Shown here: positions 1-41,774 of the stretch, in pieces
How the letters are laid out: every line of letters starts with the position of its first letter
Numbering within the stretch: the stretch's first letter is position 1
NCBI GenBank assembly: GCA_902580215.1
Contig: CACHJT010000001.1
Coordinates: 1-41,774 of the forward strand
Length of the DNA stretch: 41,774 nucleotides
Source of the DNA: an uncultured Candidatus Actinomarina sp.
GTDB lineage: Bacteria; Actinomycetota; Acidimicrobiia; Actinomarinales; Actinomarinaceae
Direction: 5' to 3'
Position numbers and translations under genes: made by a program
Notes under the pieces: model-generated
The model's database searches: none
Told to the model about the DNA's origin: nothing
What the model saw: only the letters and a program-made list of their open reading frames with translations

Positions 1-767
1 GCAACTAATTGGAATACTATCTCCAAGATTCGCCTTGACCAAGCAAGAACACCCAATACAGAACCAGAATAAAAAAGTCCCAATAAAACAATGTCTAATT
101 CAGAAATAAGCGCACTTGAAAAAGTTGTAAGAACCATTTTTTTGCCAGATGCTTGCAAGTTATTTTTAACAGATTTATTTGAATTTAAATCAATATCATT
201 TTTTGGTATAGAGAAATGGGCAACAGCAAAAAATGACACAAGCGTAATAACCTGGAACATAATCAAAGAAAGTATTGAAAATCCCTGAGTAACAAGTATC
301 CATGCACCTAATCCATATATAATCGTTCTTAATATTATTTGCTTAGAGCTAGTTACAAAATCTCCTTTAGCTTGATAATAAGCAAGAGCTACATGGATCA
401 TTTCATTAAAAACAAATCCAATAAGAAATAAAATTGTCATTGGCAAATCTCTCTTAAGAAATAAAGTCAAAGGTATTAAAATAATAAAACTTAGCATTAA
501 ATTTCTCAGAATTAATGAATAAGCATTTTGAAACATTAATTTAGAACTTTCATTTTTTTGAGCCAAAAATTTTGTTACAACTAAAGCAAGAGACATCACT
601 GTAGCTGTACCAATCAATACAGAAAGACTTTTTGAAGAAGCATATTCGCCATATATCTCTGCTCCATAAACTCGACTAATTATTGTAATTAAAAAGAAGT
701 TAACTAGTAAAAGAGTTAATTGCATAAGTGAAATATAAATTGTATTTTTCTTCCAATTATTAATCAT
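1..767 (-). CDS. Polysaccharide flippase, Wzx/MOP type (3' end cut by window edge)
   Basis: The reverse strand is open from an ATG at 767 to the left edge, about 255 codons with no stop. The product is strongly hydrophobic with repeated membrane segments. An N-terminal helix is followed by a 'SRVYGAEIYGEYA' stretch and later 'LDIVLLGLFYSGSVLG', which is the pattern of Wzx-like oligosaccharide flippases (MOP superfamily): a first helix, a glycine and tyrosine turn, and a middle D..LLG..........G motif. Such proteins move undecaprenyl-linked repeat units across the membrane. The ATG overlaps the asnB stop (ATGA), so the two are probably translationally coupled and this is the last visible gene of the leftward operon. 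The remaining C-terminal helices lie outside the window. The family call is fairly sure; the substrate is unknown. Confidence 0.8.
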   Translation of the reverse strand, partial: MINNWKKNTIYISLMQLTLLLVNFFLITIISRVYGAEIYGEYASSKSLSVLIGTATVMSLALVVTKFLAQKNESSKLMFQNAYSLILRNLMLSFIILIPLTLFLKRDLPMTILFLIGFVFNEMIHVALAYYQAKGDFVTSSKQIILRTIIYGLGAWILVTQGFSILSLIMFQVITLVSFFAVAHFSIPKNDIDLNSNKSVKNNLQASGKKMVLTTFSSALISELDIVLLGLFYSGSVLGVLAWSRRILEIVFQLV

Positions 768-2605
768 TGAGAATTCCTACTTAAATGCCAATTAGCAAGA
801 TTAGATAAATACCATTTCTTTTGGTAATCAGATCCAGAGTATACTTTCCTAAGTATACTTGGATCAAATAAGTGTGTTGAAGAGTTAAAGTTCCTAACTG
901 ACTCATAAAAGAAATCTTCATCTTTTTTTATCCATTCACCTACTGGTGCTCTAAATCCCTGCTTTTGTCTATGTATTATGTCTGAAGGAATATAGTTTTT
1001 TGCTACTTTTTTTAGCAAAGGCTTTCCGGAATAATCCGGAATTAATAATTCTTCAGGTATAGACAAAATAAACTCAACTAACTTGTGGTCTAGAAACGGC
1101 ACTCTAGCTTCAACCCCTGATTGCATTACTAACTTATCCATTCTCATAAGAAGTAATTCAGGTAATCTAACTTTTAAATCTATAAGAGTCATCCATTTGG
1201 ACAGCTTTGCATCTTTTGAAGCAAAATAGTCATCCCAAAGATTATCTGCGAACCTAATCAATCCAGAATCTATTGAAATATCACCTGAAACAAGTTTATT
1301 AATTTCAGCTAAATTGAATCCTAAAGCCCCACCAGCAAAAGTAGTATTTCCATACATCATATTTGAAATCAAATTTAGTCTGTGATTTGTAAATTTTGAA
1401 AATTTATTATTTTTTGAAGAGAATGGTTTTTTATAATTTGACAATTTTAACAATCTGTTCCAATGGTCATATCCGTAAAAAAGTTCATCAGAACCTTCAC
1501 CAACCTGCACAACTTTGATACCAGATAATTTAGTTGCTTTCCCTAAAAAATATAAAGGTATACCAACCTCATCGCCAACAAGATCGTCTTGATAAAAAGC
1601 ATAATTATCAAAAATTTCTTTAAAATTCTCAAAATTTATTTTCTCTTCGTAAAGGTTTATTCCAATTTCTTGAGAAGCAAACCTTGCTTCTTTTAGTTCT
1701 CCCCTGTAGCCCTCAAAACTTTCTTGATAGTCAACATTGAAAGCTTTTAAAGTAGTTTCCGCATCTTGTTTCATGAGCTTTCCTAAAAGTGAAGAATCTA
1801 AACCTCCTGAAAGAAATAGCCCAACCTCCACATCACTTACTTTTCGATATTTAACAGATTCATTTAGGAGCCTATCTAATTCATTTACAACTGTTTCTTC
1901 ATCCAAATCATTGTTGGTTGAAAATGTATACGGGTCCCAATAAGTTTTTTTTGAATATATTCCATTCTTATTTAATCGAATAAATTGCCCAGGTTCTATT
2001 TTATTAATATTTTTATTGCCAGTTCTGTCAGCTGGCACACAAAGATGTCTTAAGTAGGATAAGTAGGAATCTATATCCGGTTCAAACTTAATTAGTTTTG
2101 ATAATTCTATTGCTTTCATTTCTGAGCTAAAAAGAATCCAACTATCATTGACAGAATAATATAAAGGTTTAATACCGATACGATCTCTAGCCATAAACAA
2201 TTCACCAGATTTATTGTCATAGATTACAAATGCAAATTGACCACGAAGTTTATCCAATATTTTCTCTTCATATTCGACATAACCCTGTAAAAGTACTTCT
2301 GTATCACCATTTGTTATAAATGTATATCCTTTTGTTTCTAATTCTTTTCTCAACTCCTTATAGTTGTAAATTTCACCATTAAAAACTATTGTGTATCTTT
2401 TATCAACAGATTGAAAAGGCTGATTTGAACGATCGTTTAAATCAATAATTGATAATCTCGTATGAATCAAACAAATAGAATCATTTATAAAATTATGAGA
2501 AGAGTGATCTGGACCTCTATGTTCTAGAGATCGCTTTACATTCTCAACAACTATTGGGTCGATTTTGGAATTGTTTAAGCTTATAATTCCAGCTATTCCA
2601 CACAT
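764..2605 (-). CDS. asnB: Asparagine synthase-type glutamine amidotransferase
   Basis: This is a full-length (613 aa) class II glutamine amidotransferase fused to an ATP-dependent amidating domain. It starts MCGIAG, so Cys2 becomes the N-terminal nucleophile, followed by the HRGPD and NGEIYN motifs of the glutaminase. The synthetase half carries the SGGLDSS pyrophosphate loop. AsnB makes asparagine from aspartate, glutamine and ATP, but paralogues inside polysaccharide clusters (such as WbpS) amidate uronic acids. The neighbours here make UDP-glucuronate and UDP-galacturonate, so a sugar-modifying role is a real alternative. A TACATT box at 2618-2623 lies 12 bases before the ATG. It is translationally coupled (ATGA) to the downstream flippase gene. 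Confidence 0.88.
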   Translation of the reverse strand: MCGIAGIISLNNSKIDPIVVENVKRSLEHRGPDHSSHNFINDSICLIHTRLSIIDLNDRSNQPFQSVDKRYTIVFNGEIYNYKELRKELETKGYTFITNGDTEVLLQGYVEYEEKILDKLRGQFAFVIYDNKSGELFMARDRIGIKPLYYSVNDSWILFSSEMKAIELSKLIKFEPDIDSYLSYLRHLCVPADRTGNKNINKIEPGQFIRLNKNGIYSKKTYWDPYTFSTNNDLDEETVVNELDRLLNESVKYRKVSDVEVGLFLSGGLDSSLLGKLMKQDAETTLKAFNVDYQESFEGYRGELKEARFASQEIGINLYEEKINFENFKEIFDNYAFYQDDLVGDEVGIPLYFLGKATKLSGIKVVQVGEGSDELFYGYDHWNRLLKLSNYKKPFSSKNNKFSKFTNHRLNLISNMMYGNTTFAGGALGFNLAEINKLVSGDISIDSGLIRFADNLWDDYFASKDAKLSKWMTLIDLKVRLPELLLMRMDKLVMQSGVEARVPFLDHKLVEFILSIPEELLIPDYSGKPLLKKVAKNYIPSDIIHRQKQGFRAPVGEWIKKDEDFFYESVRNFNSSTHLFDPSILRKVYSGSDYQKKWYLSNLANWHLSRNSQ

Positions 2606-2617
2606 TTATCTAACTTT

Positions 2618-2623
2618 AATGTA
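2618..2623 (-). promoter_or_regulatory. Candidate -10 box for asnB
   Basis: TACATT on the reverse strand lies 12 bases upstream of the asnB ATG, in a 67-base divergent gap. It fits the TANNNT pattern and would give a leader of only about 5 bases. No Shine-Dalgarno sequence is visible. This is a single weak box in AT-rich DNA. Confidence 0.3.
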
Positions 2624-2672
2624 ATATTTTTTATTTAAAGAACATAAATTATTTTTGTTTAAAGTAATTAGT

Positions 2673-3290
2673 ATGAAATATTTTATTGATTATATTTTTT
2701 TGTTAATCATTTTCCCTATTTTTATAGTTGTATTTCCAATAATTTCTTTATTTATTTTGTTATTTGATTCAGGTCCAGTAATTTACTCTCAAAAAAGAGT
2801 TGGACTAAAGGGTCAAGAGTTTAAATTACACAAATTCAGAACAATGTCTGTATCTTCAGATGAAAAAATTCATAAAGATCACTATAAAGATCTTTCACAA
2901 AATAAAAAAATTGAGCCATCCTTAACTCCTGATGATCCAATCAGAATTGAAAATGATGATAGGATCACCAAAATAGGGTCTTTTTTAAGAAAAACTTCTT
3001 TAGATGAATTACCAAATATCCTAAATGTTTTGAAAGGTCAAATGTCTTTTGTTGGGCCTAGACCGTTAGTTAAATATGAGTCTGATCTTTATGGAGAATA
3101 CAAAGAAAAAAGGAATTCAATAAAGCCTGGGATTACTGGCCTAGCTCAAATCCAAGGAAGGTTAGATTTAAGTTTACAAGAAAGACTTTACTGGGATATA
3201 AAATACGTTGATAAAAAGTCTTTTAACTACGATCTAATTATTATTTTTAAAACTATTTATTCGGTTCTCTCAGGAAGAGGAGCGAATTAA
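2673..3290 (+). CDS. Sugar transferase, PglC/WcaJ-like phosphoglycosyl transferase
   Basis: This 205-aa monotopic phosphoglycosyl transferase moves a sugar-1-phosphate from a nucleotide sugar onto undecaprenyl phosphate, the first step of a lipid-linked glycan. An N-terminal re-entrant hydrophobic segment (about 5-33) is followed by FRTM at 55-58, the catalytic Asp-Glu dyad at 111-112 within LRKTSLDELPN, and a GPRPL motif. The size matches the minimal PglC form rather than the larger WcaJ form with five helices. I chose the ATG at 2673; an upstream TTG at 2655 adds only six unconvincing residues. TAAAGT ends 7 bases before the ATG. The stop overlaps the convergent glycosyltransferase gene by 21 bases. 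Confidence 0.88.
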   Translation: MKYFIDYIFLLIIFPIFIVVFPIISLFILLFDSGPVIYSQKRVGLKGQEFKLHKFRTMSVSSDEKIHKDHYKDLSQNKKIEPSLTPDDPIRIENDDRITKIGSFLRKTSLDELPNILNVLKGQMSFVGPRPLVKYESDLYGEYKEKRNSIKPGITGLAQIQGRLDLSLQERLYWDIKYVDKKSFNYDLIIIFKTIYSVLSGRGAN

Positions 3291-4451
3291 GCTACTGTAT
3301 TTGGTGCTAACAATTTCCTTATTTGATATATTTTGCTGAAAATCACTTATATTCTTTAATATTTGATTAACTTTTTTAAGATTTTTCATTTGTTGCAGTG
3401 CAGTTTCTAATTTTTCAGGTTTCTTTAAATCAATGTTGAAACCCAATTCGTATTTATCAATTAATTTTGAAACAGCAGAATTAGGATTAGAAAAATTTAT
3501 TAATATTTTATTCATATTTAAGTAGTCAAAAGTTTTTCCTGGAAACCCTTCAATAGTTATTTCATAATCTAAACAAATTAATGCATAAGGGATATCTTTT
3601 ACTTTTTCCTCCAAATCTTCTCTAGGGAGATAGTCATTTATGTTTATATTATCCTTTGAAAATTTAGATAAACTTTCAAATTCCTGTCCTGCACCATAAA
3701 GCTCAAACTTCCAGTTTTGGGGAAATTGCTCATTAAAAAAATTTATGAAAGTACTTATGTTTTGTGGCCTTCCAGTATTCCCAGCATAGAATATACTTTC
3801 TAATTTCAGATTTGGTTCAAAATTACTCTTTGGAAATGGTGAAAAATGATTTATTGTATGAATTTTATTTTTATTAATATGTCTTTTTTCAATTAAGTAT
3901 TTTTTTAACTCTTCAGAGTTAACTACAACTTTACTCACATTTTTTAATGAATAGTTATCAAGAATTTTAAACAAAGATTTCAAAAGTCTATTTGGTTGTT
4001 CATCTAATTTTTCAGCTATCTCAGGATACAACTCCCAAAGTGAATAAATCGTATTTATTTTTAAAATTTTAGTTGTAAAAATGCATACTAAATTCATAGT
4101 TGGTGGATAGCTAAAAATTAAGATTTCTTTATAGTCTTTTCTATTTTTGTAAATAAAACGAATTGCTTTAAAGTTAAAACCCAGCCATTGAAAAAATCTG
4201 GACGAATTTGAAAACTGACGCGGGTTTGATTCTATGTAGTGTACTTTTATTCCTTTAAACATTCCAACGCTAATATTTTTGTCGTTTTGATTGTATTCTT
4301 GAGCACTTTTTAAATTGTATTGAGGAGAGCTTGCTAAAACTTCAATATTGTTCAATTCTTTATTCAATCCATCAGCTATCTCGGATACAATCATGCCTGT
4401 TGAAATAGTGTCAGGAGGAAAAGTTAAAGAATGAATTAAAATTTTTTTCAT
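3270..4451 (-). CDS. Glycosyltransferase family 4 (WbuB/WcaI-like)
   Basis: This 393-aa retaining glycosyltransferase has the GT-B fold. It begins with the 'FPPDTISTGMIVSEIADGL' donor/acceptor loop typical of GT4 enzymes that act early in capsule and O-antigen assembly. A weakly conserved 'EGFPGKTFDYL' region near the C-terminal third replaces the usual E-X7-E nucleotide-sugar site. It starts within the wecB-like stop (ATGA), so it is coupled to the sugar-nucleotide genes before it. WbuB-type enzymes are usually encoded beside UDP-FucNAc or UDP-QuiNAc genes, which matches this context. Donor and acceptor cannot be read from sequence. Confidence 0.82.
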   Translation of the reverse strand: MKKILIHSLTFPPDTISTGMIVSEIADGLNKELNNIEVLASSPQYNLKSAQEYNQNDKNISVGMFKGIKVHYIESNPRQFSNSSRFFQWLGFNFKAIRFIYKNRKDYKEILIFSYPPTMNLVCIFTTKILKINTIYSLWELYPEIAEKLDEQPNRLLKSLFKILDNYSLKNVSKVVVNSEELKKYLIEKRHINKNKIHTINHFSPFPKSNFEPNLKLESIFYAGNTGRPQNISTFINFFNEQFPQNWKFELYGAGQEFESLSKFSKDNININDYLPREDLEEKVKDIPYALICLDYEITIEGFPGKTFDYLNMNKILINFSNPNSAVSKLIDKYELGFNIDLKKPEKLETALQQMKNLKKVNQILKNISDFQQNISNKEIVSTKYSSLIRSSS

Positions 4452-5605
4452 TTTAAAAATGATCTTGAGATATCAAAATCATAATTTTCTCTGGCGTGTT
4501 TGTTAAAGTTGTTATTTTTACTTAAATCTATCAAATCATCAACAATTACTTTAGAAGCAGTTCCATCCCCAAAAGGGTGTTTCCAAACAGTACTTTTTAA
4601 TTCATTAGCTTTAAAATGTACATCTTCTAGATTGTCATTGTTAATAGTTGGATCAAATTTTATAGATGATTTGACCTCATACACTTCAGGTCTTTCTGTA
4701 CTATGTCTCATCTGAACTGTTGGGATTCCTAATATACATGCTTCTTCTATTACTGTTCCTGAATCAGATAAGCAATAAGATGAGTTTTTGAGTAAGTAGA
4801 TAAACTCAAGATAACCAATGGGGTCTACAACTAAGATGTTATTATTTAACTTCATTCCCGAATCTTTTAACTGTCTTTGAGTGGCGTATCCCATTGGGAA
4901 TACTACTTTTTTATTAGTTGTATTTATTAAATTAATTATGGTTTCAAAGCTTTCTGGACTTAAAATATTTTCTCTTCTGTGGCAAGTAACTAATACAAAC
5001 TCGTCATCTTTGATAAAATTTTTAACGCTATCATCTAGAAAATTAACCCCTGTATCAAATAAATCTTTAAATTCATCAAGAATATCAACTATAGGGTTTC
5101 CAGTAACTTTTATTATGCTGTCAGATATACCTTCATTTAATCCTTGTTTCTTATATGAGGGAAGATATGAATAAATTCTATCTGAAAGATGATCAATTGT
5201 TTTTCTATATTTTTCTTCAGGCATTCTCCAGTCATATGACCTCATACACCCCTCTATGTGAACAATTGGTGTATTGTGCTGTGAAACACCGATAGAACCC
5301 ATCACTGTATTAGTATCACCCAGAAACATAACAGCTTTATATTTATGATTCTCTAGATGTGAGTAAGTTTCATTTATTATTGAGGAAACTGTAGTTGCAT
5401 CGTTTGTAACATCGATGTTAAATTCATAATCTGGTTTTGGAGTGTTTAGTTGATTAAAAAAAACATCTTTCATATTTTCTGAATAATGTTGTCCTGACCA
5501 AATAAAGTCGAAATCAATATCTGTACTTTGATTTAATAATTTTATTATTTTGCTTGCCCTAATTACATCAGGTCTAATTCCAAGAATTAATCCAATATCT
5601 TTCAT
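4448..5605 (-). CDS. wecB: UDP-N-acetylglucosamine 2-epimerase (non-hydrolysing), divergent
   Basis: This 385-aa two-domain enzyme belongs to the WecB/FnlC family, which inverts C2 of UDP-GlcNAc or a related UDP-2-acetamido sugar. The catalytic acids map well: Asp97 in GDTNT, Glu118 in HIEG, Glu131 in PEEKYR and His209 in CHRREN, against Asp95, Glu117, Glu131 and His213 in E. coli WecB. The usual GTRPE start is GIRPD here, HIEAGLRS is HIEGCMRS, and PEE.NR is PEEKYR. These changes suggest a modified sugar substrate, as in FnlC/WbjD, rather than loss of activity. It follows the RmlD-like gene with an ATGA overlap and precedes a GT4 gene the same way. Confidence 0.85.
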   Translation of the reverse strand: MKDIGLILGIRPDVIRASKIIKLLNQSTDIDFDFIWSGQHYSENMKDVFFNQLNTPKPDYEFNIDVTNDATTVSSIINETYSHLENHKYKAVMFLGDTNTVMGSIGVSQHNTPIVHIEGCMRSYDWRMPEEKYRKTIDHLSDRIYSYLPSYKKQGLNEGISDSIIKVTGNPIVDILDEFKDLFDTGVNFLDDSVKNFIKDDEFVLVTCHRRENILSPESFETIINLINTTNKKVVFPMGYATQRQLKDSGMKLNNNILVVDPIGYLEFIYLLKNSSYCLSDSGTVIEEACILGIPTVQMRHSTERPEVYEVKSSIKFDPTINNDNLEDVHFKANELKSTVWKHPFGDGTASKVIVDDLIDLSKNNNFNKHARENYDFDISRSFLK

Positions 5606-6504
5606 ATCGTATTAAGGATACCTTTAGTTAAACTGCTTTCAGATAATTCTTTAATATTTTCTTCTATTGTTGGAATGTTTTCATATCCAGCATCTAACCA
5701 TAATGTTTTATTTGCATCTTCGTTATCAGTCTTTAAAGTTCTATTGACCGAATTTTCTGAGTTTATTTTTTCAACCTTCACATCAACATCAAAAAACTTT
5801 TTAAAATATATTAATAAGTCGTATTTTGAAACCTCATCCTTAGGTATTACATGTTGTATATTATTTTTGAAATTATTAGTTTTAATCATTCCGTGGACAA
5901 TCTTTGCAAAATTTAATGTTGTAATCCCATTCCACATATGATCTATAAAACCATTTACTTTTCCTTCACTTTGATTTAAAAACCAATTTAGCAAAGACTT
6001 TCCTTGGCCTGCTTCTGGCCCGACAATACTCCCTCTTATTAAATACTTGTTTAAATTTACTACTTCTCCACCAATTTTTGATTTTCCATATACATCAATT
6101 GCATCTTGAAAAGAAGACTCTAAATATTCACCAGTTGCACCTGAAAAAACACAGTCCGTACCAATTTGAATAAATTTAAAATTATGTTCTGAGGCAAGGT
6201 TTGAAATCTTTAATGGAAAATAGCTATTTACTTCTAGCGCTTTCTTAACTGACTCGTTACTTTCTTCATTAATTTCAGGTTTGATTAGTCCAATGCAATT
6301 TATCAGAAAATCTGGATTTATATCTTTGATTAACTTTTCTAAATCATCAGTTAATGCGTCAAATTTGTAAGAATTTTCATGTGGATAATTTTGCTTATTA
6401 TTTCTATAAGTTAAAAATATATCAAATTCATTAGTGTTAATGAAATATTTGGATACCATATTTCCAAGCATTCCACTTGAACCAAGTATCAATAACTTAT
6501 TCAT
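5602..6504 (-). CDS. RmlD-like NDP-sugar reductase (SDR)
   Basis: This extended short-chain dehydrogenase of about 300 aa resembles dTDP-4-dehydrorhamnose reductase. It has the NAD(P)-binding GSSGMLG motif close to the N-terminus, then 'IGTDCVFSG' and the YGKSK catalytic pair in the RmlD arrangement. I start it at the ATG at 6504: translation there gives MNKLLILGSS, the normal family start, while upstream codons only add residues that overlap the cupin gene. It overlaps the cupin gene by 8 bases and the wecB-like gene by 4. A reductase working with the neighbouring cupin would finish a 6-deoxy sugar, but the matching 4,6-dehydratase is not in the window. Confidence 0.78.
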   Translation of the reverse strand: MNKLLILGSSGMLGNMVSKYFINTNEFDIFLTYRNNKQNYPHENSYKFDALTDDLEKLIKDINPDFLINCIGLIKPEINEESNESVKKALEVNSYFPLKISNLASEHNFKFIQIGTDCVFSGATGEYLESSFQDAIDVYGKSKIGGEVVNLNKYLIRGSIVGPEAGQGKSLLNWFLNQSEGKVNGFIDHMWNGITTLNFAKIVHGMIKTNNFKNNIQHVIPKDEVSKYDLLIYFKKFFDVDVKVEKINSENSVNRTLKTDNEDANKTLWLDAGYENIPTIEENIKELSESSLTKGILNTI

Positions 6505-6943
6505 AAAAATTTGGATTAAGTTCGCTCCACGGATCCCAAAGTTTAGAATCAAAACGATAATCATCTTTGACCGACTCATCTAAAGGTAAAGATGAGAAAT
6601 ATCTAATACTATTATTTTCAGTTAAATTCATTGCGCCATTTGCATAATTATTTGGTATATACAATATTCCATCTGTTGGGGTTAAAGTAAATTTATGAAT
6701 TTTTATATCATTAGATGGGTTATCAAAATCTTCTATGTGTACAGCACAAACTAAGAATTCGCCCTCTTCAACACTAATCCACTTTTCTTCTATTTTGTGT
6801 CCGTGCCAAGCTCGAACTGTTTTAATTAATTTATTCTGAACTTTATATGTTCTAACTACATTTTTTAAATTAAGTTCATTAGTAAAAAAAACCGTTCCCC
6901 TATCATCTGAGTGTGAATTGCTGGAAAACAAAATAGGTTCCAT
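6497..6943 (-). CDS. RmlC-like cupin (dTDP-4-dehydrorhamnose 3,5-epimerase family)
   Basis: This small cupin (148 aa) is related to RmlC/WxcM-type sugar-nucleotide isomerases. After an N-terminal 'DDRG' the catalytic-region motif RAWHGH (44-49) sits where RmlC has its base histidine, and 'YIPNNYANG' follows as in the RmlC active-site strand. RmlC enzymes are about 180 aa, so this is near the short end. It lies between two SDR genes in one leftward operon and overlaps the next gene by 8 bases. A cupin next to an RmlD-like SDR and a WecB-like epimerase recalls the CapF/FnlB fusion in UDP-FucNAc synthesis, here as two proteins. The exact reaction is unknown. Confidence 0.72.
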   Translation of the reverse strand: MEPILFSSNSHSDDRGTVFFTNELNLKNVVRTYKVQNKLIKTVRAWHGHKIEEKWISVEEGEFLVCAVHIEDFDNPSNDIKIHKFTLTPTDGILYIPNNYANGAMNLTENNSIRYFSSLPLDESVKDDYRFDSKLWDPWSELNPNFYE

Positions 6944-6945
6944 TT

Positions 6946-7878
6946 TTATTTAACTCCATATTTTTGTAAAAAATTTTGATTTGAATATCTAGGGTCATTT
7001 ATATCTTTAATTCTATTTGAAGAAATTAACTCATACATTTCATTTATGCCTTGTGTTAAATCGACAGTTGCTTGAAATCCAGTAGCGTCTTTTAATTTTT
7101 CACTAGAAACTTGATAATTTCGAGCATCTTGAAATGGGAGAGGTGTTGTTTCTATCTCAACGTCACTAATTTTGTTTTTAATCTCGTTTGCAATTTCGAT
7201 AATTTTAAAATTTTTGTAATGAAGATTAAATACACCATTTGTTTGAGTATCAAGTGTATGAGCTATAGCATTTGCTACATCTTTCACATGAAGAAGAGGC
7301 CTCCATTGCTCACCCCCAAAAACACTCATTTTCTTATCAATATAGGCTTTAGTGGTTAAGATGTTTACAACTAAATCCAATCTAATTCTTGAAAACTTAT
7401 CACCAATTCCAAAGAGGGTCCCTAATCTAAAAATAATTGAATCTGAGTCAGCTAAATACTTTTCTGCAATAAGCTTTGATGAAGCGTATTCAGAAAGTGG
7501 ATTAACTTCAGAACTTTCATCAAGAATCCCTTCTTGAGCTCCATAAACTGAACATGTAGAGAGAAATACTATTTTTCCTTTAAAATTTTTAGCAAGGTTT
7601 TTTACAGTTTCTGAATTAATTTCGTGAGTAAGGGCAGGGTTTATTGCACAAGCTCCATCACCCACCAAAGCGGCTAGCCATATTACAGCATCATATTGAT
7701 CTAAAATATTGTTTATTTTTTTATAGTCTCTAATATCTCCAAATATAAAATCTACATTTTTTCTGTAAGAATTTTCGTAAATTAAAGAATCATAAACTGT
7801 AACTTCATTTTCTTTTGATAATAAATCTACTATGCCACCACCGACATAGCCTGCCCCGCCGACAATTAATACTTTCAT
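6946..7878 (-). CDS. NAD-dependent epimerase/dehydratase family SDR
   Basis: This 310-aa extended SDR starts with the Rossmann motif GGAGYVG at 7-13 and carries 'LSTCSVYG' and a YASSK active-site pair. The Asp-Glu pair after the threonine (TDEVYG) that marks 4,6-dehydratases is missing, so an epimerase or reductase role is more likely. It is the first gene of the leftward operon with the cupin, RmlD-like SDR, wecB-like epimerase and a GT4. A TATACT box at 7889-7894 lies 10 bases before the ATG, implying a very short leader. The purine-rich AAAGAAG directly abuts the ATG, too close for a normal ribosome binding site. Confidence 0.75.
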   Translation of the reverse strand: MKVLIVGGAGYVGGGIVDLLSKENEVTVYDSLIYENSYRKNVDFIFGDIRDYKKINNILDQYDAVIWLAALVGDGACAINPALTHEINSETVKNLAKNFKGKIVFLSTCSVYGAQEGILDESSEVNPLSEYASSKLIAEKYLADSDSIIFRLGTLFGIGDKFSRIRLDLVVNILTTKAYIDKKMSVFGGEQWRPLLHVKDVANAIAHTLDTQTNGVFNLHYKNFKIIEIANEIKNKISDVEIETTPLPFQDARNYQVSSEKLKDATGFQATVDLTQGINEMYELISSNRIKDINDPRYSNQNFLQKYGVK

Positions 7879-7888
7879 CTTCTTTAAT

Positions 7889-7894
7889 AGTATA
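7889..7894 (-). promoter_or_regulatory. Candidate -10 box for leftward sugar-nucleotide operon
   Basis: TATACT on the reverse strand lies 10 bases before the ATG at 7878 in a divergent intergenic gap. It implies a leader of about 4 bases. No convincing -35 element was found. Confidence 0.4.
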
Positions 7895-7970
7895 TGCTTT
7901 TATTTTCTTAATAATTATTGTTTATTTTTTTGCAAAATATTTTCTTAGACAAATATATACCAAGCTTTGT

Positions 7971-7976
7971 TACCAT
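7971..7976 (+). promoter_or_regulatory. Candidate -10 box for rightward epimerase operon
   Basis: TACCAT (within GTTACCAT) ends 7 bases before a GTG at 7984. That spacing puts the transcript start at or next to the GTG, so it supports a leaderless mRNA. An upstream alternative is TTGCAA at 7930-7935 with TATATA at 7954-7959. Confidence 0.35.
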
Positions 7977-7983
7977 GTTTACT

Positions 7984-8970
7984 GTGAGTAAAAACATTCT
8001 TGTTACTGGAAGTTCAGGTTTTATTGGCTTTAATCTTTCAAAATGCCTACTCAGTGAAGGTCACAATGTCACTGGTATTGACTCATTTAATGAAGCTTAC
8101 GATCCGAGTTTTAAAAGAATAAGACAGCAAATACTTAAAAAAGATTCAAATTTTAAAGATTATGAATTGAATTTAGATATTTATAAAAATTTAGAACATA
8201 TTAGAAACACTGAAGATGTTAATTATGATATTGTATTTCACTTAGCTGCAAGAGCAGGTGTGAGGCAGAGCTTTTTAGATCCTGTTTCATATATAAAAGA
8301 TAATGCTATTGGCACTACAAACGTGGCTAATTTTGTTAAAGAATGTGAAATAAAAAAATTAGTCTTAGCTTCAACATCCTCAATTTATGGAAATAGTGGT
8401 ACAAATAAGATGATTGAAGGAGTTGATGAAAAGATAGAACCACCTTCAATCTATGCCGCCTCAAAGTTGTCTGGTGAAGTGTTTGCAAAAAATATTCTAG
8501 AAAATTCAGAAACTAACCTTATTATTACAAGATTCTTCACAGTTTATGGCCCTTTTGGAAGACCAGATATGTCAGTCTTACGATTTATACATTGGATTGT
8601 TGAAGGTAAGAAGGTTAATTTATTTGGCGACGGTAAACAATCAAGATCATTTACATATATTGATGATGTAACTGAATTATTAATATTATGTAAAAGTGTA
8701 AATACTGACTGCACACTAAATGTTGGAAATAATCAAACTTCGACTTTAATAGAAGTTATTCAATATATTGAAGAAGCAACTAATACAGAAGCAAATATTG
8801 ATTATCAGGAGCGAGCATACAAAGATCCAGATATCGTTTTGCCAAGTTTAGAAAACACAAAAAATATTACAGGCTGGTCTCCTAAAACAGATATTAAAAG
8901 TGGAGTAGAAAATACTGTAAAATGGTATTTTGAAAATAGAGATTTGATTAAAAATCTAAAATATTTGTAG
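7984..8970 (+). CDS. UDP-glucuronate 4-epimerase-like SDR
   Basis: This extended SDR (328 aa from the chosen start) binds NAD through GSSGFIG at 9-15 and has the catalytic YAASK pair (Tyr157, Lys161). The 'FFTVYGPFGRPDM' block and the 'FTYIDD' motif are signatures of UDP-glucuronate 4-epimerases, which make UDP-galacturonate; other GalE-type roles are possible. I chose GTG at 7984 because it yields the standard N-terminus VSKNILVTG and follows a TACCAT box by 7 bases. ATG at 7975 or TTG at 7918 would add residues foreign to the family. It heads a rightward operon with another SDR and two glycosyltransferases. UDP-glucuronate would come from Ugd encoded at 13036-14235. Confidence 0.78.
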   Translation: MSKNILVTGSSGFIGFNLSKCLLSEGHNVTGIDSFNEAYDPSFKRIRQQILKKDSNFKDYELNLDIYKNLEHIRNTEDVNYDIVFHLAARAGVRQSFLDPVSYIKDNAIGTTNVANFVKECEIKKLVLASTSSIYGNSGTNKMIEGVDEKIEPPSIYAASKLSGEVFAKNILENSETNLIITRFFTVYGPFGRPDMSVLRFIHWIVEGKKVNLFGDGKQSRSFTYIDDVTELLILCKSVNTDCTLNVGNNQTSTLIEVIQYIEEATNTEANIDYQERAYKDPDIVLPSLENTKNITGWSPKTDIKSGVENTVKWYFENRDLIKNLKYL

Positions 8971-8975
8971 GGTTT

Positions 8976-9941
8976 ATGAAAAAAATAATAGTAACTGGTG
9001 GTGCTGGATTTATAGGGACAAGTTTAGTAAAAGCATTGCTAAGAAATGATGTCGAAAAAATACTAATAATTGATGATCTTTCAACGGGTTCTAAATCAAA
9101 TTTAGATAACCTTCTATCAGATAAAAAAATTGAATTCATTCATTCAAAAATTGAAGATATTGAAAATATAAACAAAGTATTTCAAAATTATGACTTTTGC
9201 TATCACCTTGCAGCAGGTGTTGGAGTTCAGTATATTATGGATAATTTGAGTGATTCACTACTAACGAATATTCTTGCTACCCATAAAGTTTTGGAGGCTT
9301 GCCAAGCCAATAATCTACCAGTTTTACTAACTTCAACGTCTGAGGTTTACGGTGTCGCTGAAGATAAAGTTTGGACAGAGGAAACAAAAAGCTTAATTGG
9401 GCCTACTACAAAATTAAGATGGTCATATGCTGCATCAAAAATGATTGATGAGTTTATTGCTCTCTCTCTATATGAAGAGAAAAAAGTTTCACCAATAATT
9501 GTTCGTTTATTTAATATAATCGGACCTAATCAACTCTCAAAATTTGGAATGGTTGTTCCAAGATTTATTGAAGCTGCCATTAATGATGAAGATATACTAA
9601 TTCATGGTGATGGTTCTCAATCCAGATCATTTACTTGGGTAGATGATGTAGTTACCTATCTAATAAAACTTGCAGAGTTAAAAGCATACGGAGAAATATT
9701 TAATATTGGTCAAACAGAGGAAATTACAATAAAAGAACTTGCTGAGCTTATTATTGAAAAAAGCAATTCTAATTCAAAAATTATTTATAAAAGTCATGAA
9801 GAAGTATTTGGGAAATCTTTTGAAGACCCAAATAGACGTACTCCTGGAATTAAAAAAATTGTTGAATTTACTGGAATTAAACCAAGTAAAAATATTGAAT
9901 TTATGGTTGAAAACATAATTAATTACAAACAAAATAATTAG
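8976..9941 (+). CDS. NAD-dependent epimerase/decarboxylase-type SDR
   Basis: This 321-aa extended SDR has GGAGFIG near the N-terminus, a 'TSTSEVYG' loop with Glu123, and 'RWSYAASK' with Tyr151 and Lys155. The T-S-E loop, the RW.Y..SK element and a C-terminal 'RRTPGI' are shared with UDP-glucuronate decarboxylases and the ArnA decarboxylase domain, where that glutamate is catalytic. GalE-type epimerases normally lack this combination. It may therefore decarboxylate UDP-glucuronate or UDP-galacturonate, or act on a related sugar. It starts 5 bases after the preceding gene and ends just before the next. The SDR family is certain, the reaction is not. Confidence 0.72.
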   Translation: MKKIIVTGGAGFIGTSLVKALLRNDVEKILIIDDLSTGSKSNLDNLLSDKKIEFIHSKIEDIENINKVFQNYDFCYHLAAGVGVQYIMDNLSDSLLTNILATHKVLEACQANNLPVLLTSTSEVYGVAEDKVWTEETKSLIGPTTKLRWSYAASKMIDEFIALSLYEEKKVSPIIVRLFNIIGPNQLSKFGMVVPRFIEAAINDEDILIHGDGSQSRSFTWVDDVVTYLIKLAELKAYGEIFNIGQTEEITIKELAELIIEKSNSNSKIIYKSHEEVFGKSFEDPNRRTPGIKKIVEFTGIKPSKNIEFMVENIINYKQNN

Positions 9942-9945
9942 TAAA

Positions 9946-11064
9946 GTGAATATTCTCATAACAACTGGAATATATCCTCCAGATGTTGGTGGTCCTGCAA
10001 GGTTTGTTCCATTAATTGCAGAAAAATTGTCTTACAAAAATAATGTAAAAGTAATTACTTTAAGCCAAGACATGAGTAATTTGGACAAAGATGATTATCA
10101 AGTTATCAGGATTTTAAGAAAACAAAATAAATTTATTAGAATTTTTAAAACATTCTATCTAATACTCAAATTTGGACGAAAGTCAGATGTTATTTTCATC
10201 AATGGTTTGTGGCTTGAAACATATTTAGCGAACTTATTTATAAGAAAAAATACAATTAGAAAAATAGTAGGTGACCCAGTTTGGGAAAAGTATTATTCAA
10301 AATATAAAGTCACTGAAGAATTTGATGAATTTCAGTCAAAAAAATACAACATTTTAATAGAACTTTATAAATTTTTTAGAAATGTTTCTATAAGATCTGT
10401 TGATACAATAATTGTTCCTTCAAATCATTTATCAAACTTTATAAAAAATATTGGCTTTTCTGGCAACTTAATACAAATAAACAATGGAACAAAAAAAAGC
10501 AAAGATATTGAAAAAATATATGATGAAAATAATTTTTTAATTGTAAGTCGACTAGTTAGGCATAAAAATATTGATCTTATAATTAAGTCATTCAATGATT
10601 TAAATAAACAAGATTCTTTAGACTTCAAACTAAACATAATTGGTGAAGGGCCTGAATACAAAAATATTAAAGATCTTATAGCAAAATTTAACTTAAGTGA
10701 TTCTATAAGCCTTATTGGTTCAAAATTTGGCAATGAACTTGAAGAATATTATAAGAATTCAAATTACTTTTTACAATTATCAAGTTACGAAGGAATGCCC
10801 CACTCAATCCTTGAAGCAATGAATCATAAATTAATTGTCATAGCGTCTAAATTTGGAGGAAATTACGAACTTATTGGCAATAATGACTTTGGCTATATTG
10901 TTGAGAGTCTAGAGGTGGATCAAGTTACAGATTCTATAAAAAATGCAATTAATGATAGTCAAAATCAAATCATAGCCTCAAAAGGTAAAAATTTGGTAAA
11001 TCAAGAATATAATATTGAACTAACGACGCAAAAATATGCTGAAGTAATTTTTAAAAATGAGTAA
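9946..11064 (+). CDS. Glycosyltransferase family 4
   Basis: This 372-aa GT-B glycosyltransferase opens with 'GIYPPDVGGPARFV', the GT4 N-terminal glycine-rich loop. It has a clear E-X7-E nucleotide-sugar motif in 'EGMPHSILEAM' near the C-terminal third. A GTG start lies 4 bases after the preceding SDR stop, and the gene overlaps the next glycosyltransferase by 8 bases. It probably adds one sugar of the repeat unit on the cytoplasmic face of the membrane. Donor and linkage cannot be inferred. Confidence 0.85.
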   Translation: MNILITTGIYPPDVGGPARFVPLIAEKLSYKNNVKVITLSQDMSNLDKDDYQVIRILRKQNKFIRIFKTFYLILKFGRKSDVIFINGLWLETYLANLFIRKNTIRKIVGDPVWEKYYSKYKVTEEFDEFQSKKYNILIELYKFFRNVSIRSVDTIIVPSNHLSNFIKNIGFSGNLIQINNGTKKSKDIEKIYDENNFLIVSRLVRHKNIDLIIKSFNDLNKQDSLDFKLNIIGEGPEYKNIKDLIAKFNLSDSISLIGSKFGNELEEYYKNSNYFLQLSSYEGMPHSILEAMNHKLIVIASKFGGNYELIGNNDFGYIVESLEVDQVTDSIKNAINDSQNQIIASKGKNLVNQEYNIELTTQKYAEVIFKNE

Positions 11065-12121
11065 GAAAAAAATACTGTATTTAAACCTTTCAACTAACGA
11101 GAAAGATATATCTCTAGGATTTTCAAATTCTTGGCTCTCAAAGTTTGCTGATAAATTTGAAAGTGTAGATTTGATATCACTCAATATATCATCAAACAAT
11201 CACACAGAATTTAAAAATGTCAATATTTTTGGTATTTCAGAATCAGAAAAGTTGTCAAGGATTGATAAATATTTAAAACTAAAAAACTTAGTCAAAGATT
11301 TAACTCAAAAGAATGATTACTCCATATGTTTTTCACACATGTCACCTTTACTGTCGATAATTGCTAATTGGTACAATAAAAACAATAAGACAATATCAAT
11401 TCTTTGGTACACTCATCCAATGCCAAAAGAGCTAATTAAGAAAATTGTTTTATACATAAGTCTATTTTTCAATAATCAGATTGTTACAGCCTCTGAATCT
11501 TCATTTCCATATTTTTCAAAAAAAGTTAACGTAATTGGTCATGCAATAGACTACGACGCATTTTTAAATAAAAAAACAAATATTAGCAACAATAATTTTG
11601 TTATTTTAAGTAGAATTTCAAAATCAAAAAATTTGGAATTGAGTATTGATTGTTTTTTAAAAAGTAAATTCAATCAAGACTCAATCACAGTGATTGGAGA
11701 TGCTGTAACAGATGCTGATATGGAATATAAAGCTTTCCTTGCTGAAAAATATAGAACAAAAAACAATGTAATTTTTAAGGGCATGATTCCTCACAAAGAA
11801 CTTCCTGTTGTTTTGAGAAGTTATTCATATCATATCAACTCAACTCCCCCAGGATTTTATGATAAGTCTGTTTTAGAAACACTTGCTGCAGGTATATATA
11901 ATTTTTATTTAAATGCTGACTACGATAAACACTTTGATTCAAAATCATTAAAGTATACAAAATTTTCATCTAAACAAAATTCATTAACTGATTTGCTGAA
12001 CTCAGTTTATGAGTTGAATAATAATAAGATTTTAGAAATTGTTTCTTTCGCACAAAACAGTGTCTCAAAAGAGTCCGTAGAAACTATTTCGGATAGAGTG
12101 TTGTCTACAGTTGAGAACTAA
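11057..12121 (+). CDS. Glycosyltransferase, GT4-like
   Basis: This 354-aa protein has the layout of a GT-B glycosyltransferase. Its middle 'NNFVILSRISKSKNLELSI' corresponds to the GT4 'GRL...KN' strand and loop. In the C-terminal donor site the usual first glutamate of E-X7-E is absent: the sequence reads 'STPPGFYDKSVLETLAAG', keeping only the second glutamate. That could mean a changed donor or a distinct subfamily. It follows the previous GT4 with an 8-base overlap and its 3' end overlaps the convergent uxs gene by 17 bases. The GT family call is likely, the activity is unknown. Confidence 0.72.
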   Translation: MSKKKILYLNLSTNEKDISLGFSNSWLSKFADKFESVDLISLNISSNNHTEFKNVNIFGISESEKLSRIDKYLKLKNLVKDLTQKNDYSICFSHMSPLLSIIANWYNKNNKTISILWYTHPMPKELIKKIVLYISLFFNNQIVTASESSFPYFSKKVNVIGHAIDYDAFLNKKTNISNNNFVILSRISKSKNLELSIDCFLKSKFNQDSITVIGDAVTDADMEYKAFLAEKYRTKNNVIFKGMIPHKELPVVLRSYSYHINSTPPGFYDKSVLETLAAGIYNFYLNADYDKHFDSKSLKYTKFSSKQNSLTDLLNSVYELNNNKILEIVSFAQNSVSKESVETISDRVLSTVEN

Positions 12122-13034
12122 CCCAATCTATAGTTTTAGTTAATCCATCCTCTAGCTTTACTTTAGGCTCCCAGTTAAGCAATGTTTTAGCTTTAGTAAT
12201 ATCTGGTTTTCTTTGCTTAGGATCGTCTTGAGGTAAGTCTTTATTGATTAATTTTGAATTCGAATTTGTAATTTCTATTATTTTTGACGCAAGTTGATTA
12301 ATTGTAATTTCAGTTGGATTACCAATGTTGAATACATCATTATGCTCAGATTCCATTAGAGAAACAATGCCGTTAACAGTATCTTGGACGTATGAAAAGC
12401 TTCTTGTTTGAGATCCATCTCCGTACACTGTTATATCTTCACCTTTTAAAGCTTGAACTATAAAATTTGTTACAACCCTTCCATCATTTAATTGCATTCT
12501 TGGTCCATAAGTATTAAAAATTCTAACTACTTTTGTTTCAAGATTATATGTTCTGCTATAAGTTGCTGTTGCCGCCTCGGCAAATCTCTTTGCTTCATCG
12601 TACATACTTCTCTCACCATTGGGGTTCACATTACCCCAGTATTCTTCACTTTGTGGTGAAACTTTAGGATCACCATATATTTCCGATGTTGAGGCTAGTA
12701 AATAGGCAGCGTTCTTTACTTTTGCAAGTCCTAAAGTGTTGATAGTGCCAATACTTCCAGCCTTTAATGTGTTTACTGGATTTTCTTGGTATGCAATCGG
12801 TGATGCTGCACTTGCAAAATGAAAAATAAAATCAATTTCCTCAGAAATATCTATATGATCTTGGACATCATGTTGAATAAAATTTACATTTTTGTGATCC
12901 AACAGATGCTCTATGTTGTTCTTATTTCCTGTAAGCAAGTTATCCAATAGAATCAAATTATGATTCTTCTCAAAAAGGGTATCAGCTAAATGAGAACATA
13001 CAAATCCCGCCCCTCCTGTTATTAAAATATTCAA
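12105..13034 (-). CDS. uxs: UDP-glucuronate decarboxylase (UDP-xylose synthase)
   Basis: This 309-aa SDR converts UDP-glucuronate to UDP-xylose. It shows nearly every UXS signature: 'ASPIAYQENPVNTLK', 'STSEIYGDP' with the catalytic glutamate, 'YWGNVNPNGERSMYDEAKR' with Tyr145 and Lys149, 'NTYGPRM', 'GSQTRSF' and a C-terminal 'KPDITKA'. One oddity is the Rossmann loop: the usual GGAGFIGSH reads GGAGFVCSH, with Cys13 where the third glycine belongs, encoded by TGT. The start is a TTG one base after the ugd stop, so it is co-transcribed with ugd, which supplies its substrate. The 3' end overlaps a convergent glycosyltransferase gene. Confidence 0.92.
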   Translation of the reverse strand: MNILITGGAGFVCSHLADTLFEKNHNLILLDNLLTGNKNNIEHLLDHKNVNFIQHDVQDHIDISEEIDFIFHFASAASPIAYQENPVNTLKAGSIGTINTLGLAKVKNAAYLLASTSEIYGDPKVSPQSEEYWGNVNPNGERSMYDEAKRFAEAATATYSRTYNLETKVVRIFNTYGPRMQLNDGRVVTNFIVQALKGEDITVYGDGSQTRSFSYVQDTVNGIVSLMESEHNDVFNIGNPTEITINQLASKIIEITNSNSKLINKDLPQDDPKQRKPDITKAKTLLNWEPKVKLEDGLTKTIDWVSSQL

Positions 13035-13035
13035 G

Positions 13036-14235
13036 TTAACTCCATGGATAATAAATCACACAGTTATTTTTGGAACAAAATTTATTAAGTTCACTAATAA
13101 AGTCATCTTTTTGTGGGTACATAATTGAAACAAGTGAATTTGAGACAATATCATTAATACTTGATACATGCGAATGTTCTGGTACCTGAATTTTTTGATC
13201 TAAAATAATAACTTCAATTTCCATTTTTGAGAGTATTTTATAAATATCTAAAGTTGGAGAATTTCTTAAATCATCCGTGTCTTCCTTAAATGCAGCACCT
13301 ACTAAATAAATTTTTTCTAAATTATTGCTTTGTTTTAATGATATTAATTGATTAACAGTCCACTTAAGATGCTCATCATTTGATTCAATTATATTTGATA
13401 TTAAAGGTAGATTTAATTCATTTTTATTATAGAAATTATTAACTTCGATAAGATCTTTAGGAAAGCATGAACCTCCCCACGAAGGAGATGGTCTAAAGTA
13501 ATGTGATCCGATTCTGGTATCTAGGCCTACGCCTTTTAATACATCTTGAAGATTTGCATTTGAATACTCAACTAATCTTGTTGCTTCATTTGCAAATGAA
13601 AGTCTCATAGGTAAATACGTATTAGCAAGATATTTTATTAACTGAGAACTTATTGGATCGGTAATAATTATTTCAGTATCGTAGCTGCTGTATAATTGCT
13701 CCAGTTTTTTTACTTTCTCTTGATTTAATCCACCTATTACAACTCTATCCGGATTGAAAAAATCATGAACTGCACTTCCTTCTCTTAAAAATTCCGGATT
13801 AAAAGTTAAAAGATTTTTATCGTAACCCACATTATTACAAACATTTTCAATTTCATATGGAGGTATAGTAGATTTTACAGTGATTGTAATATCTTTATTT
13901 TCAAGCTTTGAAATCTCAGTAATTGCTGATTCTAAAAATTTTGTATCGACAGAGTTAGTTTCAAGATTATTTGGAGTTTGAACACATATAAAAACTATGT
14001 CAGTTTCATCCCAATTAAGACCAAGATAATTTTCATGAAATGACATACGATTAAAATTATCATCCTTAGAAAAATATTCATCAAGGCCAGGTTCAAAGAA
14101 AGGCAACTCTTTACTTGCTAGTCTATTAATTTTTTTGGAATCTAAATCTATAAAGGAAACACTGTGGCCCTGTTCAGCAAAGCCAACACCTGTTACTAAG
14201 CCAACATAGCCTGTACCCACTATGACAATGTTCAT
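13036..14235 (-). CDS. ugd: UDP-glucose 6-dehydrogenase
   Basis: This 399-aa NAD-dependent enzyme oxidises UDP-glucose twice to UDP-glucuronate. It has an N-terminal Rossmann motif (VGTGYVGLVTG), the conserved 'NPEFLREGSA' block and the catalytic Cys257 in GGSCFPKD, followed by 'FKEDTDDLRNSP'. The ATG at 14235 gives the normal family start MNIVIVGTGYVG; an upstream TTG at 14253 adds only six residues. A TAACAT box ends 8 bases before this ATG, pointing to a leaderless transcript. It is the first gene of a two-gene operon with uxs and feeds both that enzyme and probably the UDP-glucuronate epimerase encoded at 7984-8970. Confidence 0.95.
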   Translation of the reverse strand: MNIVIVGTGYVGLVTGVGFAEQGHSVSFIDLDSKKINRLASKELPFFEPGLDEYFSKDDNFNRMSFHENYLGLNWDETDIVFICVQTPNNLETNSVDTKFLESAITEISKLENKDITITVKSTIPPYEIENVCNNVGYDKNLLTFNPEFLREGSAVHDFFNPDRVVIGGLNQEKVKKLEQLYSSYDTEIIITDPISSQLIKYLANTYLPMRLSFANEATRLVEYSNANLQDVLKGVGLDTRIGSHYFRPSPSWGGSCFPKDLIEVNNFYNKNELNLPLISNIIESNDEHLKWTVNQLISLKQSNNLEKIYLVGAAFKEDTDDLRNSPTLDIYKILSKMEIEVIILDQKIQVPEHSHVSSINDIVSNSLVSIMYPQKDDFISELNKFCSKNNCVIYYPWS

Positions 14236-14243
14236 ATTATGCA

Positions 14244-14249
14244 ATGTTA
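14244..14249 (-). promoter_or_regulatory. Candidate -10 box for ugd-uxs
   Basis: TAACAT (in GTTAACAT, reverse strand) lies 8 bases before the ugd ATG. The same TAACAT with the same 8-base spacing precedes rsfS at 39070-39075. There is no Shine-Dalgarno sequence, which is consistent with leaderless initiation. Confidence 0.45.
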
Positions 14250-14266
14250 ACAATTTTTAGTTTTAA

Positions 14267-14272
14267 TATGAT
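14267..14272 (+). promoter_or_regulatory. Candidate -10 box for rightward GT4-wecA-like operon
   Basis: TATGAT ends 5 bases before the ATG at 14278, so transcription would begin at or very near the start codon. The whole divergent gap with ugd is only 42 bases. Confidence 0.45.
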
Positions 14273-14277
14273 AAGTA

Positions 14278-15348
14278 ATGATAAATTATGTTGCTCATTG
14301 GGATTGGATACTGACTAAATCGCGTGGATCAATTGTTGAAAGTATTGAAGATTATGAATTTAGATCTATATGCCCAATTGATAACAAGACTGCCCTGTCT
14401 AAATATTATAAAGATAGTATTGATTGGGGAATTAATAGAACAAACAGTTTTGGATTAAATGGCATATTTAAGTTGATAAAAATACTAAAGACACTAGAAG
14501 ATAAATCAATTATTCATGTTTTTACTATAAAATCAGGCTTTATTTATATTATTTCAAAATTATTTGTAAAAAAAGATTTTAAGGCAATTCTTTCCGTTAC
14601 TGGATTAGGTTTTTTGTTTAGTAGCAATACTTTAGCTAAAATTTTGAAGACACTTCTTAGGCCAATATTCTTTTTATTAATCAATAAAATATATGATGTA
14701 ATTATTTTTCAAAATATAGATGATAAAAATACTTTTCTAGAATATTCAAGATATGAAAATCAGACTAAGTTGATTAAAAGTTCTGGCTTAGATACTGAAA
14801 AGTATGTATTAAAAAATAGTTTCAATAATAATTTAAAAGTAATTTTTGCATCAAGATTGTTAAAAGATAAAGGTGTTAATGAATTTATGGAATTAGCAAA
14901 ATCCTTAGAAGACAGTGAAATAGAATTTTTTATTGCTGGTGACATAGATCTTGGGAATCCTGAGTCTTTAAATGAAAGCGAATTAAACGAATTAAAGAAA
15001 TTAAATTATATTACTTATTTAGGATTTATAGATATAGAAAAAGAGTTACATAATTATGACGTTTTAGTCTCAATGTCAGCACATGAAGGATTTTCTAGAG
15101 TTTTACTCGAATCTTCTTTTGTAGGGCTCTATGTTGTGAGTCTAGAAAATCATGGCACAAAATTTATTTCTGAATTTGAGAATTCAAAATTAATTACATC
15201 TTTACAAATCGATAGTTTCATTGAAGTACTTGAGAATTTAAAACTAACTGATTTAGAACTTAGCTCTAAAAATCGTGATTACATAACAAAAAATTACTCA
15301 TCTAACGAAATTGCTAAACATTTTAAAAATATTTATGAGACAATTTAA
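14278..15348 (+). CDS. Glycosyltransferase family 4 (PglA/WbpX-like)
   Basis: This 356-aa GT-B enzyme has 'LSVTGLGFLFSS' in the acceptor domain, a motif seen in GT4 enzymes that act on undecaprenyl-diphosphate-linked sugars. A complete E-X7-E site is present in 'HEGFSRVLLESS'. The start is an ATG 5 bases after a TATGAT box. Its stop overlaps the next ATG (TAATG), coupling it to a WecA-like transferase. That pairing suggests it adds the second sugar to the lipid-linked intermediate made by its neighbour, which is inference from position. Confidence 0.82.
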   Translation: MINYVAHWDWILTKSRGSIVESIEDYEFRSICPIDNKTALSKYYKDSIDWGINRTNSFGLNGIFKLIKILKTLEDKSIIHVFTIKSGFIYIISKLFVKKDFKAILSVTGLGFLFSSNTLAKILKTLLRPIFFLLINKIYDVIIFQNIDDKNTFLEYSRYENQTKLIKSSGLDTEKYVLKNSFNNNLKVIFASRLLKDKGVNEFMELAKSLEDSEIEFFIAGDIDLGNPESLNESELNELKKLNYITYLGFIDIEKELHNYDVLVSMSAHEGFSRVLLESSFVGLYVVSLENHGTKFISEFENSKLITSLQIDSFIEVLENLKLTDLELSSKNRDYITKNYSSNEIAKHFKNIYETI

Positions 15349-16382
15349 TGAATAATTTTCAAATAAACATATATTTGTCTGCATTCATTGCGCTTGGATT
15401 ATCAATTATTTTAAACTATTTAATTTTTACTCTTACTAAAAATAGAAATTATCAAAATAATTCTGAAGAGGTAAGGCTATCAAAAAGAAACGTGCCTCCT
15501 TTAGGCGGTATTGCAATTGCCCTATCTTTCTTACTTTCTGTAAGACTTCTTGGGCAAGCTGATTCAAATTTTATAACTATAGGTTTGTTTGGAGTTGCAA
15601 TTGCTTTATTAGGTGCATTTGATGATTTTTTTAACCTCAACTGGAAAATAAAACTTTTTTTTCAAATTTTATTTGTTACTGTACCAATTGCTTTATTAAA
15701 TGTATTTTTAAACTTTGAGTCAATGATTGGCATAGATTTAAACAATTCATTAAATATTTTTATTTCAACTTTATGGATAGTTCTTTTAATCAATTCGATT
15801 AATTTTATTGATAATATGGACGGTTTAGCTGTTGTTATTACAGGCGGAATAAGTATTCAAATTGTAATGCTTACTTATATTTTTTCTCAAAATAAGTTAA
15901 CAGATATATCAGTTATTTTGCTTTTTACAATGCTAGGATTTTTTGTTTTCAACTTTCCTCCCGCCAAGTTGTATCTAGGGGACTCTGGAAGCCTCTTTAT
16001 AGGTTTTCTACTTGGATTTGTAAGTATTTTATTTACTTGGAATAATGCCGACAATCAGATCCTTAGCTATGTCATAAGTCCAATTGTATTATTCTTCACA
16101 ATTCCATTATTAGATTTCTTTGTAATTATGCATTACCGTATTTCAAATAAACTTTCCCCTACTACCGGTGGAACTGACCATATTTCTCATAGATTGCTTG
16201 CTTTAGGATTTTCTGAAAAAAAAGTACTTTTTCTATTTTTCATTTATTCTGTTATCAACTTTTTATTAATTATTTGCTTCGTAATGCTTGAAGGATGGCT
16301 ATCAGTATTTTCGTTTTTACTTTACGTACTGCAATTGATTGCAATTTTTAATTATTTAAAAAAATTAAAAATATTAAGTTAA
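15348..16382 (+). CDS. WecA/MraY-family undecaprenyl-phosphate sugar-1-phosphate transferase
   Basis: This 344-aa polytopic membrane protein, with roughly ten helices, transfers a sugar-1-phosphate (GlcNAc-1-P in WecA and TagO) to undecaprenyl phosphate. The diagnostic motifs are in order: 'PPLGG' in the first cytoplasmic loop, the metal-binding 'FDDFFNLNWKIK', 'NFIDNMDGLA', 'LGDSGSLFIG' and the late 'GTDHISHRL' histidine box. It is coupled to the GT4 gene before it and its end overlaps a convergent nucleotidyltransferase gene by 9 bases. It is the second initiating transferase of the window, from an unrelated fold to that at 2673-3290. It could start wall teichoic-like or arabinogalactan-like polymers. 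Confidence 0.9.
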   Translation: MNNFQINIYLSAFIALGLSIILNYLIFTLTKNRNYQNNSEEVRLSKRNVPPLGGIAIALSFLLSVRLLGQADSNFITIGLFGVAIALLGAFDDFFNLNWKIKLFFQILFVTVPIALLNVFLNFESMIGIDLNNSLNIFISTLWIVLLINSINFIDNMDGLAVVITGGISIQIVMLTYIFSQNKLTDISVILLFTMLGFFVFNFPPAKLYLGDSGSLFIGFLLGFVSILFTWNNADNQILSYVISPIVLFFTIPLLDFFVIMHYRISNKLSPTTGGTDHISHRLLALGFSEKKVLFLFFIYSVINFLLIICFVMLEGWLSVFSFLLYVLQLIAIFNYLKKLKILS

Positions 16383-17099
16383 TTTTACTTCCAAATCAAC
16401 AATTCGTTCTGGGGTACCTGCATCTATCCACCAAGTATCCAAGTCTATACTTGAACATTTTCCTTCATTGATATAAAGATTTATTAAATCCGTAATTTCA
16501 TACTCTCCCCTGTCGGAAGGTTTTAATTCATCAATCTTTTTCATACATGTTGAATCAAAGATATATAATCCCACTACTGCCTTGTTGCTTTTAGGTTCTT
16601 TTGGTTTTTCCTCAATCTGAATTACCTTATTTTTTGAATCAGTTACAGCTACTCCAAACTCCTCAGGATTTGTTACTTCTTTTGTAAAAATAATTGAGTT
16701 TTTGTCTAAGCTAAAAAGCTCTTCAAAATTGATGTTTTCTATTGGATTATTGCCAAAGAAATTATCTCCAAGAACAAAAACTACTTGGTCTCCTTCATTT
16801 ACATAAGATTTTGCCTGTTTTAGTGCGTGCGATATTCCAAGCTGTTCAGGTTGAATCGCAAACTCAATATTGTATTTTTCATTGATTTGATTAGTTTCAT
16901 TTCTTATAAGGGTGTCAAAAGAAGGGTTTGTGATTATTACAAAATCTTTTAACCCCCAACTAATTAATTGATCTAACTGTTGGAGTATCATTGATTTTGA
17001 ATTTACTTTTAAAAGAATTTTAGTTGACTGATTATCCCTAAAGCCTTGCAACCTTGTTCCAAGACCGCCTGCAGCGATAATACATTTAATAGCTCCCAC
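16374..17099 (-). CDS. Sugar-phosphate nucleotidyltransferase, RmlA-like
   Basis: This 241-aa nucleotidyltransferase makes an NDP-sugar from a sugar-1-phosphate, most like glucose-1-phosphate thymidylyltransferase. It has the nucleotide-binding 'AAGGLGTRL' (9-17), 'LGDNFFGN', 'EEFGVAV', the 'EEKPKEPKS' block and 'SDRGEYEITDL', all in RmlA order, and 'WWIDAGTPE' near the end. At 241 aa it lacks the C-terminal extension of the 290-aa RmlA form. Its partner dehydratase RmlB is not in the window, so UDP-glucose synthesis is an alternative. The GTG start is preceded at 8 bases by a perfect TATAAT. The 3' end overlaps the convergent WecA-like gene. Confidence 0.83.
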   Translation of the reverse strand: MGAIKCIIAAGGLGTRLQGFRDNQSTKILLKVNSKSMILQQLDQLISWGLKDFVIITNPSFDTLIRNETNQINEKYNIEFAIQPEQLGISHALKQAKSYVNEGDQVVFVLGDNFFGNNPIENINFEELFSLDKNSIIFTKEVTNPEEFGVAVTDSKNKVIQIEEKPKEPKSNKAVVGLYIFDSTCMKKIDELKPSDRGEYEITDLINLYINEGKCSSIDLDTWWIDAGTPERIVDLEVKLT

Positions 17100-17107
17100 A
17101 ATGTTTA

Positions 17108-17113
17108 ATTATA
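17108..17113 (-). promoter_or_regulatory. -10 box for nucleotidyltransferase gene
   Basis: A consensus TATAAT on the reverse strand ends 8 bases before the GTG at 17099. The expected transcript start coincides with the start codon, so the message is probably leaderless. It lies only 4 bases from the LCP gene's box on the other strand. Confidence 0.5.
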
Positions 17114-17117
17114 GAGT

Positions 17118-17123
17118 TATACT
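17118..17123 (+). promoter_or_regulatory. Candidate -10 box for LCP gene
   Basis: TATACT (in GTTATACT) lies 14 bases before the LCP ATG at 17138. The predicted leader is about 8 bases with only a weak GAAAGA before the ATG. It is arranged back to back with the TATAAT of the divergent gene, so the two promoters may interfere. Confidence 0.4.
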
Positions 17124-17137
17124 AGTTTTTTGAAAGA

Positions 17138-18247
17138 ATGAAAGAAAATCGATACATAATTCTATTTGTAATCCTAATTATGGTTGGGGTAAGTGCTTAC
17201 ATGTTCTTTCCCAATTTTCAAACACAAGAATTTGATCAAAATGTAGTAGAAAACATTATGGATGGTGTAACAACAACCTCTATTAGTGAAGATTCGGATT
17301 CAAATAATACTAATAATCAAGATGGAAACACCATAATTGAAAGTCCTATTGAAAGCGAACCTGAAATTGAAAACCTACTTAATTTAAATCAAACTTTAGT
17401 TATCAAAGACAATATTACCTCTTATTTACTAATTGGATCTGACAAGAGGGGTAACGAAAACGAAGATGGCTATGTTGAAGGACAACGTGCCGACGTAATA
17501 ATTTTAGGATTTTTTAATGAGACAATTAATAAGAATGCTTTAATTTCTATTCCTAGAGATACATTAGTTACAAATCTATGCACAGGTGAAGTAGAGAGAA
17601 TTAATGCAAGTTTTAAACGAAATAACTGTGGAAATGGTGCTGAAAATATAGTTGCTGCTGTTAATAACTTAACTGGTATAAAAATAGAGCATATTGCAAG
17701 CTTTAATTTTGAAGGCTTTGAGAAAATAATTGATTCGTTTAATGGTATAGAAATTTGTGTAGAAGAAACACAAAGAGAAGGGTATTCATTCGAACTTCAG
17801 AAAGGTTGCCAGACAGTTAGTGGCTCTACCGCGTTAAATTGGACTCGATCAAGAAACACTGAAGTGCTAATCGGACAAAAAATTGTCGATGAAGATGGTA
17901 ATGATAAATCTGAATGGAAAAAAATGGAATATGTAAGTGACTTATCTAGAGTTGAAAGACAACAATACCTTGTAATTCAACTTTTAAATGAATTAGAAAA
18001 TTTTTCAAGTTTCGGCGAATTGTTACAATTTATTCAAGCACTTGAAGAGACATTTGTTGTTGATGAGGGTCTAAGCGTTAACAAAGCTACAAACATTTTG
18101 TGGAGCTTAAGGACACTGGATTTAAATAATATTGCAAAACTTACAGTACCAACGACTCCTTATCAACTCAATGATGGAAGGCAAGTATTGATTCTTAATG
18201 GTAACTTTTATGATTTTGCAAAAGAAAATCTACTAATAGAAGAATAA
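17138..18247 (+). CDS. LytR-CpsA-Psr (LCP) family envelope protein
   Basis: LCP enzymes attach undecaprenyl-linked glycans to peptidoglycan or to proteins outside the membrane. This 369-aa protein has one N-terminal membrane segment (about 7-24), an Asn-, Ser- and Glu-rich linker to about residue 90, then an LCP domain. Visible LCP motifs are SDKR at 101-104, RADV with Arg117 and Asp119, SIPRDT with Arg140 and Asp141, an 'RINASF' block and 'NWTRSRN', covering the arginines that bind the lipid pyrophosphate. It closes the polysaccharide locus and overlaps the convergent ligase-like gene by 40 bases. LCP proteins are typical of Gram-positive bacteria, which is a main clue to the lineage. Confidence 0.92.
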   Translation: MKENRYIILFVILIMVGVSAYMFFPNFQTQEFDQNVVENIMDGVTTTSISEDSDSNNTNNQDGNTIIESPIESEPEIENLLNLNQTLVIKDNITSYLLIGSDKRGNENEDGYVEGQRADVIILGFFNETINKNALISIPRDTLVTNLCTGEVERINASFKRNNCGNGAENIVAAVNNLTGIKIEHIASFNFEGFEKIIDSFNGIEICVEETQREGYSFELQKGCQTVSGSTALNWTRSRNTEVLIGQKIVDEDGNDKSEWKKMEYVSDLSRVERQQYLVIQLLNELENFSSFGELLQFIQALEETFVVDEGLSVNKATNILWSLRTLDLNNIAKLTVPTTPYQLNDGRQVLILNGNFYDFAKENLLIEE

Positions 18248-20697
18248 TATCCAGAGACTAAATAGCTTATACAAACAAATAGAAATAGTGAAGCATCCGG
18301 AGAGTAAATCAAATCATTAGTTAAGTTTTGTAAAAAGAATGCAATTAATACAATTTTTGAAAATTGATTTTTATCCTTATCAGAGAATGCTTTAAGAAGT
18401 ATAAAAAATATCAAGCTGTAAAAAATTAAAGATAGCAATGCTCCATACTCAACAGCAAATGTTAAATAACCGTTATGAGCTGTAGTTAGCTGGTTTAAAT
18501 GAGAGTTAGAGGTTATTTTTCCTGGAAGGGCAACGATTTTATCAACATTTGTTGCTAAAACTCCACTTGATAAACTCAGATCACCTACTTTATTGCTATA
18601 TGTACCAGTATTGTCTGCCCATTCAAAAAATAATCTAGAATCATAAATATACCATTTCCAAGAATGCTTTCCGGAATTAAACAGTGAAGAAGAAGAAATT
18701 AAAACTTGTTTATCGCTTGGTATGCTTGGTAGGGAAATTTCAAGGTCAACAGTAAAATCTTGGCCTGAAAGATTTAGATTTTGAGGAATTGCAATCCAAT
18801 ACTTGTTAGGTGAATATGTAATTACACCAAAATCTGTAAATTTAAGTTCATTAACATCTTCATAACTTACCAATGTATTAGGTTTGTAAAGATAAAAAGA
18901 ATCATTTAATTCATTCTTATTAAAATTTACTTCTAACAAATCCTGATTAGTTGTTATTGACAATTTAGATACTTCTCCATCTAACCAATTGTTTCCAAAA
19001 GACTGTCCATCAGCCCATCCACCAACTTCAATAAAGGAAGAGTTTTCTTCTAAATCAATATAATCTCCATATGTTTGAGATTCACCAATTTGATTCCATT
19101 CAGTTCCATTTTCTGAAATAAAAAATTCAACAATTGATCTCGGAGCCAACCCATCTTTGTATTTAAATTTCATTCTTAAAAATGCATGATAATTTTTATA
19201 TTTACAAGCTGGACATAAATTATTTAAATCTTCAATTGTGATTGCGCCTCTATACATCGCCATCTCTAGAAATTTAGATAACTCTCCTATCGTCATAATC
19301 CTATCTGGACAGAGACTTTTAAGGTCATAACTACAGTTGACCAAAAGAGAGTTTGATTCTAATGATGAAAAATACTGCAATTCAATTGGATCGACATCAG
19401 TGTATACATTTTTTGATAATTCAACCTGTGTTCCTAAACTGGTCAATTGATTATTAAAAATACATGCAAATTGAGATCTTGTAATATTTGAATCATCTTT
19501 TATGTTTTTTAAACATAATTCCTTACTTTGGCTTAATGACTGCTCATTTAAGTTAAAGTATGCAGTAAATACTTTTGATACATCGATAATCTTTGTCTTT
19601 TCTATCTGGCAAATTTTACTTTCGTCAACACAATTATCACTTAATATATATCTTTTTAAATAGCTAAACCCTTCATCAGAGTATTCATATCTATAATTGT
19701 ATTTTTCTGCACTATCTGAAGGAAAAATATCAGAATTAATCTTATTTAAATCAAAATTGAAAACATTCTTCAATTGTTGTAATTCAACAATGTAAAAAGA
19801 TGATTCAAAAGTATTGTATACATAATTTCCACCCCCGGTACCTATGAGTGGATTTATATTCTCTATTGCAATATCGCTTAAAACAGCTCTATCGGAACCC
19901 TTAAGGATAGTTTGAGGATTAAATGAAAATATAAATAAGGAAAAGACAAAAATGGATGAAGAAAAAATTACAAAAGTTTTTATATTTAATTTTTCTTTTA
20001 AATGAAAAAGTAATATTAAGGCAATTACAAATGCGATATAACTTCCTCTTGATTTCGAAAAAACTAAAGAAATTAATGAAATTAAAAACATGATTAAAGA
20101 AAATGATTTGAATATTCCTTTATTCAAAAACCATAAATTTAAAAAATATAATGAGGCCACAACACAAATAAAGCCAAATACATTTGGACCACTACCCTGT
20201 AGTCCAGCTAACCTGCCAGAAAGAAATATATTGTTTGAATCAATATTTGCTGAAACCCAACCTGCATCTTGTATGTAAATCCTGTCTCGAACTAATAAAA
20301 ATAAACTATTTACAAGTACAACAGCAGTTAGAAAAAAGAAAAAAGTTTCTTCAGTATTGTAAAGTTTATTGGCAACAAGATACTTCATGAAAAGATAAGC
20401 AAGTAGAGACATGAATACAAATCTAATATTTGTTCTGTTAAGTAAATCTATCCCGCTGGAATTTAAGAATGAGGAATATATTAGGAAAAATAATGTTATA
20501 CCAGCCCAAAAGTAATCAACTTTATTAAAATTCTTATTTTTATTAGATAAAAATTTTAAAAACAGAAACACAAAAATTCCAACTAACGGAATATCTTCTA
20601 GTCCAATTCCAAAAAAGTTGATACCGAAGTTCGGAGGAATTAAAAGAGACGAAAAAGCAATTGCTCCTAGAACAAAAATGTGTTTGTTCTTAGTCAT
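18208..20697 (-). CDS. O-antigen ligase/polymerase-like membrane protein with large SLH-like and lectin-like loop insertion
   Basis: This 829-aa protein combines a Wzy/WaaL-type membrane core with a huge external loop. About nine helices precede the loop (to about 260) and three follow (about 748-820). Core motifs are 'FSKSRGSY' (Arg217), Arg270 in 'GSDRAVLSD' followed by 'LIGTGGGNYV', and 'TTAHNGYL' with His741; ligases use a loop arginine and histidine like these. Between about 295 and 735 lies an insert with three SLH-like repeats (335-382, 383-418, 432-482; eight cysteines between 356 and 498), a beta-rich 'WLDGEVSKL' segment (500-595) and a LamG-like segment (600-715). The ATG at 20697 is preferred over a TTG at 20712, which sits one base from the tRNA. 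It likely joins or polymerises exported glycan at the cell surface. Confidence 0.75.
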   Translation of the reverse strand: MTKNKHIFVLGAIAFSSLLIPPNFGINFFGIGLEDIPLVGIFVFLFLKFLSNKNKNFNKVDYFWAGITLFFLIYSSFLNSSGIDLLNRTNIRFVFMSLLAYLFMKYLVANKLYNTEETFFFFLTAVVLVNSLFLLVRDRIYIQDAGWVSANIDSNNIFLSGRLAGLQGSGPNVFGFICVVASLYFLNLWFLNKGIFKSFSLIMFLISLISLVFSKSRGSYIAFVIALILLFHLKEKLNIKTFVIFSSSIFVFSLFIFSFNPQTILKGSDRAVLSDIAIENINPLIGTGGGNYVYNTFESSFYIVELQQLKNVFNFDLNKINSDIFPSDSAEKYNYRYEYSDEGFSYLKRYILSDNCVDESKICQIEKTKIIDVSKVFTAYFNLNEQSLSQSKELCLKNIKDDSNITRSQFACIFNNQLTSLGTQVELSKNVYTDVDPIELQYFSSLESNSLLVNCSYDLKSLCPDRIMTIGELSKFLEMAMYRGAITIEDLNNLCPACKYKNYHAFLRMKFKYKDGLAPRSIVEFFISENGTEWNQIGESQTYGDYIDLEENSSFIEVGGWADGQSFGNNWLDGEVSKLSITTNQDLLEVNFNKNELNDSFYLYKPNTLVSYEDVNELKFTDFGVITYSPNKYWIAIPQNLNLSGQDFTVDLEISLPSIPSDKQVLISSSSLFNSGKHSWKWYIYDSRLFFEWADNTGTYSNKVGDLSLSSGVLATNVDKIVALPGKITSNSHLNQLTTAHNGYLTFAVEYGALLSLIFYSLIFFILLKAFSDKDKNQFSKIVLIAFFLQNLTNDLIYSPDASLFLFVCISYLVSGYYSSISRFSFAKS

Positions 20698-20713
20698 ATT
20701 TTTTACTACCAAG

Positions 20714-20787
20714 TGGGCCCGGCAGGACTCGAACCTGCGACCGACGGATTATGAGTCCGTTGCTCTAACCAACTGAGCTACAGGCCC
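20714..20787 (-). tRNA. tRNA with CAU anticodon, probably tRNA-Ile2
   Basis: The 74-base reverse-strand gene folds as a full cloverleaf with acceptor GGGCCTG, T-arm GCAGGTTCGAGTCCTGC and anticodon loop CTCATAA. The CAU anticodon could be elongator Met or the lysidine-modified Ile2. The C4-G69 and C5-G68 acceptor pairs, A37-A38, discriminator A73 and the 'GGTCG.AGGTTCGAGTCCT' arm resemble tRNA-Ile2. There is no initiator-type mismatch at position 1-72. The 3' CCA is not encoded. It lies 6 bases after the SCP2 gene and is probably co-transcribed with it. Confidence 0.9.
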
Positions 20788-20793
20788 TTTTAA

Positions 20794-21081
20794 CTATGAA
20801 ATTATTGATTGAACTTTAAGAGCAAGACTCATATCACCAGCAACTTTTAATTTACCAGTCATGAAAGCTGCTTGTGGGCTTGAAGATCCATCCATAATTG
20901 CTTGCATAGTTTCAGTGTCAGTTGTAACTGTACAAGTTGCTTCAATATCATCTGATGAAATTTCTCCATTTACACCATCGATAAAAACAATTGTATCGTC
21001 AGCAACAAATTTAACTGAACCACCTAATACACTGAGGTCTTTCCCTTCAGCTCTTTCTTTAACTATTGCGAGATAATCCAT
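20794..21081 (-). CDS. SCP2 sterol-carrier-domain protein
   Basis: This 95-aa protein is a single small SCP2-type lipid-binding domain. The C-terminal 'AAFMTGKLKVAGDMSLALK' is the family hallmark, preceded by beta strands that include 'VFIDGVNGEIS'. SCP2 domains bind hydrophobic ligands such as acyl chains; the ligand here is unknown. I place the start at the ATG at 21081 because GGAGG lies 6 bases before it; the ATG at 21093 contains that sequence. A perfect TATAAT at 21102-21107 sits just upstream, so the gene has its own promoter between two tRNA genes and has a conventional leader and ribosome binding site. Confidence 0.85.
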   Translation of the reverse strand: MDYLAIVKERAEGKDLSVLGGSVKFVADDTIVFIDGVNGEISSDDIEATCTVTTDTETMQAIMDGSSSPQAAFMTGKLKVAGDMSLALKVQSIIS

Positions 21082-21101
21082 TTTTTCCTCCATTCACTTT
21101 A

Positions 21102-21107
21102 ATTATA
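21102..21107 (-). promoter_or_regulatory. -10 box for SCP2 gene and tRNA-CAU
   Basis: A consensus TATAAT on the reverse strand lies 20 bases before the ATG at 21081. The expected transcript starts about 7 bases later and includes the GGAGG ribosome binding site. It lies 20 bases after the 3' end of tRNA-Asn. Confidence 0.5.
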
Positions 21108-21127
21108 GTGAAAAATTTAATGTATAG

Positions 21128-21200
21128 CTCCGAGGGTGGGACTTGAACCCACAACCAACGGATTAACAGTCCGCTGCTCTGCCAATTGAGCTACCTCGGA
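21128..21200 (-). tRNA. tRNA-Asn (GTT)
   Basis: A 73-base cloverleaf on the reverse strand has acceptor TCCGAGG pairing with CCTCGGA, discriminator G73 as usual for asparagine, and anticodon loop CTGTTAA giving GTT. The T-arm reads GTGGGTTCAAGTCCCAC. The 3' CCA is not encoded. It lies 23 bases after dnaG. Confidence 0.95.
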
Positions 21201-21223
21201 TAGCAAATTAATAATACTAGAAT

Positions 21224-22849
21224 TCAAATGGTATTCTGATAAATTTCTTTTTTCTTTTTTAAGTCTTCAACTTGCTGTAATAGAGAGAAGTCTTTTTTTT
21301 CCTGTTGCTCAAATCTATTAATTAAAGTTTCAATTTTAAAATTTGCAAAATAAAGATATAACCTAACAACAGCCTCTTCATACTGATCTGGTAAAAAAGA
21401 GATATTTTGATATTCTTTACTTTTGTTTTTGTCACTTTCAAGAGAGCTTATTAAATTAGCGTAATCACTGTTTAAGGAAAGAATTTCTTTTTCATTTTCA
21501 GAAATTTCAAAATTATTCTGAACAATATTTGCTGTAACTATATCTTGAAATATTGAAACAGAATTTAATGATGTTTCACCTACTTGTTCAAATTCTTCCT
21601 CTGTTTGAAAGTTCAGCTCTCTCTTTAGAATTTCTTTTTCAGTATTTAACTTTGCAGACAATAAATCTAGAGCTATATCAACTTCCAAAGGGCTTAATTT
21701 AGCAGTAATTTTTCTGAAATAATTAAAGACGCTTTTTTTATTTGACTCTTTTTTTAGAAATTTATTTAATAAATATTCAACTATTTCATCATTGTCCTTT
21801 AATATATCATCAAATATTTCTGGTTTTGATTCAAAAACATCAGATATGTCTTTATATTCAATGGGAAGATTTAGGCAGTGAATTTCAACTTGTTTTGAAA
21901 TTTGGTTTTTTATTTCCAAGACTCTTTCAGTTGCTTTTAAACCAGCTTCATCATTGTCAAAACAAATAAGAATTTTACTCGTATACTTTGAGACAGATTC
22001 TAATTGTTGATAAGTTAATGCTGTTCCTGAAGGTGATGCCGAATTTGCATAACCTAACTTGTTTAAAGAAAGTACGTCAAAATAACCCTCTACAATAAAT
22101 GCATATCCTTTCTTTTTAGTTGCAGTTATAAATTCATTAGTAAAGTAGAGATTTCTATTTTTCTTATATAGTACTGAATCTGAAGAATTTAAATACTTAG
22201 GGCCAAAATCGTCTATTGCCCTTCCTCCAAAAGCAATAATATTGTTTCTAAAACTTAATATTGGAAACATTATTCTGTTCTTAAAAAGCATATTTCCATT
22301 ACTACTTATGAATCCAAGTCTCTGAAGATCATCTTTAGTTATTTCATTTGTTTTACAAAATTTATTAAAACTTTTTTCATCTTTACTGATAAAAGAAATT
22401 AAATATTTCTCTATATCTATGTTGTCATACTTTCTTTTTTGTAAATATGCTTTTGCGTCTTTGGAAATATTAGATTTCATTGTTTCTAAGAAATAATTGT
22501 TAATTAGATCTATCTTTTCTTGATAAACTTTAAAATCACTGTTATCACTAGTTTGGGTATATGTAAGCTTAAATCCATATTTTTCTGCTACAAACTCTAT
22601 TGCATCTTGGAACTCTAAATTATTTATTTCTTGTACATATTTAAAAATATCACCCCCCTCTTTGCATCCAAAGCAATGAAAGAGGTTTTCGACATCTGTA
22701 AAACTCATACTTGCAGTTTTTTCGCCATGAAATGGGCATAAAGCCATTCCTTTTGTGCCCCTTAATTTACCTGATGTTGTGGCAAGAATAAAGTCACTAA
22801 TTTTTGACCTTCTCTTAAGATCCTCTATAGATTGCCTAGCTATTCCCAT
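21224..22849 (-). CDS. dnaG: DNA primase
   Basis: DnaG makes RNA primers for replication. The N-terminal CHC2 zinc ribbon is intact (Cys38, His41, Cys59, Cys62). The TOPRIM catalytic core follows, with Glu254 in IVEGYFDV and the metal-binding FDNDEAG (Asp298, Asp300). At 541 aa it is shorter than most DnaG proteins (about 580-650); the shortfall is in the C-terminal helicase-binding domain, which is hard to recognise beyond a charged, possibly coiled tail. The ATG overlaps the glyS stop by one base (TAATG). The glyS-dnaG pairing is common in Actinobacteria. Confidence 0.96.
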   Translation of the reverse strand: MGIARQSIEDLKRRSKISDFILATTSGKLRGTKGMALCPFHGEKTASMSFTDVENLFHCFGCKEGGDIFKYVQEINNLEFQDAIEFVAEKYGFKLTYTQTSDNSDFKVYQEKIDLINNYFLETMKSNISKDAKAYLQKRKYDNIDIEKYLISFISKDEKSFNKFCKTNEITKDDLQRLGFISSNGNMLFKNRIMFPILSFRNNIIAFGGRAIDDFGPKYLNSSDSVLYKKNRNLYFTNEFITATKKKGYAFIVEGYFDVLSLNKLGYANSASPSGTALTYQQLESVSKYTSKILICFDNDEAGLKATERVLEIKNQISKQVEIHCLNLPIEYKDISDVFESKPEIFDDILKDNDEIVEYLLNKFLKKESNKKSVFNYFRKITAKLSPLEVDIALDLLSAKLNTEKEILKRELNFQTEEEFEQVGETSLNSVSIFQDIVTANIVQNNFEISENEKEILSLNSDYANLISSLESDKNKSKEYQNISFLPDQYEEAVVRLYLYFANFKIETLINRFEQQEKKDFSLLQQVEDLKKKKEIYQNTI

Positions 22850-24144
22850 TACAAATCACTAAAAAAACCAGGAAGGTCTGTTATTAAAATTCTTTCTTGT
22901 TCCATTGAGTCTCTGCTTCTTATTGTCACACTATTGTCATCAAGAGAATCAAAATCTACTGTAATACAGTATGGAGTACCAATTTCGTCTTGTCGTCTGT
23001 ATCTCTTTCCTATTGATTGAGTAATATCAATTTCAGTTCTATAGTTTTCCTGTAAGATATTTTTGATATTATTTGAAATCTCAATTAACTCATCTTTTTT
23101 GCTTAATGGCAATATTCCAATTTGTATTGGCGCAATATTAAAACCAAAACGAAAAAGTGATCTTGTTGTATCATTCACTTCTTCTTCATCATAACAAGAA
23201 CAAAGTAGAGCAAATAATGTTCTAGTTAATCCTCCAGCAGGCTCTATTACAGTTGGTGTTATTTTTTCATTGGTTTCGGGGTCAAAGTAAGACATATCTT
23301 TGCCACTTGCTTTTTCATGAGAAGAAAGATCAAAGGTGCCTCTATTTGCTATTCCCTCAAGCTCTCCCCATCCCCATGGGTACAAAAACTCAATATCAAC
23401 AGTTTTTGAAGCATAATGAGCTAATTCATTGTCACTATGCTCTCTAAGTCTAAGGCTGGTATCTGGGATTCCAATAGATTTATACCATTCCATTCTCTTT
23501 TTTACCCAATAATCGAACCATTTATTTTCATCTTCTTCTTTACAGAAGAATTCAATCTCCATTTGCTCAAACTCTCTAGTCCTAAAAATAAACTGTCCAG
23601 GTGTTATTTCATTTCTGAATGATTTTCCAATATTTGCAATTCCAAAAGGAATCTTTGCTCTCATTGTTCTCAAAACATTCTCAAAATTTACAAATATACC
23701 TTGTGCTGTTTCTGGCCTTAAGTAAACAGTTGAGTTTTCATTTTGTACCGGACCAATGCTTGTTTCAAACATAAGATTAAATTGCCGAGGCTCAGTGAGA
23801 TCTTCTTTGTCTATATCGTCTGGTACTTGATCAGCTCTATATCTTTCACCAGTTGGTTTATGATCAACCATAGGATCTGAGAATTCAGCTAAATGACCTG
23901 AAGCTTTCCACACTTCAGAACTTTGAATAATAGCTGTATCAACAGGAAAAATAGATATTTCGTTGTCATGATGAATGTCTTTCCACCAATATTTAGATAT
24001 ATTATTTTTAAGTAAAACTCCAAGAGGTCCGTAATCATAGGAGCTTCTGAGACCACCGTAAATAGAAGACGCATTAAAAACAAATCCTCTTGCTTGTGCG
24101 ACCTTTACTACTTTTTCAAATAATTCTCTGTTAATTTCTTCCAT
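22849..24144 (-). CDS. glyS: Glycine--tRNA ligase (alpha2 type)
   Basis: This class II aminoacyl-tRNA synthetase charges tRNA-Gly. The 431-aa protein starts with 'KVAQARGFVFNASSIYGGL', continues with 'YDYGPLGVLLKNN', and carries the motif 2 region 'FRTREFEQMEIEFF' and a motif 3 'EPAGGLTRTLFALL', all typical of the homodimeric eukaryote-like GlyRS used by Actinobacteria and Gram-positives. It is slightly shorter than the usual 450-460 aa. The C-terminal anticodon-binding domain ends the protein. The start ATG overlaps the uppS end by 14 bases, and the stop overlaps dnaG. Confidence 0.96.
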   Translation of the reverse strand: MEEINRELFEKVVKVAQARGFVFNASSIYGGLRSSYDYGPLGVLLKNNISKYWWKDIHHDNEISIFPVDTAIIQSSEVWKASGHLAEFSDPMVDHKPTGERYRADQVPDDIDKEDLTEPRQFNLMFETSIGPVQNENSTVYLRPETAQGIFVNFENVLRTMRAKIPFGIANIGKSFRNEITPGQFIFRTREFEQMEIEFFCKEEDENKWFDYWVKKRMEWYKSIGIPDTSLRLREHSDNELAHYASKTVDIEFLYPWGWGELEGIANRGTFDLSSHEKASGKDMSYFDPETNEKITPTVIEPAGGLTRTLFALLCSCYDEEEVNDTTRSLFRFGFNIAPIQIGILPLSKKDELIEISNNIKNILQENYRTEIDITQSIGKRYRRQDEIGTPYCITVDFDSLDDNSVTIRSRDSMEQERILITDLPGFFSDL

Positions 24145-24841
24145 AAGTTCTATTCCTTTTGTTAAATTCTAGTAAGACATCGTCTAATATGTCTTCATTT
24201 ACATCAGGCCACAAAGCATCAATAAAAATAAGCTCAGAATATGAAAGCTGATATAGCAAAAAATTACTAATTCTTTTCTCACCTGCAGTTCTTAGTAATG
24301 CATCAGGGAAAGGAACTTCTGGGTACTGAAAAAAATTATAGAAATTACTTTCTATATCACCCAATTCAAGATTTTCATTAATATTTTCATTGTGTAAATT
24401 TAAAACTGCATTGTGAATTTCATTATGAGATCCATAATTAAATGCAAACACAAGATTTAGAGTGTTGTTATTTTTTGTTATTTCTTCTGTTTCTTTCATC
24501 AGGTCTTTATTTTCTTCTGGTATTTTTGAATCTGTCAAATCACCTAAAAATTTAAATCTGACTCCCTTTTGGTTAAATTCTTCTCGTCTTCGAATTAATA
24601 TGTCTCTGTTGAAAAACATTAAAAAATCAACTTCCTCTTCAGACCTGAGCCAGTTTTCAGTTGAAAAAGCATAGACTGTCAACCATTCTAGTTTGTTAGC
24701 TATGGCCCAATCTATAGTTTTTGATAGAGAATGCTCACCTGCAGCATGACCTGCTGTACGAGGTAAATCTTTATTTAATGCCCACCTTCCATTGCCATCC
24801 ATGATTATGGCAAGATGCCTTAAAGACTTATCATTTTCCAT
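24131..24841 (-). CDS. uppS: Isoprenyl transferase (undecaprenyl diphosphate synthase family)
   Basis: UppS condenses isopentenyl diphosphate into the C55 (or decaprenyl) lipid that carries peptidoglycan and polysaccharide units. The 236-aa protein has the signature IIMDGNGRWA with catalytic Asp15, then 'RTAGHAAGEHSL', 'YAFSTENWLRS' and the C-terminal 'RTAGEKRISNFLLYQLSY' and 'WPD' motifs. It overlaps ybeY by 11 bases upstream and glyS by 14 bases downstream. Its product is the substrate of both initiating transferases and the flippases in this window. Confidence 0.96.
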   Translation of the reverse strand: MENDKSLRHLAIIMDGNGRWALNKDLPRTAGHAAGEHSLSKTIDWAIANKLEWLTVYAFSTENWLRSEEEVDFLMFFNRDILIRRREEFNQKGVRFKFLGDLTDSKIPEENKDLMKETEEITKNNNTLNLVFAFNYGSHNEIHNAVLNLHNENINENLELGDIESNFYNFFQYPEVPFPDALLRTAGEKRISNFLLYQLSYSELIFIDALWPDVNEDILDDVLLEFNKRNRTYGRN

Positions 24842-25277
24842 TATTCCAGACCTTGTTTAATATTTTGTTTTCAATCATTTTAAGTTTATCTTCATTTTCA
24901 TGGGAATATCCAACTAAATGCAGTAAACCATGAACCAAGACTAATTGAAGCTCTTCTGACATCGTTTTTTTATATTTCAATGCGTTATTTTTAATCAGTT
25001 GTCTGTTAATAAACAAGTCTCCCAGAACTTCATTGTTTTCTTCATTTAGCTTGTAAATTTCCTTTATATTTTTATATAGTGGAATTGTAAGTACATCAGT
25101 AGGTACATTTTTTTTAAAATAGTGTTTGTTAAGTTTTTCAGACTCTTCTTTAGATACAGAATGAAGAAAGAATAAGAAGTTTTTGGAAATATTAAAATGC
25201 TTTAAATATTCTTCTCTAGCAATTTCTAATGCATTTTTTTCATTGCTATAAAAATACCCTTTGTAAATAATTTTCAA
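24831..25277 (-). CDS. ybeY: Endoribonuclease YbeY (rRNA maturation factor)
   Basis: This 148-aa zinc-dependent RNase acts in 16S rRNA 3'-end maturation and ribosome quality control. The signature H-X3-H-X5-H appears as HGLLHLVGYSH, preceded by 'VPTDVLTIPL', the other conserved YbeY block, and 'LGDLFIN'. It sits between the pgpH and uppS genes, in the phoH-ybeY neighbourhood found in most bacteria, with pgpH inserted between as in Firmicutes. Confidence 0.94.
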   Translation of the reverse strand: MKIIYKGYFYSNEKNALEIAREEYLKHFNISKNFLFFLHSVSKEESEKLNKHYFKKNVPTDVLTIPLYKNIKEIYKLNEENNEVLGDLFINRQLIKNNALKYKKTMSEELQLVLVHGLLHLVGYSHENEDKLKMIENKILNKVWNNGK

Positions 25278-25282
25278 ATTAT

Positions 25283-27448
25283 TTATTCTTCTTCAGTTAT
25301 TTCAGGATAAAGAACTCTTTGGTGATATAAACCTTCAAGACTAATTTGAAAAGATTCTCTGATAACTTCTAGCTCTTTAAATGTGATGGGAGCATTATTT
25401 AGCTGGCCATCAGAAATTTTTTCGTTAAAAATTTCCTCTATTACATTCTTAATTTTTTCTTCATCTGCATCTTCACTCATAAAAATAGCTCTACAAGCAG
25501 CTTCTAATGAGTCTGCAAGCATCAAAATTGCTGCCTCTCTTGAGGAAGGTTTTTCACCCAAATGCCTGAAGTCTTCTTTTGAAACATTTGGATTCATTAT
25601 TTTTTCTTTTTCGTAAAAAAATCTTAAAACTGCATCACCATGATGTTCAAGAATTCCTTGATATACAATTTCGGGAATTTTAAACTTTTTAGCTAATTTA
25701 ATACCATCAACAACGTGGCTTTTTATTATGTTTGCAGATTCTATTGGTGAAAGGGAGTCATGTGGATTTGTTGAGCCAATTTGATTTTCAACAAACATTG
25801 TTGGATTCATAGTTTTGCCTAAATCGTGATAATAAGCCATAGCCCTTGCGAGTTGGCTATTTGCACCTATCTTATTTGCAGCTCTGTCAGCAAGTGTACC
25901 AACTACAAGCGAGTGGTTAAAAGTACCTAATGCATTATCTTCTAGATATCTTAATGCTGGGTGATTTCTATCTGCTAGTTCTGAAAGTTTGAAACCTGAT
26001 GTAAGTTTAAAAATACTCTCAACATATGAAGTTAAAGCAAACGCAGCTAAATTTGCCAGTAAAGCACTCAAAAAAGAAAAGATTAATATCTGAGTTAAAT
26101 TTGCATCATCACGCAAAAAGAAATACACACCAAAAGCTAGCAGTGGTTGGGTTAAGGAAATATAAACAATTCTTTGTCTTAATAATGACCTATCAGTGTC
26201 CTCAGATAGGAATATAGCTGGAACAATTGTTCCAAGTGCGCCAAGAGCTACTAAGCCTATATTCCCACCACCAGCAAGAGCTAACAATGAGCTAGATAAC
26301 GATAAGATTAAAGTCGCTCTTAAATTTAATAAAGTAACAGACAAAATACCTACAAAAGAAATAGGCAATGCATACTGAATAAATTCTAAATCTGAGACTT
26401 GAGAAAAGTATGAAACACCTCGTAAGAATATTGAAGAAATCAATATAAGTGTAAGCATCAATAATAATTCATTATTATTTAACCAAATACTGTCTCTCAA
26501 ACGCCATAGCAATATATATAAAACTACAAAAACTGCAAATATAATAGGTATTGCAGCAGTTTGAACTGTCCTTGATTCTCCAGATAGAAAACCAAACTCA
26601 TTCAAAGCCTGATATGTAACTTCATTAATAGGATCACCCTCATTTACAATTACTTCATCCTTGAAGAATTGGACTGTAACATTTTCTATGGATTCAGCTG
26701 CTTTTTCTTTTTGTTCATTCCATAATTCCTCTTCAAGCTTTTGATTTGCAATTAAGTTTTCAGCAATAATTTCTGCAACCGTCGAACTAATTCTTGCTTC
26801 AGGGACAATTGCATAAAGTTCACTTGACAAATTTAAAGTAGGAGGATTAGAAACTATTGTTTGTCTCTGTTGATTTAAGTTTTCATTACCAATACCTTTT
26901 GACAAAAATTCATTGGCTTTGTTTTTTGCTTCAAACTCAATTTGAGTTAAAAAATTAGTATTATTATTTTTATCTGTGTTTGAAATTTCAACTAAAACTT
27001 CAATGGCAGATGTGGAAATTGTAGAAAATAATACTGAAGTTCTAATTTTTTGAATCTGCTCAGATTTTGTAAGTTCAATTATTACGACGTTTGGATCAGA
27101 CTGTTCAAGTTCATCATCTTCATTTTGTTCAAGTATTTCTTCATTTCTTGATTTAATTACAGTTAAAAACATCTCAGTAATGCCATCAATAACATCTGTA
27201 GTTATTGAAGAATCTAAAGAATATACGGGAGGAACATTGCTTATGGCTTTATCTTTGAGTGATTTTGTAGCATTTTCATCAACAACACTTAAATATCTTG
27301 GTGCAGAAAAGCTGGTTGGTGATTCCTCCCCTATCTCTAATTTAATAACCTGGTTTTCAGGAAAAATTGTAAAAGATATAAACCATACAGCAGAAGAAAA
27401 AATCAAAATATAAAAAATCTTTATTAAATGTATTATGTATTTATTCAT
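25283..27448 (-). CDS. pgpH: PgpH-like 7TM-HD phosphohydrolase (cyclic-di-AMP phosphodiesterase family)
   Basis: This 721-aa receptor-like membrane enzyme has an N-terminal membrane anchor, an extracellular domain of about 250 residues, seven transmembrane segments (about 290-480) and a C-terminal HD domain. The HD motif is YYHDLGK (His541, Asp542), followed by 'LSPIESANII', 'HVVDGI' and 'EHHGD'. Characterised members degrade cyclic-di-AMP, so the protein probably links an external signal to that messenger. The extracellular part is rich in Gln and Glu. The stop of the phoH gene overlaps its start by one base (TAATG). Confidence 0.9.
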   Translation of the reverse strand: MNKYIIHLIKIFYILIFSSAVWFISFTIFPENQVIKLEIGEESPTSFSAPRYLSVVDENATKSLKDKAISNVPPVYSLDSSITTDVIDGITEMFLTVIKSRNEEILEQNEDDELEQSDPNVVIIELTKSEQIQKIRTSVLFSTISTSAIEVLVEISNTDKNNNTNFLTQIEFEAKNKANEFLSKGIGNENLNQQRQTIVSNPPTLNLSSELYAIVPEARISSTVAEIIAENLIANQKLEEELWNEQKEKAAESIENVTVQFFKDEVIVNEGDPINEVTYQALNEFGFLSGESRTVQTAAIPIIFAVFVVLYILLWRLRDSIWLNNNELLLMLTLILISSIFLRGVSYFSQVSDLEFIQYALPISFVGILSVTLLNLRATLILSLSSSLLALAGGGNIGLVALGALGTIVPAIFLSEDTDRSLLRQRIVYISLTQPLLAFGVYFFLRDDANLTQILIFSFLSALLANLAAFALTSYVESIFKLTSGFKLSELADRNHPALRYLEDNALGTFNHSLVVGTLADRAANKIGANSQLARAMAYYHDLGKTMNPTMFVENQIGSTNPHDSLSPIESANIIKSHVVDGIKLAKKFKIPEIVYQGILEHHGDAVLRFFYEKEKIMNPNVSKEDFRHLGEKPSSREAAILMLADSLEAACRAIFMSEDADEEKIKNVIEEIFNEKISDGQLNNAPITFKELEVIRESFQISLEGLYHQRVLYPEITEEE

Positions 27449-28380
27449 TATTTGTCTGGGAAAATTTCCAAAATTTTAGACACTATTTTATTTCTTACAA
27501 TGTCAGTGTTCTCAAATTCTAATACAGATACTTCTTCTATTTTTGATAAAGTTTTTCTTGTTTTCTTTAAACCAGAGAATGTCCTGTTATTTAAATCTAT
27601 TTGTGTCTCATCACCTGTAATAATCATTTTTGAATTTTCTCCCAATCTAGTGAGGAACATTTTAATCTGACTTATAGTTGCATTCTGTGCTTCATCTAAT
27701 ATGATACAAGCATCATTTAAAGTTCTCCCACGCATATATGCGAGAGGAACTATTTCAATATTTCTTTTATCAATTAAATATTGTAAGGTTTCATTTCCAA
27801 AAAAATATTCTAGAGAATCAAAGAGTGGAACAAGGTAAGGATCTATTTTTTGTGAAAGGTCTCCTGGGAGGTAACCTAATCTTTCACCAGCTTCAACGGC
27901 AGGTCGTGTTAAGACAATTTTTTTTATTTTATTTTCAGAATACATTTTCACTGCACTGGCAACTGCAAGAAATGTTTTACCTGTTCCTGCTGGCCCAATA
28001 CCAAAAGTTATAGTTGAATTATCAATAGTTTCCAGATACTTAAACTGATTTAGATTTTTAACTTTTATGAATTTATTATCAATTACATTAAGCTGGCTAA
28101 CTTTTGAATTTTCAAGTTTTTCTGGATTTTTAATTTTTGCAATTAACTCTAAATCAGGAATCTCTATCGTTTCATTTTTGGATCCCATAATTATCATTTC
28201 ATCAAGTATTCTTGTAGCTTCTTGTGTGTCTTTAGTACTCCCATTAATGTAAATAACATTACCTCGAACATTTATTTCTAAGTTTGGAAATAAAGATTTT
28301 AAATAATTAAGGTTTTGATCATTTACACCAAAGATATTTACTAATTCTTGATCAATAGGGATTGTTTTTTCAAATGTCAT
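27448..28380 (-). CDS. phoH: PhoH family ATPase (YbeZ-like)
   Basis: This 310-aa PhoH-type P-loop ATPase usually pairs with YbeY in RNA metabolism. An N-terminal KH-like RNA-binding segment (about 10-70, 'FPNLEINVRGNVIYI') precedes the Walker A motif GPAGTGKT at 129-136. Walker B follows as 'CIILDEAQNAT', then 'ITGDETQID' and the arginine region. The reverse-strand order HIT-phoH-pgpH-ybeY is the conserved bacterial one. Its start overlaps the end of the HIT gene by one base. Confidence 0.93.
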   Translation of the reverse strand: MTFEKTIPIDQELVNIFGVNDQNLNYLKSLFPNLEINVRGNVIYINGSTKDTQEATRILDEMIIMGSKNETIEIPDLELIAKIKNPEKLENSKVSQLNVIDNKFIKVKNLNQFKYLETIDNSTITFGIGPAGTGKTFLAVASAVKMYSENKIKKIVLTRPAVEAGERLGYLPGDLSQKIDPYLVPLFDSLEYFFGNETLQYLIDKRNIEIVPLAYMRGRTLNDACIILDEAQNATISQIKMFLTRLGENSKMIITGDETQIDLNNRTFSGLKKTRKTLSKIEEVSVLEFENTDIVRNKIVSKILEIFPDK

Positions 28381-28721
28381 TATATATTTTTCAATTTTTC
28401 TCCACCGATTAGGTGCAGGTGTATATGGAAAACAGTTTGCATTGCATCAGCGTTGGTATTGAAAAGCAATCTATATCCTGTTTGATCAATATCAAATTCT
28501 TTTGCTAAGTTTTTAGCACACATAAACATACTGCCTATAAGATTTATATCACTTTCTGACATATCATTTATAGTTGGAATTTTCTTTTTAGGAATTATTA
28601 AAATATGTACTTTTGCAACAGGGTTTATATCATGTATTGCAAAAATTTGTTCATCTTCATAAATTATATCTGAATCAATTTCTCCAGATAAAATCATTTC
28701 AAAAACTGATTTATTTTCCAT
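28380..28721 (-). CDS. HIT (histidine triad) family protein
   Basis: This 113-aa HINT-type nucleotide hydrolase has the histidine triad HIHLHL at 99-104 and the usual 'AIHDINPVAKVHILIIPKK' strand pair. HINT proteins cleave AMP- or GMP-linked amines and acyl-adenylates. The N-terminal zinc cysteines seen in some HIT members are absent. It is embedded between rsmE and phoH, a conserved position in Actinobacteria and Firmicutes. The cellular substrate is unknown. Confidence 0.92.
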   Translation of the reverse strand: MENKSVFEMILSGEIDSDIIYEDEQIFAIHDINPVAKVHILIIPKKKIPTINDMSESDINLIGSMFMCAKNLAKEFDIDQTGYRLLFNTNADAMQTVFHIHLHLIGGEKLKNI

Positions 28722-28729
28722 ATTTTATT

Positions 28730-29365
28730 TTACATTATTAATGATACTGCAGATATTGCTGCAGTTTCAGTTCTCAAGCTAAAATCTGATATCTTATATT
28801 TATATTGGAAATTAGATAATTCCTCATTGGTCCAACCACCCTCTGGACCAATTGCAAAGGCGTTTACATTTGTCTTTTCTTTATCTAACGTTTCTCCTGA
28901 AATATCAAAACAAGAATTAAAAATTGTATAGTTTATAGAATCTGTAATTTCTATTTTTGGAAAAAAAGGAGTACCAGATTGTTCAACAGCTGATATTGCC
29001 CAATTATGAATTTTCTCGATATCGAACTTTGTATTTTGGGAATTTTGGGTTTTACCGATAAATAATCTATAGACATTCAACTCAACTAGCTTTTCAATCA
29101 TAAATCTAAATCTGTTTTTTTCCCTAAGGTAAGGAACAAATATGGATATTTCATTTTTTCTAGAATATTTTTTTTGAGAATTTATTTCTACATGATCTTT
29201 TACAAGATGACCAAGAAATAATTCGCCAACTCCATTTGAGATATTTACAATATCAAAATCTTTTACTCTTAAGACATTTTTTAGATGATGAATTTTAGAA
29301 TCATCTAAAGAAACCTTTTTCTTATTGGAATCGACTTCAGGTAAAAAGATAGTTGGAGTAAACAT
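28730..29365 (-). CDS. rsmE: 16S rRNA m3U1498 methyltransferase
   Basis: RsmE is a SPOUT-class methyltransferase acting on U1498 of 16S rRNA in the 30S subunit. The 211-aa protein has an N-terminal PUA-like region ('HHLKNVLRVKDFDIVNISNG'), then the knotted domain with 'AVEQSGTPFFP', 'FAIGPEGGWTNEEL' and the terminal 'LRTETAAISA'. It ends shortly after that motif, at the short end of the family (typically about 240 aa). Its start overlaps the lepA stop by one base. Confidence 0.92.
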   Translation of the reverse strand: MFTPTIFLPEVDSNKKKVSLDDSKIHHLKNVLRVKDFDIVNISNGVGELFLGHLVKDHVEINSQKKYSRKNEISIFVPYLREKNRFRFMIEKLVELNVYRLFIGKTQNSQNTKFDIEKIHNWAISAVEQSGTPFFPKIEITDSINYTIFNSCFDISGETLDKEKTNVNAFAIGPEGGWTNEELSNFQYKYKISDFSLRTETAAISAVSLIM

Positions 29366-31143
29366 TACTGTTTTAGAAATTCCTTAAAAGCTTCTTTTGG
29401 GACACTGACCTTGCCAATTTGTCTCATCTTTTTTTTACCTTCTTTTTGTTTTTCAAGTAATTTTCTTTTTCTTGTAACATCGCCACCATAGAGTTTTGCA
29501 GTAACATCTTTTCTTAGTGCTTTAATTGTTTCCCTAGCAATAATTCTTGATCCGATGGCCGCTTGAATTGGGATATCAAATTGTTGCCTTGGTATTAAAT
29601 CAGATAACTTCTTGACCCTACTTCTTCCAATGTATTCTGCATTTTCTTTAGCAAGAATGGAGCTAAATGAATCAATTGCTTCCCCGTTAACTAAAATGTC
29701 AAGTTTTACTAAGTTTCCAGATTCAAAATCTAAAATACTATAGTCTAATGAAGCAAAGCCCTGTGAAATTGACTTTAGTGAGTCATAAAAACCGTTTACA
29801 AGTTCTAAAAGAGGTAGCTTGTATCTAATTTTTACCATTGTTGTACTCAAATAATTTAAATCTTCTTGTATTCCTCTTTTTTCATTCAACAACTGCATAA
29901 TTGAACCTAGGTATTCTTTTGGGAACAAAAGATTTATTTCACAGTACTTTTCTTGAATTGATTTGATATCTGTATATTTATCAATTTCACTTGGATTACG
30001 AATAATTATTTCCTCATCATTATTTCGTGTTATTTTAAATTCAACAGAAGGAGGTGTAACTATTAAAGAGAGGTCAAATTCTCTTTCAAGACGTTCAACA
30101 ACAATTTCTAAATGTAATAAGCCTAAGAAACCACATCTAAATCCAAATCCAAAAGCAGATGATGTTTCAGGTTCATAAAAAAAACTTGCATCATTTAATA
30201 CATACTTATCAAGAGAATCTCTTAATTTTGTATAATCGTCTGAATCAGCTGGAAAAACGCTAGAGAAAACAGTTGGCTGAGGTTCTTTGTATCCTGAAAC
30301 AACAATAGGATTATCATCATTATCTTGAACTAAAGTGTCTCCAACTCTTATTTGGGACAAGTCTTTTGCACCAGTAATAATATAACCCACTTCACCGGAA
30401 GATAACTTTTCAGAAGGATTAAATTTTAAATCAAAATAACCCATTTCTGTTGGTTCAAAAGTATATCTTGAATTAACTAGCTTTAGTTTTTGATTCATAT
30501 TAATTTCATCACCAAAAACTCTAACGGATGCTACAACTCCTCTGTAAGAATCAAAAAATGAGTCAAAAATTAGAGCATTTGCATGTTTTGTCTTTTGAAC
30601 TGGTGGATTAACTAATTCTGGAATTGCTTTTAATAACTCACTAACCCCACTACCAGTTTTTGCAGAAATTTCAAAAATTTCATCTTGGCTAGATCCTATT
30701 AAATTAAAAATTTGTTTTTTTGCAGATTCTTTATCCGCGTCAATCGAGTCAATTTTATTTAGCACTGGTATTATTTCTAAACCAGCTTCAATTGCTGCGT
30801 AAGAATGAGCAAAAGTTTGAGCTTGTATTCCTTGAGTCGCATCTACTAATAGAATTGCACCGTCACATGCAATTAAAGCTCTTGAAACTTCATAAGAAAA
30901 ATCAACATGTCCTGGGGTGTCAATTAAATTTAGTGTTACATTTTCAAACTTGAGCCTTATAGGCTGTGATTTAATAGTGATGCCTTTTTCACGTTCAAGT
31001 TCCATATTGTCTAAGATCTGATCTAAATGTTCTCCTGGTTTTATAAGACCAGACATTTCGATCAATCTATCAGCTAATGTTGATTTACCATGATCGACAT
31101 GAGCAATAATTGAAATATTTCTTATATTTTTATTATCTAACAT
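29365..31143 (-). CDS. lepA: Elongation factor 4 (LepA)
   Basis: LepA is a translational GTPase that acts on stalled or initiating ribosomes. The 592-aa protein starts with the G1 loop AHVDHGKST (14-22) and has G3 'DTPGHVDF', G4 'NKID' and the LepA-specific C-terminal domain ending in 'GDVTRKRKLLEKQKEGKKKMRQIG'. It is full length. A TAACTT box lies 7 bases before the ATG and no Shine-Dalgarno sequence is seen, so the long leftward operon to dnaG may start with a leaderless lepA. The gene is divergent from rpsT. Confidence 0.97.
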   Translation of the reverse strand: MLDNKNIRNISIIAHVDHGKSTLADRLIEMSGLIKPGEHLDQILDNMELEREKGITIKSQPIRLKFENVTLNLIDTPGHVDFSYEVSRALIACDGAILLVDATQGIQAQTFAHSYAAIEAGLEIIPVLNKIDSIDADKESAKKQIFNLIGSSQDEIFEISAKTGSGVSELLKAIPELVNPPVQKTKHANALIFDSFFDSYRGVVASVRVFGDEINMNQKLKLVNSRYTFEPTEMGYFDLKFNPSEKLSSGEVGYIITGAKDLSQIRVGDTLVQDNDDNPIVVSGYKEPQPTVFSSVFPADSDDYTKLRDSLDKYVLNDASFFYEPETSSAFGFGFRCGFLGLLHLEIVVERLEREFDLSLIVTPPSVEFKITRNNDEEIIIRNPSEIDKYTDIKSIQEKYCEINLLFPKEYLGSIMQLLNEKRGIQEDLNYLSTTMVKIRYKLPLLELVNGFYDSLKSISQGFASLDYSILDFESGNLVKLDILVNGEAIDSFSSILAKENAEYIGRSRVKKLSDLIPRQQFDIPIQAAIGSRIIARETIKALRKDVTAKLYGGDVTRKRKLLEKQKEGKKKMRQIGKVSVPKEAFKEFLKQ

Positions 31144-31150
31144 ATTTATT

Positions 31151-31156
31151 AAGTTA
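31151..31156 (-). promoter_or_regulatory. Candidate -10 box for lepA operon
   Basis: TAACTT on the reverse strand ends 7 bases before the lepA ATG at 31143. The 39-base divergent gap also holds a TAATAT box (31155-31160) for rpsT, partly overlapping it. Confidence 0.4.
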
Positions 31157-31160
31157 ATAT
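31155..31160 (+). promoter_or_regulatory. Candidate -10 box for rpsT
   Basis: TAATAT on the forward strand lies 22 bases before the rpsT ATG at 31183. The leader would be about 16 bases and holds a GAAAGG ribosome binding site at 31171-31176, 6 bases before the ATG. Here initiation looks conventional. Confidence 0.4.
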
Positions 31161-31182
31161 CTTATATACCGAAAGGTTTTAC

Positions 31183-31407
31183 ATGGCTAATATTAATTCA
31201 CAAAAAAAGAGAATTAGACAAGATAAGAAAAGAAATTTAAGGAACAAGTCTATTAAAACTGAACTTAAAACAGTTCTTAAATCAGTCGAAGATAGTTCTG
31301 TTGAGAATAAGTCAAATGCACTTAAAACTTTAGATATCGCTTACTCAAAAGGCATTATTACTAAAAATTTCAGAGACAGAAATAAATCTAAAATTTCAAA
31401 ACTCTAA
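31183..31407 (+). CDS. rpsT: 30S ribosomal protein bS20
   Basis: This is the small, very basic protein (74 aa) that binds 16S rRNA. The start MANINSQKKRIRQDKKRN is diagnostic, and the central and C-terminal helices follow. It is shorter than the usual 84-88 aa, losing residues in the central helices. It has a GAAAGG ribosome binding site 6 bases upstream. It is divergent from lepA and its 3' end overlaps the convergent holA-like gene by 12 bases; the rpsT-holA neighbourhood is common in bacteria. Confidence 0.95.
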   Translation: MANINSQKKRIRQDKKRNLRNKSIKTELKTVLKSVEDSSVENKSNALKTLDIAYSKGIITKNFRDRNKSKISKL

Positions 31408-32058
31408 TAATTTTTTTACAGAAATTAAATATCTTTTAGAATTTTCAAGTTCATATCCATATTGATTTATACTTTTTTCAATTTTATGGCTATATTGGAT
31501 AGCTCTATTTATTTTCTTTTGATCTAAATTCTTAATTTTTTTTAAGGCATCATTGTACTTATAATCTTTTTTTTCTTTTAAAGTCTCAGCTACTTCGTTT
31601 GGATCAAAATCACTTAACATTTTTAATCTGATAAGTTCTTTTATAAAATAAGACAAAAAATTTCTAAAGTCTCTTTCGTTGGAAGTGAATGAATCTAACA
31701 ACTTAAGATCTATTGTTTTTCTAGAACTATATATTAAATTAGTTAAATCCCACGGAAAATAATTTTCTTTTTTTTGAGAGTCAAGATATAAAACATCAAC
31801 TTCAGATCCAAGTGATGTGAATTTAGACAGATTTGATTTTTTAATTTGAAAGATATAGTTGTCGTCTAAATCGATTTTTAATTTATTAAAAGATGAAATA
31901 GTTATAAATTCATCAAATATAAATTTGAATTTGTCATCATCAAATAAAGATTGTGCTTGATTAGAAATATCTTTTATCGATATTTTTTCAAGATTTATAT
32001 TAAAACTATCTAATTGACTTAGATCTGATACTAGATTGTCAGTTACAAGTAGCTTCAT
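31396..32058 (-). CDS. holA: Putative short DNA polymerase III delta subunit (HolA-like)
   Basis: This 220-aa protein is poorly conserved. Its position between leuS and rpsT is where holA normally lies. The N-terminal 'QAQSLFDDDKFKFIFDEF' resembles the 'LFG..R.V.v' segment of delta, and the C-terminal half has the helical pattern of the delta collar domain ('ELIRLKMLSDFDPNEVAETL', 'KINRAIQYSHKIEKSI'). Delta subunits are normally about 320-340 aa, so roughly a third, including the first AAA+-like strands, is missing. It is translationally coupled to leuS (TAATG). The identity rests on context plus weak similarity. It could instead be an unrelated helical protein. Confidence 0.5.
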   Translation of the reverse strand: MKLLVTDNLVSDLSQLDSFNINLEKISIKDISNQAQSLFDDDKFKFIFDEFITISSFNKLKIDLDDNYIFQIKKSNLSKFTSLGSEVDVLYLDSQKKENYFPWDLTNLIYSSRKTIDLKLLDSFTSNERDFRNFLSYFIKELIRLKMLSDFDPNEVAETLKEKKDYKYNDALKKIKNLDQKKINRAIQYSHKIEKSINQYGYELENSKRYLISVKKLLEF

Positions 32059-34487
32059 TATCCAACAAAATTTATAATCTTGTCTTGTATATAAATTATT
32101 TTTTTAAAATCACTGATGTTCATGTCGAATTCATTTTTACAAATTTTTTCTACTTCTGATTGTTCAAGTCCTATTTCTGTTTCTCTGGTAAACCTTTTTT
32201 TACCATTTATCTGTATCACAAGTTCATATGTAGGGTCTTTTAAGTTTTCATTATCAACCTGTGGCCAAGTAATATTTATTAAATCTTCACCGAAATAATT
32301 TTCATAAATTTCAGAGGCAATATGAGGTGCCATTGGAAATAACAGAATGCTTATATTTTTAATGATCATCTCTTTCGAGCTTTTTGATATTTCTTGAGAA
32401 TTTTTTAAAAAATCTGATAATTCATTGTTTAGTTTCATTAAATCTGAAACAGCTGTGTTAAATTCAAATTTATCAAGATGTTTTGAAACTGAATTTATAC
32501 TTTGGTTTACTTTTCTAACTAAACTTTCGTCTTTAACTGAGCTATCTATAACTTTTAAATTTGATAATCTGTCTATATTTTCCCAGAATTTGTTCAAAAA
32601 TCTTTTTGTACCTTCAATGCCACCATCATTCCACTCTACTCCGTCACTTGGAGGTGCCATAAATAAAATATATAATCTTAAAGCATCTGCTCCATGTGTT
32701 GCAAAATATGATTCTGGATCAACAGTATTACCTTTTGATTTTGACATCTTGGAACCCCCAAAATTTATCATGCCTTGTGAAAATAAATTTTGAAATGGCT
32801 CAGAAAAGTTTAAATAATTCATATCTCTTAATGCCTTTACAAAAAATCTTGCATAAAGCAAATGAAGAATTGCATGCTCAACTCCTCCTATGTATTGATC
32901 AACAGGAAGCCAATTATTAACTTTTTTAGCATCAAACGGAATATCTTGGTTTTTTGGATCAACAAATCTTAAAAAATACCAAGATGAATCAACAAATGTA
33001 TCCATTGTATCTGTTTCTCTTATAGCCTCATTTCCACATTCAGGACAGTTTGTATTTATAAATTCCTCACTCTTAGCAAGGGGCGATTCATTTGTATTTT
33101 TGTAATCATCTATTTCTGGCAACAAAACTGGTAAATTATCTTCGCTTTCAGGTATCATTCCACACTTATCACAATTAATTAAAGGAATAGGACAACCCCA
33201 ATATCTTTGTCGACTAATTAACCAATCTCTTAAACGAAATGTAGTTTTACTAGTTCCAATTTTGTTATATTCCAAAAACTTAACTATCTTATTTGAAGCT
33301 TCATTATGTGATTCTAGATTATCGAATTCTCCCGAGTTAATAAGAATCCCTTCACCAACGAATGCTTCTTGCTCTATTGAAGATTTATTGTTTTTATCAG
33401 ATATAACTTGGATTATTTCAATTCCATATTTTTTAGCAAAGTCATAATCTCTTTGATCATGGCCGGGTACGGCCATAATTGCACCTGTACCATAGTTAAT
33501 CAATACGTAATCAGCTATCCACAATGAAACTTTTTTTCCATTAACTGGATTTATAACAAATAGACCTGTATCAACTCCTGTTTTTTCTTTTGTAAGTGAC
33601 ATTCGCTCAAACTCAGATTTCTTTTTAGCACTATCAATATAATTTTGAATCTCGGTGCTATTTGATGAAATAGAAAGAATTTCACTCATTAGCTGGTGCT
33701 CAGGTGACAATACGGCAAAGGTCATACCAAATAATGTATCTGGCCTTGTAGTGAAAACATCAAAGGTTAAGTCTGTATTTTCAATGTTGAGTGAAAATTC
33801 TGCACCTTCAGATTTACCTATCCAATTTTGCTGCATAGCTTTTACATTCTCAGGCCAATCTCCTATTTCATCCAGTCCTTCTAAAAGCTCATCTGAATAA
33901 TCAGATATTTTTAAAAACCATTGATTAAGATTTTTTTGATCAACTACGGCATCGCATCTATCACAATTTCCTTCAATAACTTGTTCGTTTGCTAATACAG
34001 TCTTACATGAGTCACACCAATTAACAGGAGCATCTTTTTTGTAAGCTAACTTATTTTTATAAAGTTTAATAAAAATAAATTGTGTCCACTTATAATAGTC
34101 CTTGCTGTGAGCAGATACTTCTCTATCCCACTCATAGAGTGAGCCGAGTCTAATTATTTGATCTTTCATATTATTTATACGTTCTTCTGTAAATGTTTTT
34201 GGGTGTATTCCAGTTTTAATTGCTGCATTCTCAGCTGGAAGTCCAAATGAATCCCAGCCCATTGGTGATAAAACGTTGTAACCATTCAACATTTTGTATC
34301 TAGTAATTACGTCGCCGATTGTATAGTTTCTAATATGCCCCATGTGCAAATCTCCAGAAGGATATGGATACATACATAAATTATAAAAATTTTTTTCTTT
34401 TGAATTAATATCGCATTTTATTGAATTATTTTCTGACCAATGATTCTGCCATTTTGATTCAATTTTTTGAAAGTTATATTTATTCAT
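32058..34487 (-). CDS. leuS: Leucine--tRNA ligase
   Basis: This class I synthetase charges tRNA-Leu. The 809-aa protein has the HIGH-type motif HMGH at 48-51, the editing (CP1) domain with '[12 protein letters not shown]', a zinc-type segment with CGNEA and CDKCG, '[13 protein letters not shown]', and KMSKS at 580-584 followed by the anticodon-binding helices. It is a bacterial-type, full-length enzyme. It overlaps the end of the upstream GT4 gene with ATGA. The following gene is holA-like, so comEA and comEC, which often lie between, are not present. Confidence 0.97.
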
Positions 34488-35575
34488 AAGTTATATACTT
34501 CTAATATTTTAGGAAATACATTTTTAATGTCATATATTTCTAATACTTTTTTCAAATTGTGAATTTTCTCATTAATTACTTCTTCATTGTTTAAATCTTT
34601 AGAGGCTTCTAAAATACATTGTTTTAAATCATCTGTATTGTTAAATAAATATCCGTTTTCACCATTAATAAACTGATTCATTGGTTCAACATTTCTTGTA
34701 ATACACATCTTTTGATAACTCATGGCTTCTAATAAGACTAATCCAAGACCTTCAGAATAAGATGGAAAAACGAATATATCAATATTCTCAAAAAATTTTG
34801 ATTGATCTTCTACATACCCAAGGAATTTTGACCTATTTAAAACATTTTCATTCATTTTTTGTTTTAAAAAATTTATATAATTTTCTGTTCCAAAGCCTCC
34901 TATTGATAAATTGAAATCTAAATCTACTTCATTTAAAGATTCAATAAGATCTTCTATACCTTTATTTTTATTTAATCTTCCCAAAAAACCAATATTGATT
35001 GAAGAATTCAAATCAACTGATTTATAACTTTTTAAAGAAATCCAATAATTTATTACGTGTGGTTTAATAAGCTTCGTATGACTATCTAGCCATGACTCTA
35101 CTTCATTGGAAATTACAATTACTTCGTCTGCAGTATTCCAAGACTTTACTAACTTTTTAAAAAAGTATAATTTAAATTTTTTTTGGATATTGTTATCTAG
35201 ATAAGAATCGTATTTACCGTGAATAGATACAATCCATTTAAATAGATTGTCTGAAAATAAATATTTTTTTAAAAGATAAACCATAAAATCACTTCTTGGT
35301 TGATGTGAGTGGATTACGTCATAAGAATTATTTCTTATTATTTTTTGAAGTTTTATGTAGGAAAATATATTGAACATACGAGGGCCTTTCAGTCTATAGA
35401 TTTTCCTACAAACACTAGATAGTTCCTTTTTAATTGATAATATATCAGAACTATCTTCACCAATAACAATTACATCCGTAATTAATCCTGTGGTGGATTG
35501 TGCTTTAACTAACTCAAGTAAATGACTTTCTGCACCACCCCTATTTAATGAATTTATTACGTGTGCAATTCTCAT
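34484..35575 (-). CDS. Glycosyltransferase family 4
   Basis: This 363-aa GT-B enzyme starts '[18 protein letters not shown]', the GT4 motif with the GGAE loop that contacts donor or acceptor. It has '[19 protein letters not shown]' and a clear E-X7-E site in '[12 protein letters not shown]'. It lies next to a DUF1015-type gene, serC and a flippase, so it belongs to a second small envelope block upstream of leuS. Its 3' end overlaps the leuS start (ATGA). Donor and acceptor are unknown. Confidence 0.87.
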
Positions 35576-36232
35576 TTAAATCCTTGGGGTAATCCAGGTT
35601 GATTTTGGAGGTAGCAAATGGTTAACATTTAATAAATCGTTTGGATTTAAAGGTGTGAATTTAATTAATTTTGAAGAGTCCTCTTTATTATCAAGAATTG
35701 GTGTAATTATCTCGTTATCTTGTAAAGTTTTTTTAAAGTTATATAGTTCAGAAATATTTGATATATTATTGTTTACATACATTTCATTACTGAAAGTAAT
35801 TCCAATGGTTCCCTGATTTGAATTACTATACCCTTCATCATGTAAAAAATTTAAAAATTCGTCTGTATCAAGATTGATATTAAAAAGATAAGATTCGATC
35901 TTTACATCTTTGAAATTTACCAATATACACCTCAATTTATCAATTAAATTTTGTCGATTTGCATACTTCCACCTGTGATGTCCATCAAGAAGTATAAGTT
36001 TTTCTGTTTCGAATGATTCTGAAACGTTGTCCAAAATTACATCTGGATACAAAGATAGAACGATAGGCTCAAAATTGATAACATCCACACCTGCCTGTAT
36101 TTCATTCTTAACAATAGTTTCTTCGTGAAGCTTTATTTGGTCAATTTCACTATTGAAATGTGAAAGATCAGATAGAAATCCAATAACGTTGTCAGACTTA
36201 AAATGATATTTTTCAATATTTGTAAATTTCAA
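35576..36232 (-). CDS. DUF1015-type protein (short form), partner of serC
   Basis: This 218-aa protein has three features of the DUF1015 family: an HEET block near residue 36, the DGHHRW motif (Asp83, Gly84, His85, His86, Arg87), and the C-terminal 'LPPKSTWITPRI' (206-218). Full DUF1015 proteins are about 400 aa, so this is a strongly shortened form missing part of the middle. DGHHR is also the active-site motif of ParB-fold proteins such as archaeal SerK, which phosphorylates free serine. That is suggestive because it overlaps serC (TTGA) directly. The start is a TTG. No enzymatic activity is known for this short form, so the function is inference. Confidence 0.65.
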   Translation of the reverse strand: MKFTNIEKYHFKSDNVIGFLSDLSHFNSEIDQIKLHEETIVKNEIQAGVDVINFEPIVLSLYPDVILDNVSESFETEKLILLDGHHRWKYANRQNLIDKLRCILVNFKDVKIESYLFNINLDTDEFLNFLHDEGYSNSNQGTIGITFSNEMYVNNNISNISELYNFKKTLQDNEIITPILDNKEDSSKLIKFTPLNPNDLLNVNHLLPPKSTWITPRI

Positions 36233-37305
36233 TTACTTAACTCACTAATATAATTTTTGAAAAATTTCATAAAGAATTTAAACATATCTTCATCAACGCT
36301 GTTAAATAAGCTAACTCTAATTCCACCAACGCTTCTGTGACCATTTATTCCAATAATTCCAATATCTTTTGCTGCATCTACAAATTTTTTATTTTGCCCA
36401 TCTTTTAAAAAGTTAAAAACAACATTAGATTTACTTCTATATTTTTTATCTACATTACAACTTAAAACATTAGAATTTTCATCAATAAAGTCATAAATCT
36501 CCTTAGATTGTTTGATTGATTTATTTTGAAAATAATCAACACCCCCCATTTCAAGCATCCAATTAGTCACAAGATTAAGAACATAAATTGAAAATGTTGG
36601 CGGTGTATTCAAAACAGAATTTGATTTTGTTAATAAATTTAAATTTAAATATTTTGGATTATCAGTTTCAATTAAAAAATCATCTTTTGCAAAGCAAATT
36701 GTCACTCCTGGTATGCCCATATTTTTTTGAGCGCCTGCGTATACATAGCTAAGATTATCAAAGTTAAAATTGTAGGAACCTAAATCTGAAGACATATCAA
36801 TAATCAAATTTCCATGATTCATGGAATTGAAATCCTGAATTTGAATACCTTCTATTGTTTCATTAGATGTCATATGTAGATAATCTGTATTTTGAAACCC
36901 TGTGTATTCTTTTTGTAAATAATGTTCTAAATCGTTTTTGTTTGCCTCAATAATTTCAACATTATTTAAAATTTTAGAAAAATCTTCTGATGTTTTTTTT
37001 CCCCATGTACCTGTTACGAAACAACCAAGTTTACACCTTTCATCAATATTCATGGGAATCAAAGAGTTTTGAAAAGTTGCACCTCCTTGTAGCAATAAAA
37101 TATTTACATCATTAGAAAAATTGAATAGATTTAAAAAATTATCATTTATCTCATTTAGAATTTCATCAAATTCGTTACTTCTATGAGATATTTCAAGTAT
37201 AGATTTGCCAGTATTTTTGTAATGATTTATAGAATTTTCAACTCTATCTATAACACTCTGCGGAAGCTTAGATGGTCCTGGTGAGAAATTATATATGTTA
37301 TTCAA
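36229..37305 (-). CDS. serC: Phosphoserine aminotransferase
   Basis: This class V PLP aminotransferase makes 3-phosphoserine from 3-phosphohydroxypyruvate and glutamate. The 358-aa product has 'YNFSPGPSKLP' at the N-terminus, the phosphate-binding 'GGATFQN', the PLP lysine Lys194 in 'GAQKNMG' and the family C-terminal 'GHRSVGGIRVSLFN'. I start it at a TTG at 37305 because AGGGAG lies 7 bases before it and translation there gives the family's normal N-terminus. An upstream TTG at 37344 adds 13 unconserved residues. The gene overlaps the DUF1015-type gene by 4 bases. The serine route is set in an envelope-gene island. Confidence 0.92.
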   Translation of the reverse strand: MNNIYNFSPGPSKLPQSVIDRVENSINHYKNTGKSILEISHRSNEFDEILNEINDNFLNLFNFSNDVNILLLQGGATFQNSLIPMNIDERCKLGCFVTGTWGKKTSEDFSKILNNVEIIEANKNDLEHYLQKEYTGFQNTDYLHMTSNETIEGIQIQDFNSMNHGNLIIDMSSDLGSYNFNFDNLSYVYAGAQKNMGIPGVTICFAKDDFLIETDNPKYLNLNLLTKSNSVLNTPPTFSIYVLNLVTNWMLEMGGVDYFQNKSIKQSKEIYDFIDENSNVLSCNVDKKYRSKSNVVFNFLKDGQNKKFVDAAKDIGIIGINGHRSVGGIRVSLFNSVDEDMFKFFMKFFKNYISELSN

Positions 37306-37379
37306 ATGATTACTCCCTAATTTATATTTTAAACTTCTACTCAAATGATAACTAAGCTACTTGGAAAAATGTGAAAAAT

Positions 37380-38615
37380 TTAATTTTGCTCTGAGTACTT
37401 GTTAAATGCATAAAATTCATAAATTTTTTGTGCAACCATACTCAAAGATAATGCAATTGCTATACCAACAGCATCAAATTGATCAACAAAAAAGAATGAA
37501 GCAAGGATAAATACAAATAATGATATTAACCTACTTGCTGCATGGTATTGGATCAAGTTTGAAAATAAAAGTAGTTGTCGTATCCAAAAAGTATTCAGAT
37601 AAACTATAAAACCTATGGTCAAAACAAGCATTGGCTCATAGGCATCAAGAAAAGAACGCCCTGAAATAAGGTTTATCAAGTTTTCACCAAAATACACGTA
37701 TGGGATAATAATGATTGTTGAAAGAGGTAATAAAAAATTTTTAACAAGTTCAGAGAAGTTTACTCTTAAACTTTCTTTTGACAGTTGGTTTTGAACCAAA
37801 GGTGTTAAAACCGAAATGATAAATGTTATTGGTTCTACAAGTCGTTTTGCAATCCTAAAAATACCAACTGTTGATAGGTCTGTAAAATAGCCCAAAATCA
37901 CTAAATCGAAATGTTGTGGGACTATGCCTACAAGTTGATCTAACCTTTGTTTGAGAAAATCTGCTTTAAATTTTATAAAGTAATCCGATAAATTTTTTAA
38001 TGATACTTCTGAAATTCTAAAATAATTTCTGCAAATAAAAAAACCAAAACAACCGTAAACAGTTGAGAAAACTGCTTGTCCTATAAAATAATTATCTACA
38101 CTTGCATTTATACTAAACAAAATGAGAATTGTAATAAACCTCATTAAATTTGAAACTGTATCTACTAAAGCAAATTTTTTAAACTGACCATTAAAAGTTA
38201 ATACTGCTTTTGAACTCTCTGAAAGGGTTTGAAATATTCTACAAATCAACAATATATTAAGTGCGAAACTCATACTGTAGTTTCCAAATAGTGAGTTAAG
38301 TTCAGATTGAAATAATACTAAACAAATCAAATAGCAAACAAAACCAATAAATAAGTCGTATATAAGAGAAAGTGTAAACATACTTTCTCCATATTTTTTT
38401 AACATCAGTAAAGTCACATCACTATTTCTAGCATGAAGTGTCCTAAAAATTATTGCGATTAGTGCTAAAACTAATACTGCCTGACCATAACTTGTAGTGC
38501 CCAAACCTCTGGTAACAATACCAACTTGAACAAAAAGAATAACAATAATTAGAAGTTGAGAAGAAGCCAGTTCTTTTATTTCAAAGAGTAAAGTTTTTAA
38601 ATACTTAAAATTCAT
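37380..38615 (-). CDS. Polysaccharide flippase-like membrane protein (MOP superfamily)
   Basis: This 411-aa polytopic membrane protein has about 12 helices and the Wzx-like layout: an N-terminal helix followed by 'TRGLGTTSYGQAV', a central 'FDLVILGYFTDLSTVGIFRIAKR' block and a C-terminal helical half. Those motifs are shared with oligosaccharide flippases. It is the second flippase of the window besides the gene cut at the left edge. It is the first gene after tRNA-Ala on the same strand, with only 9 bases between them, and probably moves a lipid-linked glycan built by the nearby GT4. Confidence 0.82.
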   Translation of the reverse strand: MNFKYLKTLLFEIKELASSQLLIIVILFVQVGIVTRGLGTTSYGQAVLVLALIAIIFRTLHARNSDVTLLMLKKYGESMFTLSLIYDLFIGFVCYLICLVLFQSELNSLFGNYSMSFALNILLICRIFQTLSESSKAVLTFNGQFKKFALVDTVSNLMRFITILILFSINASVDNYFIGQAVFSTVYGCFGFFICRNYFRISEVSLKNLSDYFIKFKADFLKQRLDQLVGIVPQHFDLVILGYFTDLSTVGIFRIAKRLVEPITFIISVLTPLVQNQLSKESLRVNFSELVKNFLLPLSTIIIIPYVYFGENLINLISGRSFLDAYEPMLVLTIGFIVYLNTFWIRQLLLFSNLIQYHAASRLISLFVFILASFFFVDQFDAVGIAIALSLSMVAQKIYEFYAFNKYSEQN

Positions 38616-38624
38616 CTAATTAAG

Positions 38625-38697
38625 TGGAGCTGAGGGGATTTGAACCCCTGACCCCCTGCATGCCATGCAGGTGCTCTGCCAGCTGAGCTACAGCCCC
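38625..38697 (-). tRNA. tRNA-Ala (GGC)
   Basis: A 73-base cloverleaf on the reverse strand has acceptor GGGGCTG with the G3-U70 wobble pair that marks tRNA-Ala. The anticodon loop ATGGCAT gives GGC, between CCTGC and GCAGG stems. Discriminator A73 is present and the 3' CCA is not encoded. It lies 10 bases after rsfS. Confidence 0.96.
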
Positions 38698-38707
38698 TAA
38701 ATTTTTT

Positions 38708-39061
38708 TTATCCGTAATGATAAAGGGTTTCACTATCAAAATATATATCTTCAATATTGTAATACTCTCTGGATTCTTCAGTAAATATTTGAATTAATAC
38801 ACCTTTTGCACTTATTAGTAACCAATTTGAGTTTTCACCCTCATAAGTAAATTCTTTTATCTTTAAATTTTTTCTTATATTTTTAATAATTGCAATCATT
38901 TGGACTAAAGAGTTTGCAGTACAAATAATTACACTGTCATGAAACTGATCTGATTTTAGTTTTAATACTTTTATGTTTGTTAATTTTTGAGTAAGGAGAA
39001 GATCAACAAATGAATCAATAAAAAAGTTATTTTCTTCTGATATAGCGCTAATTCGATTCAC
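38708..39061 (-). CDS. rsfS: Ribosomal silencing factor RsfS (Iojap/YbeB)
   Basis: RsfS binds ribosomal protein uL14 and blocks subunit joining in stationary phase. The 117-aa protein has the family order: 'DSVIICTANSLVQMIAI' for the usual 'D.fVI..g.s..q..AI', then 'NWLLISAKGVLIQIF' and 'REYYNIEDIYFD' for the usual 'W.liD.g..vvH.F..e.R.yY.Le.lW'. The aspartate and histidine of that middle block are Ser and Gln here. It starts with GTG, and a TAACAT box 8 bases before it indicates a leaderless message. nadD, its frequent neighbour, lies just beyond the small channel gene. Confidence 0.88.
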   Translation of the reverse strand: MNRISAISEENNFFIDSFVDLLLTQKLTNIKVLKLKSDQFHDSVIICTANSLVQMIAIIKNIRKNLKIKEFTYEGENSNWLLISAKGVLIQIFTEESREYYNIEDIYFDSETLYHYG

Positions 39062-39069
39062 TTATAAAT

Positions 39070-39075
39070 ATGTTA
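39070..39075 (-). promoter_or_regulatory. Candidate -10 box for rsfS and tRNA-Ala
   Basis: TAACAT (in GGTAACAT) on the reverse strand ends 8 bases before the rsfS GTG. It repeats the ugd arrangement at 14244-14249 exactly in box and spacing. Confidence 0.45.
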
Positions 39076-39118
39076 CCATGAAAAAATAAACACACTATTC
39101 TTAAATATAAGGGTTAAT

Positions 39119-39577
39119 TTGAATAGAATAAAAAACTTACTTAGTTTACTTGAGAGAGTATTTAACAGTCGAAGACTGAGGACAATACTGGGTGTTTTAT
39201 TAGTCTGTATTGTAAGTTTTGGCTACATTTTTTACTTGGCGGAACCTCAAATTAAAACTTTTGGAGATGGAATTTGGTGGGCACTAGTTACTATCACCAC
39301 TGTAGGCTATGGTGACATAACACCGTTAACAACACTTGGTAGATTTGTAGCAGGTACTTTAATGTTTGTTGGGCTTGGATTAATTGCTACTGTTACAGCA
39401 ATTGTTTCTGCCAAATTCATATCAAATTATGTAGATCATCACACTAATGACGATGTTTTAGAAAAACTTGAAGAACTAGAAGCTGAAATTGAAAAACTTA
39501 AATCATTAGAAGAAGATGAACTTGAAAAACTCGATGAATTAGATTCAGAAATTCAAGATATAAAAGACAAATTTTAA
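39119..39577 (+). CDS. Small K+-channel-like membrane protein (2TM, coiled-coil tail)
   Basis: This 152-aa protein has one helix at about 22-42, a pore loop with the potassium selectivity filter TVGYGD (61-66), a second helix at about 76-100, and a highly charged tail (112-152) rich in Glu, Lys and Leu that looks like a coiled coil. This is the simplest ion-channel (ion_trans_2, PF07885) layout without an RCK ligand-binding domain. Four chains would make one pore, and the tail may hold the tetramer together. The start is a TTG with AAGGG 5 bases upstream. Its end overlaps the convergent nadD gene by 4 bases. Confidence 0.9.
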   Translation: MNRIKNLLSLLERVFNSRRLRTILGVLLVCIVSFGYIFYLAEPQIKTFGDGIWWALVTITTVGYGDITPLTTLGRFVAGTLMFVGLGLIATVTAIVSAKFISNYVDHHTNDDVLEKLEELEAEIEKLKSLEEDELEKLDELDSEIQDIKDKF

Positions 39578-40140
39578 TAAAGACTGTTTTTCTTAATATA
39601 TTGTATTATTTTTAATGAAATTTCCTCTTCATTGAATAAATTGTCTTTAAGTTTAGTTCTTAAAGAAGTAGAGCTTAAATCTAATTTTTCACCATCAATC
39701 AATTCATAATCGAAGGGAAAGTTTTCATTCAAATTATTTACGCTGTCTTCTTTTCTTAAAGCAATCAAAAAATTAGTAAGTTCTGATAATTTTTTATAAT
39801 TATTCCAAGTTTTAATATTCATAGCTGTGTCAGACCCAAGAATGAAATATAAATTATCTTTCTTATGATTTAATTTAGTAAGTGTATCGAAAGTATAAGA
39901 AGGAATATCTTCAGATTTTTCAATATCACTAATTTCAAATTTATTTGAACCCTCAATAAGAATTTTTGTCATTTCAAATCTGTGAATAAATGATGTAGCA
40001 TATTTTTTTTGCCATGGATTTCCAGAAGGTATGAAAAGAACTTTATCTAAATCAAATTGTTTAATAGCCCTTTCAGCGATTTGAAGATGTGCTTTATGAG
40101 GAGGGTCGAAAGTACCACCAAGAATTCCTATCTTCATCAT
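39574..40140 (-). CDS. nadD: Nicotinate-nucleotide adenylyltransferase
   Basis: NadD transfers AMP from ATP to nicotinate mononucleotide in NAD synthesis. The 188-aa protein has the nucleotidyltransferase motif GGTFDPPHKAH at 8-18, 'FIPSGNPWQKK', 'YFILGSDTAMNI' and the C-terminal 'SSTSLRTKL' with the second nucleotide-binding motif. The start ATG at 40140 overlaps the VWA gene stop (ATGA). It is near rsfS, a common arrangement, but here a channel gene on the other strand lies between. Confidence 0.95.
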   Translation of the reverse strand: MMKIGILGGTFDPPHKAHLQIAERAIKQFDLDKVLFIPSGNPWQKKYATSFIHRFEMTKILIEGSNKFEISDIEKSEDIPSYTFDTLTKLNHKKDNLYFILGSDTAMNIKTWNNYKKLSELTNFLIALRKEDSVNNLNENFPFDYELIDGEKLDLSSTSLRTKLKDNLFNEEEISLKIIQYIKKNSLY

Positions 40141-41486
40141 TTAATTACCTTTTTAAAATTTATACTGTTTATAAAAGTTTTTAATTGTTCAAAATTCCTA
40201 ACTTCAGAATATTTCTTAGAGATTGACTGATAATGATGAAATTGACTATCACCTGTGTTCCAGTATTGGCTTCTTTCTGGATTCATCCAATAGATATTCT
40301 GAAACTTTTTTGATAGCTTATCAATTGTTTCTGTGTTTATTGGTCTGTAATTATTTCTCGCATCTCCAATTACAATAAGAGTGTTAAAACTCGAACTACT
40401 AATTATTTTCTCATCTAATAAATCTTTAAACGACTTGTCATAATCAGAATGTCCATCAACATGAACGTATTTATTCCAATTTGTAAGAATTTTATTTATG
40501 TTATTAAATTTTAAATTTTTTAATTCTTTTGTAATGTCTGTGATTCCATCAATAAATACGAACGCGTGTACAGATCTAAACCGTTGGACTACTCCAAAAA
40601 GCAAAGTAAGCCCAAACAAAGAATAAAGAGCCATTGAACCGCTGATGTCACATAAAAGAATTAACCTAGGTTTCTTTTTTATCTTAGGTTTTAAAACGAT
40701 ATCGTAAAGACTTCCGCCATTTTTTAGAGATTTACGAATAGTTTTTCTAAATAATAACTTACCTTTAGAAGCAGATTTTGTATATTTTACAAACTTGTTT
40801 GCCAAGATTAGTCCGAGGTTTTTTGTCTCCTTAAGTAGCTTTCTTCTTTCTTCAGCGTCTGTAAATAAAAAATCTTTTTCATCTAGATTTTCTTTTGGAT
40901 TTAGCTCTGATGGTATGTAAGCGTCTTTAAATTGATTTCTTAGTTCTGAAACTCTTTCAAGTATGGATTGATTTAATTGACTAATAAAGTAATTTTTATT
41001 TTCTTCATTGATTATTTCATCTAATTCATTATCAAAATCAATATCAAAAAAACTAACTGAATCAAGAAAAGCAATGGAGTTCTGTAGCTGACCTAACCAA
41101 TAATTATTAGATACTGGTCTACTAAAATCTATATCTCCAAACTCTTTAATAATATCATCAGCAAGTTTTTGAAATCTTGAAAGTGAATCATCATTAAAAA
41201 AATCCTCAACTCTCTCATCTTTATAATCTAGTAAAAAATTAGATGGATCTTTATAGTCACCTACTAAAAAATTAAAATACTGATGAATAAGTTCTCTCAA
41301 TTTTTCTTTTTCTTCTCTATTGGAAGGAAGTAATGAATAAATAAAACTTATGTCTCTTTCAAAATTATCATGTTGTTCTTTTTGCAAAAATTTAATTAAA
41401 TTACTTATTCTTTCAGATGGAAATTTTAATAAATTCTCTGAACAGTAATGAGTAAAATTAATTAGCTCATTGGTTTTTATTTGCAT
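40137..41486 (-). CDS. CoxE-like VWA-domain protein
   Basis: This 449-aa protein has a helical N-terminal half of no clear family and a C-terminal von Willebrand A domain with the metal-ion site CDISGSM (Asp280, Ser282, Ser284). VWA-CoxE proteins work with MoxR-type ATPases as chaperones that activate metalloenzymes such as CO dehydrogenase. The gene following the edge of the window is the matching MoxR-type ATPase, and the two overlap by 20 bases. The client protein is not visible here. The Asp- and Ser-rich site is intact and the length fits the family. Confidence 0.86.
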   Translation of the reverse strand: MQIKTNELINFTHYCSENLLKFPSERISNLIKFLQKEQHDNFERDISFIYSLLPSNREEKEKLRELIHQYFNFLVGDYKDPSNFLLDYKDERVEDFFNDDSLSRFQKLADDIIKEFGDIDFSRPVSNNYWLGQLQNSIAFLDSVSFFDIDFDNELDEIINEENKNYFISQLNQSILERVSELRNQFKDAYIPSELNPKENLDEKDFLFTDAEERRKLLKETKNLGLILANKFVKYTKSASKGKLLFRKTIRKSLKNGGSLYDIVLKPKIKKKPRLILLCDISGSMALYSLFGLTLLFGVVQRFRSVHAFVFIDGITDITKELKNLKFNNINKILTNWNKYVHVDGHSDYDKSFKDLLDEKIISSSSFNTLIVIGDARNNYRPINTETIDKLSKKFQNIYWMNPERSQYWNTGDSQFHHYQSISKKYSEVRNFEQLKTFINSINFKKVIK

Positions 41487-41774
41487 TATCTTCTTTAATT
41501 TTATCTATATAAATTTTTTGGTCTTCAATGTCTTTAATAAGAATTCCGATGTTTGAATTTAAAGCTTCCTCATCATTTATATGATTGTATTTTACCCACT
41601 CAACTGATTCGATTAAAGAAGGGGGTTTGTTTAGACCAAGCGATCTTACAAAATTGCTAAATATAGAAAACTTTTTTGCTTTTTCTTCATCAATATTTTC
41701 GACATTGTTAAGAATTACTTTTGTTTCTATATCAACTGATGGGTAGTCAAGGTAAAAATACAAACATCTTCTTC
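41467..41774 (-). CDS. MoxR-type AAA+ ATPase, C-terminal end (runs off window)
   Basis: Only the last 102 codons or so are visible, reading in from the right edge. They begin 'RRCLYFYLDYPS', the MoxR-family sequence at the end of the AAA+ lid ('RRCLYHWIDYP' in homologues), and continue with 'KPPSLIESVEWV' as in 'KPPG.AE..DW'. In this arrangement the ATPase comes before the VWA partner, and the stop overlaps that gene's start. The Walker motifs lie outside the window. The C-terminal extension is acidic and lysine rich. Confidence 0.82.
   Translation of the reverse strand, partial: RRCLYFYLDYPSVDIETKVILNNVENIDEEKAKKFSIFSNFVRSLGLNKPPSLIESVEWVKYNHINDEEALNSNIGILIKDIEDQKIYIDKIKEDNANKNQ

Follow-up and report, generated by a model that had tools for sequence, protein, structure and literature searches.

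A membrane glycosyltransferase of the O-antigen ligase type, encoded in a genome of Candidatus Actinomarina, carries two domains between its loop arginine and its catalytic-type histidine, namely a block related to SLH triplets and a beta domain that appears to be a circularly permuted LamG/ConA-like domain. Judging from sequence and predicted structure, we consider it about an even bet (a probability of roughly 0.5) that this is a ligase-type enzyme transferring an undecaprenyl-linked glycan, with the embedded modules binding the acceptor or the nascent glycan. By text searches of the open-licence literature we found no description of a ligase with a LamG or SLH insertion, and the domain layout, i.e. 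a ligase core with an inserted lectin-like domain and with or without SLH-type domains, appears to be undescribed.

The window, i.e. the whole stretch of 41,774 nucleotides analyzed here, belongs to a genome of about 1 Mb that is 87% complete and whose nearest named relatives are single-cell genomes of Candidatus Actinomarina. On its minus strand a reading frame is open over 18208-20712 when started from a TTG, or over 18208-20697 from an ATG. The ATG was preferred because the TTG start would abut the upstream tRNA-Met, which ends at 20713. The coordinates and residue numbering of the initial annotation are consistent with this choice: its insert, residues 295-735, equals 18493-19815, and the motifs that it quoted were located at residues 284 (LIGTGGGNYV), 344 (FSYLKRY), 405 (ITRSQF), 463 (CPDRIMT) and 738 (TTAHNGYL). 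In all 15 relatives whose flanks were compared the gene is syntenic, with an SCP2 gene and dnaG on one side and, on the other, genes for an LCP protein (placed tail-to-tail), a nucleotidyltransferase and a GT4-type transferase, together with further sugar genes. The same position in every inspected relative means that the gene is neither an assembly artefact nor a chance reading frame. The ligase and LCP genes overlap tail-to-tail by 40 bases (window 18208-18247), and a similar convergent overlap is found in relatives. The small SCP2 sterol-carrier-like frame (20794-21093, minus strand) lies between tRNA-Asn and tRNA-Met, a position kept in the inspected relatives. The gene and the parts of its membrane core are as follows.

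18208-20697, minus strand: whole gene, O-antigen-ligase-type membrane glycosyltransferase with inserted domains (829 amino acids from the ATG; 834 from the TTG at 20712)
19798-20697, minus strand: N-terminal membrane core, residues 1-300, with the Wzy_C region and both arginines (PF04932 match)
20047-20049, minus strand: codon of Arg217, the first diphosphate-binding-type arginine, invariant in 23 orthologs
19888-19890, minus strand: codon of Arg270, the loop arginine, invariant in 23 orthologs
18475-18477, minus strand: codon of His741, the acceptor-activating-type histidine, invariant in 23 orthologs and aligned to PHNSYL of the compact paralogs
18211-18483, minus strand: C-terminal part of the core, residues 739-829, with the helices that complete the fold (structure model and core profile)

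A Wzy/WaaL-type membrane core had been proposed from the sequence of the window alone, and this was borne out by an alignment of 23 complete orthologs, ten of them long (796-834 amino acids) and thirteen short (659-665 amino acids). Arg217, Arg270 and His741 are invariant throughout, and every ortholog matches Wzy_C (PF04932; best E 2.9e-8). The match of the window protein itself covers residues 203-294 at 22.7 bits, below the curated cut-off of 31.7 bits that three orthologs exceed (L030, L018 and L041, with 34.1, 33.1 and 32.5 bits). Direct searches of Pfam, NCBIfam and PDB sequences with the window protein returned just this weak Wzy_C match and LamG at E 0.09, and a PDB search with the full alignment returned nothing relevant. 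The full-length AlphaFold model (pLDDT 72, pTM 0.63) gave nothing significant in a fold search, in which aminopeptidases and ConA ranked top.

Several Actinomarina genomes also encode compact Wzy_C proteins (L212-L219, 382-397 amino acids), in most cases on the contig of the giant gene and about 11-13 kb away from it. When the insert is taken out of the giant and a profile is built from the remaining core, this profile matches the compact proteins nearly end to end, with E down to 4e-28, and they share with the giant the core and a histidine motif, PHNS[YF] in their case. They differ from it in having no inserted domains and a spacing of only 51 residues between loop arginine and histidine, compared to 471 between Arg270 and His741 in the window protein, 452-471 in the long forms and 306-311 in the short forms. 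The insert thus sits between the loop arginine and the histidine, as had been claimed, and the helices behind it (753-771, 778-794 and 800-821 in the model) do complete the core. The closest relatives (L217 and L227) have another Wzy_C protein, of 466 amino acids and with the cysteine-rich loop CPPYTPDYCSCEYYDD, at a distance of about 21 kb from the giant gene.

WaaL (CAZy GT121, PF04932) resembles the window protein in its polytopic core and in its two conserved arginines and a histidine, with arginine and histidine in the same order at either end of an extracellular loop late in the sequence. The spacing of these two residues in WaaL and PglL, computed from residue numbers, is 48-51 (R265-H313, R288-H338 and R298-H349; PMC10920833, PMC3643930), as opposed to 471 here and 306-311 in the short forms. 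Among 80 sampled genomes of the class, near-full-length Wzy_C matches span at most about 590 bases, with no comparable insert within the region. The two inserted domains are a further difference from WaaL, as is the host, in which, to our knowledge, an LPS acceptor is not to be expected. This expectation would also suit a protein O-oligosaccharyltransferase like PglL, in which the inserts would recognize a protein acceptor, and both Wzy_C and the R, R, H triad are common to PglL (PMC3643930). We nevertheless find such an enzyme improbable: none of the 23 members matched PglL_A (PF15864), even with E allowed up to 10, no pilin-like neighbor was recognized among the scanned reading frames of the window, and lectin-like and SLH-like modules suggest recognition of a glycan rather than a protein.

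The more widespread of the two inserts is the beta domain (residues ~500-735), which is present in all 23 orthologs and consists of two halves.

18925-19191, minus strand: first half of the beta domain, residues 503-591, the counterpart of the C-terminal half in LamG/ConA-like domains from actinophage tail proteins
18505-18897, minus strand: second half of the beta domain, residues 601-731, equivalent to the N-terminal half of the LamG/ConA-like phage domain

Modeled alone by AlphaFold, the beta domain is nearly all-beta (pLDDT 84, pTM 0.86), and W634, GGxxDGQS, W680 and W693 are among the positions strongly conserved in all 23 orthologs. An Arthrobacter phage tail fibre domain, which we take to be LamG/ConA-like, matches the gene in 21 genomes of the genus (5e-7 to 9e-5), with the C-terminal half of the phage domain alone aligning, onto the first half of the beta domain. 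Against a phage profile built from this domain and ten further phage domains, the beta domain in its natural order gave two separate hhalign matches in swapped order (4.2e-6 and 7.2e-6); after rotation, it gave a single alignment of 178 columns at 1.1e-10. In a rotation scan the score climbed from 45 to 74 when the cut fell between the halves, with the best cuts between columns 60 and 140, and reversed and shuffled controls scored at most 22. These alignments support the view that the domain is a circularly permuted LamG/ConA-like domain with its halves swapped. The LamG-like segments of the initial annotation have accordingly a clear homology once rotated, while in natural order the LamG match is insignificant (E 0.09) and the order of the halves is the reverse of that expected.

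The permutation is apparent only against phage domains. A Pfam scan of hand-permuted beta sequences did not extend the LamG_3 match, and PHROGs gave no consistent match across members. Searches of PDB and viral folds, made with a sequential aligner unsuited to permutations, yielded no match with E below 0.001; the best relevant ones, likewise not below that value, were to ConA (probability 0.87, TM 0.33-0.37) and to a LamG jellyroll protein (probability 0.96, TMq 0.45). In actinophages, LamG/ConA-like domains occur in tail fibre and minor tail proteins, gp25 of Arthrobacter phage Shoya being an example. Both halves of the beta domain are homologous to those of the phage domains and the total length is similar, but the halves are swapped and the domain is sited inside a glycosyltransferase. 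When the beta profile was run against 397 genomes of the phylum, only its own genome matched, and hence a donor lineage was not found among them.

The second insert is the SLH-type block, which is confined to the long forms.

19198-19695, minus strand: SLH-type triplet block, residues 335-500, with eight invariant cysteines, missing in short orthologs
19552-19677, minus strand: SLH-like repeat 1, residues ~341-382 (secondary structure of the model and alignment)
19435-19545, minus strand: SLH-like repeat 2, residues ~385-421, with the TR-type arginine kept (model and alignment)
19249-19374, minus strand: SLH-like repeat 3, residues ~442-483, with TIGE at the TRAE position (model and alignment)

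Exactly eight cysteines are invariant in every long form, and the predicted structure has the pattern of strand, strand and 12-residue helix three times, at 366-381, 403-420 and 467-482. Three similar blocks had been described here earlier. Three complete repeats are indeed present in the predicted structure, but the pieces then quoted are not equivalent, as the first covers helix 1 and the loop in repeat 1, and the other two each cover the loop plus helix 2, one in repeat 2 and one in repeat 3.

Pfam SLH (PF00395) is unmatched in the window protein and in its genome, and a PDB search with the SLH-type alignment alone gave nothing. The same three-repeat layout was found in another protein of the genus, of about 990 amino acids, which has a SpoIID domain and PG_binding_1 repeats and likely a role in wall maintenance. 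Its SLH block was detected in 35 out of 42 genus genomes (e.g. L046 6559-9507, L048 7237-10200 and L050 8608-11571; G000:C3:57003-57575 in the genome of the window). The ligase block aligns to this block with a hhalign P of 2.9e-12 over 143 columns and a score of 79, with reversed and column-shuffled controls scoring at most 17. The SpoIID block in turn aligns at 5.6e-13 to SLH triplets of a class relative, in which repeats score above the Pfam SLH cut-off; taken alone, it also matches the SLH domain of Sap, whose structure is solved, at 1e-4. Directly, the ligase block reaches the triplets of the class relative only weakly (P 0.048). By these profile comparisons the ligase block shares ancestry with SLH triplets through a chain via the SpoIID protein, not directly; the SLH repeats first proposed stand in this sense, whereas matching them directly with Pfam fails.

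No support was found for the idea that the SLH part attaches to a wall polymer as such domains normally do. The TRAE arginine and the GIIxG glycine of SLH domains bind pyruvylated wall polymer (PMC6081394), but the TRAE-type arginine is kept in one of the three repeats and the GIIxG glycine in none. In addition, PS_pyruv_trans (the CsaB family, PF04230) was found in none of the 42 genus genomes, eight of which are at least 90% complete, with positive controls. With most of the ligand residues lost and no PS_pyruv_trans gene found, the usual SLH ligand is unlikely, and a different ligand for the block is possible. Set against the SLH triplets of Sap and SpaA (PF00395), the likeness consists of the three repeats, the TR-type arginine in repeat 2 and the ancestry via the SpoIID protein, and the differences are a similarity below Pfam detection, the eight cysteines, the embedding in the loop of a membrane enzyme and the loss of two of three TRAE arginines and of all GIIxG glycines.

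Nor is the SLH-type block a fixed part of the enzyme, as it occurs in ten of the aligned orthologs and is missing from the other thirteen. In trees of core plus beta domain, membrane core, and beta domain alone, one branch parts the long from the short forms with a support of at least 100/99, and one gain or one loss of the block therefore suffices. Rooting by a nearby 7TM-HD protein made the long forms one clade (82/94) and did not fix the position of the root among the short forms, which is why both gain and loss are possible. L141, considered as an outgroup, was dropped, being a frameshifted short form near L041 and L014. A search of relatives found the protein in the genus Candidatus Actinomarina only, and across that search and the 397 genomes of the phylum the architecture was seen only in Actinomarinales.

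A patchy block without most of its ligand residues, next to a beta domain that resembles phage tail domains, could also serve to shield an ordinary ligase or be a variable decoration of its surface, e.g. under phage pressure at a glycan island, and envelope-polysaccharide genes are known to make up a variable island in this order (PMC7771536). We judge this rather unlikely, since every long form keeps the eight cysteines, the tryptophans and the GGxxDGQS motif of the beta domain are conserved in all 23 orthologs, and the gene keeps its position in all inspected relatives.

The genes around the ligase form a surface polysaccharide locus, with initiating sugar transferases (PF02397 and PF00953), epimerases, glycosyltransferases and flippase-like reading frames, as well as an undecaprenyl diphosphate synthase nearby. 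The initiating sugar-phosphate transferases are of two kinds, Bac_transf and Glycos_transf_4 (2655-3290 and 15348-16382, both on the plus strand), and their presence in one locus suggests two glycans. Two polytopic frames (18-749 and 37380-38615, both on the minus strand) have a sub-threshold similarity to Polysacc_synt, i.e. to flippases. A tRNA-rich flexible island for envelope polysaccharide has been described in this order (PMC7771536), and from the neighboring genes we infer that the ligase gene lies inside or at the edge of it.

Such a locus, of Wzx type and with the LCP gene adjoining, invites the reading that the protein is the island's repeat-unit polymerase of the Wzy type, with inserts that grip the chain as it grows and determine its length, and with LCP attaching the product to the wall. 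In Gram-positives, LCP enzymes link Wzy-made capsules to peptidoglycan (PMC7831098), and the window protein is the sole PF04932 match detected in its own, 87% complete genome. Most polymerase families of the clan, on the other hand, have Asp or Glu at the position of the ligase histidine (PMC10920833), which is invariant here. The histidine therefore favors a ligase over a polymerase, although the compact paralogs have it as well. These separate proteins, found on the same contig in several sister genomes, would be the better polymerase candidates, and we find a polymerase doubtful, if the least improbable of the three alternatives. A point against the ligase reading itself is that the neighboring LCP protein could attach the glycan to peptidoglycan.

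For the preferred reading, a ligase-type enzyme, the following course of events can be proposed. The surrounding genes would make a glycan and flip it on undecaprenyl diphosphate, and the membrane-embedded, inverting glycosyltransferase would move it to an acceptor outside the membrane; the core family (PMC10920833) implies both an Und-PP donor and transfer with inversion. Arg217 and Arg270 would hold the diphosphate and His741 would activate the acceptor. The inserted domains, probably positioned over the active site, would bind the acceptor or the nascent glycan and thus provide the enzyme with its own recognition and positioning module, which we infer from their homology and from their place between the catalytic residues. 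As to the acceptor, an outer membrane has been judged unlikely in this order (PMC7771536). A more specific version, which we put forward only tentatively, is that the loop is an acceptor-recognition platform composed of the permuted lectin domain and the clade-specific SLH-type triplet, the latter taken from the SpoIID wall protein or of common source with it, and that recognition of wall or glycan gates the transfer.

The choice of acceptor by O-antigen-ligase-type enzymes is not well understood, and low-GC marine actinobacteria have an uncharacterized wall (PMC7771536). Here, one core occurs within one genus in three natural states, i.e. compact, with a lectin-like domain, and with both lectin-like and SLH-type domains, which offers a ready comparison for the role of loop domains. 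A permuted LamG-type domain between two catalytic residues would represent one route by which a large domain can be fitted into a catalytic loop. Lastly, the hosts are a group of tiny, abundant ocean bacteria, in which the layout suggests an enzyme that bears its own target-recognition parts.
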